In this document: positions 1 to 64,000 of the stretch, piece after piece
Position numbering within the stretch: position 1 is the stretch's first letter
Layout of the letters: every line of letters starts with the position of its first letter
From: Arthrobacter sp. TMP15
GTDB taxonomy: Bacteria; Actinomycetota; Actinomycetes; Actinomycetales; Micrococcaceae
Length of the DNA stretch: 64,000 bases
Reading direction: 5' to 3'
NCBI RefSeq assembly: GCF_039529835.1
Contig: NZ_CP154262.1
Coordinates: 2,480,001 to 2,544,000 of the forward strand
The notes under the pieces: generated by a model
Told to the model about the DNA's origin: nothing
The model's input: only the letters and a program-made list of their open reading frames with translations
The model's database searches: none
Position numbers and translations under genes: made by a program

Positions 1-3000
1 AAGGTAGAGCAGCAGGGCCGTTGGCTGGCCGACAAACTGAATGCCCAGGACAAGAAGATTGCCGCGCTGGGTTCGCGTGGCGATCTGGCCTACTCATCCA
101 TTGAGGACGGGGCAATCGTAGAGAAGGATCTCGACGGGAACCTTGTATCCAGCGTGGGTAAGCAGCATGACGGATCACACGTCCAAGTCCCCTACGTGGG
201 CCCGATTCCGGATGCGCCGGTAGCCGCTTCGCTGAAAGCCGTGCCGGGTGTGGTGGAGGTGCGCTGGTCGGGGAAATTCACTGGTGACGCTGTCTCGGCC
301 ATGGACTTCAAGCATGTGGCAGTGCATGTGTCTACGACTCCGGTTGTGGATGCGACACCGTCCACGCAGGTGGCGACGATCCGTGGCGAGCTGGGCGACG
401 TGGCAACCGTGACCGCTGTCGAGGGCATGCTCTATGTCGTGCTCGTGGCATGGTCCGCTGCAGGCAAGGCCTCTGACCCGTCCCCGGTGGCTGCGGTGGT
501 GGTCCCTGGCACAGTTGATCCCGGTTGGATCAATGACAAGCTGGATGATCTGGATGAGAAGTATGACGGCGTGATTACTGAGGCCGGGCAGCTGGGCACC
601 CGTCTGACGGATGCTGAAGCTGAGCTGGTCGTGCATGAGGGTCGTTTGTCAGCGAATGACACGGCGATGGGGACGTTGACGGGGACTACCTTGCCCAACC
701 TGCGTACTGAGTTGGACGCGGCGAAGGCAACACTGGACCCACTGCCGGGGAAGGTGGCTGAGTCTGAGGCTGCGATTGCCACTGCGCAGGGTCAGGTGAC
801 ACTACTCAAGGACACAACTGTCCCGGCCCTGTCCACGGACTTGACCGCTGCCAAGCTGCGCTTGTCCACAGCTGAGGGAACCTTGGCGCCGTTGCCGGGG
901 AAACTGGCCACCGCTCAGACAGACCTGAGTACGGCTTTTGTGCAGCTGGGTACGGTAGATAGTCGAGTTGCTGCGGCTAAGGCTGCTGCGCTGACAGCTG
1001 CCGCAACGGACGCAACAGCGAAGGCCAATCAAGCCAAGGTGGACGCAACAGCGGCTGCTGCTCTCGTAGCCCAAGCGAAGGCTGACACCGCCAAGGCCGA
1101 GGCACTGACCGCAGCCGCTACAGACGCCAAAACCAAAGCCGACGCAGCGCAGGCCGCTGCTGTGGCTGCGGCTAAGACGGCTACTGATCTTGCCGCAGCA
1201 GGTGCGAAGGCTGAGGCAATCGCCGCTGCGACACTGGATGCCAAAGCTAAGGCTGACGCGGCTCAAGCCGCTGCTGTCACGGCGGCTGCAACTGCTGCCG
1301 ACTCCAAGGTGGCAACCGCGAAAGCTGCAACCCTGACCGAAGCCGCTACAGCCGCGCAAACGAAAGCTGACAAGGCGCTGGCGGACGCAAAGCTTGACGC
1401 ATCCACTAAGGCTGCTCAAGCGCTGACTGATGCGAAAGCAGACGCCAAGCTAAAAGCTGATGCGGCACAAGCGGCAGCGATTACGGCCGCTGCTACCACT
1501 GCCCAGTCGAAGGCCGATGCCGCGAAGACGGACGCGATCTTCGCTGCGTCAATCACCGCCCAGGCGAAGGCGGATGCCGCGAAGGCAGATGCGATCGCGT
1601 CAGCAACAGCCACGGCGGCTGCTGACGCTAAGACCAAAGCGGACGCCGCTCAAGCTGCCGCTTTGGCATCGGCTAAGTCGTATGCTGACCTTCAAGCTTC
1701 GGGGGCCTCGGCCAGCGCGATCGCCACCGCAGCAGCTGACGCTAAGACCAAGGCTGATGCTGCCCAGGCGGCGGCTATTTCATCAGCGGCGGCGACAGCC
1801 CAGTCCAAGGCCGACGCGGCTAAAGCAGCGGCTATCTCAGCCGCTGCTGCTGATGCGACGACGAAAGCTAACGCAGCAACGGCAGTAGCTAACGTGGCAC
1901 AGGCCAAGGCCGACGCTGCGCAGGCAGCCGCAGGGGCAGCGGGGGCCAATGCCACAGCAGCGTTGACGATGGCCGGGTCCAAGTCCAAGGTCTATTACGC
2001 GACCGCTCTTCCTACGGGTGTGGCCACCGGTGACGGTGATTTGTGGCGGCAGCGTGACGCCGGGAATAACATCATCGGTGAATGGAGGTGGAACGGTACA
2101 CCGCCAGCCGGGGCATGGGTGAAGACGATGCTCAGTTCGGACGCGATCAGCAATCTCGACATAGGGAAGCTGAGTGCTGGTGCAGCGGCGATCGACACAG
2201 CGGTTATCAATAAGCTGGCAGTGCAGATTGCCACTGTTATCCAGCTAAATGCGGATCGTATAACTGCTGGGAAGATCACCTCTGGGCAAGTTGACACCAC
2301 CAACCTAGCGGCAGCGTTGGCAACGATTCTCAGCTTGAATGCTGACAGGATTACGGCTGGAACTCTCGGCGCGGCCAGAATCAACGTTACCGAACTGGCC
2401 GTCTCTATTGCCACGGTCATCAAGCTCAATGCCAGCGCGATAACCTCCGGCACCGTGGACACGGCCCGCTTGAACACCACCACCCTGGCCGCTTCTCTGG
2501 CAACGATCCTGTCACTGAACGCGGACAGGATCACCTCCGGCACGATCAATACTGCCCGGCTGAACGCGGAGGCCATCGCTGCTGCAACGGCAGCTTTCCA
2601 GACCGTCGACGTGAAGAACCTCTTCGCCACCACCGGCACCATGTCTGAGGCCGTCATAAGCAAGCTGTGGGCCGATGTGGTCATGTCCCGCAAGATCACC
2701 GCTCAGATGATTGCGGTAGGTGACTTCACCAACCTTGCGGCTGATGGCAACTTCACCGACTTGGCCAAGTCCAACTGGTATGGCTCAGGCGTCGTAGTGG
2801 CTGGTACGTCCGAGCCAAACAAGCTAAAAGTAATCGTGGCAGCATCCGGGAACAACGATCAGTCGAACAGGAACGAGTTTGATGTAAGCCCTGGTGAGCA
2901 AATCTACGGCTCCGTCTGGGTCTACGGTGAGGCTACTAACAAGGGTAACGGCACGCCCAATATTCATCTCCGAGTGAAGCTGGACAACGGCTCTTACCAA

Positions 3001-4518
3001 TGGCCTAGCTTCGCCATAACAACCCGCACGGCTGTATCCGGAAATTGGGTACAACTTACCGGAATGACAACCGTGCCGGCCAACGCCCGGTCCGCCATTG
3101 TGGAGTTTGCGGTCAGTAATAGCGCTGACGGTGTGGGCAATGTCTACTACTTCCGGCAGGTAAACGTTCGCCGCATGAACGCTGGTGAGTTGACGGTGGA
3201 TGGGACGGTGACGGCACGTCAGCTCGAAACCCAGCTTGTGCTGGCGACGGACATCATTGCAGGCAATCCTTTGGGGACGCACGCTAAGATGAACGCCAAC
3301 GGGTTCAGGGTGCTGGCGTCTGCGGACGGTGGAGCGCCCACGGAAGTTATCCGCATGGGGACCGATACCGATGATTACTTCGGTGTTGCGAACGCTACCG
3401 GTGAGCTGGTTGCTTCTATCACCAGCGGGGGCGATTTGTCCGCGCAGTCAGGTGACTTCGCCGGGGAAGTCAGCATCGCTGGCACGGCGTTGTCTGAGAC
3501 CCTGGACGCATTCCCGAAGGGACTCGTAGCGTGGGGTGGGCGTGGCACTGATGCGCGGTATTGGGCGGGCACGACACATCAGCCTTACCTGCACCTCGCG
3601 TTTGATACACCACCGAACCGGATGTTTCGGATCAGCTCGACACCCATTGGTGTGAACAGTGATGTGGCCACGGACGCTGTGGTCAACCTGCACGTGACGG
3701 GCGTGACAACTGGCGACGCACAGGCGACGCTGGCGACCCCCATCGTCGCCCAAGGAATTAGCGCTCAGGGTGAATTCACCACCCGACGCTCCCCGGTGAC
3801 ATTCAATCGCATCGTCAATGGTGGCGGGGCCACTTCTGTGGCGCTTCTGATCTCCTACGGAACGATTAGCGCAGGCCGGGCCAAGATCGCCACTAGCGGG
3901 GAGCTGCGGTCCGTGTACGTGACGGTTGAGGACATTGGGCCATCCCTTGCTCAGGTTGGGGAGTTCTTGGATGGGACCAGTGATGCGGCGCCCAGCGGTA
4001 CCGGTGGCGGGTCAACCACGCCACCTCCGGCGACCGTGACCAAGAACTACACCAAGACGTACTTTCCAAATGGAAGACGTTCCTTTGTCGGTTCTGGTGC
4101 GACGTACGACTACAACACCGGTTATATGTACTCCGGGCTCTCCCCTGCCGGATATGGAGATCTGTCTTCCATGGCAGTTTTCCCCTCCATGACCGGGGAT
4201 CTATCCGGGGCCACAATTACCAGCATCGAAGTGTACGTGTACTACGACTTCTGGTACCAAGGCTCTGGCGGTGACGCCTACATCGGGCTTCATGGGCAAA
4301 CATCGCTCACCAGCAGCAGGCCGGCCAAGACCTACGCGCATGCTGTCGCGCAACGATGGCCACGTGCAGCCGGGCGCTGGATCAAACTCTCTTCCTCCAC
4401 CTATGCCGGGTTCAAGGCCGGCACTCATCGAGGCATCACCCTCGGAGGGTCCGGTGGTGGTCTAGAGCGCTACGGCTACGCACACGACCCACGCATCCGC
4501 ATCAAATACACCAAGTAA
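1..4518 (+). CDS. phage minor tail / tail-fibre protein, 5' end outside window
   Basis: The reading frame is open from the first base of the window, with no stop before the GTG at 154, so the gene begins upstream and more than 1500 codons are present here. The order visible is: a short segment (about 55-120 nt) containing AALGSRGDLAYSSIEDG, which is typical of the end of siphophage tail-tip proteins; a fibronectin-like stretch (about 190-510); a coiled-coil region with two PLPGK-containing repeats; a long Ala/Lys/Asp-rich stalk (about 965-1970) built on the theme DAKTKADAAQAAA; a small YYATALPTG...DLWRQRD domain; four copies of a roughly 33-residue unit with LNADRITAGT (about 2160-2570); a jelly-roll, carbohydrate-binding-like module (about 2740-3180); and a C-terminal receptor-type region. 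It is followed by lysis genes on the same strand. Function is inferred as host recognition at the tail tip. Confidence 0.85.
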   Translation, partial: KVEQQGRWLADKLNAQDKKIAALGSRGDLAYSSIEDGAIVEKDLDGNLVSSVGKQHDGSHVQVPYVGPIPDAPVAASLKAVPGVVEVRWSGKFTGDAVSAMDFKHVAVHVSTTPVVDATPSTQVATIRGELGDVATVTAVEGMLYVVLVAWSAAGKASDPSPVAAVVVPGTVDPGWINDKLDDLDEKYDGVITEAGQLGTRLTDAEAELVVHEGRLSANDTAMGTLTGTTLPNLRTELDAAKATLDPLPGKVAESEAAIATAQGQVTLLKDTTVPALSTDLTAAKLRLSTAEGTLAPLPGKLATAQTDLSTAFVQLGTVDSRVAAAKAAALTAAATDATAKANQAKVDATAAAALVAQAKADTAKAEALTAAATDAKTKADAAQAAAVAAAKTATDLAAAGAKAEAIAAATLDAKAKADAAQAAAVTAAATAADSKVATAKAATLTEAATAAQTKADKALADAKLDASTKAAQALTDAKADAKLKADAAQAAAITAAATTAQSKADAAKTDAIFAASITAQAKADAAKADAIASATATAAADAKTKADAAQAAALASAKSYADLQASGASASAIATAAADAKTKADAAQAAAISSAAATAQSKADAAKAAAISAAAADATTKANAATAVANVAQAKADAAQAAAGAAGANATAALTMAGSKSKVYYATALPTGVATGDGDLWRQRDAGNNIIGEWRWNGTPPAGAWVKTMLSSDAISNLDIGKLSAGAAAIDTAVINKLAVQIATVIQLNADRITAGKITSGQVDTTNLAAALATILSLNADRITAGTLGAARINVTELAVSIATVIKLNASAITSGTVDTARLNTTTLAASLATILSLNADRITSGTINTARLNAEAIAAATAAFQTVDVKNLFATTGTMSEAVISKLWADVVMSRKITAQMIAVGDFTNLAADGNFTDLAKSNWYGSGVVVAGTSEPNKLKVIVAASGNNDQSNRNEFDVSPGEQIYGSVWVYGEATNKGNGTPNIHLRVKLDNGSYQWPSFAITTRTAVSGNWVQLTGMTTVPANARSAIVEFAVSNSADGVGNVYYFRQVNVRRMNAGELTVDGTVTARQLETQLVLATDIIAGNPLGTHAKMNANGFRVLASADGGAPTEVIRMGTDTDDYFGVANATGELVASITSGGDLSAQSGDFAGEVSIAGTALSETLDAFPKGLVAWGGRGTDARYWAGTTHQPYLHLAFDTPPNRMFRISSTPIGVNSDVATDAVVNLHVTGVTTGDAQATLATPIVAQGISAQGEFTTRRSPVTFNRIVNGGGATSVALLISYGTISAGRAKIATSGELRSVYVTVEDIGPSLAQVGEFLDGTSDAAPSGTGGGSTTPPPATVTKNYTKTYFPNGRRSFVGSGATYDYNTGYMYSGLSPAGYGDLSSMAVFPSMTGDLSGATITSIEVYVYYDFWYQGSGGDAYIGLHGQTSLTSSRPAKTYAHAVAQRWPRAAGRWIKLSSSTYAGFKAGTHRGITLGGSGGGLERYGYAHDPRIRIKYTK

Positions 4519-4530
4519 GGAAGGACCAGC

Positions 4531-4872
4531 ATGGCCGATATGAACCTACTCAAATACGCCAGGGCCCGAGACGACCGAGATTTCGTGTGGCGCGTTGCCG
4601 CAGCAATGACCATCGAAGCCCAATACAAGCTTGGCGCCAACCCGGACATGACCATTGAGGCAAGGAAACTCATGGACTGGGTCCTCGATAATCCCATGAT
4701 CGACGACCAACTCATGATCGCCTTTGCTTCCACAGATGAAACTGTGGCCGAGCACATCACCATCATGGACGGGGCAGTGAGAACCGCCAATGTCCCCGAT
4801 GAAGCTATCAAGAGCGTGGTAGGCCGGCACTGGGATCTGGTCGCAGCTCGACGGTTCGGGGCCAACCAATGA
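4531..4872 (+). CDS. small phage protein of unknown function
   Basis: This 113-residue soluble, acidic, helix-rich protein starts 12 bases after the tail-fibre stop codon, with AAGGAAGGA just upstream of the ATG as a strong ribosome binding site. It contains no membrane segment or motif I recognise. Its position between the tail fibre and the lysis genes suggests a late structural or chaperone-like accessory protein, but the sequence alone does not decide this. Confidence 0.75.
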   Translation: MADMNLLKYARARDDRDFVWRVAAAMTIEAQYKLGANPDMTIEARKLMDWVLDNPMIDDQLMIAFASTDETVAEHITIMDGAVRTANVPDEAIKSVVGRHWDLVAARRFGANQ

Positions 4873-4912
4873 CTGGCATCTGGCCCACAGTACGAATCTC
4901 GGAGGGCTAAAT

Positions 4913-5170
4913 GTGGAGCAAGCAGCAGCTGCAAGTCTCAGCAGCCTGTTCGCGCAACTCGGCGTTGCCGGGTTCATCCTGGCTGTCCTCATTGCCGGGG
5001 CGGTCTGGTATCTCAAAGCGTCCAAGGAGTTGCGGGAAGAAAAACGCACGGTCATCACCGACCTCAAGGCAGAACTCAAAGCAGCTACGGATGAACGCAA
5101 CCGTCTGCAGATGGAACTCTATAACTGCCAATATCCAGAATGGCGGGAGGCGGTAGATGAGCAGGCTTGA
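4913..5170 (+). CDS. small phage membrane protein with coiled coil
   Basis: This 85-residue protein has one membrane segment (about residues 17-33, GVAGFILAVLIAGAVWYL) followed by a charged heptad-like helix (residues 36-70). The GTG at 4913 is chosen because GGAGGG ends six bases before it; the ATG at 4911 is in another frame. Its 3' end overlaps the next gene. One membrane segment followed by a coiled coil next to an endolysin resembles holin-accessory or spanin-type proteins, but no specific family is recognised. Confidence 0.7.
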   Translation: MEQAAAASLSSLFAQLGVAGFILAVLIAGAVWYLKASKELREEKRTVITDLKAELKAATDERNRLQMELYNCQYPEWREAVDEQA

Positions 5171-5816
5171 GCGTAAGAAGTCCATCATCGGGTTCGCTCT
5201 GGTAGGTTTCGCGATCCTGCTGATGGGGGTGCTGATTTTTCAGAACCTCCAAGCCAACCTGGACCGCGAGAGCGCCCAGTCATCGGCGGCGGTTTCGGCA
5301 CAGCAGAAGAAGAGCCTTGCAGAGGAAGTCGCGGACGCGTGCCAGTCCGGGCAGGTCATCAAATCCGTGGCCGGTGTGGACTTGTGCGCACGGGCCGCGA
5401 CCATCGCCCAGCAGCCCGTCACCATTGAAGGCCCGGCAGGACCAGAAGGGCCACGCGGACTCCCCGGTACTGACGGCGCGGAAGGCATCGCCGGCGCGAG
5501 CGGGCCAGCAGGGAAACCCGGCACCAACGGCACGAACGGAGAGGACGGGCAGGACGGTGTGCCCGGCCTCCCTGGCAGTGCCGGAGCCGACGGGACAGCA
5601 GGTCCTATGGGACCGCCCGGACCCGCGGGCAAAGACAGCGCCACCGGCCCCAAGGGAGACACAGGTGATCCTGGTCCAGCCGGAGCCAACGGCACGGGGC
5701 CGGAGTCTTTCACTTTCGCAGACGCCCTTGGCCACACCTACAACTGCGAACCAGACCCACCCGGATCCGCCACCTACACCTGCACCACACAACCAGCCAA
5801 CCCACCGGGTGGCTGA
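5157..5816 (+). CDS. membrane-anchored collagen-like phage protein
   Basis: This 219-residue protein has an N-terminal membrane segment (residues about 9-28), a short helical region with Cys62 and Cys77, then an uninterrupted run of 23 Gly-X-Y triplets (residues 92-160), a one-step break, about six more triplets (164-181), and a C-terminal tail with two cysteines. Collagen-like triplets in phages usually build trimeric stalks. Here the stalk hangs on a membrane anchor rather than on a tail fibre, so the protein could sit on the surface of the lysogen. The start codon overlaps the end of the upstream gene, which suggests translational coupling. Function is unknown. Confidence 0.75.
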   Translation: MSRLERKKSIIGFALVGFAILLMGVLIFQNLQANLDRESAQSSAAVSAQQKKSLAEEVADACQSGQVIKSVAGVDLCARAATIAQQPVTIEGPAGPEGPRGLPGTDGAEGIAGASGPAGKPGTNGTNGEDGQDGVPGLPGSAGADGTAGPMGPPGPAGKDSATGPKGDTGDPGPAGANGTGPESFTFADALGHTYNCEPDPPGSATYTCTTQPANPPGG

Positions 5817-5835
5817 AACTTTTAAGGAGACCGTC

Positions 5836-5964
5836 ATGGCCGAACACGACGAAGTGCCCGATGAACTCAAAGACACTGACCACACCGTGCCACTGAGCGT
5901 ATGGCAACAGATACGGGCCGACGCTGCCCTGAACGCTAAGGAGGCAGAAGCCGATGGTCGCTGA
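5836..5964 (+). CDS. 42-residue phage protein
   Basis: A short acidic protein (MAEHDEVPDELKDTD...) follows a perfect AAGGAGA ribosome binding site at 5824-5830 and overlaps the endolysin start by 11 bases. The strong binding site and tight packing support a real gene. It has no recognisable domain or membrane segment. Confidence 0.6.
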   Translation: MAEHDEVPDELKDTDHTVPLSVWQQIRADAALNAKEAEADGR

Positions 5965-6865
5965 ACACATCACTAACCTGCCCTCGAGTAAGAGCTCGGG
6001 CAAGCGCTCACGTACTCAGATGCTCGTTGTCCACTCCGCTGAGACACCACTGGCGGCGGGGTATGCGGCATCGGTCACAAATAACTGGCTGAACCGTTCA
6101 GACGTTGAAGCATCGATCAACGCGTTCTTCGGCCCGGATACCACTGTCCGCAGCGTCAACACTGACCATGCGGCATGGCACGCAACATGGGCGAATGGCC
6201 TGTCTGTTGGTTACGAGTTCACTGGGTACGCAGCGCTCACCCGGGCGCAATGGCTCACGGCGGCTGGTAAGAACATGCTCGACCGTGCAGGCCGCGAAAT
6301 GGCTGCGGACGCCAAAATCTATGGCATCCCCCTGCGCTACCTCACAACGGCAGAAGTCAACGCGATTGCGAACGGCAACCAGACAATCAAGGGTATTGCC
6401 ACGCACGCGCAGATCGACCCCGCGAACCGCACCGACCCCGGCGCTGGTTTCCCGTTCGACGTCCTGATGGGCGCAATCAAGCGCTATTCAGGCACCATAA
6501 CTCCACCCCCCGCCAGTCCCCAAGGCGGCACCATCACACCCATCCAGGAGGATGAATTGTCTGCAAAAGACGTAGCCGAAATCAAGCAGCACATCAACGC
6601 GCTGCTCATCAACACATACACCAGCAACGGGGTGAAGAACCTTCCCGGCGTGCGCCCGATTCTCGTTGAAAATCAGAAACGAATGGGCGCACTGGCCGGG
6701 AAACTAGATGCCCAAACCGAGCTGATCAAGCAACTCGCCAAAGGTCAGGGCGTCACCATTGACTATGCCGAGGTCGAGGCGGCCGCCGCTGCTGGTGTTG
6801 CCAAGGCCATTGCTGACGGCGTGGATTTGGATGCGACCGTGACCATCAAGAAGGACGCACAGTGA
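5954..6865 (+). CDS. endolysin, N-acetylmuramoyl-L-alanine amidase (Amidase_2/PGRP)
   Basis: The first about 175 residues carry the amidase_2 zinc-site pattern: HSAETP near residue 27, AWHA near 75, GYEFTGYA, and THAQIDPANRTDPG near 155. This enzyme cleaves the bond between N-acetylmuramic acid and L-alanine of host peptidoglycan at the end of the lytic cycle. A proline-rich linker (about residues 180-195) leads to a helical C-terminal region of about 110 residues that probably targets the cell wall; no known binding repeat is obvious there. No signal peptide is seen, which fits holin-dependent release. The gene overlaps the holin-like gene by four bases. Confidence 0.9.
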   Translation: MVAEHITNLPSSKSSGKRSRTQMLVVHSAETPLAAGYAASVTNNWLNRSDVEASINAFFGPDTTVRSVNTDHAAWHATWANGLSVGYEFTGYAALTRAQWLTAAGKNMLDRAGREMAADAKIYGIPLRYLTTAEVNAIANGNQTIKGIATHAQIDPANRTDPGAGFPFDVLMGAIKRYSGTITPPPASPQGGTITPIQEDELSAKDVAEIKQHINALLINTYTSNGVKNLPGVRPILVENQKRMGALAGKLDAQTELIKQLAKGQGVTIDYAEVEAAAAAGVAKAIADGVDLDATVTIKKDAQ

Positions 6866-7212
6866 CCGGCCGGCGCGTGGCCACAGCGACTGACAGGGCC
6901 GACGCGATCCAACGGGCCGCTCGTACACTGTGGCAGGGATTCGGTCTGGATGCGGCTGCCATGGTCGGTGTGGGGCTTATCCTGCTGCTCGAGACTGGTG
7001 ATGTGACGTCCCCGCTTTTCTGGGGCGCTGTCGGCATCCTGACCATCAAGTCCCTACTCATGTCCTTGGCCGCGTATCTGCAGCGGCTCCGCAAGGCGCC
7101 CAAGCCTTTGCCGGAACCCCCACTGCCGGAGCCTGACCCGCTGCTCACCGATGACTACCACTCAGCAGTGGCCCGCGACCGCCAGGCAATCTATCCTGAC
7201 GACGACAAGTAG
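6862..7212 (+). CDS. holin-like phage membrane protein
   Basis: This 116-residue protein starts at GTG 6862 inside the endolysin stop codon. It has two membrane segments (about residues 31-47 and 51-72) separated by a short turn, and a proline-rich, acidic C-terminal tail. Two segments plus a charged tail directly after an endolysin is the usual arrangement for actinophage holins, which permeabilise the membrane to release the lysin. The assignment rests on topology and position, not on a conserved motif. Confidence 0.7.
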   Translation: MTGRRVATATDRADAIQRAARTLWQGFGLDAAAMVGVGLILLLETGDVTSPLFWGAVGILTIKSLLMSLAAYLQRLRKAPKPLPEPPLPEPDPLLTDDYHSAVARDRQAIYPDDDK

Positions 7213-7215
7213 GAC

Positions 7216-7264
7216 AGAAGCCCCCACCAGGTTCCTTCATGGAGCCGGGTGGGGCCTTCTTTTT
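7216..7264 (+). terminator. terminator of the prophage late operon
   Basis: An inverted repeat, AGAAGCCCCCACC paired with GGTGGGGCCTTCT, ends in a T-run just after the holin-like stop codon. This is a standard intrinsic terminator. Confidence 0.85.
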
Positions 7265-7492
7265 GTGTCCCACCCGGCAGCCGAAAAGACCTGCCCTAAT
7301 AATCGCTAAATTGCCCGAATAATGCCCGCTTATTCCGCAACAGCTGGTGATGCTGCGTGAGATCGCGGGAAGTGAGGGCAGCGGCGGAGGCACCTTGCCC
7401 CCTAGAGTCCGGTGATTCAGTCGGAGCGGCGGGGTATTCTCGTTATCTGTCGTGATTTATGCAAGCGCAACAATGGCCCTAAACAATGGGTT
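7265..7492. other. prophage end segment without a gene
   Basis: No coding sequence or known motif is evident in these 228 bases between the late terminator and the tRNA-like sequence. The stretch is likely the phage side of the attachment region. Confidence 0.4.
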
Positions 7493-7520
7493 TCCGGTTC
7501 AAGTCCGGAGGGGTGCACAA
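7493..7520 (+). other. tRNA 3'-end fragment, putative prophage attachment site (attR)
   Basis: The sequence has an exact T-arm (TCCGG, loop TTCAAGT, CCGGA) followed by GGGGTGCA, which has the form of an acceptor-stem 3' strand plus discriminator. No D-arm, anticodon arm or matching GCACCCC 5' strand precedes it, so it is not a complete tRNA. A bare tRNA 3' end at the edge of a phage late region is what integration into a tRNA gene leaves behind. The acceptor sequence would suit tRNA-Lys, but I cannot confirm which tRNA it is. Confidence 0.7.
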
Positions 7521-7525
7521 AGTGA

Positions 7526-7570
7526 AACCGCTTCAACGCTGGCTTGCGCCGGGGTTGGAGCGGTTTTTTT
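7526..7570 (+). terminator. intrinsic terminator after the tRNA 3' end
   Basis: A 12-bp stem (AACCGCTTCAAC with GTTGGAGCGGTT, one G-U pair) is followed by seven T residues. It lies 9 bases after the tRNA 3' fragment and is probably the native terminator of the tRNA gene into which the phage inserted, so chromosomal DNA would begin here. Confidence 0.85.
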
Positions 7571-7668
7571 ATGCCCCAACGTCATAGTTGAGGCCGAACT
7601 CTTTGCCCTCGAAGGCTGCATCCCACGAATCGAAGCCATCCTGTGATGGCTGAACAAGCCAGTGATTT

Positions 7669-8154
7669 CTAAGTCCGTGCGAAGACTGTGATCCAGAATT
7701 CGGTGCCGGGATCGACGGTGACTTCAATAGTCTGCTCTTTCGACGGGTCATCGACTGGATACGCAACCGAGGCCCCGCCTTGCATTGTGCAAACGGCGCT
7801 GCCCCATCCAGACTCCTTCTGAACGATGCTGGTTTTCCAATCACCTGATCCACCGCAATTCACGGTTGTCCCCAGATTCTTGTACCCCTCTGGCAGTGGG
7901 TCGAGGTGAATTGTTGTTGAGCCTGTACCGCTAAATTGCTTCAGGACCAGTCCTGTTGGCGTCGCATTCTCCACCCTTGATTTTTGGACCTCAAAAACTA
8001 TCGCTTCGTGAGCTATCGAAGGGCTCGAAGTTGACGTTTCCGCGCTCCCTGATGTCGGGGCAGGGGATGAATCAACGCCAGTGCAGCCAGACAGGACAAG
8101 AGCAAGCAACCCAATGGTGCACAATAATGACGGCAAGGTACTTTTCTTATCCAT
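7669..8154 (-). CDS. putative secreted lipoprotein
   Basis: The protein has a lysine-rich start (MDKKSTLP), a hydrophobic stretch and the lipobox LVLSGC, then a Ser/Thr/Pro linker typical of actinobacterial lipoproteins. The mature domain of about 120 residues has two cysteines that could pair (VNCGGSG and AVCTMQG) and ends in a beta-rich segment. The ATG at 8154 is preferred over in-frame upstream codons because it places the signal peptide at the N-terminus. No family is recognised. It is the first gene on the host side of the prophage boundary. Confidence 0.75.
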   Translation of the reverse strand: MDKKSTLPSLLCTIGLLALVLSGCTGVDSSPAPTSGSAETSTSSPSIAHEAIVFEVQKSRVENATPTGLVLKQFSGTGSTTIHLDPLPEGYKNLGTTVNCGGSGDWKTSIVQKESGWGSAVCTMQGGASVAYPVDDPSKEQTIEVTVDPGTEFWITVFART

Positions 8155-8253
8155 AAGTGCGAGCCTACAACTCACGCCGCAGGAGAGGGACACTGGCTGA
8201 GCCGGTTCGGCGGTACTGACAACTACGCATAGGTCAGCCTCAATAGGACTTCT

Positions 8254-8300
8254 TGTCAACCCCAGCTTGACAATAATGGCGCGTCAACCTTAAGTTGACG
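8254..8300 (+). promoter_or_regulatory. two palindromes upstream of the HTH gene
   Basis: TGTCAA (8254-8259) and TTGACA (8267-8272) form one inverted repeat. CGTCAAC (8282-8288) and GTTGACG (8294-8300) form a second, ending two bases before the ATG at 8303. Both share the GTCAA/TTGAC half-site, which suggests an operator pair. No Shine-Dalgarno sequence is present in the gap, so the gene may be leaderless or the site may block translation starts. Confidence 0.5.
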
Positions 8301-8302
8301 TT

Positions 8303-8866
8303 ATGATAGAAAATAATCTCGATGTCTCTCTCCGTAGAGCGATACTGACAGCCGAGCCTGGCCTAGAAAAAGCACTGGAACAGGATGCGGACGCTTACCT
8401 TCGCGTTATTTCACTCTCGGCCCAAGCGCTCGAGAGGCTCCCGCTCCTACTCAATTCGGCCGTAGCAGCCGCCAGGACAGCTGGCCACAGTTGGGCGAAG
8501 ATCGGAGCAGAACTAGGGATGAGCAGGCAGGCTGCCCAACAACGCTTCACTGCTGCGGATCAAACGCCAGCGGAAGCCGTTGGTGCAACAAAAAAACTTC
8601 ACCCCCTAACTGCATTCGACGAAATGGAAGCCCTCGATCGTGTAGGCAAAGACGGCTGGCACTCGATCGGCTTCGGGACGCTTTACCACCTCATCGAGAA
8701 GACCGAGGAACAATGGGAACACCTCCGAGTGCCGGCAACGAGTTCGCGCTCCTCCTTAGAAGCGGCAGGATGGCAGCGAATTGGGCGCATGTGGTTCCCC
8801 TGGGCCTACTACGCACGGAATACCGGCATTCCGGTCAAAATTATCCGTGCGGTGGATGACTTTTGA
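8303..8866 (+). CDS. helix-turn-helix domain protein of unknown role
   Basis: The 187-residue protein contains a clear helix-turn-helix, HSWAKIGAELGMSRQAAQQR, around residues 62-81, preceded by a helical region. The C-terminal half (about 100-187) is Trp/Tyr-rich and may be a separate ligand or nucleic-acid interacting domain. Similar small HTH proteins are common in actinobacteria without assigned function. The two palindromes directly upstream suggest that it may control its own expression. Confidence 0.8.
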   Translation: MIENNLDVSLRRAILTAEPGLEKALEQDADAYLRVISLSAQALERLPLLLNSAVAAARTAGHSWAKIGAELGMSRQAAQQRFTAADQTPAEAVGATKKLHPLTAFDEMEALDRVGKDGWHSIGFGTLYHLIEKTEEQWEHLRVPATSSRSSLEAAGWQRIGRMWFPWAYYARNTGIPVKIIRAVDDF

Positions 8867-8869
8867 AGT

Positions 8870-9145
8870 GTGGATTCGCTAGCGCGCCCAATCACCCCAT
8901 TTTTTGAGCAGCCTCAACCCCCAGTAGACAACATTTCTTCGATTGTCAGTCTTTCTGAGCCCGATGGCGCAAGCAGCCGGCACCTCATTCAAATCAGGAA
9001 CGGCGCCGATTATTATGTCGCTCAGACACTGGTGGACTCGACTCCAAAGAAGACGTGTCTGGTTGTAGTCGATGCCAACGAGCAATGCACGGGCGAACAA
9101 GAGTGCGTGGGAGAATATCTGCAGCTTGGGCCATTATCCCCCTAG
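8870..9145 (+). pseudogene. short coding fragment, probable gene remnant
   Basis: From a GTG three bases after the previous stop, 91 codons are open. The C-terminal half (DYYVAQTLVDSTPKKTCLVV...) looks like the end of a secreted protein, with cysteines that could pair, but no signal peptide or ribosome binding site precedes it. It could be the tail of a lost gene or a small real protein; the evidence is weak. Confidence 0.35.
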
Positions 9146-9219
9146 CGATTGAGTGCAGTCGTCAGGGGTATTTGAGGCTTTGAGCACCACCCAAAGGAAC
9201 TCACTTTTTTCACTTGCCG

Positions 9220-9239
9220 GTTAGCAAGTACATGCTAAC
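9220..9239 (+). promoter_or_regulatory. palindrome, candidate operator of the membrane protein/regulator operon
   Basis: The arms GTTAGCA (9220-9226) and TGCTAAC (9233-9239) are exact inverted repeats separated by AGTACA. The site lies about 80 bases upstream of the membrane protein gene whose partner encodes a winged-helix regulator, so autoregulation by that protein is a plausible reading. Confidence 0.5.
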
Positions 9240-9316
9240 GTGCGAGTAGGACGAATCTACCGTTTAGTCATCCGACCGCTGGCAACCGGCCAATCGATCC
9301 AGCTGCAGCAGCACAA

Positions 9317-10135
9317 ATGCTCACCGAAGCAGACCGCGTGAGTCAACGGGCTGCGGAGGGTATAGACCCCGGTCCGTTGGTAGTTATACGGCGATGGACC
9401 CCCGTGGTCCTGTTCATATACGCTGTGAGCTTTCTCTTGGTCTTTTCGAATCAAGGCAGCGCCTCGGCCCCAAATCCATTATTACCAGGGGCCAAGTATG
9501 CAAACCTCCTCATCATTCCGCTATTGATGCAAATCCAGTTGGTACAAGGAGCCAGAAACCGTCTCCCCATTGCAGATATCTCAATGTCGCGAGGACGAAC
9601 AATATTGCAGCTTCTCACTGTGGTTCCTTTCATAGCGATACTTGCCGTTAGCCTCTTTGGAGTCAAGATTCCTTGGTGGGTTTGTATTCTCGTTGCGGTG
9701 GGAGTTGCTGCCCCTTCTCTTAGAGAGGTGGGTACCCGGGCCCACAAGAGCTCCGGATACACCCGCGGTCAGAGAACTCCATCCCCAGTGCTCAGCAGTA
9801 CCGCCAGAGCAACTAGCTTTGTGCTTGGGATCTACTTAGGGGCGGCAAGTGCTGTAATGGTCTTTCCCTGGTTCCCCTTGGCTGCATTGCCGATGCTGAT
9901 TCTCCTACTCGTTTCGGTGTGCTTCGCAAACAAACGCTGGGGTCTAACTAGTGTTGGTTCCGAATGGCAAGCTCGACACTGGGTTGCTTTCGGGATCTCA
10001 TTTGTTTTGTTCTTCGCGTTCGTGCTGCTTGTTGTTAAGACCTCTTGGAACACTCCTCTGGTTGGAATCCTCGGAGGCGCTGCCATCGCTCTGCCACTTG
10101 TTATTTCTGCCGCCACTTCGCGCAGCAAGCCATGA
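9317..10135 (+). CDS. multi-pass membrane protein of unknown function
   Basis: About 272 residues with some seven hydrophobic segments: near residues 30-45, 63-75, 97-113, 117-131, 168-200, 222-240 and 248-262. A basic loop (about 138-160) lies between the two halves, giving a pseudo-duplicated look. No transport motif is seen. The start is uncertain because neither ATG 9317 nor the nearby GTG 9338 has a ribosome binding site. Its last bases overlap the start of the regulator gene, so the two are co-transcribed and translationally coupled. Confidence 0.75.
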   Translation: MLTEADRVSQRAAEGIDPGPLVVIRRWTPVVLFIYAVSFLLVFSNQGSASAPNPLLPGAKYANLLIIPLLMQIQLVQGARNRLPIADISMSRGRTILQLLTVVPFIAILAVSLFGVKIPWWVCILVAVGVAAPSLREVGTRAHKSSGYTRGQRTPSPVLSSTARATSFVLGIYLGAASAVMVFPWFPLAALPMLILLLVSVCFANKRWGLTSVGSEWQARHWVAFGISFVLFFAFVLLVVKTSWNTPLVGILGGAAIALPLVISAATSRSKP

Positions 10136-10461
10136 CCACTTCAGAGGAGATGCGTAAACATCCACGGCATCAACTAGATGATGCCTTCATGACACCTGTT
10201 CGTTTCTCCACGATGGCAGCGCTGCGTGCCGAACTTGAAATCGACTTCGCGACACTGCGGGATCTCATTGAGACTGATGATTCCGCACTGAGTAAAGCTA
10301 TCGCCTACCTTCAACGGGTGGGGTACGTTTCCATCCGTAAAGGTTATGTGGCAAACAAGCCCCGTACCTGGGTGAGAGCGTCGCCGCCGGGGTTGAAGGC
10401 GCTGGCAACACATTCTGGCGCTCTACAAGCTATCGCGGCAGGTGCCATCTATCTGGAGTGA
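10132..10461 (+). CDS. winged-helix transcriptional regulator (MarR-like)
   Basis: The 109-residue protein matches the compact winged-helix family that begins PRHxLDDAFMTPVRFSxMAAL and has a recognition helix near DSALSKAIAYLQRVGYVS and a wing around RKGYVANKPRTW. The ATG at 10132 overlaps the preceding stop (ATGA). Members usually repress a neighbouring membrane protein gene or their own operon; here the palindrome at 9220-9239 is the obvious candidate target. Confidence 0.85.
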   Translation: MTTSEEMRKHPRHQLDDAFMTPVRFSTMAALRAELEIDFATLRDLIETDDSALSKAIAYLQRVGYVSIRKGYVANKPRTWVRASPPGLKALATHSGALQAIAAGAIYLE

Positions 10462-10545
10462 GCCACCAGGGCCCTTCCTGATCCGTCCCATCTATGCCGA
10501 ATCTGGTTAGCCTTGGAGTAGTATGTATGACCAGGCAGTCACACC

Positions 10546-11478
10546 ATGATCTCGTTGCCGGCAGCTATCGAAATGAGGGCGCTCACGAAGCGCTATCGCC
10601 GCACGACCGCCCTCAACGGCATCGACCTGAAGATTCCCACCGGCTCGGTCTTTGGAATGATTGGGCCCAATGGAGCCGGTAAAACCACCACCATTCGGCT
10701 GCTCTTGGATATTATTCGGCCGTCCTCCGGCACCGTGGCTGTGCTTGGTAAGGATCCGCGTTCCGGCGGTCCAAGCTTGCGAGAGCAGATTGGCTACCTC
10801 CCCGGTGAGCTGAAGCTTCAGGGTAGAGTCAGCGGCCGCGAACTGATCCGTCATTACGCAGACATCAGCGGCCCTATATCTAAAGGTGCGATCGCCACCC
10901 TGGCCGAGCGGCTGGATCTTGATCTCGACCGCCAAGTACGAACTCTTTCCAAAGGTAACAAGCAAAAGCTCGGGCTGGTGCAGGCGTTTATGCACAAGCC
11001 CGCGCTGCTTGTGCTAGATGAACCAACCAGTGGCCAGGACCCGCTTGTTCAGCAGGAATTTTTGTCCATGGTTCGTGAGGCTCGAGATTCCGGAGCGACA
11101 GTCTTCCTGAGTTCACATATTCTGCGCGAGGTAGGCCAGGCGGCGGATACTGTTGCCATCCTGCGACAGGGGAAGATCCTTGCTGTGAGCTCGGTAGATG
11201 AGCTGCGAGAGAGCGCCGTGCGTAAGGTCCGTGCCCGTTTTACCCGAATAAGTGCTGAAGAGCTAAGGATGACTCTCTCGAAGATCAGTAACCTCACCGA
11301 GTTTGATGCCACGGAAAGAAATGGGCTCACGGAATTAACGGCAACAATCAGTGGGGACATCAATGCTTTTATTAGCACTATCGCCGCCTTCTCAATTGCC
11401 GAGCTGGCCATTGAGGAACCCGATCTTGAAGAGTCGGTTTTGAATCTTTACCGAGGCGGAGCAGCTGATGCGAAGTAG
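10546..11478 (+). CDS. ABC transporter ATP-binding protein
   Basis: This 310-residue ABC-2-type ATPase has Walker A GPNGAGKTT near residue 43, the signature-like LSKGNKQKLGL near 130, Walker B LLVLDEPTSGQDP near 150 and the H-loop in FLSSHILREV near 190. A C-terminal extension of about 80 residues is typical of drug or peptide exporters of this type. It overlaps the downstream permease gene, which is broken, so the ATPase may no longer have a working partner. Confidence 0.9.
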   Translation: MISLPAAIEMRALTKRYRRTTALNGIDLKIPTGSVFGMIGPNGAGKTTTIRLLLDIIRPSSGTVAVLGKDPRSGGPSLREQIGYLPGELKLQGRVSGRELIRHYADISGPISKGAIATLAERLDLDLDRQVRTLSKGNKQKLGLVQAFMHKPALLVLDEPTSGQDPLVQQEFLSMVREARDSGATVFLSSHILREVGQAADTVAILRQGKILAVSSVDELRESAVRKVRARFTRISAEELRMTLSKISNLTEFDATERNGLTELTATISGDINAFISTIAAFSIAELAIEEPDLEESVLNLYRGGAADAK

Positions 11479-12187
11479 CGCACTGCCACTGTTCCGCCGC
11501 TCGATCGGGGACTCGTGGCGATCCACCCTCGGCTGGACTATAGGAGTCGCGGCTGCTCTGCTGCTATACCTTCCGCTATTCCCGGCACTGGGCGGCAAAG
11601 ACTCCCAGATGGCTCAACTGATCAACAGCCTGCCGCCCCAGCTGGTCAACACCCTCAACTATGGAAGTATCACCACGGGGGCAGGCTATACGGAATCGAC
11701 CTTTTTTGGCCTATTAGGCTTCGTGCTGATTGTCATAGCAGCAACATCTTGGGGTACGGCTGCAATCGCTGGCGATGTAGAAAACGGCACACTTGAACTC
11801 GTGCTCGCACACGCGGTCAGTCGGACTCAGCTGGTACTCTAGCGAACTCTTGCCGTAGTGCTTAGACTGGCCTGGCTAGCTGCCTTTAGCGCTCTTATGA
11901 TCCTTGCTCTGAACACAAGTTCACAGCTTGAGTTGCTGCCGGCCAACATTGTTGCTGTCGCGGCCGCGGCCGGCATCGCCGTACTCGGCTATGTCCTCAA
12001 TGCCATCGGCAATCAAAGCAAAAACCTTGACCACCTGCGAGACTTCTCACCCTACGGCTGGGCCTATCACCACACCCCACTAGCCAGCGGCGCCGACTGG
12101 GGCGGGCTCGCACTGCTCTATGGTTTTAGCATCCTTTTCATCGTCGTCGCGGTCGTTGCTTTGCGCAGGCGGGACATCAGCGCATAA
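11468..12187 (+). pseudogene. ABC-2 permease gene with in-frame stop and probable deletion
   Basis: The frame opens with an N-terminal cytoplasmic helix and membrane segment and continues through GDVENGTLELVLAHAVSR, a segment found in ABC-2 permeases of this type. It then meets TAG at 11840-11842. The same frame continues past the stop with RTLAVVLRLAWLAAF and ends with AFSPYGWAYHH-like and ALRRRDISA sequences seen at the end of such permeases. One base change from GAG would create this TAG. The middle portion between LLPANIVAV and AAGIAVLGYV also looks about 40 residues shorter than the family norm, from memory of the family. Two lesions make a non-functional gene likely; a sequencing error would explain only the stop. 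Confidence 0.8.
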
Positions 12188-12293
12188 GAAATCCCCGTTG
12201 ATTTCACCGTATCTAGACGATTGAACCGCTAAACCCCGGAGCGGGGCAACAACGGTGAAAGCCTCCGTGCTCACTGCGTGCAAGACTCAGACA

Positions 12294-12725
12294 ATGACGG
12301 ATGACTCTTTGGGAACGCTGCACCACGTAGAACTTTGGGTACCTGACTTTGCACGTGCGGAGAAAGAGTGGGGCTGGCTACTCTCCAGCCTCGGCTACAC
12401 GACCTTTCAAAAATGGTCGCGAGGGTGCAGTTGGAAGCAGGGAGCAACGTACATTGTTGTTGAACAGTCCCCGGATCTCACCAGTGGAATTCATCAACGA
12501 AAGTCTCCCGGTTTAAACCATTTAGCATTCCACGCCGGCTCATGCGCTGACGTTGATTCGCTATCAAGCACTAGCGCGGAGCATGGCTGGACGCCGTTGT
12601 TTACGCAAGAGTATCCCCATGCTGGCGGAGCTGGTCACTATGGTGCGTATCTAGAAAACTCTGACGGGTTCGAAGTAGAGCTTGTAGCCGGCACCGATGG
12701 CCTTCACCCGTCCAACCATTCCTGA
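12294..12725 (+). CDS. VOC-family (glyoxalase/dioxygenase-like) protein
   Basis: The 143-residue protein shows the paired beta-alpha-beta-beta-beta pattern of the vicinal oxygen chelate fold, with LHHVELWVPD at the start, LNHLAFHAG near the middle and GFEVELVAG near the end. These supply the usual His/Glu metal ligands. The substrate cannot be told from sequence; fosfomycin resistance, lyase and dioxygenase members share the fold. The ATG at 12294 puts the first conserved His near residue 10, as in relatives. Confidence 0.85.
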   Translation: MTDDSLGTLHHVELWVPDFARAEKEWGWLLSSLGYTTFQKWSRGCSWKQGATYIVVEQSPDLTSGIHQRKSPGLNHLAFHAGSCADVDSLSSTSAEHGWTPLFTQEYPHAGGAGHYGAYLENSDGFEVELVAGTDGLHPSNHS

Positions 12726-12764
12726 GCACACTTCTCTAACCAATGCGCAAGCGTGGGAAGCACA

Positions 12765-12970
12765 TCAATTTTCAGGAGCGAGTATGGAGGGCATCCCAGT
12801 CCCTCGATGTACCAGTGTCATATTCCCGTTATCCTCGATTGCCACTACGTAATAATCGTCCGGGCTGATGGAGACCAGCAAGCTTTGAACCAGACCCCGA
12901 ATCCACCGATTCAAAAGGCCCACCTCCGCGATGGCATCGCTGGGTGGAAAGCACGGGATTTGGACAGCGA
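12765..12970 (-). pseudogene. possible minus-strand gene remnant in a 414-base gap
   Basis: The space between the VOC gene and bcp (12726-13139) has no convincing gene. On the minus strand about 65 codons without a start read like protein (SPDDYYVVAIEDNGNMTLVH...) before a stop at 12765-12767. An opposite-strand open stretch at 12753-13040 looks random. I take this as a possible decayed gene, nothing more. Confidence 0.25.
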
Positions 12971-13139
12971 ATTCGCCTCAATCAACCATAAGGAAATATT
13001 CTGCTGCCAAAGTGGCGAAGTGTCTGCCCCACCAATTTAGTCCAAGCCAGCAAGTCGCCTACGCTGAAATCAGTTGATTCAACCCCACTGGTCCAGGCAC
13101 GCCTCACCGCGTCGCTGGCATTTTCATCAGGAGTTTTCC

Positions 13140-13616
13140 ATGACCGAACGTCTTGTCCCCGGCGATTTTGCCCCGGCCTTCAGCCTGCCCAACACAGAAG
13201 GCGGTACTACCTCGCTGTCAGATTTTGCCGGCCGCCAGTTGATCATGTACTTCTACCCGGCCGCTATGACCCCCGGGTGCACCAAACAGGCCTGCGACTT
13301 TCGCGATAATTTGGCGTCTCTGCAGTCAGCCGGGTACCAAGTGGTAGGCATTTCACCAGATTCCGTGGCGAAATTGGAGAAATTTGTTGCCAAGGAAAGT
13401 CTCACGTTCCCCGTACTCAGCGACACGGACCATGCAGTGGCTTTGGCTTATGCCGCCTGGGGGGAGAAGAAAAATTACGGCAAGACTTATGAGGGACTGA
13501 TTCGCACAACCATTGTCCTCGATGACGCAGGTAAGGTCACCCACGCCCAGTACAACGTCCGCGCGACAGGTCACGTTGCCAAGCTTCGCCGGGACTTGAA
13601 CCTCGAGGACGCCTAG
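13140..13616 (+). CDS. bcp: thioredoxin-dependent thiol peroxidase (Bcp/PrxQ)
   Basis: The 158-residue protein is a peroxiredoxin Q: GDFAPAFSLPNTEGG near the start, then the peroxidatic motif MTPGCTKQACDFRD with Cys at about residue 45 and a resolving Cys five residues later, the arrangement of the E. coli Bcp type. It reduces hydrogen peroxide and organic hydroperoxides in the cytoplasm using thioredoxin. The ATG at 13140 matches family length; in-frame upstream codons lack homology. It is convergent with the tRNA-Leu gene. Confidence 0.95.
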   Translation: MTERLVPGDFAPAFSLPNTEGGTTSLSDFAGRQLIMYFYPAAMTPGCTKQACDFRDNLASLQSAGYQVVGISPDSVAKLEKFVAKESLTFPVLSDTDHAVALAYAAWGEKKNYGKTYEGLIRTTIVLDDAGKVTHAQYNVRATGHVAKLRRDLNLEDA

Positions 13617-13645
13617 CCCCCAACCCCGGGTTGGCCCCTAACCCG

Positions 13646-13679
13646 AAAAAGGACCCCACCAAACCCGGTGGAGTCCTTT
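13646..13679. terminator. bidirectional terminator between bcp and tRNA-Leu
   Basis: The stem AAAGGAC(C)CCACC with GGTGG(A)GTCCTTT has A-run and T-run flanks, so it can stop transcription from both the plus-strand bcp and the minus-strand tRNA. Confidence 0.8.
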
Positions 13680-13685
13680 CATAAG

Positions 13686-13767
13686 TGCGCAAGAGGGGAC
13701 TTGAACCCCTACGCCCGAAGGCACAGGTACCTAAAACCTGCGTGTCTACCAATTCCACCACTCGCGC
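13686..13767 (-). tRNA. tRNA-Leu, anticodon TAG
   Basis: On the minus strand the acceptor stem is GCGCGAG with CTTGCGC (one G-T wobble) and discriminator A, the D-arm has GTGGAATTGGTAGAC, the anticodon stem-loop is CAGGT-TTTAGGT-ACCTG, a long variable arm of leucine type follows (GCCTTCGGGCG), and the T-arm is AGGGG-TTCAAGT-CCCCT. The anticodon lies at 13731-13733. CCA is not encoded. Confidence 0.95.
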
Positions 13768-13908
13768 GAGTGCATTGAAGCAACCACAATACTACCGGTT
13801 CAAATGAGTGCATTGCACCACGGTTGGGAAGAAACCCAGCAACTCTTGAGAATCAGCCGTTATGATGAGTGGCTGATGGAGTGTCCACGCTGCAAGGAGA
13901 ATCAGAAC

Positions 13909-15600
13909 GTGCCCAGCCCTGCCGGCCCCCTGCGAAAGGCTTACCGGCGCGCAGTGTCAATGGCCGCCGTCGTACTTTTCGCTGCAACCGCATGCACGGC
14001 GCCCCCTCTGCCCGGGCCAGATGCCAGCGCCTCAGCAACGACACCGCCGGCGGAAACCACGTTCAACTTCGGCACGGGCACCGACCCGCTCGGTTTCGAT
14101 CCGGCTCTGGTGGCGGACACGGAGTCGTACCGGGTGACTCGGCAGGTACTTGAGGGGTTACTGACGATCGACCCCGTTACTGGAGCACCAGCTCCGAGCC
14201 TGGCTACCAGCTGGAAACAGCTCGACGGCGGTCTTAGCTACAACTTTAAGCTCCGCGGAGGTGTGAAATTTCACGACGGCACCGACTTTGATGCGGCCGC
14301 CGTGTGCACAAATTTTGAACGCTGGTACGCGCTGACCTCCGATACCCGAGCAGATGGTTCCTCAGCCATGTTCAAACAGGTGTTCCGCGAATTTTCAGAC
14401 AATCCGCAAAACTCGCTCTACAAAGGATGCACGGTTGATGGGCCACTAGAGGTAACGCTGGGACTAAAAATGCGGCTCACCGGGTTCCTAGACGCGCTCA
14501 CGCTGCCCGCTTTCGCCATCTCCTCCCCCACGGCGCTGAAACTTGGCACAGCCAACGTCCTGGATAAGTCATTCTCCGCCAACAAGGTCTCCAGTTACGC
14601 CCTGCACCCTGTGGGCACAGGCCCCTTCAGGTTCGTCTCGGCCGCCCCCGGGACTGTCACCATGGCAGCAAACAAGGATTACTGGGGTGAAAAGAGCCAG
14701 ATCACCACACTGAAATTCACAACCTTCGAGCAGCCCGAAACCAGATTTGCTGCCCTTGACGATGGCACCCTTGATGGTTTCGATCCCGTCACGCCCAGCA
14801 ATTTTGACAAGCTCATCAAGGGCGGTAAACAGGTACTGCAGCGCGACCCCTTTTCCGTCATGTATTTAGGTATCAACCAGAAAATACCTGTCATGGCTGA
14901 ACTAGAGGTGCGTGAGGCTATTGCCGCTGCCGTGAACAAGACAACCCTTGCCAGTAACTACTTCATTGCGGGTACGGCCACCACCGCCCAGTTCATCCCA
15001 CCCAAACTCAGCGGCTTCAACAACAGCGTTGAGGGTATTCCCTATGACCCGCAAAAGGCGAAGGACTTGCTGGCTGCCAGCAAATACAACGGTGAAGAAC
15101 TGAAGTTTTATTACCCTGTGAATGCCGCCCGGACCTACCTTCCCTCGCCTGAAAAGGTGTACGCCCAGATTGCCACCGAGCTTACGGCCATAGGATTGAA
15201 CATCAAGCCAGTGCCTGTGCCGTGGAATGACGGGTATCTCAATGCCGTCACCAAGGATACCGACCATGCACTGAGTTTGTTGGGTTGGAATGGCAGTTAT
15301 GCCGATCCCGATAACTTTGTGGGGCCAATATTTGGTTCCCCAAGTGCGGAGTTAGGCATGAATGACCCGCAATTGGTCTCCAAAATCACGCGTGCACGCA
15401 GTCTTCCTAACGGACCGGAGCGGGTGGCCGCTTACGAGTCCATTAGCAAGCAACTAGCTGCCACAGTCCCGGCTGTTCCCATTGCGTTTCCCATTTCAGC
15501 TGTGGCGCTCTCGGATAAAGTGCTCTCCTACCCGCTCAGTCCTGTTCTCAACGAAGTTTTCAACCACGTCAAGCTCACGCCGGCCCCGCCAACAGGCTGA
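13909..15600 (+). CDS. family 5 ABC transporter substrate-binding lipoprotein (peptide/nickel type)
   Basis: The protein of about 563 residues has a basic N-terminus, a hydrophobic stretch and a lipobox ending ATAC, then the SBP_bac_5 pattern: YRVTRQVLEGLLTIDP, LATSWKQLDGG, FKLRGGVKFHDGTDFDA and GTGPFRFV. It binds oligopeptides or similar ligands outside the cell for an ABC importer. GTG 13909 is chosen because AAGGAGA lies eight bases upstream and the signal peptide then begins correctly; the frame is open further upstream without a better start. No permease or ATPase genes are adjacent, so it works with a transporter encoded elsewhere. Confidence 0.9.
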   Translation: MPSPAGPLRKAYRRAVSMAAVVLFAATACTAPPLPGPDASASATTPPAETTFNFGTGTDPLGFDPALVADTESYRVTRQVLEGLLTIDPVTGAPAPSLATSWKQLDGGLSYNFKLRGGVKFHDGTDFDAAAVCTNFERWYALTSDTRADGSSAMFKQVFREFSDNPQNSLYKGCTVDGPLEVTLGLKMRLTGFLDALTLPAFAISSPTALKLGTANVLDKSFSANKVSSYALHPVGTGPFRFVSAAPGTVTMAANKDYWGEKSQITTLKFTTFEQPETRFAALDDGTLDGFDPVTPSNFDKLIKGGKQVLQRDPFSVMYLGINQKIPVMAELEVREAIAAAVNKTTLASNYFIAGTATTAQFIPPKLSGFNNSVEGIPYDPQKAKDLLAASKYNGEELKFYYPVNAARTYLPSPEKVYAQIATELTAIGLNIKPVPVPWNDGYLNAVTKDTDHALSLLGWNGSYADPDNFVGPIFGSPSAELGMNDPQLVSKITRARSLPNGPERVAAYESISKQLAATVPAVPIAFPISAVALSDKVLSYPLSPVLNEVFNHVKLTPAPPTG

Positions 15601-15728
15601 CCCGAACGCGCAGTTACCCACCAGACGCATAGAAGTGGTGAAGGCCACTGTCAAGGCCTTGATTTACGTATACAGTGCCTGCCGCGATACGCTTCAATCG
15701 CTAGGAAGAGCCTCTACCGGAGTTGACT

Positions 15729-17228
15729 GTGACCTTCATTTCGAACACCAAAGACGCTGACGTTGTCCTCATCGGGGGCGGCATCATGAGCGCCACGCTG
15801 GGCACTATGCTCAAGCAACTCGAACCAAGCTGGAAGATTGTGCTGTTTGAACAGCTCGATACACCAGGATTGGAATCTTCCAGCCCGTGGAATAACGCCG
15901 GTACCGGCCACTCCGCGCTCTGTGAGCTTAATTACACCCCGATGGGTAAAGATGGCACCGTCAACCCAAGCAAAGCCATCCACATCAACGAGCAGTTCCA
16001 GCTCTCGCGTCAATTCTGGGCGCACCTGGTTGATGAATCGCTGATCGGCTCCCCCAAGGGCTTCATCAACACCGTTCCGCACATGAGCTTTGTTATAGGC
16101 GAGGCGCATCGGACGTTCCTCAAGGCCAGGCATGAGGCGCTGAAAACGAACCCGCTATTTGCCTCCATGGAATATAGCGAGGATCCGGGCGCCATCGCCA
16201 AGTGGACTCCGCTGGTCATGAAGGGCCGCGACCCTCAAGAGCAGGTCACGGCTACCCGCGCAGCTGAGGGCACCGACGTTGACTTTGGTGCACTGACCCG
16301 TGAGCTGATCGGCTACATGGGCAAGAACGACGTCGAAGTAAACTACGGCACTACAGTCACCGATTTGGACCGTAGCACCAACGGCGATTGGGATGTTTCC
16401 CTCAAGCATGCCTCTTCCGGTGAACGCGGCCGGATTAAAGCAAAATTTGTGTTCATTGGTAGCGGTGGCGGCGCCCTGCACCTCTTGCAGAAGTCGGGCG
16501 TCCCTGAGGGCAAGGGCTTTGGCGGTTTCCCCGTCTCCGGTCAGTTCTTCCGTTGCACCGATGAAAAGATCACCTCTCAACACAGCGCCAAGGTCTATGG
16601 TCAGGCGTCGGTGGGTGCCCCACCCATGTCAGTGCCCCACCTTGACACCCGCTACGTTGACGGCCAGCGTTCTTTGTTGTTCGGCCCCTACGGCGGCTTC
16701 TCCACCAAGTACCTTAAAACCGGAAGCTACATGGATCTACCCGGTTCAATCCGGCCCAATAACATTGTTCCCATGCTTGCGGTGGGCAAAGACAACCTGG
16801 ACTTGGTGAAGTACCTCGTTAGTGAAGTCACCAAGTCACGCAGCGGCAAGGTTGAAGCACTCCACGAGTACTTCCCCGAAGCCGAGGGCGGCGATTGGGA
16901 GCTCATTACAGCAGGCCAGCGCGTGCAGATCATCAAAAAGGACGCCAAAAAGGGCGGTATTTTGCAGTTCGGCACAGAGGTCATCACAGCGGCCGACGGC
17001 ACCCTGTCCGCGCTGTTGGGCGCTTCACCGGGGGCATCCACCGCAGTTCCCATTATGATTGAGCTGTTGCAGCGTTGCTTCCCACGCAAATTCAAGCTCG
17101 ATTGGCAGGAATCTCTGCGTGCAATGATGCCAACTTACGGCACCAAGCTGAACGAGAACGCAGAACTTTTTAACAAGAGCCTTGCCGCCACGGCAACCTC
17201 TTTGCAGTTGGAGACAGACAAAGCCTAA
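15729..17228 (+). CDS. mqo: malate:quinone oxidoreductase
   Basis: About 499 residues, the usual Mqo length. The N-terminal FAD-binding motif [14 protein letters not shown] is followed by [21 protein letters not shown], a hallmark of the family, and [12 protein letters not shown] further on. The enzyme is membrane-associated, oxidises L-malate to oxaloacetate and passes electrons to quinone, working in the TCA cycle in place of or beside NAD-dependent malate dehydrogenase. The GTG at 15729 has GGAG six bases upstream; the TTG at 15723 would leave no spacing. The gene appears to be transcribed alone. Confidence 0.95.
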
Positions 17229-17280
17229 AGTACCCCACATGGCTGGACGGGGACCGGCATAAAGCAGTGGGAGTTACTTG

Positions 17281-20200
17281 ATGTTTAATTTGGCCAAAAT
17301 GTCTTTGGGGAATCGGGCACTGATTGCCCTGATCACTATCTTCGCGATGGTGTTTGGGGTGATCACCCTTGGTTCACTGAAGCAGGAACTCATTCCCAGC
17401 ATAGAGTTCCCGCAAATCACTGTTGTCTCCGCTATGCCCGGCGCCTCCCCGGCAGTGGTTGACAAACAGGTCAGTGAACCGCTGGAAGCGGCACTAAACG
17501 CGGTGGAGGGGCTGGAATCCAGCACCTCCACCTCGCGCAGCGGTGTCTCAACGATCAACCTTGCTTTCACCTACGGTACAAATCTTGACCGCGCGCGGAA
17601 TCAAATTGACCGGGCGATCTCCAATGTCACCCAACGTCTGCCTGAGGGTGTCCAGCCCCAGCCCATAGCGGGCAGCATCGCCGACTTTCCCATTGTGTTC
17701 CTCGCTGTCTCCTCCGATCAGGACCTTTCCGCCCTGAACACCGATTTGCAACGTATTGCCGTCCCCCGGCTGATGAAGATCGAGGGTGTGCGCAGCGCCG
17801 ATGTGACAGGCGCCAATTCCCAGCATATTGAGATCCTCCCGGACCCGGCCAAAATGGCTGCGGCCGGGGTGGATCCCGGCTCCATCGCCAACGCCCTCAA
17901 GAACAATGGGACACTGGTTCCTATTGGTTCCCTCAGTACCGAGGGCACCACGTTGTCCATCCAGGCGGGAAGTCCTGTTGATTCCCTGGACGCCGTCAAG
18001 GCGTTGCCGCTGGCTGGAACCTCCGGGGCGCAAGCACCTGCCAGCGCCCCCACGATCGCCTCGGTGGCGGCTGTCTCACTGGCAGATGACGTCCAGACTT
18101 CCATCACGCGCACCAACGGCAAGGCAACTCTGGCCCTGTCCATCACCAAGAAACCTTCAGCTGACACTGTGACGTTGTCCCAGCAGGTCAACGATGTCCT
18201 GCCGGAAATCACTGCTTCGATGGGCAACAACACTAAGTTCACCACGGTCTTGGACCAGGCACCGTTTATTGTAAAGTCCATCCATGACCTCACAGTTGAG
18301 GGCCTGCTAGGACTGGGTTTCGCGATCCTTGTCATCCTGCTCTTCCTCATGTCCGTGCGGTCAACACTTGTCACAGCCATCTCCATCCCGCTTTCACTAC
18401 TTGTCACCTTCATTGGCCTGTGGGCCACGGGCTATTCACTGAATATCCTGACCCTTGGCGCACTCACGATTGCCATTGGCCGGGTGGTTGATGACTCCAT
18501 TGTGGTGATTGAAAACATCAAGCGGCACTTGAGCTATGGGGAGGATAAAAAGACTGCCATTCTCGCTGCCATCAAGGAGGTTGCGGCTGCCATCACGGCC
18601 TCCACGCTGACCACCGTCGCCGTGTTCTTGCCGATCGCCTTTGTTGGCAGCCTGGCCGGGGAACTGTTCCGGCCGTTTGCGCTCACAGTCACGTTCGCAC
18701 TGCTTGCCTCACTGCTGGTCTCTCTCACAATTGTTCCTGTGCTGGCTTACTGGTTCCTGAAATCCCCGGAAAATGCAGGGGCAGCGGACGACGCCGGAAC
18801 CGCCTTGAGTGGGCAGGCTCTGCTGAGCGCTGTGGAAGAGAAGGAACGCTCTTCCTGGCTACAGCGCGGCTATCTACCGATCCTTGCCAAAACACAAAAA
18901 CATCCGGTAGTGACCTTGCTGGCCGGTGGAATTGTGTTGGCAGCCACGTTGGCCATGACTCCGTTGCTCCCTACCAACCTGTTGGGTGACTCGGGGCAAA
19001 ACAGTGTCAGCATCCAGCAGGACATGCCTGCCGGCACTAGCCTGGCGGTCACGGATCAGGCCGCCAAAAAAGTGGAGGCAGTTCTTCGCGGCATTGACGG
19101 TGTCACGGATGTCCAAGTCACTGTGGGTAATGCCTCCGGTGGTTTCTCGGCACTGCTTTCTTCTGGTGCCTCCAGCGCGGCCTTTCAGGTCATCACCAAC
19201 CCCGATGCAGACCAAGTAAAGCTTCAGGACACAGTCCGTACCGCTGTAGATGGGGTCACAGATGCTGGTGAGCTGAGTATTGGCTCCCAGGGCGGTGGCC
19301 TGGGTATGTCAAACACTGTGGACATCACAGTTAAGGCAACCACCGGTGAGGGACTGAAACAGGCAAGCGAAGAGCTGGTCAAAACCATGGCCTCGCTCCC
19401 CGGTGCGCAGTCAGTTGCCAGCAATCTCAGCGGAGCTCAACCGGTCATCCAGGTCAGTGTTGACAGGGCAAAGGCTGTTGCTGCCGGACTCGAGGAACAA
19501 CAGATCACTGGCTTGCTGGCCGCAACTGTTAGCCCCATCCCGGGCGGCACCGTGCGCATTGATACCACCGATTACAAGGTCCAGATTGGCCAGGGCACCA
19601 AGTTCGATTCCCTTGAGGCACTCGCGGGTGCCCAAATACCCACCGCGGCCGGACCTGTGCCCCTCTCGCAGGTGGCCAGCGTCAAGGAAGTTCAAACACC
19701 GCTGACGATCACCTCATCTGATGGCCAACGTACCGCCACCGTTTCAGTGACACCTAAGGGCAACTCCTTAGGATCCCTTAGCGGAGAAGTACAAAAACAC
19801 CTGGATTCCACCACACTGCCAGCCGGTGTTGTTGCCAGCCTTGGTGGCGCAGCAACACAGCAGGCCGAATCATTCCAGCAGCTGGGCTTGGCCATGCTTG
19901 CCGCCATCGCCATTGTTTACGTGATCATGGTTGCCACGTTCAAATCGCTCATCCAACCACTGATCTTGCTGGTCTCCATCCCCTTTGCGGCCACCGGGGC
20001 CATTGGTTTGCTGCTCATCACAGGGATCCCCCTGGGTTTGCCCTCTCTGATCGGTATGTTGATGTTGGTTGGCATTGTGGTGACCAATGCCATTGTGCTT
20101 ATTGACCTCATCAACCAGTACAGGCACCCAGCAGGCGACAGGCCCGCCATGAACGTTGCGGACGCCATTGAGCACGGTGCCCGCCAACGTCTACGCCCCA

Positions 20201-20505
20201 TCTTGATGACGGCACTTGCCACCATCTTCGCCCTGACTCCCATGGCGTTGGGGCTGACAGGCGGTGGAGGCTTCATTTCCCAGCCTTTGGCCATCGTGGT
20301 TGTGGGCGGGCTGGTATCTTCCACCGCGCTAACCTTGATTCTGGTTCCTGTGCTGTACCGCCTGGTTGAGGGCCGCAAGGAACGCCACGATTTACTCAAG
20401 GCCCTGAAGGTTGTCCATGTGCCCGCAGGTCCATCTGCGGACTTCCAAGATTGGACAACTGGAGCCATTCCCAAGGTTCGCGGGCGCCGTGCCGCAAGCG
20501 ACTAG
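17281..20505 (+). CDS. RND-family efflux permease (HAE1/SwrC-like)
   Basis: This protein of about 1074 residues has the duplicated RND layout: one membrane helix at residues about 12-32, a large extracytoplasmic porter domain, a block of helices around 340-500, a second porter domain and a final block of helices around 860-1010. The proton-relay motif GRVVDDSIVVIEN sits near residue 403 with the paired Asp typical of AcrB-type pumps. Gram-positive homologues export surfactants, drugs or lipids and do not need an outer-membrane channel. GGAG upstream of ATG 17281 decides the start. Its 3' end overlaps the convergent MFS gene by four bases. Confidence 0.92.
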   Translation: MFNLAKMSLGNRALIALITIFAMVFGVITLGSLKQELIPSIEFPQITVVSAMPGASPAVVDKQVSEPLEAALNAVEGLESSTSTSRSGVSTINLAFTYGTNLDRARNQIDRAISNVTQRLPEGVQPQPIAGSIADFPIVFLAVSSDQDLSALNTDLQRIAVPRLMKIEGVRSADVTGANSQHIEILPDPAKMAAAGVDPGSIANALKNNGTLVPIGSLSTEGTTLSIQAGSPVDSLDAVKALPLAGTSGAQAPASAPTIASVAAVSLADDVQTSITRTNGKATLALSITKKPSADTVTLSQQVNDVLPEITASMGNNTKFTTVLDQAPFIVKSIHDLTVEGLLGLGFAILVILLFLMSVRSTLVTAISIPLSLLVTFIGLWATGYSLNILTLGALTIAIGRVVDDSIVVIENIKRHLSYGEDKKTAILAAIKEVAAAITASTLTTVAVFLPIAFVGSLAGELFRPFALTVTFALLASLLVSLTIVPVLAYWFLKSPENAGAADDAGTALSGQALLSAVEEKERSSWLQRGYLPILAKTQKHPVVTLLAGGIVLAATLAMTPLLPTNLLGDSGQNSVSIQQDMPAGTSLAVTDQAAKKVEAVLRGIDGVTDVQVTVGNASGGFSALLSSGASSAAFQVITNPDADQVKLQDTVRTAVDGVTDAGELSIGSQGGGLGMSNTVDITVKATTGEGLKQASEELVKTMASLPGAQSVASNLSGAQPVIQVSVDRAKAVAAGLEEQQITGLLAATVSPIPGGTVRIDTTDYKVQIGQGTKFDSLEALAGAQIPTAAGPVPLSQVASVKEVQTPLTITSSDGQRTATVSVTPKGNSLGSLSGEVQKHLDSTTLPAGVVASLGGAATQQAESFQQLGLAMLAAIAIVYVIMVATFKSLIQPLILLVSIPFAATGAIGLLLITGIPLGLPSLIGMLMLVGIVVTNAIVLIDLINQYRHPAGDRPAMNVADAIEHGARQRLRPILMTALATIFALTPMALGLTGGGGFISQPLAIVVVGGLVSSTALTLILVPVLYRLVEGRKERHDLLKALKVVHVPAGPSADFQDWTTGAIPKVRGRRAASD

Positions 20506-21974
20506 CTAGGTAGGGTGGGTCCAAACGCCAGTTTGGGCACAAAGTACAGTGCTAGGGCCGCTACCAGAGCGGTGACACCACAGATGCTCCACACCAACAT
20601 GTAGCCCTCTAGTGGGGCTGCAGTGCTCCCTACTTCGGCGGTCAGCGACCCAAGTGCCTGCCCTGCCAAGGCGATGCCGAAAATACAGGAAGCAAAGGCG
20701 CCGCCCAGCGTTTTTGTGGCGTTCGTGAGCCCGGCCGCCATCCCTGTTTGGGTCAACGGAGCAGCGGCGGCCGCCGCTGAGGGCAAGGCCGCCACCAAAG
20801 CGCCGCTGCCAATGCCGGCAATGGCCATGTTCAGCAGAACCTGGCTCATTGAATCATGGAACGGCAGGAACAAAAGATAACCAACAGCGACAAGGAGTGC
20901 CGCTCCCAGCAAGGTGATTCTCGGCGTCGTCCATTTAGTGAGGATGGGATAAAGCAGGGCGCCAAATAAGAGGCCCAAAACGTAAACACCTATCAAGATT
21001 GAAACCAGCCCGGAACTGGCCCCGAGCCCGTAACCAACCGTGTCCGGATCGGTCCGGGCAAATGTTGACAGCGGCGCCTGCGCGCCCAACACGGAGACGC
21101 CGAATAGAAATGCTGTGAGCTGGATCGGCCACATGCTGGGTTGGCGCAACAGGCGGATATCAATCAGTGGATCTTTATGGCCCAGCTCGTGCCTGGTGAA
21201 CGGTGCAAGCGCCATAATTCCAAGCACCACGCCAGCCCACGCCCACCAGGTGCCGGGCCCGTTGATACGCATGAATGTCAGGCCTGTGGTAATGAGTAGC
21301 AGAGCCGTGGAGAGCAGTGTCAGCCCCATAATGTCCAGACGGCCTCCGGTTCGGCTTTCAGATTCGGGAACACCAAACAAGATCACGAAGAAACACAAAG
21401 TGACGGCGATCGCGGGGATCATCAGTGTCAGCCAGAGCTGATCAGGCAAAGCCCCACCAATGAACCCACCGGCCAGCGCCCCGACAATGACACCGAACTC
21501 CAGTCCAGCAACAAGAATCCCGGCGGATCTGCGGGTAAGTGCGGCACCGTCAGGACGATGATGGGAGCGGCTGTAGATGAGTGCAATTTCCAGCGGTAGC
21601 CACACCACGTAGAAGCCCTGGAGCGCCCACGCAATGATGAAGAACCAGAAGTTCGGAGCGAAAGCCACACCCCATGACGCCGCTGCCGTCAGTGCTGTGG
21701 AAATCAGGAGCACCTTGCGGTGCCCGATCATGTCGCCCATTTTCGCCAGTACGGGAACCACGAGTGCGCTGACCATCAACTGAGCCGCCTCAAACCAGTT
21801 GACGTCTGCGTCGTGGATGCCCAGGAAGCGGGCAATGTCTGTCAGTAGCGGGGTGTAATAGCCTTGGAGGATCCCGCTTGTAAGCTCCACAAGCACCAGA
21901 AAACCCACGATTGCTGTGGCGCTCGTGGCCGCTGTGCCGCGTTTCCCGGCGATCGCACGTGAGAATGAAGCCAT
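20502..21974 (-). CDS. MFS transporter
   Basis: The 490-residue protein has about 12-14 membrane segments and the MFS loop 2-3 motif GDMIGHRKVLL near residue 75. The ATG at 21974 follows GGAGGAA with a four-base gap; the frame stays open for another 119 codons upstream but that stretch is proline- and charge-rich and overlaps the divergent promoter region. It is divergent from the LLM monooxygenase/MarR pair, so it is a likely exporter under the same control. The substrate is unknown. Confidence 0.88.
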   Translation of the reverse strand: MASFSRAIAGKRGTAATSATAIVGFLVLVELTSGILQGYYTPLLTDIARFLGIHDADVNWFEAAQLMVSALVVPVLAKMGDMIGHRKVLLISTALTAAASWGVAFAPNFWFFIIAWALQGFYVVWLPLEIALIYSRSHHRPDGAALTRRSAGILVAGLEFGVIVGALAGGFIGGALPDQLWLTLMIPAIAVTLCFFVILFGVPESESRTGGRLDIMGLTLLSTALLLITTGLTFMRINGPGTWWAWAGVVLGIMALAPFTRHELGHKDPLIDIRLLRQPSMWPIQLTAFLFGVSVLGAQAPLSTFARTDPDTVGYGLGASSGLVSILIGVYVLGLLFGALLYPILTKWTTPRITLLGAALLVAVGYLLFLPFHDSMSQVLLNMAIAGIGSGALVAALPSAAAAAAPLTQTGMAAGLTNATKTLGGAFASCIFGIALAGQALGSLTAEVGSTAAPLEGYMLVWSICGVTALVAALALYFVPKLAFGPTLPS

Positions 21975-22176
21975 GGGGTTCCTCCACAATTGCGCTGGCA
22001 TAGATGGCAAGTCCTTGAACGGCATCCTAGTACCCGCGGGTAACTCAGCGGGTGATTCTTGGATTTTTATTTCCTCTTCCGGTGTCGGAACATTCTGGCG
22101 CTTCTCAACGTTAGCCTTAGTATTAGATACAAACGCATATACCTCACGGCGAGTCCGCAGGGTCAAGGAGCAGCTA

Positions 22177-23310
22177 ATGCAGTTCGGAATTTTCAGTGTT
22201 GGTGACATTACAATGGACCCCACCACTGGGCGCACCCCCACCGAGCACCAGCGCCTACAAGCAATCACTACGATCGCCAAACACGCTGAGGACGTGGGAC
22301 TGGACGTGTTTGCGACCGGCGAGCACCACAACCCGCCGTTCTACCCCAGCTCACCAACAACTATTTTGGCGTACATAGCCGCGCAAACTCAGAACATCAT
22401 CCTCTCCACCAGCACAACTTTGATCACGACGAATGATCCGGTAAAAATCGCCGAGGACTTTGCCACCCTGCAGCACCTCTCCAACGGTAGGACTGACATT
22501 GTGCTGGGGCGTGGGAATATGGGTGCCGTTTATCCGTGGTTTGGTAAAAATAACCACGATTCCGTGGAGCTGACGGTTGAGAACTATGCGCTGCTACGCC
22601 GGCTTTGGGATGAGGAGGTAGTGAACTGGGAAGGTAAATTCCGTACACCGCTGCTCGGCTTCACCTCAACACCCAGACCCCTAGATGGGGTGGCTCCGTT
22701 TGTTTGGCATGGCGCCATTCGCACGCCCCAGGTTGCCGAGATTGCCGCGTATTACGGTGACGGCTTCTTCGCGAACAATATCTTCTGGCCCAAGGAACAC
22801 TACATCCAGCTGATCAACCTCTACCGGGAACGCTACGCACACTACGGCCATGGCACACAAGAACAGGCAATCGTGGGTTTGGGCGGACAGTTTTTCATTC
22901 GCAAAAAATCACAAGATGCGGTCAATGAATTCCGCCCCTACTTCGATAACGCCCCCGTTTACGGCCACGGACCTTCCTTGGAAGACTTCACCTCACAAAC
23001 CCCGCTAACAGTGGGTAGCCCGCAGGAAATGATTGAAAAAACTCTCACCTTCCGCGACTACTTCGGCGATTACCAACGACAGCTGTTCCTCATAGACCAT
23101 GCGGGCTTGCCACTGAAAACGGTGTTGGAGCAGCTAGATTTGTTTGCTGCGGAGGTCCTACCCACACTTCGGCAGGAATTCGCCACCAACCGTCCCGCGA
23201 ACGTCCCTAACGGGCCCACATTCGCAGCTCGGCGTGCCGCTGCACAGAAGGCTGCCGCCGTCGAGCCTGCAGCACACACACCCGGTTCCAGCACAAAAGT
23301 GGTGAACTGA
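22177..23310 (+). CDS. LLM-class FMN-dependent monooxygenase, CE1758 family
   Basis: About 377 residues, a luciferase-like TIM barrel with the start MQFGIFSVGDITMDPTTG, FATGEHHNPPF near 50, STSTTLITTNDPVKIAEDFA near 85 and the GRGNMG segment near 115. These are characteristic of the actinobacterial CE1758 group, whose substrates have not been established. AGGAG precedes ATG 22177. A MarR gene follows after one base, and an MFS gene is divergent, which together suggest a small detoxification or redox module. Confidence 0.92.
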   Translation: MQFGIFSVGDITMDPTTGRTPTEHQRLQAITTIAKHAEDVGLDVFATGEHHNPPFYPSSPTTILAYIAAQTQNIILSTSTTLITTNDPVKIAEDFATLQHLSNGRTDIVLGRGNMGAVYPWFGKNNHDSVELTVENYALLRRLWDEEVVNWEGKFRTPLLGFTSTPRPLDGVAPFVWHGAIRTPQVAEIAAYYGDGFFANNIFWPKEHYIQLINLYRERYAHYGHGTQEQAIVGLGGQFFIRKKSQDAVNEFRPYFDNAPVYGHGPSLEDFTSQTPLTVGSPQEMIEKTLTFRDYFGDYQRQLFLIDHAGLPLKTVLEQLDLFAAEVLPTLRQEFATNRPANVPNGPTFAARRAAAQKAAAVEPAAHTPGSSTKVVN

Positions 23311-23311
23311 G

Positions 23312-23764
23312 ATGTCCGCTGCCACACACCGCAGGCTGACTACCGATTCGTGGGAATCACTGCTGCGTTCGCAGGTGGCGATGGTGCGTGAACTGCATAG
23401 GGAAGCCATCTTCAAAGAAGTGGGCAGCCGCGAATATGATGTCCTCTACAGCCTTTCTCGTTGCCCGAGTGGTTGGCTGCGCCTGAATGAACTCAACGAT
23501 TATGTCCTGCTAACCCAGCCGAGTATCTCGCGCATGGTTGACAGGCTGGAGCAGCGTGGGCTCATCGCGCGAAAAACTGCCCAGGATGACAAACGCGGGG
23601 TGCTGATCGGGCTAACCGAAGCAGGAGCCGAGCTGCAGAAAAAAGTAGGGCGTGTACATGTAAAGAACATCATGGAACGTATGGAAGTTGCTTTCACGGA
23701 CGAAGAGATGCGCACGTTGCTGGAGTTAACAACCAAACTGCGCACTTCCTTAGGCGGCAGCTAA
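23312..23764 (+). CDS. MarR-family transcriptional regulator
   Basis: The 150-residue protein has the MarR winged helix: LRLNELNDYVLLTQPSISR as recognition region (about 70-90), then VDRLEQRGLIARKTAQDDKR, with the conserved D-x-R wing, and a C-terminal dimerisation helix. It directly follows the monooxygenase and probably represses that gene and perhaps the divergent MFS gene. Its 3' end overlaps the convergent gene by four bases. Confidence 0.9.
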   Translation: MSAATHRRLTTDSWESLLRSQVAMVRELHREAIFKEVGSREYDVLYSLSRCPSGWLRLNELNDYVLLTQPSISRMVDRLEQRGLIARKTAQDDKRGVLIGLTEAGAELQKKVGRVHVKNIMERMEVAFTDEEMRTLLELTTKLRTSLGGS

Positions 23765-24417
23765 CCGAGTGCCTTGAATGATGTGATCATTTTTTGGATG
23801 TTCTGGAATTCGCTGGTGAGCATGTAAGCCCGAGCATCAGTGATCGTGGCGAAAGCCCGTAAGCCGGGTGAGCCGTTGGGGTCACTGGTGAATTGAAGAA
23901 CGTCGCCAAACATGTAGATGCCCAGCTTCTCTGACGAGACGGTGTTGTAAACCAGGCAGGCCTTGCCATCGGGACCGGCCGCTTGATCCGTGATTCCGTA
24001 GGAGGCAAAGTGATGAGTTTCGCCTTGGATGATGCGGTAGGTGAACCGAGGCTCCACGGCAAGCATAGATTCGTTGTCTGACGGGATCGCCAAGGGAACA
24101 CTGGCTAGCACCGTGTTCGGTCTACTGGAGTCCGGCTGGCAGGCCCCACCCAAACTCGATATGTGAGTGTTCAGCACAGCCATGACATCTGAGGAAGCAG
24201 CCCTCACCTCAAGGCGAACCGCTCTGGCGCTAGGTGGGGCTGGTACCGTCCGAGCTTGAGTTCGAGGGCGTCGTGAAAGTTTGGGGACTAGCGCTCGCAT
24301 GCACTTGAGCTGGTTGGCTTGCCGAATCCGATGATTCCGTAGCTCCCGTGGTTGTTCCGCAGCCGCTCGAGGCCCGAGCCTTGATGCGCCCATGCTACCG
24401 GCAACTTGGGTTATCAC
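23761..24417 (-). pseudogene. frameshifted secreted lipoprotein gene
   Basis: The C-terminal about 140 residues (from LEVRAASSDVM, covering 23761 to about 24220) read as a normal extracytoplasmic domain. Upstream the same frame turns into an Arg/Pro-rich, unlikely N-terminus. In a neighbouring frame, about 24232-24380, the translation is SSGCGTTTGATESSDSASQP followed by a Ser/Thr/Pro linker, exactly what follows a lipobox. A frameshift near 24225-24245 therefore separates linker from domain, and the signal peptide itself is also missing in that frame. The gene is probably inactive, or the sequence has indel errors. Confidence 0.65.
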
Positions 24418-25934
24418 CTCAGATTTTGGATCAGTTCACGGTAAAAAACTACGCCCGCACCCAGCGATCCGATTCGCACCCGTTCATTGACAGCATGCAA
24501 ACTGGCCCTGTCAGAGGCATCCATTAAGAGTGGAGAGAAACGGTAGACGGCCGGGGAGATTGTGCACAAGTGCCGTGAGTCCGTGGCGCCGGTTTGGATA
24601 TATGGCGTCACAACGGCTGCGGGATACGACGCGGCCACTGCACGCGTCAGCAGCGCAAATTGATCGCTCTCAAAGGAAGAAATCGGCGATGGATCATGCC
24701 CTGAGAGGACTCTTAGTTCCACGGACGGATCGTCAATGATTGTTCGAACTTGCTCAACCACCGAGTCAACAGACTCCCCCACGGCAATGCGAATATTGGC
24801 ATTGGCACGAGCCGTGGAAGCCAGCACGTTTGAGGCTTTACTGCCCTCCAGCATGGTGACGGCCACTGTGGTGCGGGTCAGGGCACGCGTTTCATCGCCC
24901 ACCCAAGAAAATACTTGCGTCAAGGGTGTCTTAAAAATCCACATGTTCTCTGTTATGAGCCGCAAAGCAAAGCTGCTGTGCAACCCGATCCGGCGCATCA
25001 TTTCCACAATGGGTGCTGGCATGGATGCCGAAAACTGTGTCTCCTCGAGCGCAACAATGGCTTGGGCAAGACGTGCAGTTGCCCCCATACGCGGAGGAGT
25101 GGAAGCGTGCCCACCGGCCCCTCGGGTCAGCAGTTCCAAGTCTAAACTTCCCTTTTCAGCCACACCGATAACAGCCGCCGGCGCTTTCAGACCAGGGAAG
25201 GCGTCCAGGGCAACAGCCCCTCCTTCATCAAGGACCAGCCACGGTTTCACACCACGGCGGGCGAGTAGATCCGCCGCAGCGCGCGCGCTGTCACCGGTAC
25301 TCTCCTCATTGTTACCGAAGGATAGGTAGAGATCGTAGGCTGGCGCAAAACCATCATCGATCAATGTCTCAATGGCTCCCATGATGACAACCAGGGCACC
25401 CTTGTCATCCAATGCCCCGCGGCCCCAAACCCACCCGTTCTCCTGATGGCCGGAGAACCCCGGGTGCTTCCAATCATCTCGAGTGTCAACGGGGACCACA
25501 TCATAATGAGCCATCAGCACAGTGGGTTTGGCATCGGCATCGGATTTGGACCCGGCCCATTTGAAAAGAAGCGCGTGCCCATTGACAAACTCCCGGGACA
25601 GTACCGTATGCACACCCGGGTACAAGCGCTCCAACGCTTCTATGAATCCCGTAAATTGATCGAGCTCAATGAGGTCCCGAGCACTGGCAAACACGGTGCG
25701 GAAGCCGATCAGCTCACTAAGCTGATCAGCCGCCGGTTGAGCGTATTGCACCCCAGTCTCCGGCGCTTGATCGTATGCGGGTGGAGCAGCTCCAGCACTG
25801 TGGGCACGCGCACCAATGACGGCGGCCGCACCGCCAACACTGACCACCAAGGCTGCTGCTACTGCTCGGGCTGTTCGCGCTGCACTGCCTGTTCTAGCTG
25901 CATGGCTAAGAGGCCTGGCTGATCCTTTACGCAT
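24414..25934 (-). CDS. M20-family metallopeptidase (PM20D1/carboxypeptidase-like)
   Basis: About 506 residues with a basic N-terminus and one membrane segment (about 15-37), so the enzyme is probably anchored or exported. The M20 zinc site is visible: MAHYDVVPVD near 135, GRGALDDKG near 160, NNEESTGDS near 195 and a late His (DSRHLCTISP) near 465. The layout matches the PM20D1-like branch that splits or joins N-acyl amino acids, but peptidase activity is equally possible. The ATG at 25934 is the first start that gives a sensible signal anchor. Its 3' end overlaps the broken lipoprotein gene. Confidence 0.88.
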   Translation of the reverse strand: MRKGSARPLSHAARTGSAARTARAVAAALVVSVGGAAAVIGARAHSAGAAPPAYDQAPETGVQYAQPAADQLSELIGFRTVFASARDLIELDQFTGFIEALERLYPGVHTVLSREFVNGHALLFKWAGSKSDADAKPTVLMAHYDVVPVDTRDDWKHPGFSGHQENGWVWGRGALDDKGALVVIMGAIETLIDDGFAPAYDLYLSFGNNEESTGDSARAAADLLARRGVKPWLVLDEGGAVALDAFPGLKAPAAVIGVAEKGSLDLELLTRGAGGHASTPPRMGATARLAQAIVALEETQFSASMPAPIVEMMRRIGLHSSFALRLITENMWIFKTPLTQVFSWVGDETRALTRTTVAVTMLEGSKASNVLASTARANANIRIAVGESVDSVVEQVRTIIDDPSVELRVLSGHDPSPISSFESDQFALLTRAVAASYPAAVVTPYIQTGATDSRHLCTISPAVYRFSPLLMDASDRASLHAVNERVRIGSLGAGVVFYRELIQNLR

Positions 25935-26084
25935 AAGACGGATTCTATGCCACGGCCCTGATGATTGGCTTGGTATCAGGACTAAAAAGAAGCACAAGTA
26001 AACACAAGATGAACAGTTGTTTCATGGGCACAGTTTTTGTGGACAGAGTGTTTATCGGCACGTACGCTCTTTTTTGTGAGCACA

Positions 26085-26840
26085 ATGACGTTGGCCCAAC
26101 GGGCCGCAGAGCAACCCCTTCCGCTTCTGATATTGGACTTTGATGGCACTCTTTGTCTGGGTGACGGCCCAGTATTGGCCTATGCAGCCGCTGTTACGGA
26201 TCAGATCCCGGAAAGCGCTAGAAAAAGTCTCCATGAAGCACTGGCCCAATTTCTGGCGCAAGATTCCAACGCTCCCGCCTACAAGGACGGGTATGCGGCG
26301 GTGGCGGCACTTTCCGAGGGTCTGTTGGATGAAGCAGCACTGAGTCAGGCCTATACAGAGAGTCGACGCCAGCTCGCCGCGGGAGAAGTGACCATCAGCG
26401 CCCCGGATGGGTTAGCCGCCTTTCTGGATCAGTTGGAAGGCGTCGCTTTCCGAATAGTGCTGACAAATGCCCCCTTAACAGGCGTGGCGGAGTCTCTCAC
26501 CACTCTGGGTCTGGCCCCATCCATAGACCTGATCATTGCTGATGCAAATAAACCCGGTGGATTCACCGAGTTGCTCCCGGACTTCTTGCAGGACAGGGCA
26601 CCCTACGAACTACTCAGTGTGGGCGACGTTTGGAGTAACGACATTGAGGTGCCGGCCCGAGCGGGCTGCGCTACCGCTTTCATTGACCGGTTCAACCACC
26701 AAAGCGGCGCCGCAACTCTGCGCGCCGCCCGGTTTGAGCTGCTGTATGCCGCAATCACCGACTGGGCGCACAACCCAGCGGTCTTTATTTCCAACCAACC
26801 CAGCATCTCCACTCCTTCCTCAGAAAAGGCACCACTGTGA
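26085..26840 (+). CDS. HAD-superfamily phosphatase-like hydrolase
   Basis: The 251-residue protein has HAD motif I as ILDFDGTLCL near residue 16, motif II VLTNAP near 127, a motif III lysine in NKPGGFTELL and motif IV GDVWSNDI near 185. A helical cap lies between motifs I and II (subclass I). It likely removes phosphate from a small phosphomonoester in the cytoplasm. It is the first gene of an operon with a PhnD/C/E/E importer, a phosphoesterase and an RpiR regulator; its stop overlaps the phnD-like start. An imperfect repeat ATGAA...TTCAT at 26009-26025 lies upstream but is too weak to call an operator. Confidence 0.88.
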   Translation: MTLAQRAAEQPLPLLILDFDGTLCLGDGPVLAYAAAVTDQIPESARKSLHEALAQFLAQDSNAPAYKDGYAAVAALSEGLLDEAALSQAYTESRRQLAAGEVTISAPDGLAAFLDQLEGVAFRIVLTNAPLTGVAESLTTLGLAPSIDLIIADANKPGGFTELLPDFLQDRAPYELLSVGDVWSNDIEVPARAGCATAFIDRFNHQSGAATLRAARFELLYAAITDWAHNPAVFISNQPSISTPSSEKAPL

Positions 26841-27862
26841 AAAACAACCGTTCTAAAAACGCAGCATGGGCAGCTTTGGCTCTTGCCGGAACCCTTGCAA
26901 TGTCCTCCTGTGGCGTCAGCCAAGACCAGGCTAGCTCCGCGTCTGGTGCCGCAACGTCAACCTCTGCCTGTACCGGCACCAATGAGAGCTCCGGCCCAGC
27001 TCCTTCAAAGCTAACGCTCGCACTTGTCCCTTCCGGAGACGCCAAGAAACTCGTTGACACAGTCAAACCGTTAGAAGAAGCGCTCTCTTCCCGACTAGGG
27101 ATCCCGGTCACTGGCGTCATCACGGCAGACTACCAAGCAGCAGTCGAAGCCATCGGCGCCAACCAGGCCCAGATAGGTATGCTCCCATCCCTGCAGATGA
27201 GCCAGGCTTGCGATAAATACGGCGCCATCCCCGCGTTGCAGACAGTGCGGAAGGAAAAGTCCAGTTACGCCGCCCAGATGTTCACCAACAACCCCGATAA
27301 GTACTGCACCGACAAGCCCGCAGAGGGACCCAACGGGATGCTTTATTGCAATGGCACAGCATCAGGGAACGGCCCCGCGGGCCTCGACGCCGTGAAGAAG
27401 ATCAAGGGTTCAACAGTGGCCATGCTTTCGTCAGCATCGCCCGCAGGATACATTTTCCCCGTCGCTGCAATGAAAACCGCGGACATCGCCCTTGAAGACA
27501 TCTCTGCCATCAAAGTCACCGCCAATGATGCCTCGGTTCTCGCCGTCTATAAGGGTGACGCCGAGGTTGGTTTCAGCTACTGGGATGCCCGCGAGGTAGT
27601 GGCCTCAGACACTCCGGATATTGGCAGTAAAGTGGTCGTTTTTGCCTTGACGGATGAGGTCCCCAACGACGGCATGTCCATCTCCAGCAAGCTCAGCTCA
27701 GAGTGGCAGCAGAAGATCAGTGACGCCATGCTGGATTTCGCGGGCACCACAGAAGGCGTCAAAGCGTTGAAGGCTATTTACCAAATCACGGGTATGGCTG
27801 TGGCAGACCCGAAGAGCTTGTCCATTACCCAGGAAGCCGCGAAATCCATTGGACTCGGCTAG
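26837..27862 (+). CDS. phnD: PhnD-type phosphonate/organophosphate-binding lipoprotein
   Basis: The 341-residue protein starts with a basic segment, a hydrophobic stretch and the lipobox MSSC, a Ser/Ala linker, and then the phosphonate-binding fold: LTLALVPSGDAKKL at the first strand, PLEEALSSRLGIPVTG, IGMLPSLQMSQACDKYG and VGFSYWDAREVV. It captures a phosphorus compound outside the cell for the PhnC/PhnE transporter that follows. The GTG start at 26837 overlaps the HAD gene stop. The name reflects family membership; a phosphonate substrate is not shown. Confidence 0.9.
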   Translation: MKNNRSKNAAWAALALAGTLAMSSCGVSQDQASSASGAATSTSACTGTNESSGPAPSKLTLALVPSGDAKKLVDTVKPLEEALSSRLGIPVTGVITADYQAAVEAIGANQAQIGMLPSLQMSQACDKYGAIPALQTVRKEKSSYAAQMFTNNPDKYCTDKPAEGPNGMLYCNGTASGNGPAGLDAVKKIKGSTVAMLSSASPAGYIFPVAAMKTADIALEDISAIKVTANDASVLAVYKGDAEVGFSYWDAREVVASDTPDIGSKVVVFALTDEVPNDGMSISSKLSSEWQQKISDAMLDFAGTTEGVKALKAIYQITGMAVADPKSLSITQEAAKSIGLG

Positions 27863-27948
27863 ATCCATTGGACCCGCTTAGCCACAATATCGCCGGCACG
27901 TTCTGATCGATTCCAGCACCCTTACAAAGACACAAGAAAGCAGAGCTC

Positions 27949-28758
27949 ATGGAGCACACGGGGGCGGATATCCGCTTTAGCGATGTCTGCGTTAGATATC
28001 CCAATGGTTACACCGGTTTGAAGAACATTGACCTGTTCATTCCTTCCGGTGACATGGTGGGTATCGTTGGCCTGTCAGGGGCTGGCAAGTCAACATTGGT
28101 GCGCACCATCAACGGGCTTGTTCCCATCACCAGTGGCCACATCACTGTAGGCGATCACCAGCTCAATGGTTCCGGAGAACCCCGGCTCCGTGGCAAGGAC
28201 TTGCGTGAATTGCGCTCCAATGTGGGCATGGTCTTCCAGAGCTTTAATCTGGCCAAGCGCACTACTGTCATCAACAATGTTCTGATGGGCAGGCTGTACC
28301 ACTCTCCCGCCTGGCGGACGCTTCTGGGTGCTTGGAAGAACGACGACGTGGAGCTCGCCATGGCTGCTTTGGAGCGGGTCGAAATAGTGCCTAAGGCCTA
28401 CGAAAAAGCCTCAAGTCTCTCCGGCGGACAACAGCAGCGGGTAGCCATTGCCCGCACTCTCGCCCAGAGGCCAAAGGTGATACTTGCTGATGAACCGGTG
28501 GCTTCCCTTGATCCGCCAACGTCCCACGTGGTGATGCGTGATCTGCAGCGCATCAACGCCGAGCTTGGCATCACGGTGGTGGTGAATTTGCACTTCCTGG
28601 ATTTAGCAAGGCGGTACAGCAACAGGCTAATCGGGCTGCGTTCCGGGGAAGTTGTCTTTGACGGTGCCGGAGCCGACGCCGACGAGTCTGTCTTTGAAAA
28701 CATCTACGGCCGCTCGCTAACGGCCGAAGATGTTTTGCCCAACAAAGGCCAGTTATGA
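27949..28758 (+). CDS. phnC: PhnC-type ABC transporter ATP-binding protein
   Basis: The 269-residue ATPase has Walker A GLSGAGKST near residue 43, the Q-loop in MVFQSFNLAKRTTV, signature LSGGQQQRVAIART near 160 and Walker B VILADEPVASLDP near 180, all in the PhnC form. It powers uptake through the two PhnE permeases. The gene follows phnD by 86 bases and overlaps the first phnE by four. Confidence 0.93.
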   Translation: MEHTGADIRFSDVCVRYPNGYTGLKNIDLFIPSGDMVGIVGLSGAGKSTLVRTINGLVPITSGHITVGDHQLNGSGEPRLRGKDLRELRSNVGMVFQSFNLAKRTTVINNVLMGRLYHSPAWRTLLGAWKNDDVELAMAALERVEIVPKAYEKASSLSGGQQQRVAIARTLAQRPKVILADEPVASLDPPTSHVVMRDLQRINAELGITVVVNLHFLDLARRYSNRLIGLRSGEVVFDGAGADADESVFENIYGRSLTAEDVLPNKGQL

Positions 28759-29561
28759 GCTCAGCCACTACCGTGAAGACCGAACCCGGCCGCCCTACCA
28801 AGCCGCGCCATGGCGCAAAGTCAGCTGCCGCCGTCGTTCTTCTGCTGGCTATCACTCTCTGGGCTGGATTTGGGGTCCAGGTTGATGTGGCGGCAATAGT
28901 ACAGAACTGGCGCAACGCCACCAGCAACGTCATTGCGCTGCTGCAGCCGGATTATGGGTTCTTCCCCAAAACCATTCCTGCCCTGGTGGAAACCCTGCAG
29001 ATGGCCGTCATTGCTACGGTAGTGGGTTCGGCCATCTCGCTGCCGCTGGCTTTTTTGGCCTCCAGGGCAACCAACCCTAAGCCGTGGCTGCTCGCTGGCG
29101 TACGTTTTGTCATGAACATGATCCGCAGCGTGCCAGAAATTCTTTTCGCGGCAATTCTGGTGGCAGTTGTCGGTGTGGGTGCACTCTCAGGCATCATGGC
29201 GCTGGTGCTGTTCAATATTGGCATCATTGTGAAGCTGGTCTCGGAGACCCTGGATGGCGAGGACACAGGCGCTCAAGAGGCCGCTTTGGCTGCCGGTGCC
29301 AGCTGGCCCAAAGCCAAACGGGCGGCCATGCTTCCCCAGATCCTGCCCAGTTTCATCTCACAGCTTTTATACACTTTCGAGCTAAATATTCGTGCCTCGG
29401 CTGTCATTGGGCTGGTGGGAGCCGGGGGTCTGGGTATTTTGATTGACAACGTCCGCAGCTTCTTTAGGTACCACGAGCTGTCCCTGATCATTATGGAGAT
29501 CCTCATACTGGTTTTAGTGCTGGAGTCGATCTCTTCATGGCTTCGAAAGAAGTTGGTATAA
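28755..29561 (+). CDS. phnE: PhnE-type ABC permease 1
   Basis: The 268-residue protein has about six membrane segments and the inner-membrane coupling loop of the binding-protein-dependent type, EDTGAQEAALAAGASWPKA, near residue 175. The C-terminal VGAGGLGILIDNVRSFFRY is typical of PhnE. It forms the membrane channel with the second PhnE. The ATG overlaps the phnC stop. Confidence 0.9.
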   Translation: MSSATTVKTEPGRPTKPRHGAKSAAAVVLLLAITLWAGFGVQVDVAAIVQNWRNATSNVIALLQPDYGFFPKTIPALVETLQMAVIATVVGSAISLPLAFLASRATNPKPWLLAGVRFVMNMIRSVPEILFAAILVAVVGVGALSGIMALVLFNIGIIVKLVSETLDGEDTGAQEAALAAGASWPKAKRAAMLPQILPSFISQLLYTFELNIRASAVIGLVGAGGLGILIDNVRSFFRYHELSLIIMEILILVLVLESISSWLRKKLV

Positions 29562-29562
29562 C

Positions 29563-30399
29563 GTGGCCACCGTTATTGACGAGAAACAGGGCACCTCACG
29601 CCCCGTGAAACCAACCACAAAGCTGCGCACCACTTTATGGCTGGTAGTGTCCCTGATTGTTGTTGCAGCTTTCTGGTCGGTGAAGATCCAGTGGTCCGCA
29701 CTGGCCGACTTCCCCGCCCAACTCTTCAAATACATCTCTGCGATGTTGTTGCCGCCCGATTGGAGTAAGTTCTCCGAAGCATTTGGCGCCACGATCTTAT
29801 CCGTGCAAATGGCCTGGATTGGCACAGTCTTGGGCATCGTCATCTCGTTGCCACTGAGTTTTTTGGCATCCAAATCCCTCGCACCCCAGGTTGTCACAGC
29901 ACCCCTTCGACTACTCTTCGCCGTGATCCGTGCCGTGCCCGAGGTGGTTATTGCCATTTTGATCCTCTCCGTCACCGGCCTGACACCTTTTACGGGTGCC
30001 TTGGCCCTGGCTGTGGGCTCGATCGGCACCTTGGGAAAGTGGGGTTATGAAGCTTTTGAGTCTGTTGACGCCGGCCCTAAGGAAGCCGTTCGTTCTACCG
30101 GCGGTGGCACACTGGCTTTGATCCGTTGGGGCGTTTGGCCCTCGGCCGCTCCTGAGGTGTTCTCATTTTGGTTATACCGTTTTGAAATTAATGTGCGGGC
30201 ATCAGCCATTTTAGGACTCATCGGCGCTGGCGGTATTGGCAAGATGCTTCAGGACAACGTGCAATTCCGCAATTGGGATGCCGTGGGTATGTTGCTCATT
30301 GTGGTGGTGGTGCTCACCATGTGCATCGATCAGATCTCCGGCGCTGTGCGCAACAAGCTCATCCACGGTACGTGGCGGGCACCTAAGCTGGCTTCATGA
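29563..30399 (+). CDS. phnE: PhnE-type ABC permease 2
   Basis: The 278-residue protein shows the same layout as the preceding gene, with coupling loop SVDAGPKEAVRSTGGG near residue 165 and GLIGAGGIGKMLQDNVQFRN near the end. Starting from GTG 29563 it lies one base after the first permease. Paired PhnE proteins form a heterodimer in several bacteria, instead of the single PhnE of E. coli. Confidence 0.9.
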   Translation: MATVIDEKQGTSRPVKPTTKLRTTLWLVVSLIVVAAFWSVKIQWSALADFPAQLFKYISAMLLPPDWSKFSEAFGATILSVQMAWIGTVLGIVISLPLSFLASKSLAPQVVTAPLRLLFAVIRAVPEVVIAILILSVTGLTPFTGALALAVGSIGTLGKWGYEAFESVDAGPKEAVRSTGGGTLALIRWGVWPSAAPEVFSFWLYRFEINVRASAILGLIGAGGIGKMLQDNVQFRNWDAVGMLLIVVVVLTMCIDQISGAVRNKLIHGTWRAPKLAS

Positions 30400-31454
30400 C
30401 AACGCTGCGCATCCTTCACCTCAGCGACACCCATCTGACCGGTGATGGCACTCTCCACGGCGGCGTCGTGGATACGGTGGCTGCCTACCGCTGGACTCTT
30501 GGCGCCTTTAAAAATGCCGGTCCGCTGGACTTGGTGGTCATATCCGGGGACGCGTCCGACGACGGGTCCCCGGCTTCCTACAACACCTTGCGTTCGCTGA
30601 CCCAAGACTTTGCCCAACGCCACGGGGCTGTGGCTGTTTATGCCATGGGCAACCACGATCAACGCGGCGGGTTCCGTGAAGTTCTTGGATCCGGGCACCC
30701 TAACTCCACGCAGAACTATCCTGCCGTGGCCAGTGAAGCGAGCACAGAGTGTGAAGCCAGCACTGAGGGCGGAGTCAGCCCGGCTGGTGAAGCTAGCCCA
30801 ATTTTTGGCGTCAGCATGGTTTCAGGGTTCCGCATCATTACCCTGGACAGCTCCGTTCCGGGCCGTACTCACGGATATCTGGATATTACCCAACTGCAAT
30901 GGCTACGTTCTGTGTTGGCCACTGATTCCGGGTACGGGACGGTGGTGATAGTCCATCACCCACCAGTAGAGCCTGTCACCCCCCTGCACCGCGGCATCGA
31001 GCTCATAAACGCTGATGAGTTGGCGCATGCGCTGGAGGGCTCCGACACCGTGGCCATCTTGAGCGGTCATTACCACCATCACCTCAATGACGTTCTTCAG
31101 ACGGGGACTAATGACATTGCCGTGGTAGTGAGCTCTGGTGTAGTTAATTCCAATGATGTGCTGGCCACCCCAGGCCACGAGCGGGCAGGTGCAGGAGGCG
31201 GTGGAACTCTTCTTAGCATCAGTGCAGGGTCCCCCGGCACATCCACCAGCCGTATCACGGGCGCCCGGGTCAGGTCGCTGCCCCTTCGTTTTCAGCTTCC
31301 CGCAGAAGTGAGTCCACCTCTTGTCCATGAACTAAGTCCGGCGCAGGTTTCAAATATCAGCGCCTCCATCGCTGCATCCCCGGCAGAGCTAGCGGCAGCT
31401 AAGCTGCCAGTTACCAGAGCGCGAAGAATGCCTCAAGGAAAGAAGGAAATGTGA
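30396..31454 (+). CDS. cytoplasmic metallophosphoesterase (CpdA-like, class III phosphodiesterase)
   Basis: The 352-residue protein carries the complete calcineurin-like site: LSDTHL near residue 10, VISGDASDDG near 50, AMGNHDQRGG near 85, VIVHHPPVEP near 188 and LSGHYHHHL near 225. No signal peptide is present, so it acts in the cytoplasm on an imported compound. Members cleave cyclic nucleotides, glycerophosphodiesters or related phosphodiesters; the substrate cannot be read off. An acidic Glu/Ser-rich insert (about 110-132) is unusual. Overlaps with the upstream permease and the downstream regulator show that it belongs to the same operon. Confidence 0.9.
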   Translation: MTTLRILHLSDTHLTGDGTLHGGVVDTVAAYRWTLGAFKNAGPLDLVVISGDASDDGSPASYNTLRSLTQDFAQRHGAVAVYAMGNHDQRGGFREVLGSGHPNSTQNYPAVASEASTECEASTEGGVSPAGEASPIFGVSMVSGFRIITLDSSVPGRTHGYLDITQLQWLRSVLATDSGYGTVVIVHHPPVEPVTPLHRGIELINADELAHALEGSDTVAILSGHYHHHLNDVLQTGTNDIAVVVSSGVVNSNDVLATPGHERAGAGGGGTLLSISAGSPGTSTSRITGARVRSLPLRFQLPAEVSPPLVHELSPAQVSNISASIAASPAELAAAKLPVTRARRMPQGKKEM

Positions 31455-32320
31455 AAGATCACCCGATGACGGAGTACGCTCCCGGTCAGATTCTGGCTCA
31501 CATCCGGTCCTCCCGGCCAGCCTTGTTGCCAGCCGAGCAAGCCGTTGCGGCAGTTTTCTTGAGCCACACCCAGAAAATCATCGAACTCTCATCTCAGCAG
31601 GTAGCAGAGTTGGCCGGGGCCTCCCGTACCACCGTAGTGCGGGCCTGTCAAAGCTTGGGCTACTCCGGATATCAGCAGTTGCGCGTCCTTCTGGCACGCG
31701 ACGCCGGGTACGCCAGTCCCGAGCCACGCGCCAAAGCGATAGGGGCGCCCGGCATGGTGGCCGACGCTTTTGTGCAGGTGGGCAACGCCGTGACATCCAT
31801 GGCTGCTCTCTTGGACCCGGATGCGGTAACGGGTGCTGTGCAGGCCATGGCAGGCGCTGGACGCATGCTTGTTGTCGGCAATGGTCTCTCCGCACCACTA
31901 GCGGCGGACATGGCCGCGAGGCTGAGCGCCATCGGCCGGCCAGCAGAGTCTTCTCTGGACGTCATTGGTCAACAGATCGCTGCACGGCTCCTGACCCCGG
32001 AAGACGTCTTACTCATCATTAGCGGTAGTGGCGCCAATAGTTCCACCTTGCGTGTAGCCAAAGCTGCCCTTGACGCCCATGCCACACTGGTGGTCATCAC
32101 AGCCTTTGCGCGCTCACCCCTGTCAGCAATGGCTGACTTCTCACTGGTCGTGGGGATGGGAGATCTCAGCTTCCGCGAAGAGGTAACGGTCACCAGCAGA
32201 ATTCCCCAGACTATCCTCATGGAGGGTCTGATAGCAGCACTCACGGAAGAATTGGGTGAGAAGGCTGCGGCGGCCAAGGCCCTGGCGTTGGAGATTATCA
32301 GTGAGAACTTGGATGAATAA
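31451..32320 (+). CDS. MurR/RpiR-family transcriptional regulator with SIS domain
   Basis: The 289-residue protein has an N-terminal HTH_6 domain (LSSQQVAELAGASRTTVVRA near residues 38-57) and a C-terminal SIS domain starting near 125 (GRMLVVGNGLSAPLAADMAAR, LIISGSGANSSTL). SIS domains bind phosphorylated sugars or similar phosphomonoesters. As the last gene of the operon it probably senses the monoester made from the imported compound and controls the locus. It starts four bases before the phosphoesterase stop. Confidence 0.9.
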   Translation: MKDHPMTEYAPGQILAHIRSSRPALLPAEQAVAAVFLSHTQKIIELSSQQVAELAGASRTTVVRACQSLGYSGYQQLRVLLARDAGYASPEPRAKAIGAPGMVADAFVQVGNAVTSMAALLDPDAVTGAVQAMAGAGRMLVVGNGLSAPLAADMAARLSAIGRPAESSLDVIGQQIAARLLTPEDVLLIISGSGANSSTLRVAKAALDAHATLVVITAFARSPLSAMADFSLVVGMGDLSFREEVTVTSRIPQTILMEGLIAALTEELGEKAAAAKALALEIISENLDE

Positions 32321-32381
32321 TCCCCACCCCCTCAGAGGTAGGTTTTCCTGACTGGTCCTGCCCCGTATCGTCATTGGACGC

Positions 32382-32651
32382 TTGCCTCTACACTTTTTGT
32401 CAGCTCATGGGAAAACCAAAACAGGGCAGCCCGCCCAGGCGGGGGCCTTGGGGCAACGGTGGGCGAAGACCAGTTCAATGGTGGGCCCAGGAGATGCAAT
32501 CGTGCTGAGCCCCGACGTCGGTCATATTGATCCGGAAGCCGAGCCTTCCATCGTCATAGTTCACTCTGCGCGCAACCTCACGCTGGAGAATGCCAGCGAG
32601 GTTGTTCTAGGCTTCATGATCGGCAATGACGTCTTGGCTCGTGAGGCGTAA
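32382..32651 (+). pseudogene. fumarylacetoacetate hydrolase family remnant
   Basis: The translated stretch from about 32480 contains GPGDAIVLSPDVGHIDPEAE and ARNLTLENASEVVLGFMIGNDVLARE, which match the central part of FAH-family hydrolases, including the VLGxxxGND region. The N-terminal half is replaced by unrelated sequence and the frame stops directly after LAREA, so the C-terminal catalytic half is missing. About 60 of some 280 expected residues remain, so the gene cannot be active. Confidence 0.75.
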
Positions 32652-32817
32652 AAAGCTAACGGATTGTGGATTAGTTCCAAAAGGGTATTGACGGTGCCAA
32701 AAGTCAGCACGGTTATCTAAAGGCTGTTGCCTCACTGGGGCGTGAGCCTCATTGTATGATTCCGCGCCACGGCGCTCATTGGGTTTTTTGAATTTCAGCT
32801 GGCAGGATTGGTTACCT

Positions 32818-33357
32818 ATGGCAACAGCAACACCCTCACAACCAGTCACCGCAGATGCCAGCGCAACGGGCCGCGGCTACTTTGCCTTGCCCGCAGCATG
32901 GGTGTCTCGCAACCCAAAACTGGCCTCTCAATTGCGCGGTTTCGCGGTGGTGGCCATCATTTGCACCGCTATTTCCATGACGATTTTTGCTGGTTTACGC
33001 CCCCTATATGGCATGCAGTGGGCCAATGCTATCTCTTTGGTGCTTTGTTCGGTGCTGAACACTGAGCTGAACCGCAGAATTAGTTTTGGCATCCGCGACC
33101 GCCACCTGTGGTGGCGTGACCAGCGACGCGGGCTATGGGTCATGCTCCTGGCTTTGAGCATGACCGGTGGAAGCTTGTGGGTACTGCACCATGCCGCACC
33201 CGAGGCCTCAATAGTGACCGAACTTGCTGTTATTGTGCTTGGTAATGTTGCCTCAGCCATCACCCGATTCGTCCTGCTGCGGTACTGGATCTTCCGCAGA
33301 GTCAGGCACGCGGGCGCCGCGCACCCCAAAGATGCACCTGTTCCCGCTCATTCCTAG
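32818..33357 (+). CDS. GtrA-like membrane protein
   Basis: The 179-residue protein has about four membrane segments (near residues 42-60, 68-82, 103-122 and 132-155) and the GtrA pattern of an Asn/Arg-rich loop (LNTELNRRISFG) after the second segment and RFVLLRYWIFRR near the end. GtrA proteins help move lipid-linked sugars across the membrane or anchor glycosyltransferases. ATG 32818 is chosen because it follows a short AGGA and fits the usual length. No glycosyltransferase gene is nearby. Confidence 0.85.
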   Translation: MATATPSQPVTADASATGRGYFALPAAWVSRNPKLASQLRGFAVVAIICTAISMTIFAGLRPLYGMQWANAISLVLCSVLNTELNRRISFGIRDRHLWWRDQRRGLWVMLLALSMTGGSLWVLHHAAPEASIVTELAVIVLGNVASAITRFVLLRYWIFRRVRHAGAAHPKDAPVPAHS

Positions 33358-33369
33358 CGGCACTGGTCT

Positions 33370-34530
33370 TTAGCGGCCAAGCCGCAGCATCCTTCCCACA
33401 GCTTCAACCAACTCCTGGCCGGCAGTGGAGAGCTGGTCTTGGGTCACGTCCACAGCAAAACTAAACCGTAGTGCAGTTTGCGCCACGGCTCGCTCTACCC
33501 CCATGGCGCAAAGGACAGGAGAGGGCTCATCGGATCCGGCCGCACAGGCTGATCCTGACGAGCAAATAATGTTGCGGCGTTCAAGTTCCAGAAGCACTGA
33601 TTCACCGCTGATGCCCGGGAAACAAAACGAGGCCACATTGGGCAACCGTCGCATCCTGTGCCCAGTCAGGACAGCCGCAGGAAGGCTTGCTAAAACAAAG
33701 TCAATAAACCCGTCCCGCAACCCGCTGACACGGCTCAGTGCAGCGCCTCTGCCTGCTTCCGATAGTTCCAACGCCGTAGCCAGGGCTACGGCAAAAGCCA
33801 CATTTTCCGTACCGGAACGTGCCCCGTGTTCCTGGCCTCCCCCGTGGATCAACGGTTCATAACGTGTTCCTGCGCGTACATAGAGCAGTCCTACTCCCTT
33901 GGGCGCTCCCATCTTGTGACCGGAAATGCTCAGTGCGCTGACACCTAGCTCTTGCACATTCAGTGATAGCCACCCGGCCCCCTGCACGGCGTCGGTGTGC
34001 AGTGGCACCCCGCTGGCCGCAGCGATACGAGCCAGCACGTCAATGTCCTGGACGGTGCCCACCTCATTGTTGGCGTACATGATGGAGGCCACTGCAACGT
34101 TGCTTGTGCTCTCCAGCATCTGCTCAAACACGTCAGGATCAACCAAGCCGTTGCTATCCACCGGAACCACATCCACCGTGAAGTCATGAACCCGATGTAA
34201 ATAGTTCGCGGATTCCACCACAGCGGGATGCTCCATGGCACTGATCAAGATGCGGTTAAGCGAGGGATCAGCGCTCCTGCGCGCCAGTGCAATGCCTTTC
34301 AACGCAAGATTATCTGCTTCGGTGCCGCCGGAGGTAAACACGAGCTCCTCGGCACGGGCGCCCAACACAACGGCACACCGTTGCCGGGCGTCAGCCAGGG
34401 CAGCCGCTGCCTGCTCACCAAGTCCATGATGGCTGGAGGGGTTGCCAAACTGGTTGGTGAGCAAAGGAAACATGGCCTCGATCACTTCCCGTCTGACAGG
34501 AGTGGTTGCGGCCGCATCGAGAAAAATCAC
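33370..34530 (-). CDS. cysteine desulfurase of the NAD operon (NifS/IscS-like)
   Basis: The 386-residue PLP enzyme shows MIFLDAAATTPV at the start, FTSGGTEADNLALKG, the PLP lysine in ISGHKMGAPKG near residue 200 and the active-site cysteine in IICSSGSACAAGSDEPS near 325. It removes sulfur from cysteine for Fe-S cluster building. As the last gene behind nadC with a four-base overlap, it most likely supplies the 4Fe-4S cluster of quinolinate synthase NadA, as nadS-type genes do in other operons. Confidence 0.92.
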   Translation of the reverse strand: MIFLDAAATTPVRREVIEAMFPLLTNQFGNPSSHHGLGEQAAAALADARQRCAVVLGARAEELVFTSGGTEADNLALKGIALARRSADPSLNRILISAMEHPAVVESANYLHRVHDFTVDVVPVDSNGLVDPDVFEQMLESTSNVAVASIMYANNEVGTVQDIDVLARIAAASGVPLHTDAVQGAGWLSLNVQELGVSALSISGHKMGAPKGVGLLYVRAGTRYEPLIHGGGQEHGARSGTENVAFAVALATALELSEAGRGAALSRVSGLRDGFIDFVLASLPAAVLTGHRMRRLPNVASFCFPGISGESVLLELERRNIICSSGSACAAGSDEPSPVLCAMGVERAVAQTALRFSFAVDVTQDQLSTAGQELVEAVGRMLRLGR

Positions 34531-35474
34531 AACGAATGGCTCACTTCCATGTCCAACCCCAGATCAAGCGCCCGCAAAGTGTGAGTTAGTGCCCCCACCG
34601 AGATAATATCCACACCTGTTTGTGCAATCCCCGCAATGGTGGATAAATTCACGTTGCCGCTGGCTTCAACCAGTGCACGCCCATTGACTAATGCAACGCC
34701 TTCTACCAACTCCGCGTTCGTGAAGTTGTCCAGCATGATGGTGTCAATTCCGGCAGCCAGAACGGCTTTCACCTGCTCCAGGCTGTCTACTTCCACCTCA
34801 AAATGGACCGTATGGGGCAACCGGCTCCGCACGCCTGCGAGCGCAGCGCTTAACTTGGTCCGGTCTCCCCCGGTGAGTACGGCCAAGTGGTTGTCTTTGG
34901 CCAGCACGGCGTCAGAAAGCGAGAACCGGTGGTTGTGCCCGCCCCCGCAACGCACCGCGTACCGTTCCAGAATGCGCAGTCCCGGAGTAGTTTTACGAGT
35001 GTCGGTGACACGAGCGTTTGTGCCTACCAACAGCGCCGCATACTCGGCGGTTTGGGTAGCGATGGCGCTCATACGCTGTGTGAGGTTCAAAGCGATTCTC
35101 TCAGCCGTCAGCACCCCGCGGGCCAATCCGCTGACTGACATGATTCGATCCCCGGCCCCAAAGGTGCTGCCATCAGCAATGAGTTGCACCACGTGCGCTT
35201 CCGGATCCTGCATCTTCATGGCAGCGGTGAATACGGCCCCACCGGAGAAGATGCCCGGCTCTCTCGCCACCAACCAGGCACTTGCCCTGGCGGTGGCGGG
35301 CAGCAAGGTTGCCGAGGTGATGTCCCCGTACGGGGCGTCCTCGGCGAAGGCCCTGTGTAGGATCTCCTGCACAGCGCTCGCTGGTAATTCCGGTAGTGCT
35401 GGTAATTCCGGCAGTGCAGGCAGAGCCGGCTGGGGTGGGGCAGTTTTCTGCAGGACAGGTTCGACGGCGTTCAT
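34527..35474 (-). CDS. nadC: nicotinate-nucleotide pyrophosphorylase (quinolinate phosphoribosyltransferase)
   Basis: The 315-residue protein has APYGDITSATLL, the substrate-binding TRKTTPGLRILERYAVRCGGGHNHR near residues 165-190 and IMLDNFTNAELVE near 245, all diagnostic of NadC. It converts quinolinate and PRPP to nicotinate mononucleotide, CO2 and pyrophosphate. The N-terminal 30 residues contain a Leu-Pro-rich repeat (PALPALPELPALPELP) not usual for the family. It overlaps nadB and the desulfurase gene by four bases each. Confidence 0.95.
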   Translation of the reverse strand: MNAVEPVLQKTAPPQPALPALPELPALPELPASAVQEILHRAFAEDAPYGDITSATLLPATARASAWLVAREPGIFSGGAVFTAAMKMQDPEAHVVQLIADGSTFGAGDRIMSVSGLARGVLTAERIALNLTQRMSAIATQTAEYAALLVGTNARVTDTRKTTPGLRILERYAVRCGGGHNHRFSLSDAVLAKDNHLAVLTGGDRTKLSAALAGVRSRLPHTVHFEVEVDSLEQVKAVLAAGIDTIMLDNFTNAELVEGVALVNGRALVEASGNVNLSTIAGIAQTGVDIISVGALTHTLRALDLGLDMEVSHSL

Positions 35475-37264
35475 ACTCTTTCGCTTTCACGCTGGGTTGG
35501 GGCGGTGGAAAAATCAGCTGCTGGTAGCTGCGGTGGGTCTGGGTCTCGCCAGAAATGAGAGTTCCGGGTTCCGGCTGCGGCAGGGCTTTGTGGGAAATCG
35601 TGACGGAAATGCGCCCCCACAGAGTTTTCTCGGGCTAGTGCTGCGTGAACTAGGAGCGTGGCTATGAGGTGGAGGTTTTGATCCTCGGCCGCCTCCCGCC
35701 CCTGTCCCTGCCTGGCAGTACCGAAACTACTGGAGCTCGCGGCCAGAACCGCTGCTGCATCAGCGAGTCCCACAGCGTCCCGAACCACCCCTGCCTGGGC
35801 ACCCATGATGTGGCGTAAATCCGTGCGTGAGAGCCCCGGGCTGGCCGAATCAGGTGCAAGGGGCCCGGGGGCACCTTGCATAGGACGTGCATCAACGTCC
35901 AGCAACGGCCAGCGATGTACATCCCTGGTAAGCCTAGTGATTTTGGTGGACATTGAAGCCGTAAAGGCGGCAACTGCCCGGCGGCTAAAGACCAGCCCTT
36001 CCAGTAAAGAGTTGGAGGCAAGGCGGTTCGCTCCGTGGACCCCTGTGCAGGCGGCCTCCCCGGCTGCGTAGAGTCCGGGCACTGAGGTTCGCCCGTGCAG
36101 ATCGGTGGCTACCCCCCCCATCCAATAATGTGCCGCCGGTGCCACTGGCAACCATTCCTGCCGCCAGTCAAGACCGAGTGCGGTGGTCGCGGCAGCAATG
36201 GTGGGGAACCGCCGCGCCAAGTAACCTTGCCCATGAGCTTCTTCAACGCCTGTTGCATCCAGATACACGGAAGGCACCGCCTCGGTGCTGCCCCTAAGGT
36301 GCTCGGTAATGCCGCGGGAGACAACATCCCGAGGGGCAAGATCACCTTCTGGATGATAGCGCTTCATGAACTGCTCGCCGTGGGCATCACGTAGCACGGC
36401 CCCGGCACCACGCACGGCCTCGGATATGAGAAAGTTCCCGCCAATAGCTAAGGCAGTGGGATGGAACTGAAAGTACTCCAGATCCCCCACCACGGCACCG
36501 GAACGCCATGCTAGTGCCAGCGCATCTCCTGTGGCGCTGAGCGGATTGGTGGTCACGTCAAAGAGCTGCCCGGCCCCACCAGCAGCCAGTAACACAGCAT
36601 CAGCAACCAACACCCGCCGCTCATCCACCGCATCATCATCTGGGGCAAGGTAAGCAACCCCGGCTATGGCGGCGCGGGGCGAGGTCCCGGCGTCGTCCGC
36701 TTCAGGGTTACGCTCTGGGGCAAGATGACCCGCGGCGCTAGCAGAAGACGGGATCTGCGTGAGTAGCTCGGTGACCAGACAATGCTCCATCAGGGTGATA
36801 AGACCCAGCGCGGCGGCATCAAGCACGGCACTGATCAGCCCTTCGGCAATGGCCGCTCCCGTAGCGTCCCCACCGGCGTGCAGAATCCGCGCCGCAGAAT
36901 GGGCACCTTCTAATCCAAGCGCCCGGCTTCCCGTGGCCGCGTCCCGGTCAAAAATCACGCCGAATCGCTCTAGGGACGCAATGTCCCCGGCGGCCTCGCT
37001 GCACAGAACTGTGACGGCGTCTGGGTTGCACTGCCCCGCCCCTGCTTTGAGCGTGTCAGCAATATGCGCCTCCACAGAGTCCCCGGGAGCGCACTGACCA
37101 GGGTCCAGTACCGCACAGATCCCGCCCTGAGCGAAGTGCGTGTTGCTTTGCCCCAGCGTGCCTTTGGTCATCAAGCTCACGCGCATGCCTGATTCGGCAG
37201 CAAGCAACGCGCCGTAGAGTCCGGCGATACCGCTGCCAATAACAATCAGGTGCGAATTACTCAT
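35471..37264 (-). CDS. nadB: L-aspartate oxidase
   Basis: The 597-residue flavoprotein starts with the FAD motif VIGSGIAGLYGALLAAESG, followed by KGTLGQSNTHFAQGGICAVLDP, a signature of L-aspartate oxidase, and AAHYWMGGVATDLHGRTSVPGLYAAGEAACTG further on. It oxidises aspartate to iminoaspartate for quinolinate synthesis. It lies between nadA and nadC with four-base overlaps. The protein is slightly longer than the E. coli enzyme owing to Ala/Pro-rich loops. Confidence 0.95.
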   Translation of the reverse strand: MSNSHLIVIGSGIAGLYGALLAAESGMRVSLMTKGTLGQSNTHFAQGGICAVLDPGQCAPGDSVEAHIADTLKAGAGQCNPDAVTVLCSEAAGDIASLERFGVIFDRDAATGSRALGLEGAHSAARILHAGGDATGAAIAEGLISAVLDAAALGLITLMEHCLVTELLTQIPSSASAAGHLAPERNPEADDAGTSPRAAIAGVAYLAPDDDAVDERRVLVADAVLLAAGGAGQLFDVTTNPLSATGDALALAWRSGAVVGDLEYFQFHPTALAIGGNFLISEAVRGAGAVLRDAHGEQFMKRYHPEGDLAPRDVVSRGITEHLRGSTEAVPSVYLDATGVEEAHGQGYLARRFPTIAAATTALGLDWRQEWLPVAPAAHYWMGGVATDLHGRTSVPGLYAAGEAACTGVHGANRLASNSLLEGLVFSRRAVAAFTASMSTKITRLTRDVHRWPLLDVDARPMQGAPGPLAPDSASPGLSRTDLRHIMGAQAGVVRDAVGLADAAAVLAASSSSFGTARQGQGREAAEDQNLHLIATLLVHAALARENSVGAHFRHDFPQSPAAAGTRNSHFWRDPDPPQLPAADFSTAPTQRESERV

Positions 37265-38619
37265 GTGCGTGCGGCTGTGCGGGCGGCGATCAGAGGCTTG
37301 GGCTTAGCAGCGAGCATCCGTTCAAGGGCAATGCGCGCGTTAACCGCAGTAGCCTCCGGGACGGTGATTTGGTTATACACCTCTCCAGCCACGAGCCCCT
37401 CAAGAATCCAGGCCAGGTAGCCGGGGTGAATCCTGTACATGGTGGAGCACGGGCAGATGACCGGGTCTAAGCAGAAGATCGTATGCTGCGGGTACTGTGC
37501 CGCCAAGCGGTTAACCATATTGATCTCAGTACCAATGGCGAAGGTGCTGCCATCCGGGGCAGCCTGGATGGCTTTGAGAATGTAATCCGTGGAGCCCGCC
37601 TCATCGGAGGCATCCACCACTTCCATGGGACATTCCGGGTGCACAATCACGCGCACTCCCGGGAAGTCCACCCGGGCTTGCTCAATCTGGGCTACCGTGA
37701 AGCGCTTGTGAACCGAACAAAATCCCTGCCACAGCACCACCTTGGCATCACGCATGACATGTTCGCTGTTACCGCCCAAGGGCATCCGTGGATTCCACAA
37801 CGGCATTGCTTCCAAGGCAATACCCATAGCCTTGGCAGTATTGCGGCCCAAGTGCTGGTCAGGGAAGAACAGCACCCGTTGGCCGCGCTCATACGCCCAT
37901 TCAAGCACTGTCGAGGCATTGGATGAGGTGCAGACGATCCCGCCGTGCTCGCCGCAAAAGGCCTTGAGCGCGGCGGAAGAGTTCATGTAGGTGACAGGAA
38001 TAACCGGTACCCGGCCCTCGGCGTCGGGCTCGGTGCCGTACAGTTCTTCAAGTTCAGCCCAGCACGCCTCCACAGAGGGCAGATCGGCCATATCCGCCAT
38101 GGAACAACCGGCTGCCAGGTTGGGCAGGATCACGGACTGGTGGGCTCCGGAGAGCATGTCCGCCGTCTCCGCCATGAAGTGCACACCGCAAAAAACAATG
38201 GCCTCTGCCTTGTCCCGATTCTTGGCCGCATTTGCCAGTTGGAAGGAATCCCCCACAAAATCGGCAAACTTAACCACTTCATCGCGCTGATAAAAGTGTC
38301 CCAGCACCACCACCCGCTCCCCCAGTTCAGCCTTCGCGGAGAGTATGCGTGACTCAAGATTGGCCTCAGAGGCGTCCTTGTACTCCTGTGGCAGCTGGCC
38401 CTGGCGGGGTGTGGCTGTTGGAGCAACATCTTCTTGCGAGGCACCGGGGCCATAGCCCGGAGTGCCGGCGAGCGCTTCGGCGAGGTCAAATTCCCAAGGT
38501 CCCTTGGCAAGTTCGTCGTTGCAACTCTCCTGTGCGCGGCCAGGAGCGCCAACAAGCTTCGATTGAGCCTGCGCTTGCTCGCGGGTGATCAGCGAAATGG
38601 TGGTGTTCACAGATGACAT
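37261..38619 (-). CDS. nadA: quinolinate synthase
   Basis: About 452 residues, with an N-terminal extension of some 75 residues found in actinobacterial NadA before the core begins at VVVLGHFYQRDEVVKFAD. The three cluster cysteines are visible in NLAAGCSMADM, HPECPMEV and DPVICPCSTMYR, giving a 4Fe-4S enzyme that joins iminoaspartate and dihydroxyacetone phosphate into quinolinate. ATG 38619 has GGAG six bases upstream; the in-frame TTG four codons earlier overlaps that binding site. It is the first structural gene after nrtR. Confidence 0.95.
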   Translation of the reverse strand: MSSVNTTISLITREQAQAQSKLVGAPGRAQESCNDELAKGPWEFDLAEALAGTPGYGPGASQEDVAPTATPRQGQLPQEYKDASEANLESRILSAKAELGERVVVLGHFYQRDEVVKFADFVGDSFQLANAAKNRDKAEAIVFCGVHFMAETADMLSGAHQSVILPNLAAGCSMADMADLPSVEACWAELEELYGTEPDAEGRVPVIPVTYMNSSAALKAFCGEHGGIVCTSSNASTVLEWAYERGQRVLFFPDQHLGRNTAKAMGIALEAMPLWNPRMPLGGNSEHVMRDAKVVLWQGFCSVHKRFTVAQIEQARVDFPGVRVIVHPECPMEVVDASDEAGSTDYILKAIQAAPDGSTFAIGTEINMVNRLAAQYPQHTIFCLDPVICPCSTMYRIHPGYLAWILEGLVAGEVYNQITVPEATAVNARIALERMLAAKPKPLIAARTAART

Positions 38620-38706
38620 GGTGTGCTCCAAGGTGTGAGGCAGTTTGGTTAGCGGCTATGCGAAGAGGTGCAATTCATGGGCGGCTGGATCTATATTCGG
38701 TGGGGT

Positions 38707-39444
38707 TTAGAGCCGCAACGGGGGGTTCCCGGAATGTTCGGCGGTGGGGTCACCGGAATAGCGATACAGGCGGGGCGGACGGTGTTTGCCGCCTTGACGG
38801 AATTCGTCAGTGGGCTCAATGTGGGCGGTTTGTTTAAGTTGACGGCGAAAATTGGCGGGATCCACTGAGCGGTTCAAGACCGCCTCATACACCTCACGCA
38901 CCTGGGCTAGCGTAAATTTCTCGCCAAGCAGGTGGTGAGCAATGGAGCCGTAAGCAATTTTGTTGCGTAGCCGCCAGAGCGCGTAATCAACAATCTCATT
39001 GTGATCAAATGCCAATTTCGCCAGCCCGTCCGCGCGGAACCACTGGACGTTCGCAGACTCCTGCGCCAATTCAGCCTCACTTGATTTCACCAGAGCCCAG
39101 TAAACAATCGAGACCACCCGCTGACTGGGCGAGCGGTGTAGGCCGCCAAAGGCGTATAACTGTTCAAGATAGCTGGGGGCCAGCCCCGTGGTGTCCTGCA
39201 AGTTACGGGCTGCGGCGTCCATGAGGGAATCCATCTGAGTCAGCGGTCCTCCCGGCAAGGCCCACATATCTTCAAACGGTTCACGGATACGGCGCACCAG
39301 CGGCAACCACAGGGCGGGGCGGCCACTATTTTCGCTGGGTCGCAGGGCGAAGATGACTGTGGAGATGGCTAGTGCTGGCGGCTGAGCCATGCGCTCGCTG
39401 ATGTTGGCCGCGCTAACAAACTGCGTGCTGTCCATGTTCTCCAC
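38707..39444 (-). CDS. nrtR: NrtR-type NAD biosynthesis regulator (Nudix plus winged helix)
   Basis: The 245-residue protein combines an N-terminal Nudix-like domain (ALAISTVIFALRP near 25; WALPGGPLTQMDSLMDAAARNL near 75-95, a degenerate Nudix box) with a C-terminal winged-helix segment (LLGEKFTLAQVREVYEAVLNRSVDPANFRRQL near 170-205). This is the NrtR layout, in which the Nudix part binds ADP-ribose-type NAD derivatives instead of hydrolysing them. Its place directly upstream of nadA on the same strand makes it the operon regulator. The start is either GTG 39444 or ATG 39435. Confidence 0.88.
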   Translation of the reverse strand: MENMDSTQFVSAANISERMAQPPALAISTVIFALRPSENSGRPALWLPLVRRIREPFEDMWALPGGPLTQMDSLMDAAARNLQDTTGLAPSYLEQLYAFGGLHRSPSQRVVSIVYWALVKSSEAELAQESANVQWFRADGLAKLAFDHNEIVDYALWRLRNKIAYGSIAHHLLGEKFTLAQVREVYEAVLNRSVDPANFRRQLKQTAHIEPTDEFRQGGKHRPPRLYRYSGDPTAEHSGNPPLRL

Positions 39445-39467
39445 CCACTTCCGTCTCTACCCAAACT

Positions 39468-39488
39468 TAGTTAAAGTCACTTTGACTA
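39468..39488. promoter_or_regulatory. 21-bp palindrome, probable NrtR operator
   Basis: TAGTTAAAGT (39468-39477) and ACTTTGACTA (39479-39488) are inverted repeats matching at 9 of 10 positions around a single central base. The site lies 23-44 bases upstream of the nrtR start. Known NrtR sites are A/T-flanked TAGTCA-type palindromes, so this fits autoregulation of the nrtR-nadABC operon. No second copy was seen in the 87-base gap before nadA. Confidence 0.7.
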
Positions 39489-39681
39489 CAACTGATTCTA
39501 CGACCTTGTGGCAGTGGGAAACAAATTATTGCTTCACACCTGCCCGCGACCCGGGCCTGGGGCCGGACCACCGGCAGATTTGGTTGTGCATTTCCATGGG
39601 GGATAATTCTTGACGGGGATTTGTTTTCCCCGCTCCACGGTCCCGTGCAAGGCGCGCACCACTAAAGAAGGCCTTTCTTTC

Positions 39682-41079
39682 ATGTTCCCCCAGCCTGACG
39701 TTGCTCTTGCCGCGCCCACCAAGACCGGTCTGGGCAACTCGCTCAAGCAACGCCAGCTGACAATGATGGGCCTTGGCAGTGCCATTGGTGCAGGGCTTTT
39801 TCTTGGCTCGGGTGAAGGAATCAGGATGGCGGGGCCCGCCGTTTTGGTCTCCTACCTAGTGGCCGGGACGTTGATCATTGTGGTCATGTGGGCCTTGGGC
39901 GAGATGGCGGCGGCAAACCCCAACTCTGGTGCTTTCTCGGTCTACGCAGAAAAAGCTATGGGCAAGAATGCTGGCGCCACTATTGGTTGGTTGTGGTGGC
40001 TGCAGCTAGTGGTGGTGATCGCGGCCGAGGCACTGGGTGCCGCACAGCTCCTTGTCACTATTTGGCCGGTGCTACCTTCGTGGCTGCTGACGTTGATCTT
40101 TATGGTGATTTTCACAGTCATCAATCTGACCTCGGTGAAAAATTATGGGGAATTTGAGTTCTGGTTTGCGCTCCTGAAGGTCGCTACCATTGTGCTCTTC
40201 TTGGCCTTTGGTGCAGCATTGCTCCTCGGCTGGATTCCAGGTGCTACCTCACCGGGGTTCGGGAACTTTAGCGCTCACGGTGGGTTTGCTCCGGCCGGCA
40301 TGGCCGGGATTACTTCGGCATTATTCGTTGTAATTTTTGCTTTTGGAGGCACCGAAATTGTGGCTGTGGCTGCTGCGGAAACATTCACTCCTGCACGCAG
40401 TGTGGCAGTAGCGGTGCGTACTGTGGTGTGGCGTATCCTCGTTTTCTATGTAGGCTCTATCTTCGTCATTGCGGCCATCCTGCCGTGGACCTCAACGGCA
40501 CTGAGTTCTCCTTTTGCTGGCGTTTTAAACATGGCCGGGTTGCCTTGGGCGGGGACAGCCATCACTTTGGTGGCAGTTGCGGCCCTACTCTCAGCCCTGA
40601 ATGCCAACTTGTATGGCGCCTCGCGCATGGTCCACTCACTGGCCCACCGCGGCGAGGCCCCAGAGTTTTTGGCCCGCACCAACAAGCGTTTTGTCCCGGT
40701 TCCCGCCGTCGCGGTGTCGGTGAGCTTTGGCTTTGTTACAGTGCTCTTGGATTTTTTATATCCCGGGGTTGTCCTCACGGCATTGCTGAACTTGGTTGGC
40801 TCCACGTGCTTGATCGTCTGGGGTTCAGCGCTGGTCTCGCAGTTCATCCTGCGTCGCCGGGCTGAGCGAGACGGAACCGTCCTTCCTCTGCGAATGCGCG
40901 GCTTCCCGGGACTAACGTTGGCTGGCTTGGCACTCCTTGGCATTATTTTTCTCATCGGCTTCACCGCTCCGGCGAGTCGCAATCAGCTATTGAGTACGTT
41001 TGCCTTGGTTGCTGTCATCGCAATTTTGAGCAAGCTGGGTCGCTGGTATGGCCAGAATCATCTCCAGGGCCGCAACTAA
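39682..41079 (+). CDS. amino acid permease (APC family, AAT type)
   Basis: The 465-residue protein has about 12 membrane segments and the APC family start LKQRQLTMMGLGSAIGAGLFLGSG (first helix), MWALGEMAAANPNSGAFSVYA and GGTEIVAVAAAE near helix 6. It imports an amino acid with protons; specificity is unknown. ATG 39682 begins just before a cytoplasmic N-terminus of normal length. The gene is divergent from nrtR, about 190 bases from the putative NrtR operator. Confidence 0.9.
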   Translation: MFPQPDVALAAPTKTGLGNSLKQRQLTMMGLGSAIGAGLFLGSGEGIRMAGPAVLVSYLVAGTLIIVVMWALGEMAAANPNSGAFSVYAEKAMGKNAGATIGWLWWLQLVVVIAAEALGAAQLLVTIWPVLPSWLLTLIFMVIFTVINLTSVKNYGEFEFWFALLKVATIVLFLAFGAALLLGWIPGATSPGFGNFSAHGGFAPAGMAGITSALFVVIFAFGGTEIVAVAAAETFTPARSVAVAVRTVVWRILVFYVGSIFVIAAILPWTSTALSSPFAGVLNMAGLPWAGTAITLVAVAALLSALNANLYGASRMVHSLAHRGEAPEFLARTNKRFVPVPAVAVSVSFGFVTVLLDFLYPGVVLTALLNLVGSTCLIVWGSALVSQFILRRRAERDGTVLPLRMRGFPGLTLAGLALLGIIFLIGFTAPASRNQLLSTFALVAVIAILSKLGRWYGQNHLQGRN

Positions 41080-41194
41080 TCGCAGAACCGGTTCCACTGA
41101 CTCGCCACTGAAGCGCCACAGTATTCTCCATGGTTCATAGTCGCTATGGTTGAGATACGACGGCGGCACTGCCCGCCGCAAGAAAGGTTGGGCA

Positions 41195-42013
41195 ATGGTT
41201 CCCCCCGGCAAGCACGCGGCAGCAGCGGCTCCTCACGAAACTGAGGGCGCGTCCCCAGGGCTTAACGTGGTGGTCTTTGAGCCCGAATCACCCGCTCCGC
41301 TTCCCCCCGTCTTTTTGATTCACGGATTCGGATCCTCAGTAGAACTGAATTGGGTTAAAACCGGCTGGGTTACGGCGCTGAACCGGGCAGGGCGTCGAGT
41401 CTTCAGCGTTGACTTGCCAGGGCACGGGCGCAGCGCCGCACCTTATGACCTTGATTCCTACACTCCCGGTAAGATCCGTGCTGAGATTCTGCAGATCCTT
41501 TTCGATCAAGGGATCCGCCCGCTCACGCACGCAGATGCTGCCAGCGGCGTTGACGTCATAGGCTACTCACTTGGTTCCCGGTTGGCGTGGGAGTTTGGCG
41601 CCACACAAAAAGAGCTCGTGCGAAAAATGGTTTTGGGGGGGCCCAACCCGGAAGATCCACTGGCCGATTTTGATCTGCGAGCCGCCCAGGACTTTCTCAA
41701 TGACGGCACACCCATCTCCGATGAATCCACGGCCTGGCTACTGCGCATGGCCCAAGCGGTGCCATCCAATGACATCTTTGCACTGCTGGCACTTATCCAG
41801 GCCGTGAAAATGGAACCCTTTGAACCCACGGACGCCGTGCCATGCATGCCAGTACTGCTTGTTGCAGGGGGCCTGGACGAACGTGCCCGGCGCATGAGCC
41901 AACTAGCCGCATTGAATCCGGCGGCTCAGCAGCTTGTGATTGAGGGGCGCACCCACGGCAACACCGTGACCTCAGGGGAGTTCAAAAAAGCAGCGATCGA
42001 CTTCCTCAAGTGA
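41195..42013 (+). CDS. alpha/beta hydrolase
   Basis: The 272-residue protein has the oxyanion segment HGFGSS near residue 33, a DLPGHGRS strand, the nucleophile elbow GYSLGS near 120, an acid in GGLDERAR near 230 and a final His in GRTHGN near 252. No signal peptide is seen. AAGAAAGG lies upstream of the ATG. Substrate unknown; the layout suits an esterase or a hydrolase of aromatic degradation. Confidence 0.88.
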   Translation: MVPPGKHAAAAAPHETEGASPGLNVVVFEPESPAPLPPVFLIHGFGSSVELNWVKTGWVTALNRAGRRVFSVDLPGHGRSAAPYDLDSYTPGKIRAEILQILFDQGIRPLTHADAASGVDVIGYSLGSRLAWEFGATQKELVRKMVLGGPNPEDPLADFDLRAAQDFLNDGTPISDESTAWLLRMAQAVPSNDIFALLALIQAVKMEPFEPTDAVPCMPVLLVAGGLDERARRMSQLAALNPAAQQLVIEGRTHGNTVTSGEFKKAAIDFLK

Positions 42014-42097
42014 CCCACAGCTGTAGGATTTACCGCACTTTCCCCATTCAATGGCCTTGATGGGTGGCCAGCTACCGACACGGGGGAATGCTCCTGA

Positions 42098-43039
42098 CTA
42101 GGTTTCTCCTGCGCACTGGCTCCGGTAGCGGCTGGGACTGACACCAAACCTTCTTTTGAATGCAGTGCTCAAAGCGAAAGGGCTCCCGTAGCCCACCTCC
42201 GCAGCGATCTGCGCAGTAGTCAACGCAGGGTCTGTCAGTAATTCGCTGGCAAGGAGCATCCGCCAATTCGTCAGGTACGTCATGGGTGGCTCACCTACCG
42301 AACTGCGGAAGCGGTGAGCAAAGGTCGCCCTAGATACATTCAACTTTTGTGCCAGCAATTCAAGACTCCACGTCTCTGCGGGCCACTCATGAAAAATCGC
42401 CAACGCCTGGGCGCTGAGCGGATCCATCCCACCGGCTAACCAGCCTCGTGCTTTTGCAGGGTTGCCTCTGGCCCATGCGCGGATAGCTTGAACCAGCAGC
42501 ACATCCAGTAGACGATCAATGACACTGCCTTGCCCCGGTGCCTCTGTAGTGATTTCCGCTTCGAGCAAACCAAGTAAAGACTGGCTGACTTCGCCGGAGG
42601 GGGCTAGGGCTACTCGTGGCAAGGCACTGGTGAGGACTGCTCCAAGCTCTGCGTCAGATTCGTATGTCCCGATGAGCATCGTTGTTGACCCGGAAGAGGC
42701 ATTGCCCCACGTGCGGATCCCGTGACTCAGGCTTGTGACCAGGTCCGCCCCGGAAGGAGAAGTACACCGCTGCCCGGGATGGATAATCACATCCGCGTCG
42801 CGCAGGAGATCATCACTCACAGCATATGGGGCTGGCCCCCGAACAACAGCCACGTCACCAGGTGCTAACTGGAACGCTTCATTATCTGCGGCTAAGAACG
42901 CCGTGCCTTTCATCATGACCATCACAGTGAGAGACGCACGGTCCGCCACCAGAACAGACCAGCCAGGCGACATGACCATACGGAGGGCAAAGGCGCGCCG
43001 AGCCCGGGGCCCGTCCAAAAGATGAGTCAGTGGATCCAT
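42098..43039 (-). CDS. AraC-family transcriptional regulator with cupin domain
   Basis: The 313-residue protein has an N-terminal cupin-type sensing domain (about residues 20-190) and a C-terminal double helix-turn-helix: LELLAQKLNVSRATFAHRF and TTAQIAAEVGYGSPFALSTAFKRRFGVSPSRYR. It is divergent from a damaged NmrA-like gene and a DUF1772 gene, an arrangement common in actinobacteria in which the regulator controls that pair. Confidence 0.9.
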   Translation of the reverse strand: MDPLTHLLDGPRARRAFALRMVMSPGWSVLVADRASLTVMVMMKGTAFLAADNEAFQLAPGDVAVVRGPAPYAVSDDLLRDADVIIHPGQRCTSPSGADLVTSLSHGIRTWGNASSGSTTMLIGTYESDAELGAVLTSALPRVALAPSGEVSQSLLGLLEAEITTEAPGQGSVIDRLLDVLLVQAIRAWARGNPAKARGWLAGGMDPLSAQALAIFHEWPAETWSLELLAQKLNVSRATFAHRFRSSVGEPPMTYLTNWRMLLASELLTDPALTTAQIAAEVGYGSPFALSTAFKRRFGVSPSRYRSQCAGET

Positions 43040-43119
43040 GCCACAAATCTAGACGATCACGTATGGAATTACACCTTTGGACTATTCAAAACGCACCACG
43101 GCTGAGCTTGACTAGAAGT

Positions 43120-43407
43120 ATGACACATTCAAAAGCACTTGTATTTGGTGGCACGGGTCGCACAGGCAGCCGGATTGTCCGCCATTCTCAGCACGGCGGC
43201 AGGCAAACACGTATCGCTTCCCGGCAGGGAAAGAGCCCGTTCAGCAGGGAAGACCGAGCAACGTGGGAACGCACTGATCGCGACGCCCCGGCTGTGGGGA
43301 CGGTCATTACGGGCGCTGTCGTCTCAAGCGCTGCCGTCCCAGGCGCTGCCATCCCAGACGCTGCCATCCCAGGACTAGGGCATCGCGAATCTGCGGCTGC
43401 CTCATGA
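43120..43407 (+). pseudogene. NmrA-like NAD(P)-binding protein remnant
   Basis: The start MTHSKALVFGGTGRTGSRIV is a perfect NAD(P)-binding motif. The sequence then jumps out of frame: the expected LSTAAGKHV is found in the next frame at about 43179-43210, and RIASRQGKSPF...EDRATW returns in the first frame. After that the sequence becomes a short repeat and stops, so about 190 of the usual 280-300 residues are missing. Several frameshifts and a large deletion make this a dead gene. It still ends with a four-base overlap to the DUF1772 gene. Confidence 0.8.
43325..43375 (+). repeat. 15-bp tandem repeat, about three copies
   Basis: Consecutive copies of a 15-base unit close to GCGCTGCCATCCCAG, the first more divergent, lie inside the damaged NmrA-like gene. 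The unit is too short and unspaced for a CRISPR; slippage after gene loss is the simplest reading. Confidence 0.75.
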
Positions 43408-43901
43408 GCTACGATCTCCCAGGCGTTCTAACGCTCGCGTCCGCTGTCTGCGCCGGAGTCACCGGAGGGGTCTACTTGGGCTTTGCCGCTATTGTCATGC
43501 CAGCACTTCGCAGCCTCCCCAGTTCCGAGGCAGTAGCTACGATGCAAGGCATCAACATCAGCGCAGTTAAGCTGCCTTTCATGGCAATTTTCTTTGGCGG
43601 TACAGCAGCCGCTCTCGCCCTTATTGTTGCGGAAGCCGCCATAGGCGGAACCGCTTTGGGCGCTTCAAGGCGGTTGATTGGTGCAGGCTTGGTTCTGGCA
43701 TCATTGGGCATCACCATGGTTCGCAATGTTCCCCTGAACAACAGACTTGCTCAGGTTCCTCCTAACTTAGGGAACTGCCGCGATTCTTGGAAGACATTTG
43801 ATCAGGGATGGAGTAGAGCGAACCTGTTGCGTGCCACAGCGTCAATAGTTGCCACAATCCTCTTCGTCGATTCCTTGTCATTGTCTCCCGGCACAGACTA
43901 G
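43404..43901 (+). CDS. DUF1772 (anthrone-oxygenase-like) membrane protein
   Basis: The 165-residue protein has four membrane segments and the family pattern: VTGGVYLGFAAIVMPALRSLPSSEAVATMQGIN near the start and VPLNNRLAQVPP in the middle, with W-x-x-F/W near SWKTFDQGWSRANLLRA. DUF1772 members include fungal anthrone oxygenases, but bacterial function is largely unknown. The overlap with the NmrA remnant shows that they once formed an operon. Confidence 0.85.
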   Translation: MSYDLPGVLTLASAVCAGVTGGVYLGFAAIVMPALRSLPSSEAVATMQGINISAVKLPFMAIFFGGTAAALALIVAEAAIGGTALGASRRLIGAGLVLASLGITMVRNVPLNNRLAQVPPNLGNCRDSWKTFDQGWSRANLLRATASIVATILFVDSLSLSPGTD

Positions 43902-43943
43902 TCGACTCCCCCAACAGCATTGCTGCACGCAGTGTTGGCAGTT

Positions 43944-44687
43944 TCAGGCCCCTCGCGGCGTCCAACCTGAGGGCAGCGCACCCGCAATGGTTCCACGTTC
44001 GGTATCCACCTTCGCTGACCAGCCTTGGGCTGCCTGGTTGCCCTCGAATGCTCCGCGCGCCAACCGCATTCCAACATCCGGGTGAGTCATCCCAGGCGCT
44101 CCCCCACGTCGAGCTGAGGCACGGACACTCCACGACTCATCGGCAAAGCCACCGCCACGAAAGACGCGGTAGTCCCCATAGCGCGCCGGATCAAGATGAT
44201 CCCAGCACCATTCCCATACGTTGCCGAGGGTGTCGTGGATCCCAAATTCATTGGGATGTTTCAACCCAACAACTTGAGCTTCATCCACTTCATCGGCGCC
44301 AGTCCAAGCAACAAGCTCCAGTGGCCCGTAGTGCGGCCCTTTGGTACCGGCCCTGCAGGCATATTCCCACTCTGCCTCCGTTGGCAAACGGTATCCGGAG
44401 GCGTCCGTTTGCCACCTGACCTGGTCACCTTCCACCATGTAGGCAGCAACCAGCCCCTCACGTACTGAGGCACGATTACAAAACTCTATGGCGTCTAGCC
44501 AACTGATATTCACAACAGGACTCGAGGATCCCCCCGCACCGCCCATCAGCTTCACGAACTGAGCCGTGGTGACAGGAACAAACCCTATTTCAAAGTGCTC
44601 AAGATCAACTACCCATCGGCGATGCCGCCGCGCGTCGTGCAGTTCTACCTGACCCGCAGCCAGCGGGCGAAGACCAGATACAGCCAT
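43944..44687 (-). CDS. SUMF1/formylglycine-generating-enzyme-like domain protein
   Basis: The 247-residue protein has the FGE-sulfatase fold signature: FVPVTTAQFVKLM near 40, VVNISWLDAIEFCNRAS near 65, YRLPTEAEWEYACRAG near 100, GNVWEWCWDH near 160 and a C-terminal VRASARRGGAPGMTHPDVGMRLAR. The two cysteines that catalyse formylglycine formation in true FGE, expected just before the last segment, are absent, so it is not a sulfatase activator. Related proteins are lectin-like or act in other modification pathways. ATG 44687 is chosen over upstream codons that give a Arg/Gly-rich, unlike-family N-terminus. Confidence 0.82.
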   Translation of the reverse strand: MAVSGLRPLAAGQVELHDARRHRRWVVDLEHFEIGFVPVTTAQFVKLMGGAGGSSSPVVNISWLDAIEFCNRASVREGLVAAYMVEGDQVRWQTDASGYRLPTEAEWEYACRAGTKGPHYGPLELVAWTGADEVDEAQVVGLKHPNEFGIHDTLGNVWEWCWDHLDPARYGDYRVFRGGGFADESWSVRASARRGGAPGMTHPDVGMRLARGAFEGNQAAQGWSAKVDTERGTIAGALPSGWTPRGA

Positions 44688-44793
44688 TATGCGACCTTTC
44701 CCTTCAGGACGATCTCGCCTCGGGCAGCGGCTCTGCAGCCCCGTGTTTCGGCAGAAAGTTCCTTGTTCTTTGCTTAGCTGGTAGCTTCGTTGC

Positions 44794-45039
44794 ATGGGGA
44801 TTTTTCGAATTGTATACTCTGGAATATTTGCAGCGGCACTCGTGTATGTCTTTTTCCTTGACGCTTCATTGTGGGAGAAGCTTTTTATCCTGGCGCTGAC
44901 TGCGGCTCCGCTTGTGATGCACGAGTTTCAGCTGCGAAAGCGAAAAATTGCGGCTGCTGAACAAGCCGCTCATGCATCCAGTTCGGTACCTGATCAGATC
45001 TTTCATGCCTATCAGGAACGTACGTACAACCATAAGTGA
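44794..45039 (+). CDS. small two-segment membrane protein
   Basis: The 81-residue protein has two predicted membrane segments (about 6-22 and 27-43) followed by a basic, Ala-rich cytoplasmic helix. It is divergent from the SUMF1-like gene. No clear ribosome binding site is present and no family is recognised, so support comes from composition only. Confidence 0.5.
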   Translation: MGIFRIVYSGIFAAALVYVFFLDASLWEKLFILALTAAPLVMHEFQLRKRKIAAAEQAAHASSSVPDQIFHAYQERTYNHK

Positions 45040-45146
45040 AATGTTCCTCGACTTCGAGCTAGTCGCCACGCCCTCTGAGAGAACATGACTCTCAGCCCCA
45101 AAAAACACCGCACATACTCATATTTGCCGCACAACTTTTTGTCGCA

Positions 45147-45806
45147 CTAAGACCACAGTCGCTGCTTATTCCAACTGTCGCCGTCACGGTTGTAGCGCAG
45201 GCGTTGGTGATCCCGGCTCTGATCGCCCTGCCAAAATTCAATGGAGCTTGGCACAATCAGCCATAGTGCCCAGTGCGGAGAAACAATATTGTTATCAGCT
45301 TCTATAGCCGCCTTGGCTCGCTCGATTGCTTCTTCGCGAACGTCCTCATCTGTGAGGACGGAACTCTGGTGACCAGCTAAGACAATCGCTCGGGCTAGCG
45401 GGTGGCGAGCTAGAAAGTCCTTGGCCGACTCGGCCGTGGATGCACGTTGTGCTCTCCCACGGACCCGCACCGCCCGGGCCAGCGTGCTCCAGTAAAACGT
45501 GAGGGCGCAGTTCGGGTTCTGGAGCAGTTGGCGCCCTTTGGCCGATTCGTCGCTTGTTGCAATTTTAAAAACGCAGTCTTCGGTGACGTCTTTGACAATC
45601 AGCACTCGGGCATCCGGAACACCGTCCTGATCGACGGTGGCAAGCGTGGCCGCATGGCCTTCCGGGACCCCTGCATTCAAGGCATGCCGGAACCATGAAG
45701 TGAAGAGTTCATGGGGATCATTGGGCGCCGCGGCTGGATCAAATTTCGGGGCCTGGCCCACAATGGATGGAGCGGATCGAAGCTCATCACGAAGTGTTTT
45801 CATCAT
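45147..45806 (-). CDS. pyridoxamine 5'-phosphate oxidase family protein (PdxH/PhzG-like)
   Basis: The 219-residue protein has the PNPOx split-barrel: GHAATLATVDQDGVPDARVLIVKDV near 70, ALTFYWSTLARAVRVRGRA near 125, and the C-terminal dimerisation motif EFWQGDQSRDHQRLRYNRD near 195 seen in PdxH. FMN-dependent oxidation of pyridoxine/pyridoxamine phosphate or a phenazine-type reaction is plausible. ATG 45806 has GGAG six bases upstream, and the terminator at 45876-45917 would interrupt any longer N-terminus. Confidence 0.88.
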   Translation of the reverse strand: MMKTLRDELRSAPSIVGQAPKFDPAAAPNDPHELFTSWFRHALNAGVPEGHAATLATVDQDGVPDARVLIVKDVTEDCVFKIATSDESAKGRQLLQNPNCALTFYWSTLARAVRVRGRAQRASTAESAKDFLARHPLARAIVLAGHQSSVLTDEDVREEAIERAKAAIEADNNIVSPHWALWLIVPSSIEFWQGDQSRDHQRLRYNRDGDSWNKQRLWS

Positions 45807-45875
45807 TCCATTCTCCACAAATAACTGCATCAGGGAAGCCGTCTGCGTTGCTGACTTGGTGAACATGAGAAAAGA

Positions 45876-45917
45876 AATTGCCCCGGCGTCCAAGCTCACT
45901 TGGACGCCGGGGCAATT
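45876..45917 (-). terminator. strong intrinsic terminator after the SDR gene
   Basis: A perfect 19-bp inverted repeat (AATTGCCCCGGCGTCCAAG and its complement) with a CTCA loop is followed on the minus strand by TTTCTTTTCTC. It ends transcription of the SDR gene and separates it from the PNPOx-like gene. Confidence 0.92.
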
Positions 45918-45931
45918 CGGTGGATCGATTA

Positions 45932-46588
45932 TTAAGACTGCATGTACAGGATCTCTCCTGCCGCTTTTCCACTATGCAGATCCCAGTATGCTTCCGCGAT
46001 CAAATCCGGATCAAAGAAAGTACCTGACGCAACGGCACCCCCGATGGTCACCGTACCCACCTTGAGGCCGTGCTTGGCGAACTCCTCAGCGAGCGTGAAG
46101 GCCAGATTGCGAAGCCCGGCTTTGCTGATGGCGGCGGATGCCCTCGACGCAACGGGATTCAGGGCCAGTAGGCCTCCCGTGAAAAGAATGGAACCCGAAC
46201 CGTGTGCAATCATGGCAGGAGCCACCAGCTGAGCGCAGATCAGCGCCCCGACCACGTTGACCGAAAAATCCTTGGTTAGGTCCATAGGGTCTAGGACGGA
46301 CGGGTTGGCAATCGTGTTGGCACCGGCGTTGTAGACCAAGGCATCCAATGTTCCGTGTTCTGAATGGATGCGGGCAAAAGCCGATTTCAGGCTCTGCTCA
46401 TCGCTCACATCTGCAACGATGCCGTGGGCTTGGATCCCAGCATCTTGAAGTTCTGATACCCGGAGTGCAAGTGATTCAGGGTTTCTGGCCAGCAGGATAA
46501 TTGTAAAGCCGTTGGCCCCAAATTTCCTGGCGACTCCGGCACTAACGCCAGGACCGGCCCCAACTACTGCCACATACTTATTGTTCAT
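45932..46588 (-). CDS. SDR-family oxidoreductase lacking the catalytic Tyr
   Basis: The 218-residue Rossmann protein has VAVVGAGPGVSAGVARKFG at the start, LVYNAGAN near 85 and the SKAGLRNLAF helix near 155. At the position of the catalytic Tyr of the YxxxK motif the sequence is ASAAISKAG, so the lysine is present but tyrosine is replaced by alanine, and the expected Ser is also unclear (ILFTGG). Such divergent SDRs exist, often with unknown activity. ATG 46588 lies eight bases after AGAAAG; GTG 46594 is an alternative. Confidence 0.82.
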   Translation of the reverse strand: MNNKYVAVVGAGPGVSAGVARKFGANGFTIILLARNPESLALRVSELQDAGIQAHGIVADVSDEQSLKSAFARIHSEHGTLDALVYNAGANTIANPSVLDPMDLTKDFSVNVVGALICAQLVAPAMIAHGSGSILFTGGLLALNPVASRASAAISKAGLRNLAFTLAEEFAKHGLKVGTVTIGGAVASGTFFDPDLIAEAYWDLHSGKAAGEILYMQS

Positions 46589-46873
46589 TTCCACTGCTTT
46601 CTATAGACGTGGTTGCGATGACAACAAGTCGGTTGGAAAGGAGCTGGAGAGGCGTTCGAGGCGTGGGCAGGCATTCCATGTCATGCGCGTAAGAGGATTG
46701 AATTTTTAATGTATCACGCGGAAAATTTACCTTTAGAACCGGTGCGGGCATACGCGCCGATGGTTTCCTAGCCGTTGCGGACCGTGGCAAGGTTCAGCGA
46801 TTGTATTCCCTCATCCAGTGTGAGTATTTTCATCCGGCCATTGTTCTCACCGGAGAACGTTTCTTGTTGATGT

Positions 46874-47314
46874 TCAACGGTGAGGAGCGAATTGCGCCCG
46901 CGACAGAATGCCTTCTATGACCCCGGTTTTGGCATCGGCGTAGGCATTCATATCCGAAAAGCCGCGGGACATGAGCTGGCGTTTGGTACGCGCGTACAAC
47001 TCTCGATCTTCGAGGTTATTTCGAAGCCTGTTGCGGAGCATGAGGTAAGCGTTGACATTGGGATGGTCGTTTTCAAGCAGATGGATATGAACGTACAGAG
47101 CCGGCGTTCTGAGCATGCGGTGTCCGGGTTCTCGGACTCGAAGCTCATATCCAGCTTTGAGAAGTGGGACCAGATAATCCTCTTCAGCGGTAATATCTGC
47201 AACCGTCACCAAAATATCGACAAGGGGTTTCGCCGCCAGAGTTGGGACCGACGTCGAACCAATGTGTTCTATGGAAACCGCATGGCTTCCCAACGCAGTC
47301 CTAATCTGGGCCAA
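46874..47314 (-). pseudogene. GrpB/UPF0157 protein gene lacking its 5' end
   Basis: The product shows IEHIGSTSVPTLAAKPLVDI and YVHIHLLENDHPNVNAYLMLRNRLR, hallmarks of the UPF0157 group of nucleotidyltransferase-like proteins. Intact members start with about 25 further residues (a VPYDPxWPxxF segment) that are missing here; a stop lies just upstream in frame and the only start is a TTG without a binding site. The gene is probably truncated and inactive, though a short product cannot be excluded. Confidence 0.7.
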
Positions 47315-47342
47315 GTGGGCCCCTCAAGCGATCCGCCCGCAG

Positions 47343-47594
47343 TCACCAGCGGGTGGGGCTCTGACGGTTAGGCGCGCCCTCGTGGCGCCTCGACAGCGCA
47401 GGATTTCCTTTCACTGCGATGGACCAGGCACCTAGTCCAAACGCGGCGGCGGCTAGAGCGTCGAAGATTACTTTATCCGCCCCCGCTCCGTTAAAGACAT
47501 CGATTATTCCGATGATCACAAAAGCAGCAGCCAATAGGGCTACGCAAAGTGAGAAGATCATGGCCCATCGTGGTAGATTTCGAATTTCCTTCAC
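47343..47594 (-). CDS. small two-segment membrane protein
   Basis: The protein has two membrane segments (about 10-30 and 44-60) and a short Arg-rich tail. AAAAGGAG lies nine bases before GTG 47594; an in-frame TTG at 47603 is an alternative. A 14-base palindrome TTTACT-AA-AGTAAA (47609-47622) overlaps the leader and may be an operator. No family recognised. Confidence 0.6.
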   Translation of the reverse strand: MKEIRNLPRWAMIFSLCVALLAAAFVIIGIIDVFNGAGADKVIFDALAAAAFGLGAWSIAVKGNPALSRRHEGAPNRQSPTRW

Positions 47595-47622
47595 TGCCAA
47601 CAACTCCTTTTACTAAAGTAAA

Positions 47623-48162
47623 TTTGATGGTGATTTAGATCATACCCCTCTTGCTTCTTCTCCTGCAGGGCAAAGAGCTGCGGCAAAAAGCAGCCACGCT
47701 CCGAGATGGCCGGTGATTTCTATGAAGTGACAGCCACCAGCGCTGATTAGCCGGCCATGGTAGAAGCAACACAGCGAAAGTGTGCTGATTTTCCTTGAAT
47801 ACGAGGATCGCAATGAGCTAGCCCCCTGCTAACACCTTTCAGTCCACAAAGGCGTTTGCCCTGGAACTGTACAGCGCAGCGTCCCTTGCAGATGTCAACG
47901 GGACAGCCTATATTTTTTTGATAATTCTAAGTCAGTAGATAGGAGAATAATGTGAAGAAAGTTACCGAACCGAAGAGGTAGAGAGCGCAATTATATTTCC
48001 GAGACCGGCGGCCCAATGCTCATCACACCGCCTATGCTTTGACCAGAACATACAAGGCCGTTTGCAAGCACTGCACAAGGAAGCTCAAGGTCAAGCGTTG
48101 GAAGCCAGCCAGCTGTATCAGCAGGATGTGGTCCGGGGCCACCCCTTACAAGGAATACACTG
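47623..48162. other. 540-base stretch without a convincing gene
   Basis: The stretch has no complete gene. It does contain a very good ribosome binding site (AGGAGAATAAT at 47941-47951) before a GTG that opens a 9-codon peptide ended by TAG at 47979. The same frame then continues to 48197 with a basic, cysteine-containing sequence. It may be a degraded gene or a leader peptide. No tRNA, terminator or insertion sequence end was seen. Confidence 0.4.
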
Positions 48163-48711
48163 ATGAAGGTTTACTCATTTCACGAGGGTGCATTTGATTC
48201 GGTGACGAAATCAATGGAGCCTGTGAACGTCCTCGCAAGTGATGGTTCAATCGCTGGCGTTATCACTCGCGGTAAAATACCTGGTTGTGAGATAGCCGGC
48301 ACTTTTCAGTTCACCCCGGAGACAGGTCCGCATACAAGCATCGGCGTGCGTAGAGCAACGATCAGATCCGCCTTTTCGCGGCTGTTCAGACCGACCTACG
48401 AGGTCATTCATGATGGCGTTGCCGACATATTTGTTGATCGGCTCGGAGAGAATTTTCTTTACTTTGCAGTCAAAGGCCAACTTAACGGTGGGGCAATCAC
48501 CGCTCGAGAGGACTGGGACGGTTCCGTTGTAGTAACTGCGCAACGCAAAGCGCTCGGCCGTTTCCAACCAGGAAGCGTTTTGGCCAGGACTCGAGTGGAG
48601 ATTGCAGAGGCCGTACCGGGTACGGCCGAATTCGGACTCTTAATTTTATTACCGCTCATTCACAGTATTTACAAGGACGAATCCGACGCTGTAGCTTCAT
48701 TGTTCGGATAG
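48163..48711 (+). CDS. conserved-looking protein of unknown function
   Basis: The 182-residue protein is beta-rich in its first 150 residues (alternating strands around YEVIHDGVADIFVDRLGEN, FLYFAVKGQLNG and GSVVVTAQRKALG) and ends with a hydrophobic helix (FGLLILLPLIHSIY). The pattern loosely resembles tubby/LURP-one-type scramblase-like proteins, but this is only a visual similarity. ACAAGGAA precedes the ATG. Confidence 0.65.
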   Translation: MKVYSFHEGAFDSVTKSMEPVNVLASDGSIAGVITRGKIPGCEIAGTFQFTPETGPHTSIGVRRATIRSAFSRLFRPTYEVIHDGVADIFVDRLGENFLYFAVKGQLNGGAITAREDWDGSVVVTAQRKALGRFQPGSVLARTRVEIAEAVPGTAEFGLLILLPLIHSIYKDESDAVASLFG

Positions 48712-48818
48712 CAGCACCAGCCGGGTTGCTTGGTTGGTTCAAATCCAACAATGGCACCCTTCTTTGAACAGGCTGCACTAGTCCTGGAAGTCTTTGATTA
48801 TGGCTTCGCCAGAAACGA

Positions 48819-48858
48819 GAAATGACGGCCGCCCCGGATGTGGAGTGGCCGTCATTTC
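48819..48858. terminator. terminator-like hairpin downstream of the DJ-1/PfpI gene
   Basis: The exact 12-bp inverted repeat GAAATGACGGCC/GGCCGTCATTTC with a 16-base loop lies between two convergent genes, with T-rich sequence on the minus side. Confidence 0.7.
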
Positions 48859-48881
48859 ACTGCGCTAGTGTGTGCTCAGAG

Positions 48882-49649
48882 TCAGTGTTCCTCTGCCGCA
48901 GCAGCCGCCTTTTTGGCGTCTTTCTCCGCACGCAAAGCATCTGCTTCATGCTGCTCTTCTGCCTTTTCCTGATGGATGACTTCAGCCAAGAGCTTCTCCA
49001 TCTCCTTGGCAACCCCTGCCGCAGATGCGGGATTTTGGCCGGTAACAAGACGCTCGTCAACTACCACCTTCTCCTCAAAGACATCCGCGAAAACATGAGT
49101 TGCCCCTTGTTCTTCGAGTCTGTCTGCCAAGAAGAAGGGAATGACTTTGTCCTTGCCTGCGGCTACTTCCTCGTCGTTGGTGAAAGCCGCAACATTTCGG
49201 CCGTTGACAAGGTGTATGCCATTAGCCAATTCCACGTTCACTAAGCCAGCAGGCCCATGACAGACAGCACCCACAACACCGCCTGAGTTGTAGATACTAG
49301 CAACTAGCTTTTGAAGGCCTTCACTGTCCGGGAAGTCCCACATGGTGCCGTGGCCACCCACGAGGAAGACGGCGTCATATTGTTCCGGGTCAATGACATC
49401 GACGCGGGCCGTGTTGTACAGGCCAGCTCGCGTTGTCTCGTCCTCTGTGAAAGCAACTTGAATGGGGTCTTCCACGTCAACGCCGTCGTGCGGGGGTTGA
49501 CCACCTTTAATGGATGCGAAGTCAACGAAATGTCCGGAGTCTTTGAAGACTTTCCAGGGATGTGCAGCTTCGCCTACGTTGTAGCCGGTCTTTTCTCCGG
49601 TGTCACCGATCTCGGAAACGCTGGTCAGTACCATGAGGATTTTCTTCAT
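48882..49649 (-). CDS. DJ-1/PfpI (type 1 glutamine amidotransferase-like) protein
   Basis: The 255-residue protein begins MKKILMVLTSV, carries DAVFLVGGHGTMWDFP near 95 and the nucleophile elbow VGAVCHGPAGL near 130, with Cys and His as in Hsp31/HchA-type proteins that act on glyoxals or as chaperones. The last 35 residues form an unusual Lys/Glu/Ala-rich charged tail. AGGAG precedes the ATG at 49649. Confidence 0.88.
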   Translation of the reverse strand: MKKILMVLTSVSEIGDTGEKTGYNVGEAAHPWKVFKDSGHFVDFASIKGGQPPHDGVDVEDPIQVAFTEDETTRAGLYNTARVDVIDPEQYDAVFLVGGHGTMWDFPDSEGLQKLVASIYNSGGVVGAVCHGPAGLVNVELANGIHLVNGRNVAAFTNDEEVAAGKDKVIPFFLADRLEEQGATHVFADVFEEKVVVDERLVTGQNPASAAGVAKEMEKLLAEVIHQEKAEEQHEADALRAEKDAKKAAAAAEEH

Positions 49650-49831
49650 GAGGTGCTCCTTTCGTCCATTTCCCACCCTAGACGAATCGCAGACATCATG
49701 ACCAGTCCGGGTCAGAAACTCCCAGCGTGTACACAGATTCAGTGGGATGACCAGCGAACCACACCACCGTACATCGCCAAAGATGGATGTCTATCACAAG
49801 ATGGCGAACAAACGGTTCCAAGGCTTGGGAA

Positions 49832-51100
49832 CTACTCCGCGCGGGTCAGCTGCTTTCGCAATACCACTGAAGCTACAATGCCGAGCACGAATAACGTTGA
49901 TGCTGCTGCAATCGGGACAAGGAACGCGGCATCGTAGCCAACACTTTGCGCCAGCGAACCCGAAAGTGCCGAACCCAATGCCGTGCCCGCCACAATGCCA
50001 CTAGCTAAGGCTGTCATGACGGTGCCCATCCACTGCGGCGGGGCTACAACACTGCCAACGCTGAAGATTGTCACCATGGTGGGGCCTACGGGCAAACCCA
50101 CCAGCAGCAGCACCCAAGCCATCTGGCCTAACGACTCCGGCGCCAAGAAAAACACAGTCCCGCCTGCCATGAAGCCAGATGCCAGCACCCACCGCCACGC
50201 ATAGCTGAACTTCACTGGCCAATAGGCCACTGACAGGGCCGTCAGCGCCGAGCTGGCACCCATGATCGCGTACATCAGCCCGGCCTGGTCAACAGAACCA
50301 TAGACACCTGTAAAAGCTGCCAGCGCTGTTTGCGAAGAACCAAAGAACGTCCCCATGCACAGCATCGCAGCCACCGGCACTGCCACGAGGAACCAGTTGG
50401 GCCTTTCCTCGCTCACGTAGCCTGCATTGCCCACCGTGCTGCTTGCAGCTGGGCGTGCACTGACGTAATCCGCGGTTGGGTGGAGAGCGAAAAGTGTTAC
50501 AAGTGACACTGTCATGACAGCAGCGAGAACAAGCGGCAGCCAAGGCGCCACAAGTGACGCCAGCAGACCCACAAGGGCCGGGCCCAAGACAAATGTCACT
50601 TCATCGGCTGTTCCTTCAAGGGACAAGGCCGTGTCAACCATGGGTCCGCGCTGACTCGCAGGGAGTTTCTTACTCAACGCCATCCAGCGCACACGGGACA
50701 GTGGGCCCACCTGGGGCGAGGTTCCCCCAGCCGCCAGAGCCGTTAGGAGCACCACCACTGTTGCGCCGTCAGTGAGCTGGGCACCGCTGTCAGGCAAGAG
50801 CAAATAGGCCAGCACAACGACGGCCGTCACCAAAATGAAATTCACCACAGCAGCAACCAGCAGCACCCCCCGCTGTCCCAGCCGGTCTGCCAGGTAGCCC
50901 ACAACTGGCGCCCCCGCGGCTGCACCCAAACCAATGCACCCCGCCGCGAACCCTCCGATCGCGTACGAGTCGCTGACATGGGTGACCATTGTCAGCACAC
51001 CGATTGTCAGCATCGCTAGAGGAACACGGGCAAAGAGTCCCAAGGGAATATAACTTTTTCCGGCCAATCTGGGCAGCACGGAGTAGCGGCCACCCTTCAC
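49832..51100 (-). CDS. MFS transporter
   Basis: The 422-residue protein has about 12 membrane segments and an MFS loop YLADRLGQRGVLL near residue 70; a long central loop (about 210-235) separates the two halves. It resembles actinobacterial drug or metabolite exporters of unknown substrate. The GTG at 51100 has no visible ribosome binding site and a stop lies 17 codons upstream, so the exact start is uncertain. Confidence 0.85.
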   Translation of the reverse strand: MKGGRYSVLPRLAGKSYIPLGLFARVPLAMLTIGVLTMVTHVSDSYAIGGFAAGCIGLGAAAGAPVVGYLADRLGQRGVLLVAAVVNFILVTAVVVLAYLLLPDSGAQLTDGATVVVLLTALAAGGTSPQVGPLSRVRWMALSKKLPASQRGPMVDTALSLEGTADEVTFVLGPALVGLLASLVAPWLPLVLAAVMTVSLVTLFALHPTADYVSARPAASSTVGNAGYVSEERPNWFLVAVPVAAMLCMGTFFGSSQTALAAFTGVYGSVDQAGLMYAIMGASSALTALSVAYWPVKFSYAWRWVLASGFMAGGTVFFLAPESLGQMAWVLLLVGLPVGPTMVTIFSVGSVVAPPQWMGTVMTALASGIVAGTALGSALSGSLAQSVGYDAAFLVPIAAASTLFVLGIVASVVLRKQLTRAE

Positions 51101-51230
51101 AGCAGTGGCAGCGGGCGCGGGAGCGTTGGGGGAAGACGAGGAACTCAGCTACTTTCGAATCTTTTTGCCTTGGACTCTGCCGGTATCAACCACCGGTTCA
51201 TTTGATCCACAGACCGCCCAAGTCTACCCT

Positions 51231-51274
51231 TTTAGGGAGCCGCTGCGCCCGCTTTAGGGAGCCGCTGCGCCCGC
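51231..51274. repeat. 22-bp tandem duplication at the end of sbcC
   Basis: The 22-base unit TTTAGGGAGCCGCTGCGCCC plus GC occurs twice without a gap (51231-51252 and 51253-51274). The second copy holds the last codons and stop of sbcC; the first repeats them just downstream. Confidence 0.9.
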
Positions 51275-54200
51275 CATTCTCAGCTCTAAGGTGGAGCCAT
51301 GACGGCCTTTGTTCACGTGCAGGTGCAGGGGGATCCGCTGCTTCATCTGCTCTACATGGCTGACGAGCCCAACCATCCGTCCGCCGTCGCGCAGAGACTC
51401 AAGGGCTTCCATCACTTGCTCAAGGGAGTCCTCATCGAGACTGCCAAAACCTTCATCGACGAAGAGTGTCTCAATATCTAGGCCGCCGGATTCGTACTGG
51501 ACCACATCAGAGAGGCCCAATGCCAGAGCCAAGGAAGCCATGAATGACTCCCCACCTGAAAGCGTCGCTGTGTCACGGCTCATCCCCGTCCATTGGTCTA
51601 CGACCTCCAGGCCTAGTCCGGATTTCTTATTGCCTGATTTCGCATCGCTATGCCGCAACGTGTAGCGGGCGTCGCTCATGGTTGCCAAACGCGTCGAGGC
51701 AGCCTCGGCTACCTGCTCCAAGCGTGCAGCCAGAACGTAGCTTGTCAGCGTCATCTTCAAGTTGTTATCCCCCAATCCGCGGACTGTCTCTGAAAGCCCA
51801 GCCAGCATCCGGGCTTTTTCACGAAGTGGAGCAACAACTCTCTCCAGTTCCTGGAATGCGGCTGCTGTGTTCCGGAGCTGTTCCGCGGCCGAAAGTGCCA
51901 GCCCCAGGGCCAGCGCACCCTCGCGTGCCTTCGTTTGAGCATGCCGTGCCCCCTGGGCCAATTCCGCAAGGACCTCTCCGCTTGGCGCACCAATATTAGC
52001 GTCCACTTCAACCTGGGCGGCAATGATCTCAGGCATAGCCAGTCTGTCAGCGTTCACCGCCACAGCTCTGGCATGGCCCTTGATGTCCTTATCCAGGGCC
52101 GCCGCAGCGGCCGGAGTGAGCAGCGCTGCCTGGACCGCTTCGACGTCGTCAAACGCTGAGTCTGCGAGCGCTTGTTCCAGCGCATCCGCGGCATCCTCCT
52201 TGGCAGCCTCGGCTGTGGCCCGGTTGCGCACGGCGCCAAGGAGCTCCTGTCCTGGAATTTGAGCCTGCACCAACGCAGTACGGCGTTTCAACAGCGATTC
52301 GTATCCGTCACGAACGACGGCCAGGTGTTCTTGCAAAAGCGCTATTTCTTCGCCCACCGCAGCAGTGCCAGCTCCCAACGATGCAGCCTGTCCGGTTGCT
52401 GCCAGCATTTCCGTTTGAGCCTGATCTATGCGGATTTGGAGTCCTACGGCTTCTGAACTCAAGGCTGCCAGTTCCGACGCTGCCTCGGTGGCTTGGCCAT
52501 GCGCAAGCGTGGCCCGCTGCACTCTGTCCTTCGTTTCTTGCAGATCACTCTCACCTCCACGTTCGGCAAGGACAACAAGACGGTTTTTGGCCTCTGCGAG
52601 CTGTGTGCCAGCCGTGACGGCAAGCCCTTCAGCCGCCTCGAAAGCACTCTTGGCGACCTTTTCAGCCCTTACCAGATCAGCGCCGGATCCGGCAAGTGGT
52701 GAGGGAGCAGGGTGGACTTTGCTGCCGCATACTTGGCATGGTTCACCATCGACGAGGTTGGCAGCCAGTTCTCCGGCGACGTGGTTGAGCCTGTCGTTGA
52801 ATGCCCCCAGCCAGCGTTCCTTTGCACTCAGGGCCACTTCACGAGCGTTAGCTTCAGCCACGGCGAGCTCGGATACCTTGTGATTCTGGCGCTGGTGCTC
52901 TTCAATGGCTACAACAAGCACTTGTGCTTGCGCGGCGTCTTGGCTCGAATGCTCCATGGTTTGGGCCACCGGGCGCAACTTCTCCTGAGATTGAAGTACC
53001 TGACTCAAGCGTTTTTTGGCGGCGGAGGCAGAGCTAGCTTGCTCGTCCTGGTGTGTAAGTGCCGCAGCCAGCGCTTTTTCGCCTTTGATAAGATCTGCAG
53101 TTTTCTGTAGTAGCCGGGCTTCATCAGGTAGTGCCCCATCTACGGTTCCAAGCCGTGTGCTCAGCTCACGATCGTATCTTTCTAAGTCGGAGATCTCTGC
53201 CGCGTGCGCCGGTTGACCCAGCAAGGCACCTGCAATGTCATTTCCGTCAAAGATTGCCGTTGCAGCAGCTACTCGTCTCTGCGCTCGCTCACTCTCACTG
53301 CCCGTTCTCTTGGCTGTAGCCAGCACTGCTGCCAAGACCTGTGCTTGATGGTGTTGCTCCTGTTGGTGGCGCCATTGCAGAGCCGTTTGTCCCAGATGTT
53401 CCAGTCTTTCGCGTTCTGCAACCGCTGTGGCAAACGCCTTGTGACGGCTGCTACGACTTTCTGCTTCCGCCACGGCGTTTACCAATGATTCGGACTCAGC
53501 CTCGAATTCCTTTGCACGTTTCATGGCACGGTCAACGCCCAGAGCCAGGCCAACGCGCAGTATCTCAAATAGCTCAGACCCATGCAGCTCGTTAAATTCA
53601 ACACCGCCTGAGGCCTCCGGCTCGTTCGACGTTGTGTTCTTCTCGGCGACCTGGGCAGCGTTGGCGGCCAGAACCGGCGCCGCTTGGCCGCGGGCAAGCT
53701 GCTCGGTGGCCGCCAGCTCACCCAACCCAGCAGCAACGGCCAGTTGAGCGGTCTTTGAATCGGTGGCCAAACGATTCTCTAGGTCTTTGTAAACGTCGGT
53801 GCCAAACAGTTTTTGCAGCAACACCTGCCGTTCCTCCGCGCTGGCACGCAGAAAAGCGGCAAAGTCACCCTGCGCCAACAAAACAACTTTGGTGAACTGC
53901 GCCATGTTCATGCCGAGAAGGTCTTGAATCTCAGCAGCCGATTCGTCATTGCGGGCTGATTTGACCTCCCATCCTGCGGCAGTTTTTTCACGTAACTGGG
54001 TGCTTGCCTGCTCTCGCGTTGTGCCAGTGCCGCGTTTGAGCGGGCGCATCCATTCGGGGCTGCGGCGCACCTCCAGGCGCCGACCACCAGCGCTAAACTC
54101 ACACACAACTTCGGGGACAACGCCCTCGGCTGCATGATGGCTTCGCAACTGGTTCTGGGCTCCTTGCCGTGCACCGGGCACACGGCCATAAAGCGCATAG

Positions 54201-54346
54201 GCGATAGCGTCAAGAACGCTGGTTTTGCCGGCTCCGGTGGAACCGTTGAGAAGGAACAGTCCTTGGGCGCCCAGCTTGTCAAAATCAACAATTTCACGGC
54301 CTGCAAAGGGACCAAAGGCTTGAATTTCTAAGCGGTGGATCCTCAC
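51254..54346 (-). CDS. sbcC: SbcC exonuclease subunit (SMC-like ATPase)
   Basis: The 1030-residue protein has Walker A GSTGAGKTSVLDAIAYALYG near residue 35, two long coiled-coil arms around a zinc hook CQVC near 535, the ABC signature TLSGGESFMASLALALG near 920 and Walker B LFVDEGFGSLDED near 955. With SbcD it forms the SbcCD (Mre11/Rad50-like) nuclease that opens hairpins and processes DNA ends. The GTG start overlaps the sbcD stop by four bases. Confidence 0.95.
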   Translation of the reverse strand: MRIHRLEIQAFGPFAGREIVDFDKLGAQGLFLLNGSTGAGKTSVLDAIAYALYGRVPGARQGAQNQLRSHHAAEGVVPEVVCEFSAGGRRLEVRRSPEWMRPLKRGTGTTREQASTQLREKTAAGWEVKSARNDESAAEIQDLLGMNMAQFTKVVLLAQGDFAAFLRASAEERQVLLQKLFGTDVYKDLENRLATDSKTAQLAVAAGLGELAATEQLARGQAAPVLAANAAQVAEKNTTSNEPEASGGVEFNELHGSELFEILRVGLALGVDRAMKRAKEFEAESESLVNAVAEAESRSSRHKAFATAVAERERLEHLGQTALQWRHQQEQHHQAQVLAAVLATAKRTGSESERAQRRVAAATAIFDGNDIAGALLGQPAHAAEISDLERYDRELSTRLGTVDGALPDEARLLQKTADLIKGEKALAAALTHQDEQASSASAAKKRLSQVLQSQEKLRPVAQTMEHSSQDAAQAQVLVVAIEEHQRQNHKVSELAVAEANAREVALSAKERWLGAFNDRLNHVAGELAANLVDGEPCQVCGSKVHPAPSPLAGSGADLVRAEKVAKSAFEAAEGLAVTAGTQLAEAKNRLVVLAERGGESDLQETKDRVQRATLAHGQATEAASELAALSSEAVGLQIRIDQAQTEMLAATGQAASLGAGTAAVGEEIALLQEHLAVVRDGYESLLKRRTALVQAQIPGQELLGAVRNRATAEAAKEDAADALEQALADSAFDDVEAVQAALLTPAAAAALDKDIKGHARAVAVNADRLAMPEIIAAQVEVDANIGAPSGEVLAELAQGARHAQTKAREGALALGLALSAAEQLRNTAAAFQELERVVAPLREKARMLAGLSETVRGLGDNNLKMTLTSYVLAARLEQVAEAASTRLATMSDARYTLRHSDAKSGNKKSGLGLEVVDQWTGMSRDTATLSGGESFMASLALALGLSDVVQYESGGLDIETLFVDEGFGSLDEDSLEQVMEALESLRDGGRMVGLVSHVEQMKQRIPLHLHVNKGRHGSTLELRMAGAAAP

Positions 54347-55521
54347 AATGCACTCTCCTGTTCCCGCACGCCGGCCAACGCAGCCCGCAGAATTTGCTGT
54401 TCATCATCACTGGCGCTTCGGTGGCGCACATGATCAAGGAAGCCGCAGCACAACTCCAACTCGTCAGTGGCCTGGGCAATGCGATCGCCATAGCTTTGCT
54501 GCTCGGGGTTCCGGGGCGTTTCGGGGGCAAACATCAGAACCAGTGTGTGTTCAAAGCGTGTCCGTAACCGATCCATAGCCAGTTCCGGACTGTCATTGTC
54601 CGTAAGGGTGATTTGGCAGTAATTCCCTTCGTCCTGGGAGAATGCTTCGCTGCTCAGTAGCTCATCAATCTTCCCGGACAGGATACTCAAGGCGCGTTCC
54701 GGATCCCACTGAACTTTCCGCACCTCACCGAGTCCACTGGCTGTTATCTCTAACAGCCATGCACCCTTTCTATGCCTGGCTTCGGAAAAAGAGTAGGGCA
54801 GTGGTGAGCCACTGTAGCGAACAGACTCGCTCAGTATTTGTGGCCCGTGTAGATGGCCAAGTGCCGTGTAAGTGAACGGTTCGAAGAGGTCAAGAGGGAC
54901 AGCGCCCACTCCCCCAACTGACAACTCACGCTCACTGGCGGAGGAGACTCCACCGCTGGCGAATGTATGTGCCAACACAACTGAGGCCGTCCCTGGTGCA
55001 CGCGTGGCCAGATCGGCGGCGATCAGCTTCACGGCTGCTTCGGTGACGCTAAAGTGCGTCCCATTTTCAACGTCAAGCTCCTCCGCCACCAGCCGAGGTT
55101 CAAGGAACGGAATCCCGTAAATTGCCACCTGAGTGGTGTTGTCTGGGCCGGCGTCATTGCCCATAAGTGGAAGTAGCACAGGTGTTGCCAGATCGCTCAG
55201 GCGCGTGCGCAAATGCACTCCTGCGCGCTCCAGCAAACGGCCACCAAAGCCGAGTCTGCTGGCGGAGTCGTGATTACCACTTGTAACAACCACTTGTACC
55301 CCTGCGGCGTTGAGCCTAGCCAGGATCTCATCAAATAAGTTCACTACGTCAACGCTGGGCAAAGCACGGTCATAGACGTCGCCGGCAACCAAAACGACGT
55401 CGACGTTTTCCGTGATGACGGTTTCCAGAAGCTGGTCGGCAAAACGCCGTTGGGCGGCAAGTGTGCCAATGCCGTGGAACGACCTGCCCAAATGCCAGTC
55501 TGAGGTGTGTAGTAGCTTCAT
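54343..55521 (-). CDS. sbcD: SbcD exonuclease subunit (Mre11-like)
   Basis: The 392-residue nuclease starts MKLLHTSDWHLGRSFHG with the first metal site, then VLVAGDVYDRALPS near 50, VTSGNHDSASRLG near 90, LAHTFASGG and ALGHLHGPQ near 235. It provides the Mn-dependent 3'-5' exonuclease and endonuclease activity of SbcCD. ATG 55521 matches the family start; the open frame extends 20 codons further without homology. Confidence 0.95.
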   Translation of the reverse strand: MKLLHTSDWHLGRSFHGIGTLAAQRRFADQLLETVITENVDVVLVAGDVYDRALPSVDVVNLFDEILARLNAAGVQVVVTSGNHDSASRLGFGGRLLERAGVHLRTRLSDLATPVLLPLMGNDAGPDNTTQVAIYGIPFLEPRLVAEELDVENGTHFSVTEAAVKLIAADLATRAPGTASVVLAHTFASGGVSSASERELSVGGVGAVPLDLFEPFTYTALGHLHGPQILSESVRYSGSPLPYSFSEARHRKGAWLLEITASGLGEVRKVQWDPERALSILSGKIDELLSSEAFSQDEGNYCQITLTDNDSPELAMDRLRTRFEHTLVLMFAPETPRNPEQQSYGDRIAQATDELELCCGFLDHVRHRSASDDEQQILRAALAGVREQESAL

Positions 55522-55602
55522 GCCTCCACGGTATCGGAGGCCGCTGACATTCCCAGATTGGCCTGCCCGGAAGTTGCCCACGGTGAGAGTGCTGAGGGTG
55601 GG

Positions 55603-55965
55603 TTAGCGGCTCTTCTTTTCAACTGTGATTGTTTCAACGGCGGCAATATTCGCCAGCTTGGAACCGTAAATAACGGCAGTGAGCAACAAAGCGCATGCCA
55701 GTAGGGCCATGATGATCTGAGTATTGGGTGAGTCTAAAAAGAGCAGCCCTGCCAGTGAGATTGCAGCAGCAGCAATCCCACTGACCCACATGGACTGAAC
55801 CGCTGCGCCGTGCCCAGCCTGCCACGTTTCTTCATCAACCATGGTCTTGGCCGTCCGGATACCCACGAATGGATTTCTTTTGATTTTACCTAAGGCGCAG
55901 GCATGGTTGAGCCCGGCAATCCCAAGTGAACACAGGGCAAGAAGTAGGAGGGAGAAGATCAGCAT
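55603..55965 (-). CDS. SdpI/YhfL-family membrane protein
   Basis: The 120-residue protein has three membrane segments and the motif IKRNPFVGIRTAKTMVDEETWQAGH near residues 28-52, which marks the SdpI/YhfL family. In Bacillus SdpI gives immunity to the SdpC toxin, but many members stand alone, as here, and no sdpC-like gene is adjacent. Confidence 0.85.
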   Translation of the reverse strand: MLIFSLLLLALCSLGIAGLNHACALGKIKRNPFVGIRTAKTMVDEETWQAGHGAAVQSMWVSGIAAAAISLAGLLFLDSPNTQIIMALLACALLLTAVIYGSKLANIAAVETITVEKKSR

Positions 55966-56046
55966 CTTTTAACAGTAGCCGTAAACGGATCTAGCCACTT
56001 CACCGAAAATTCAGCGTGCGCACCATCACCGGCAAGAAGGAGTTGG

Positions 56047-57057
56047 TTACTTCTTCGGTGCGTCAAAAAAGGCTTGAGCATCGCTACTTCCTGTTCCATC
56101 TCCTGTCTCGGGGGCGCTTTTGTTGCCGGCACCTGTCGCTGTTGTGGCGTCCGGCCCAACCGCTGTTGGGTTAACCGCTGTCAGGTTAGTCGGTGTCGGG
56201 ATAACCGCCGGTGCCTCATAGCTGTCCAGTGCTTCCTCCGTCACCGGTGCTTCCAGAAACACCGGGGTGCCGGTTGCTGCGATGGGGGCATCGGCGTCGT
56301 CCATCAGGACATCAGTTCTCAGCGACTTCGAGGGAGCAATAGAGCGATAGATGGCGGCGGCCAATGCGGCACCAAACAGCGGTGCCAGCCAGAACAGCCA
56401 CAACTGGCCCAATGCCCAGGAATCAGCCAGGAACACCACGGAAGTTGCGCGCGCCGGGTTCAGCGAACCATTGCTCAGCGGCATGGTGATCCCCACAGCT
56501 ACGGCAAACGCCAAACCAACCGCAACCGGACCCAACGTTGTCTTATTCCCTGGCGAAGTGACACCCAGGATCATTGCTGTCAGCACGCCTACAGCCACGA
56601 TTTCCACAATTAGCACCCCGATCATGGGCACCTGAGAGGGGGAATGCGCATCAAAACCGTTGGCCAAGGCGCCGAAAAGCTCGGCGGTTTTAGGTGTGGC
56701 CCCGGCCGGCATGACCTGCATCAGGGCCAACCAAATCGCTGATGCCAGCAACCCACCAACAGTCTGCGCCACCACGTACAAAGCCATAGCGGAGAACTTC
56801 AGCCGCCCCGCCACAGCCATACCAAGTGAAAACGCCGGGTTGAAATAGCCGTTGGAAATGTGGCCGAAGGAGATGATCGCGGCAACCATCGCTAACCCGT
56901 AGGCGAACCCAACGGTGGATCCTGTGCCTCCAGAACTAAACAGCGCCGTGCCCAATCCTGCGAACACGATGAAAAAGCTGCCGAGTCCCTCAATGGCAAC
57001 ACGGATACTGAGCGGGTAGGCATGCACCGGGGCCGCAGCCGTTCCAGTTGTAGTCAT
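56047..57057 (-). CDS. aquaporin-family channel (MIP) with long C-terminal tail
   Basis: The 336-residue protein has six membrane segments and both NPA boxes, NGYFNPAFSLGMAV near residue 70 and NGSLNPARATSV near 197, so it forms a water or small-solute channel. The last about 95 residues form an Ala/Thr/Pro-rich low-complexity tail with acidic clusters, not usual in AqpZ. It is monocistronic. Confidence 0.92.
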   Translation of the reverse strand: MTTTGTAAAPVHAYPLSIRVAIEGLGSFFIVFAGLGTALFSSGGTGSTVGFAYGLAMVAAIISFGHISNGYFNPAFSLGMAVAGRLKFSAMALYVVAQTVGGLLASAIWLALMQVMPAGATPKTAELFGALANGFDAHSPSQVPMIGVLIVEIVAVGVLTAMILGVTSPGNKTTLGPVAVGLAFAVAVGITMPLSNGSLNPARATSVVFLADSWALGQLWLFWLAPLFGAALAAAIYRSIAPSKSLRTDVLMDDADAPIAATGTPVFLEAPVTEEALDSYEAPAVIPTPTNLTAVNPTAVGPDATTATGAGNKSAPETGDGTGSSDAQAFFDAPKK

Positions 57058-57163
57058 GGCGTGAAAAAATCCTTCGGTTGAAAAATGATGAGAACCTTTA
57101 TTGCAGGCAGCGCGTCATGTGCCGCACCACTCGGGGCAGAGCAGGCTGTGAGGGCCCATGGGG

Positions 57164-57595
57164 CTAAACACCCAACGCCAATGCACACACTATGGCCGCA
57201 GCCAGAGCAACTATAGCGGCCGAGGCTGTGCGTAACATAAGTGCCGAAGCTCTGATGTGATCGCTGCTCTCAAGCACACCAACACCGGCGTGAAGTTTGC
57301 GGATACGGCTGACTGCGCACAAGACCAAGACCATTGTCATCAACGACGCGACCATAGTACACACGCCCAGTCCAATTACCTGGGCCGAATGACCTGTAGT
57401 AAAAAGCTCTGCCTCGTTGGCCAACAGGGAGTCATTGTTTGCTCCTGTTAATGCCCCCAACCAGCCACGCCAAATAAACACGTCGGCAATAACGGCGCTG
57501 ATGACTGTCCGGCGCCACGACAGGGCCGTGCGTTCCGGCTGCAACCCGGGATCGCCAGCAGTAGGCGCAGGGCCGTCGGGGAAAGCTGCGCTCAC
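57164..57595 (-). CDS. DUF202 membrane protein
   Basis: The 143-residue protein has the DUF202 start GLQPERTALSWRRTVISA near residue 20 and three membrane segments. GTG 57595 overlaps or nearly touches the stop of the upstream DUF202 gene, so they are co-translated. Confidence 0.85.
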   Translation of the reverse strand: MSAAFPDGPAPTAGDPGLQPERTALSWRRTVISAVIADVFIWRGWLGALTGANNDSLLANEAELFTTGHSAQVIGLGVCTMVASLMTMVLVLCAVSRIRKLHAGVGVLESSDHIRASALMLRTASAAIVALAAAIVCALALGV

Positions 57596-57596
57596 G

Positions 57597-57953
57597 CTAC
57601 GGCCGGATCAAAATCAGCACGGCAAAAATGATGGCGGCTATGGACACCACCACTGTCATTCCCAGCATCAGCCAGGAATGTGGCAGTTCAAGTCCTTTGC
57701 GCATGGCCAGTTCTTGGTGCGCCCAGCGTCGGTAGCTGACGATGGCAAGCACTGCACCGATCATTGCCAAAACCATACAAAGGATGATGCGGATCAGCGG
57801 AGGGGCAATCTCCGGTGCCAGTTGGTCGATAGCCACAGCACCAGCCAAAAGTGCCAAAGCGGTTCGAACCCAGGCCAAAAATGTTCGTTCGTTGGCTAGT
57901 GAAAAACGGTAGTCGGGGGTCTTCCCCGTCCTTCGCCAAGCAGGTTCGCGCAT
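57597..57953 (-). CDS. DUF202 membrane protein (YidH-like)
   Basis: The protein starts MREPAWRRTGKTPDYRF, then SLANERTFLAWVRTALALLAG, the core YidH pattern, with three membrane segments. ATG 57953 is preferred because AGGAG lies four to five bases upstream; in-frame upstream codons (57965, 57968) lack a binding site. Function unknown; pairs of DUF202 genes are common in actinobacteria. Confidence 0.85.
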   Translation of the reverse strand: MREPAWRRTGKTPDYRFSLANERTFLAWVRTALALLAGAVAIDQLAPEIAPPLIRIILCMVLAMIGAVLAIVSYRRWAHQELAMRKGLELPHSWLMLGMTVVVSIAAIIFAVLILIRP

Positions 57954-58041
57954 GGGTCTCCTCATCAAAACCGGGGCGATTGCCCAGAGTCAAGTCTACT
58001 CGGCCCCATGGATGTCTCCGTGAGCCGGTAAATTAGAAGGC

Positions 58042-59148
58042 ATGACTATTCCAGCAGGCCCCGTCAGTACGCCACCGACAGATTTTGCCACCCGCGTTCA
58101 GGGCACACTCATGGGCGGCGCTCTCGGTGACGCCTTCGGCTACCTGGTTGAATTTGATTCATTGGCGGAGATTGCAGCCAAGTACGGCCCAGCTCTGCTT
58201 GTTGATCTTTCCCAGGCTCGCTCCGCTGCACATTTTTCTGATGACACCCAGATGACGTTGTACACGCTTGATGGTTTGCTGGATGTTTTGGAATGGGCCA
58301 ACCAGGGCGTGGGCGCTGATATCAATGCCTGCCAGTGGCTGGCTTACCTGCGGTGGTTGAAAACCCAAGACATTGCTACGGCCGAGCATGCCCCCGCGCA
58401 GTCACCACGCTGGATAGATAGCCAAAGTGTGCTCCACCATCAGCGGCACCCGGGCAATGCTTGCATCACCGCTCTAGCAACAGGAGAGATGGGCACCACG
58501 TTCCGTCCCGTGAACCCGGAATCGAAGGGTTGCGGAACCGTCATGCGTTCGGCTCCTTACGGTTTGTTGCCTAATTTGGAGGCTGAAACCATCTACAAGA
58601 TCAGCTCCGATGCGGCTTCTCTAACCCACGGCCACCCGTCTGCCCGCCAATCAGCTGGGGCTTTTAGCTGGCTTATCCACCAACTTGTCATAGGTGGACT
58701 CTCGCTGCGTGCAGCTGCCGAATCCGCTCTGGCTCGTGCCGTGGCAGAAACGGGTGCAGATCCGCACCTACTCTCCCGCTTGGAAACAGCGCTGCTGCTG
58801 TCCCTGCCCACTCATGACGCGAACGACGCCGTCATCCTGACAGGAGATGCCCTCACCGATGCACTGGGGCTGGGCTGGGTGGGCGAAGAGGCAATGGCTG
58901 TGGCCTTGTACAGCGTCCTAGTCACCTTTGCGAAGGCGCCCTCCCCTGTGGAGCATTTCTTGCTCGCCATCCGATTGGCTGCCAATCACAGCGGTGACAG
59001 CGACTCAACGGCTTCCATCGCCGGGAACATCCTGGGGGCGTTTTACGGCGAGGCCGCTTTGCCGCCTTCGTGGTTGGCGTTGTGTGAGGCCCCTCATCTC
59101 ATCCGTCATCTAGGTGCTGAGTTCATCAAGCTCACCACCGGGCACTAG
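58042..59148 (+). CDS. ADP-ribosylglycohydrolase family protein (DraG-like)
   Basis: The 368-residue protein shows LMGGALGDAFGYLVEF near 25, the metal-binding AHFSDDTQMTLYT near 65, GCGTVMRSAPYGLLP near 165 and NHSGDSDSTASIAGN near 315, the full dinuclear Mg site of DraG-type hydrolases. It removes ADP-ribose from a protein, nucleic acid or small molecule. No ADP-ribosyltransferase gene is adjacent, so the target is unknown. Confidence 0.92.
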   Translation: MTIPAGPVSTPPTDFATRVQGTLMGGALGDAFGYLVEFDSLAEIAAKYGPALLVDLSQARSAAHFSDDTQMTLYTLDGLLDVLEWANQGVGADINACQWLAYLRWLKTQDIATAEHAPAQSPRWIDSQSVLHHQRHPGNACITALATGEMGTTFRPVNPESKGCGTVMRSAPYGLLPNLEAETIYKISSDAASLTHGHPSARQSAGAFSWLIHQLVIGGLSLRAAAESALARAVAETGADPHLLSRLETALLLSLPTHDANDAVILTGDALTDALGLGWVGEEAMAVALYSVLVTFAKAPSPVEHFLLAIRLAANHSGDSDSTASIAGNILGAFYGEAALPPSWLALCEAPHLIRHLGAEFIKLTTGH

Positions 59149-59209
59149 GTCCACTTGTCTAGTAGCTGTTCTTATGAACCGATGCTTTGCGCGGAACGCT
59201 TCTTGCGTT

Positions 59210-60208
59210 CTAGCCGATCATCTGTATAAATTCGCCCTCTGAGAGCACTTCAATGCCTTGACCTCTGCGCTGGAGCTCAAGTACCCGCTGAGCTTTTGAG
59301 GTGAGTCTGCCGCTGCGCAAATCAGTTGCGGTAAAACCGCTACCCACCACAAGCACAGTTGTCTTCAGCGTCACGCTGCTTGCGCATTGCGCACCGTAGC
59401 CGGCAGCCCTGATTTTCGCTTCGGGTCTGCCCAGTCCAATGTCCCCTGTGAACACCAACGTCTGCCCAAACAGCGGGTGGGAAACATCGGCTTCCGGGTT
59501 CGGCACTGGGTTGGGGCCCTCCGTTGACCAGCTGGAACGGCCATTACGGGCGGTCCCATTGGCCAGCCCCTCCTTCATCTCAGCTATTTTCGCCAATGCC
59601 GAACGCGTCGCCTTCGAGATTTGATCCGTTTGCGGGTTGTAAGCCTCGATGCGTGGCATGGCGAGTTTCATTGATTCAAAAACACCGCGAATCGAAGCCA
59701 CGTCATGTTTGGCAGCAATGTCCACCATGATTCCGGCGCACGCCCGGGCATCTTCAACGGCGTCGTGGTGGTTCAGTAGCGGCACACCGGCAGCCTCGGC
59801 CACAAACGGTAGCGAATAGGACGGTAACGAATAATTTTTCCGCGACAAAATCACCGTGCACGCGTAATCAAAGGCTGGCGCGGGCATCCCAGAGACTTCC
59901 GCGGCCGAACGAATAACGCCGATGTCGAAGGCTGCGTTGTGCGCCACAAGGGCGTCGTCACCAATAAAGTGCTGTACTTCTGGGAACACCGCGGCGAAGC
60001 GAGGTGAGCTTGCTACGGCATCTGGGGTGATGCCGTGAATGCTGATATTGCGGGAGTCGAAGTGGTCGTGACCTTCCGGGGGCCGCATGAGCCAGTACCC
60101 CTCATCAACCACCACCCCACCACGAACCTTCGTCAAACCGACGGAGCAAGGCGATCCCCTAAATCCGTTGGCGGTTTCAAAATCAATTGCAGTAAAGTCC
60201 AGTGCCAC
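59210..60208 (-). CDS. DEDDh exonuclease with C-terminal BRCT domain
   Basis: The 332-residue protein starts with the exonuclease box I FTAIDFETANG, has ALVAHNAAFDIGVIRS near 85 (box II) and HHDAVEDARACAG near 145 (box III, DEDDh type). The C-terminal about 80 residues (GQTLVFTGDIGLGRPEAKIRAAGYG...) match a BRCT domain as in NAD-dependent DNA ligases. The combination is typical of actinobacterial DNA polymerase III epsilon-like repair exonucleases. Confidence 0.92.
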   Translation of the reverse strand: MALDFTAIDFETANGFRGSPCSVGLTKVRGGVVVDEGYWLMRPPEGHDHFDSRNISIHGITPDAVASSPRFAAVFPEVQHFIGDDALVAHNAAFDIGVIRSAAEVSGMPAPAFDYACTVILSRKNYSLPSYSLPFVAEAAGVPLLNHHDAVEDARACAGIMVDIAAKHDVASIRGVFESMKLAMPRIEAYNPQTDQISKATRSALAKIAEMKEGLANGTARNGRSSWSTEGPNPVPNPEADVSHPLFGQTLVFTGDIGLGRPEAKIRAAGYGAQCASSVTLKTTVLVVGSGFTATDLRSGRLTSKAQRVLELQRRGQGIEVLSEGEFIQMIG

Positions 60209-60284
60209 CTTTCAAGGTTACTCCCCGGCTCTGACACGGAACGCATCGGGAGTGCCGCATCACACGCACCGCCCGGGAGAAACG

Positions 60285-60974
60285 CTACGGTGTGGCGCGC
60301 CGGAGCGTTGTAAATGCTGCCGCTGCCAACACCACCACAAAAAGGAATGCTATGGCCCCGATGGACAACGGTGTGAGGGTAATGGTCCATGCCCCCACTG
60401 CTGGCCACCAACCAGAGAGGGTGATTAATGCGATGGCACCGACAAGCAGCACGGCCAGTGAGAGGAACATAATGAGCGTTCCCGTTGCCTGCCAGCGCTT
60501 GTAGACGGTGGCTCCCCAGAACCCGAGGAGAAACAAGAACATCATCATCACAAAGTAAAAGAACCATTGGATGCCCCACGGCTGATTTGCGACCCACGAG
60601 ATAGCGAACATGTATCCGTGCAGCCCCCACCCATTCGTGGCCTGTTCCACAAAACCAAGCACTACGTACAGGCCTGCAATCACGGCAGCGAGGGCTGTGA
60701 ACAGTCCCACCGTCCCTAGGAAAAAGTTCCGGCGGCTCACACTCAGGCCTTGCGAGAACGGAAAACACAAGGTCAGCGATTGGATGCCTAGACCGAAGAA
60801 ATACCACATAACGGCTTGACCAGCGCCGGAGTACTTAACCTCAACCGTGTTTGGTATCAGCGCCCAGATCACCACACTCAGCAGAAACGAGCTGCCAATA
60901 ATGACCGCTGGAATACCCAAAAAAGTCCACTTGTTAATGAGTTGCATCCTGGCAACTCCCAATGCCCGGTTCAT
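60285..60974 (-). CDS. ABC transporter permease protein
   Basis: The 229-residue protein has six membrane segments and no known motif, but it lies behind an ABC ATPase with start/stop overlap, so it is the membrane partner. Cysteine- and Trp-rich loops are of no clear meaning. Substrate unknown. Confidence 0.85.
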   Translation of the reverse strand: MNRALGVARMQLINKWTFLGIPAVIIGSSFLLSVVIWALIPNTVEVKYSGAGQAVMWYFFGLGIQSLTLCFPFSQGLSVSRRNFFLGTVGLFTALAAVIAGLYVVLGFVEQATNGWGLHGYMFAISWVANQPWGIQWFFYFVMMMFLFLLGFWGATVYKRWQATGTLIMFLSLAVLLVGAIALITLSGWWPAVGAWTITLTPLSIGAIAFLFVVVLAAAAFTTLRRATP

Positions 60975-61945
60975 CACTTTGCTCCTGTCACGGTCTTGAG
61001 GTCCGTCTCTGGCCCTCCCTGAACACGGCCGCCGTGCGGACGCCCGTGCTGTGGCGGCGCGTTCATAACCCGCCCGGCCTCAAGAGTTTTTCCAATCACA
61101 ATCTGCTGAAGTGACACCGCACCCAATTCCAAGCCTAATTCCTTTGCCTCACGGCGTTCATCCAGCGAGAGCGCACCATCAATGGTCAAAGAGGCGATCC
61201 CCCCAAGTGACTCCCTATGTATGACAGCGCGCCCGGCGGCAAAGGATTCAACTGCGGCACTGGCCCCGGAAACATTGACGGCGGAACCACGAATGTTCTC
61301 GGCATCGTCATCGACAAGAATGCGGCCCTTATCAATAATGATGACGTGTTCTAGAAGATTCGCCACCTCATCGATCAAGTGAGATGAGAGCACAATTGTG
61401 CGCGGGTACTGGCTGTAGTCGGCCAGCAACCGGTCGTAGAAAAGCGCCCTGGCCACGGCATCTAGACCCAAATAGGGTTCGTCAAAGAATGTCAGTTCAG
61501 CTCTGGATGCCAGGCCAATGATGATGCCCACTGCCGAAAGTTGGCCGCGTGAGAGCTTCTTGATGCGCCGCTTCAGTGGCAGTCCAAAGTCTTCTGCAAG
61601 CTGCATCGCCAGCTCGTTATTCCAGTTCCGGTAGAACAGAGCGGCGGCCCTGAAAGCATGAAGCGGTTTGAAATCATCCGGATACTTTTGTGATTCGCGG
61701 ATGAAACAAATCCGGCTCAGGACTTTCTCGTTTTCGTAGGGGTGCTCACCGAAAACCGTAACCTCACCAGAGGAAGCAAAGCCTTGAGCGGTCAAAATGG
61801 ACATGAGAGTCGTCTTGCCGGCACCGTTACGGCCAAGCAAACCGTAGATCTTGTCCCGCTCCAGGGTGAGGCTAACGCCGTCGAGCGCCTTAACATGGCG
61901 GTACTCCCGACACAGATCTTTCACGCTCACAATGGGATCACTCAT
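60974..61945 (-). CDS. ABC transporter ATP-binding protein
   Basis: The 323-residue ATPase has Walker A GLLGRNGAGKTTL near 35, a signature-like KLSRGQLSAVGI near 130 and Walker B LTFFDEPYLGLDA near 155. A C-terminal extension of about 100 residues follows. It works with the downstream permease and is probably controlled by the GntR protein encoded upstream, a YtrA-type arrangement that often responds to cell-envelope stress. Confidence 0.92.
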   Translation of the reverse strand: MSDPIVSVKDLCREYRHVKALDGVSLTLERDKIYGLLGRNGAGKTTLMSILTAQGFASSGEVTVFGEHPYENEKVLSRICFIRESQKYPDDFKPLHAFRAAALFYRNWNNELAMQLAEDFGLPLKRRIKKLSRGQLSAVGIIIGLASRAELTFFDEPYLGLDAVARALFYDRLLADYSQYPRTIVLSSHLIDEVANLLEHVIIIDKGRILVDDDAENIRGSAVNVSGASAAVESFAAGRAVIHRESLGGIASLTIDGALSLDERREAKELGLELGAVSLQQIVIGKTLEAGRVMNAPPQHGRPHGGRVQGGPETDLKTVTGAK

Positions 61946-62346
61946 AGCGCGCCTGCTTTCTTACTGCTTAGTTTTTCTCCACTTGCGCTCTCCGCTTCAC
62001 GTATCAGCATGGCCTGCAACTGCTGTGAGTCGATGCCCAGTTTGGTGGCTTCCCTAGCTAGTGGGCGGAGAAATTGTTCGTAAAAGTCGTCCTTGCGCCG
62101 TTCAACAAGCACGGCACGCGCACCGGTGGCAACAAACATGCCGATTCCTCGTTTCTTGTAGAGAATTCCGTCGTCAACAAGCCGGTTCACGCCCTTGGCA
62201 GCGGTGGCAGGGTTGATTCTGTGGAAAGCGGCAAACTCATTGGTAGAGGGCACTTGTGCTTCTTCGGCCACGAGACCGTCCACAATGTCGTTTTCAACCA
62301 TCTGAGCAATCTGCACATAGATCGGTCTACTCTCATCTATCACCAA
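61942..62346 (-). CDS. GntR-family regulator, YtrA subfamily
   Basis: The 134-residue protein has a GntR winged helix (PIYVQIAQMVENDIVDGLV, then QVPSTNEFAAFHRINPATAAKGVNRLVDDGILYKKRG) and a short C-terminal helical tail, typical of YtrA-type repressors of ABC operons. It is first in a three-gene operon with four-base overlaps. Confidence 0.92.
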   Translation of the reverse strand: MVIDESRPIYVQIAQMVENDIVDGLVAEEAQVPSTNEFAAFHRINPATAAKGVNRLVDDGILYKKRGIGMFVATGARAVLVERRKDDFYEQFLRPLAREATKLGIDSQQLQAMLIREAESASGEKLSSKKAGAL

Positions 62347-62388
62347 GACACCTCCGTCAAACCGTCAATCAAGTAACTTTGCCGCCTC

Positions 62389-62417
62389 ATTGGTTCATTA
62401 CTCATGCAACTAACCAT
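62389..62417. promoter_or_regulatory. imperfect inverted repeat upstream of the GntR/ABC operon
   Basis: TTGGTTCATT and AACTAACCAT are inverted repeats matching at about 7 of 10 positions, separated by eight bases, within the 150-base divergent region. A YtrA-type operator is possible but the match is weak. Confidence 0.3.
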
Positions 62418-62503
62418 ATAACCTTGGATTGACTTGTCAACCCCCAACCTCATCCTTGGGGTGGAGGGATCATTCAGGGAAGTAACGTAATCTTGAGTGC
62501 GTG

Positions 62504-63217
62504 ATGATAACCGCTTTGAGTGCCTCTGTCCTGCCCGCTCTCATGGGACACGGGGCTGTTCCAGCCTTAGGCCTGCTGCCCGACTGGCTCGATCCCATGA
62601 CCATTCTCGGCAATGAGGCCATAGGCTCATGGGTGGTAGTGATTGCCTGTGCCATCATCTTCGCCGAAACAGGCCTCTTGGTGGGTTTCTTCCTTCCCGG
62701 CGATTCATTGCTGTTCACGGCAGGTTTGCTTGTCAGCACCGGGACCATGCCCGTGAACATCTGGGCCCTGATGGCACTGCTGATTGTCTCCGGTTTTATT
62801 GGCAACCAGCTGGGTTACTTCATTGGTTATAAGGCTGGACCGGCCATCTTCAACAAGCCAGAATCACGACTCTTCAAGAAACAGCATGTTGACAGCGCAC
62901 ATGCCTTCTTTGAGAAGCATGGCGGCAAGGCCCTGATCCTGGCCCGTTTCGTACCTATTGTGCGCACCTTTGTGCCAGTCATTGTGGGCGTAGCTAAAAT
63001 GGATATGCGCAAATTTGTGTTCTTCAACGCCATCGGTGCCGTCCTGTGGGCCGGTGGCATCACACTTCTGGGCTACATTCTAGGCAACAAGGTGCCGTGG
63101 GTACGCGATAACTTGGACATCATTTTCATTGCCATCGTGGCCGTTTCAGTAATCCCCATCGGCATCGAGTTCATCCGGGCCATGGCTAACCGCCGCAAGA
63201 AGTCAAAGCAGATCTAA
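62504..63217 (+). CDS. DedA-family membrane protein
   Basis: The protein of about 237 residues has five to six membrane segments and the DedA motifs FAETGLLVGFFLPGDSLLF near 55 and the FxRFVPIVRTFVPVIVGVAKM segment near 145 (here LARFVPIVRTFVP). DedA proteins recycle undecaprenyl phosphate or polar lipids across the membrane. GTG 62501 directly before the ATG is an alternative start. Confidence 0.92.
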   Translation: MITALSASVLPALMGHGAVPALGLLPDWLDPMTILGNEAIGSWVVVIACAIIFAETGLLVGFFLPGDSLLFTAGLLVSTGTMPVNIWALMALLIVSGFIGNQLGYFIGYKAGPAIFNKPESRLFKKQHVDSAHAFFEKHGGKALILARFVPIVRTFVPVIVGVAKMDMRKFVFFNAIGAVLWAGGITLLGYILGNKVPWVRDNLDIIFIAIVAVSVIPIGIEFIRAMANRRKKSKQI

Positions 63218-63250
63218 GTTCTTCCGGAAAAAACTCCCTCATTAAAGTAC

Positions 63251-63288
63251 GACGGCGACCCCCGGCTTATGTGCCTGGGGTCGCCGTC
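63251..63288. terminator. terminator hairpin between DedA and rdgB
   Basis: GACGGCGACCCC and GGGGTCGCCGTC form an exact 12-bp stem with a 14-base loop between two convergent genes. The T-run is short, so termination efficiency is uncertain. Confidence 0.75.
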
Positions 63289-63405
63289 ATTCTGTGCTCA
63301 ACTAACGCCGCGCAACTAACGCCTGAGTGAAGCAGGAGTGCCGTGCCTGTTGAGGGTGCCTGTTGAGGGTACTTGTTGAGAGTGCCCTGCTGAGAAGGAG
63401 CTTTG

Positions 63406-64000
63406 CTAAGAAAGTGCCTTAATAATGTGCGGCAGCAGTGCCCGGAACGCATTTCCCCGGTGACTGATGGCATTCTTTGCCTCACCTGTGAGCTCCGCAC
63501 ACGATTTATCCAGACCCGTGGGAACCAGAATGGGGTCATAGCCAAAGCCACCCTCTCCTCGTGGAGTGTGGAGCAGGACCCCTTCGAGGGTCCCTTCCTC
63601 AACTAGATCCAGCGTGCCATCCGGACTTGCTAGCGCGGCTGCACACACAAACCGGGCGCCACGATGCTCTTCGCCGATGTCGGAGAGCTGGGCCAGCAGC
63701 AGGTTCAGATTTGCTGTGTCATCGCCATGCCTGCCAGCCCACCGGGCCGAGAATATGCCGGGGGCGCCGCCCAGAACGTCAACGGCCAATCCGGAATCAT
63801 CGGCAATGGCTAGGACGCCGCTGAACTGTGCCACGGCGTGAGCCTTGAGCCGTGCATTTTCTGCGAAAGTGACACCCGTTTCGGCGACGTCTGGCGCGTG
63901 GATGGCTCCGGCGTCGAGCACGTGAGTATCAACGTCCAGACCCGGCACCTGGCCTCGGAGAAGTTCACGCAATTCCCGTAGCTTGCCTTGATTTTGTGTG
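63406..64000 (-). CDS. rdgB: XTP/dITP diphosphatase (RdgB/HAM1), N-terminus outside window
   Basis: On the minus strand the frame is still open at base 64000 and reads TQNQGKLRELRELL, the end of the conserved THNxGKLxE start motif, so only the first few residues are missing. Inside, DDSGLAVDVLGGAPGIFSARWAG near 60-80 and GFGYDPILVP near 150 are diagnostic. The enzyme removes deaminated purine nucleotides (XTP, dITP) from the pool. The short in-frame TTG at 63972 is not the start. Confidence 0.95.
   Translation of the reverse strand, partial: TQNQGKLRELRELLRGQVPGLDVDTHVLDAGAIHAPDVAETGVTFAENARLKAHAVAQFSGVLAIADDSGLAVDVLGGAPGIFSARWAGRHGDDTANLNLLLAQLSDIGEEHRGARFVCAAALASPDGTLDLVEEGTLEGVLLHTPRGEGGFGYDPILVPTGLDKSCAELTGEAKNAISHRGNAFRALLPHIIKALS

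Follow-up and report, generated by a model that had tools for sequence, protein, structure and literature searches.

A predicted substrate-inducible operon for scavenging an organic phosphate ester in Arthrobacter sp. TMP15

In solved relatives of PhnD-type binding proteins, the second Ser of an S-x-S motif and a His hold the third phosphate oxygen (PMC12718374, PMC10284923). PhnD1 holds Pi by its STS motif, a His, and a capping Tyr, and its Asp203 contacts Pi (PMC10284923). In EcPhnD, a pair of acidic residues grips the amine of 2-AEP (PMC12718374). Among systems that handle phosphodiesters, the agrocinopine acc operon is controlled by AccR, a repressor that takes the monoester product as its effector (PMC4526662). 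Rv0805, a class III phosphodiesterase, prefers 2′,3′-cNMP 150-fold over 3′,5′-cNMP, and the specificity of class III enzymes is reported to be unreadable from sequence (PMC4222275); the cellular substrate of Rv0805 is described as unsettled (PMC13001264). According to a review, phosphate is removed from sugar phosphates and nucleotides extracellularly in Streptomyces and its actinobacterial relatives and is then imported (PMC7866108).

We analyzed a 64,000-nucleotide stretch of Arthrobacter sp. TMP15 DNA (the window), in which a first-pass annotation had described an array of HAD, PhnD, PhnC, PhnE, PhnE, metallophosphoesterase (MPE), and RpiR genes. All seven open reading frames were found on one strand (Table 1). 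The description of nearly all of them as overlapping at start and stop codons held for four of the six junctions, where the overlap is 4 bases; the other two are gapped, by 1 base and, between phnD and phnC, by 86 bases. In a profile search with the operon proteins, the Pfam cut-offs of PF12974, PF00005, PF00528 (twice), PF00149, and PF01418 together with PF01380 were exceeded. PhnD scored 150.7 bits against PF12974 (cut-off 27) and 128.8 against TIGR01098 (cut-off 112), which places it in the phosphate/phosphite/phosphonate superfamily of binding proteins. The ATPase and the permeases lay above the curated cut-offs for the phosphonate type, as in PhnCDE (PhnT, TC 3.A.1.9) transporters. Both domains of the regulator, HTH_6 and SIS, exceeded their cut-offs, as expected for the MurR/RpiR family.

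Table 1. Features of the operon and its upstream region (positions in the window)
Feature	Position	Strand	Remarks
Predicted phosphomonoesterase of the HAD type, with a helical cap that lies between motifs I and II	26076..26840	+	likelier GTG start
PhnD-type substrate-binding protein, lipoprotein-like N-terminus (by eye), S201-P202-A203 and N230	26837..27862	+	PF12974, TIGR01098
PhnC-type ATPase	27949..28758	+	TIGR02315 310.5 bits (cut-off 266.1)
PhnE-type permease 1	28755..29561	+	TIGR01097 249.8 (cut-off 216.7)
PhnE-type permease 2	29563..30399	+	TIGR01097 263.6 (cut-off 216.7)
Cytoplasmic metallophosphoesterase (MPE), class III phosphodiesterase-like	30396..31454	+	PF00149; closest solved relative Rv0805
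MurR/RpiR-type regulator (HTH_6 and SIS)	31451..32320	+	PF01418 63.1 (cut-off 28.3), PF01380 46.2 (cut-off 25)
Palindrome box 1, TGAAC-N5-TTTCA, predicted operator	26010..26024	.	conserved upstream
Palindrome box 2, TGGAC-N5-GTTTA, predicted operator	26040..26054	.	conserved upstream

No Rfam match above the gathering score was found between positions 24000 and 34600, and a consensus search for sigma-70-type promoters between 25900 and 32800 gave no hit. The idea that the gap between phnD and phnC holds an RNA element was rejected, the gap of the window folding worse than its own shuffles (z 1.48); among the four gaps folded, strong hairpins were seen in L053, L059, and L060.

The check proposed by the first-pass annotation, a search of actinobacterial genomes for the same gene set and order, showed that both recur. 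The order of the six genes other than MPE was identical in all 17 loci of named relatives, some of which are very close kin and which differ in their overlaps, and MPE was present in 16 of them. This conservation excludes a chance array, and the proposal of a single operon is supported. The genome comparisons are samples of the available genomes. Among 197 family genomes, a close PhnD (E<1e-190) occurred in 10, the same 10 that carry MPE beside other operon genes; a weaker PhnD occurred in 13, of which G012 alone is among the loci studied. Fifty of the loci are a chosen subset from phylum, class, and order searches, drawn from 16 of 16 non-own matching genomes for the phylum, 10 of 11 for the class, and 27 of 40 for the order. 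L098 (split PhnD match) and L043 (G143, broken PhnD) stood outside the pocket alignment and tree, and the sequence sets were reduced by L050 (A3), by L050 and L054 (A5), and by L050, L056, and L062 (A6).

The HAD protein scored 23.7 bits against PF00702, just below the cut-off of 26.4. Its AlphaFold2 model (mean pLDDT 91) resembled HAD phosphatases and dehalogenases, and residues D18, D20, T127, K156, D181, and D186 (numbered from 26085) were invariant in 18 sequences. The first-pass annotation had started the gene at ATG 26085; a GTG in the same frame at 26076 is more likely to be the true start, as GTG was called in 15 of the 17 named relatives. The calls came from a script that chose, for each locus, the start closest to the expected place. 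An apparent HAD-PhnD fusion in L086 was discarded, since the long open reading frame is the PhnD frame and HAD sits in another frame.

The phosphonatase PhnX carries a Schiff-base Lys in its cap. An invariant Lys was absent from the cap across the 18 HAD sequences, in line with the earlier view that the genes include no phosphonatase, and the claimed lack of a C-P lyase extended to the whole host genome, where PhnJ gave no match (in the control, 1 of 14 genomes, E. coli, gave matches). Against TIGR03431, the model of the phosphonate-specific PhnD proper, the binding protein reached 68.6 bits with an equivalog cut-off of 261.1, and its S-x-S motif and His are replaced. With PhnJ as the enzyme sought genome-wide, it is extremely unlikely that the operon imports a phosphonate cleaved by an enzyme encoded elsewhere or by one of its own hydrolases, even though PhnC and both PhnE proteins exceed curated phosphonate-transporter cut-offs and D250 and D278 align with the acidic pair that holds the 2-AEP amine in EcPhnD.

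In the alignment, S201-P202-A203 and N230 of the window protein correspond to S127-T128-S129 and H157 of EcPhnD and to S168-N169-S170 and H199 of GpxB. The second Ser has become Ala203 and the His N230, and both residues credited with the third oxygen are therefore missing; the structure model of PhnD is middling (pLDDT 77.6). On an oxygen-counting hypothesis drawn from these pocket residues, a group offering two oxygens, for example a phosphodiester, would fit. PhnDCE systems have been reported as Pi transporters (PMC7866108, PMC10284923), and the operon might encode a second importer of inorganic phosphate like PhnDCE of Mycobacterium smegmatis. We consider this highly unlikely, as SPA, Asn, and Gly stand in the window where PhnD1 has STS, the His, and the Tyr cap, and as neither the RpiR regulator nor the two hydrolases of the cytoplasm would have a role. 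The retained Asp278 faces the Pi-contacting Asp203 of PhnD1 and is no argument against Pi.

Asn (N) was found in the pockets of 35 of 66 loci and His (H) in 31, and neighboring genes were counted on the PhnD strand, within 6.5 kb, and above 40 bits. An RpiR gene lay near PhnD in all 35 N-pocket loci but in only 7 of the 31 H-pocket loci, and MPE lay beside the operon in 17 of 35 compared to 0 of 31. The first-pass annotation had counted MPE among the seven operon genes; MPE does not belong to the conserved core, being absent beside the operon in 18 of the 35 loci with the same pocket. The core system is HAD-PhnDCEE-RpiR, the commoner form, to which MPE is an addition in the clade of the window. 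In the 19 genomes whose operon lacks MPE (18 with the N pocket and Williamsia), a related MPE occurred elsewhere at E≤1.1e-59 in 6, and none was found genome-wide at E≤1e-10 in 13. As MPE is missing in many N-pocket genomes, the N pocket need not signal a diester there. Conversely, a close MPE (E<1e-75) without PhnCDE was present in 3 of 197 family genomes (L038, L039, L044), in two of them at the site of the operon. Williamsia, placed inside the MPE clade on a long branch, is a single case of a His pocket with MPE absent. Tentatively, and with some doubt, we propose that a phosphonate-type transporter lineage was rebuilt for intact diesters by the changes S-x-S to S-P-A and His to Asn and was tied to RpiR, that one branch gained the diesterase, and that in Williamsia the pocket reverted and the diesterase is absent.

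The 16 N-pocket loci composed of HAD-PhnDCEE-RpiR without MPE suit an imported phosphomonoester, such as a nucleotide or glycerol phosphate, from which HAD alone frees phosphate while MPE has a separate role. PhnT proteins can bind monoesters, as reported for GpxB with G1P and G3P (PMC12718374) and indicated for ATP by the title of the XAC2383 structure, and in 12 of the 31 H-pocket loci PhnD has a gene for an NT5C nucleotidase nearby. The pocket of the window, however, lacks both third-oxygen residues, and MPE is retained in 16 of the 17 named loci, where in 11, as called, and likewise in the window, it shares 4 bases with the PhnE gene before it. We regard import of a monoester as unlikely here.

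MPE is predicted from motifs and family to be a phosphodiesterase of the class III type. It has the D-x-H, GD, GNH, H, and GHxH motifs of the metal site, whose residues D11, H13, D52, N86, H87, H187, H188, H225, and H227 were, like the GNHD motif, invariant in 15 sequences (A5). Among solved proteins it matched Rv0805 at E 6.3e-36 and, at 1.7e-7, a phosphohydrolase that we take to be of the GpdQ type; the CpdA model gave 70.1 bits (cut-off 225). The preference of Rv0805 for 2′,3′-cNMP (PMC4222275) raises the case of a 2′,3′-cyclic nucleotide from RNA decay that MPE opens and HAD dephosphorylates. Distant PhnDCEE loci have NT5C and a dGTPase-like protein as neighbors, and a gene table of B. longum subsp. 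infantis lists such genes, with the accession of a 5′-nucleotidase consecutive with those of PhnDCEE, RpiR, and HAD (PMC8477406). The seven genes include no nucleoside or nucleobase gene, though, the related RpiR goes with sugar-type (CUT1) transport genes, and the dGTPase neighbors may reflect housekeeping synteny; we regard this case as quite unlikely. Near the dGTPase gene of some distant loci lies an open reading frame that is presumably dnaG-like, and as substrate evidence these neighbors count for little.

In all 18 upstream regions compared among close loci, the operon is preceded by twin boxes spaced 30 to 31 bp start to start. Because of this conservation, and not of their frequency in the window (7 matches, 5.85 expected by chance), we take them as a predicted operator, which RpiR presumably binds. 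At one common threshold, single operator-like sites were present in 4 of 10 loci that lack RpiR and absent from 11 of 25 other RpiR-bearing loci. A wider regulon was rejected: a genome-wide single-box pattern, which both boxes of the window fail, gave 19 matches compared to 12 for a reversed control. None of the 11 matches inspected had a second box at 30 to 31 bp, and we therefore claim no second RpiR target. MurR/RpiR regulators respond to phosphorylated metabolites. Related RpiR genes recur beside CUT1-type transport genes in two combinations, one containing MPE plus a tyrosine-phosphatase-like protein and the other HAD plus an MBL-fold protein.

This recurrence and the changed head pocket of PhnD support a diester as substrate. 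PhnD would capture the ester, PhnC-PhnE-PhnE would bring it in whole, MPE would split the diester to a monoester, and HAD would take off the phosphate; the monoester, bound to the SIS domain of RpiR, may cause release of the twin operator. The catalytic motifs are intact, and the first-pass proposal that an RpiR regulator governs uptake coupled to hydrolysis in the cytoplasm is supported. An organic phosphate ester is probably imported and then cut inside the cell. With middling confidence, which takes in the 2′,3′-cyclic nucleotide case, we view the genes as a substrate-inducible scavenging operon for such an ester, in the clade of the window most likely a phosphodiester. A glycerophospho- or sugar-phosphodiester is the most likely substrate, followed by 2′,3′-cyclic nucleotides.

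Among the literature matches listed (titles and abstract openings), none describes the HAD-PhnDCEE-MPE-RpiR gene set, and none of those listed reports a PhnT-family importer of intact diesters. Import of an intact diester would constitute a route to organic phosphorus and carbon unlike extracellular dephosphorylation, might help account for actinobacterial "phosphonate" transporters kept without C-P lyase, and would reveal the pocket residues by which members of a large transporter family distinguish monoesters from diesters. With two pocket classes and a twin operator, this reading lends itself to a direct test on a few purified proteins.

Compared to described systems, the operon shares with the glycerol-phosphate transporter GpxABCD of the PhnT family a PhnD-family protein for an organic phosphate ester without an aromatic cap; the main text of that paper uses none of the words hydrolase, phosphatase, and operon (PMC12718374). 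GpxB differs in keeping S168-N169-S170 and His199 and in binding the tail via Arg223 and Thr247, whereas S-P-A, Asn230, and Asp278 stand at the aligned sites of the window protein, whose R252 lies near the R223 site in an uncertain register. PhnFDCE of M. smegmatis is likewise an actinobacterial PhnDCE system without adjoining C-P lyase but has a GntR-type regulator, PhnF, and Pi as substrate, unlike the operon with RpiR and two hydrolases (PMC7866108). MPE has the family, the metal-site motifs, and the GNHD histidine in common with Rv0805 and other class III cyclic nucleotide phosphodiesterases and differs from them in a variable insert and the C-terminal part. In its logic the operon resembles the acc operon of Agrobacterium, which combines a binding protein and ABC importer with the phosphodiesterase AccF and the putative phosphatase AccG (PMC4526662). 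AccR is of the DeoR type and the regulator here of the RpiR type; the likeness is one of logic, and the acc operon serves as a working analogy rather than as a sign of membership.

All seven ORFs proposed in the first-pass annotation are real and present in the sequence, and the family assignments made there agree with our family searches. The window is part of contig 1 of a 3.72-Mb genome; the MPE (metallophosphoesterase) of the same-species genome G157 is 97% identical to that of the window, and Arthrobacter sp. H35-MC1 has an identical PhnD (100%) and a HAD protein with 98% identity. Four of the six operon junctions are 4-base overlaps, one is a 1-base gap, and phnD and phnC are separated by 86 bases. 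The HAD frame is open beyond the originally assigned ATG, with an in-frame GTG nine bases upstream, and GTG was called as the HAD start in 15 of the 17 named relatives described below. Since a TACGCT sequence ends seven bases before this GTG, the operon mRNA may be leaderless.

Coordinates of the operon and its start region in the window
Feature	Position	Strand
TACGCT hexamer	26063-26068	+
HAD start, GTG	26076	+
HAD start, ATG	26085	+
Operon HAD-PhnD-PhnC-PhnE-PhnE-MPE-RpiR	26076/26085-32320	+

Two palindromes, TGRAC-N5-GTYCA, lie 30-31 bp apart before the HAD gene in 18/18 close upstream regions (the 17 named loci and L037), the consensus being derived from these same 18 regions. At least one site was found in 192 of 3600 single-nucleotide shuffles and, at the same threshold, in 14 of 25 other loci with RpiR versus 4 of 10 loci without it. 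On these counts, the palindromes are plausible but putative RpiR sites.

Searching named genomes once with the PhnD alignment yielded 17 loci, including Arthrobacter, Psychromicrobium, a Renibacterium MAG, Leifsonia, Microbacterium, Luteimicrobium, Nakamurella, Williamsia, and others. The order HAD-PhnD-PhnC-PhnE-PhnE-RpiR was kept in all of them (in L056, the contig ends within RpiR), and MPE was located between PhnE and RpiR in 16. The loci labelled Sporosarcina beigongshangi (L053) and "Acidobacteria bacterium" (L056) contain an Arthrobacter-type operon with PhnD identities of 79% and 76%, respectively; these records are likely mislabelled or contaminated. Of the 197 family genomes examined, 23 had a PhnD match with E≤1e-30, and the 10 with a close PhnD (E<1e-190) are the same ten whose MPE adjoins other operon genes.

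Three family genomes (L038, L039, L044) have a close MPE (E<1e-75) and no PhnCDE. In L039 and L044 this MPE is situated at the operon's site, flanked by what we take to be peptidase-like and NifS-like genes, and is followed by an ORF that by eye resembles the DUF1684 protein of L043; MPE and the DUF1684-like gene are retained at this site. In L043 (genome G143), the PhnD frame is interrupted by two stop codons and PhnE1 is broken across frames, and the MPE, RpiR, and DUF1684 genes are open. In L043 the operon seems to be decaying, transporter first. The L043 DUF1684 protein belongs to PF07920, and homologues in other loci were identified by tblastn or HMM. Such a protein follows RpiR in L040, L043, L046 (= L054), L057, and L140 and may represent an eighth operon gene; in the window, no DUF1684 gene is present between RpiR and the GtrA-type gene. 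Relatives with solved structures are 2lnu and 2lok.

PhnD relatives were present in 41 of 297 order-, 12 of 394 class-, and 17 of 396 phylum-sample genomes. A chosen part of these, 50 stretches, was read with HMMs built for this analysis. The order HAD-PhnD-PhnC-PhnE-PhnE-RpiR without MPE occurred in 22 stretches, 16 with Asn (N type) and 6 with His (H type) in the PhnD pocket, and MPE in L137 only. The operon core is therefore smaller than seven genes.

Roles of the pocket residues were taken from excerpts of PMC12718374 and PMC10284923. When the window PhnD is aligned with solved relatives, S127-T128-S129, H157, E177, and D205 of E. coli PhnD correspond to its S201-P202-A203, N230, D250, and D278; counting along the alignment confirmed the register, as the S, E, and D positions share one offset with the H157 site. 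In 3s4u, the H157A mutant, the alanine faces N230. The capping Tyr of PhnD1, which follows the contact Asp (PMC10284923, in part), would fall on G279. Of 66 aligned PhnD relatives, 35 were of the N type (S-P-A and Asn) and 31 of the H type, 28 of the latter with S-x-S. In a midpoint-rooted tree each type makes up a clade of its own (local support 0.955 and 0.999), except for Williamsia (L066), which sits within the MPE clade on a long branch and whose pocket shows S-S-A and His. The Williamsia operon lacks MPE, and a related MPE is encoded elsewhere in that genome (6.2e-60). N-type loci contained RpiR (35/35), HAD (33/35), and MPE (17/35). In the 31 H-type loci we found RpiR in 7, HAD in 9, and MPE in none; among these more distant loci, an NT5C nucleotidase was near PhnD in 12 and a dGTPase-like HD protein was present in 13 (Pfam names for the samples).

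According to the part of PMC12718374 considered, the His and a Ser arose to contact a third oxygen as the number of P-O sites in the head group rose from two to three; the part of PMC10284923 considered states that PhnD1 requires three or more oxygens in its ligands. That the window pocket lacks both third-oxygen residues points to a ligand whose head group has two free oxygens, such as a phosphodiester, although Asn in place of His could still bind ligand. An AlphaFold2 model of PhnD (pLDDT 77.6), used for family match only, matched PtxB best, with ArrX and GpxB lower in the list.

Further observations concern other PhnD-type loci. In L142, L147, and L167, PhnDCEE adjoins a dnaG-like ORF (judged from ORF starts), with a dGTPase-like match ~4-6 kb from PhnD; among L084-L099, a dGTPase-like gene was near PhnE in 10 of 15 tallied loci. 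A gene table for B. longum subsp. infantis, part of PMC8477406, lists a 5′-nucleotidase/apyrase, two PhnE, PhnC, PhnD, RpiR, and HAD (ACJ51153-51159). The window's own genome contains five more PF12974 matches, all weak (≤30.3 bits per stretch versus 151.2 for the window PhnD), three of them over the cut-off and two of these only with neighbouring stretches.

The nearest solved relative of the MPE is Rv0805 (E 6.3e-36), followed by a phosphohydrolase (1.7e-7), presumably of the GpdQ type. Metal-site residues were invariant in 15 sequences. Residues ~100-135 form a hypervariable insert, which in L046/L054 is expanded to repeats of the VNTAQ type that surround a stretch of N. Rv0805 prefers 2′,3′- over 3′,5′-cNMP 150-fold according to an excerpt of PMC4222275, which also warns that class III specificity is not readable from sequence; the portion of PMC13001264 considered leaves the cellular substrate of Rv0805 unsettled. 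The HAD protein is likely a phosphatase, because its motif residues were invariant in 18 sequences and N-acetylneuraminic acid phosphatase ranked first among the matches of its model (pLDDT 91.2), ahead of dehalogenases and phosphoglycolate phosphatases.

The RpiR alignment matched 42 of the 297 order genomes at E≤1e-45, and eight matches outside PhnDCEE operons (L190-L197) were chosen for reading. L190, L191, and L192 combine RpiR with a tyrosine-phosphatase-like Y_phosphatase3 protein (Pfam), an MPE (84-182 bits; 36% identical to that of the window in L192), and ABC transport genes, the ATPase being the sole one recognised in L190. L196 and L197 contain RpiR, MPE, and transport genes; a phosphatase-like ORF was seen by eye in L196, and L197 showed no recognisable counterpart. 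L193 and L195 contain RpiR, the same HAD family (36% identity to the window's in L193), CUT1-type transport genes, and an MBL-fold protein, which in L195 scores under the Pfam cut-off; the short stretch L194 shows RpiR, HAD, and what may be a binding protein. Phosphatase, second hydrolase, and RpiR thus co-occur with two transporter families. For those transport proteins of L192 and L193 that were scanned, the nearest curated models were Ugp or GlcT, all far under cut-offs, so that naming stops at "sugar or glycerol-phosphate type" at most; the L197 permease was nearest to UgpA and the L195 binding protein to a carbohydrate one. These loci form a sister system whose substrate may be that of the window operon.

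The first-pass annotation had proposed a phosphodiester that is imported whole and cut to a monoester serving as inducer, from which HAD frees phosphate. In such a scheme, an ester would be taken up intact, the diester cleaved, the monoester sensed, and its phosphate removed. We consider it probable that the operon imports an organic ester and cuts it inside the cell. That the substrate in the window's clade is a diester is about an even bet, with cyclic nucleotides included as an improbable sub-case. As far as can be judged from sequence, the operon would be alike in logic to the agrocinopine system as described in part of PMC4526662; we do not claim its membership in that family.
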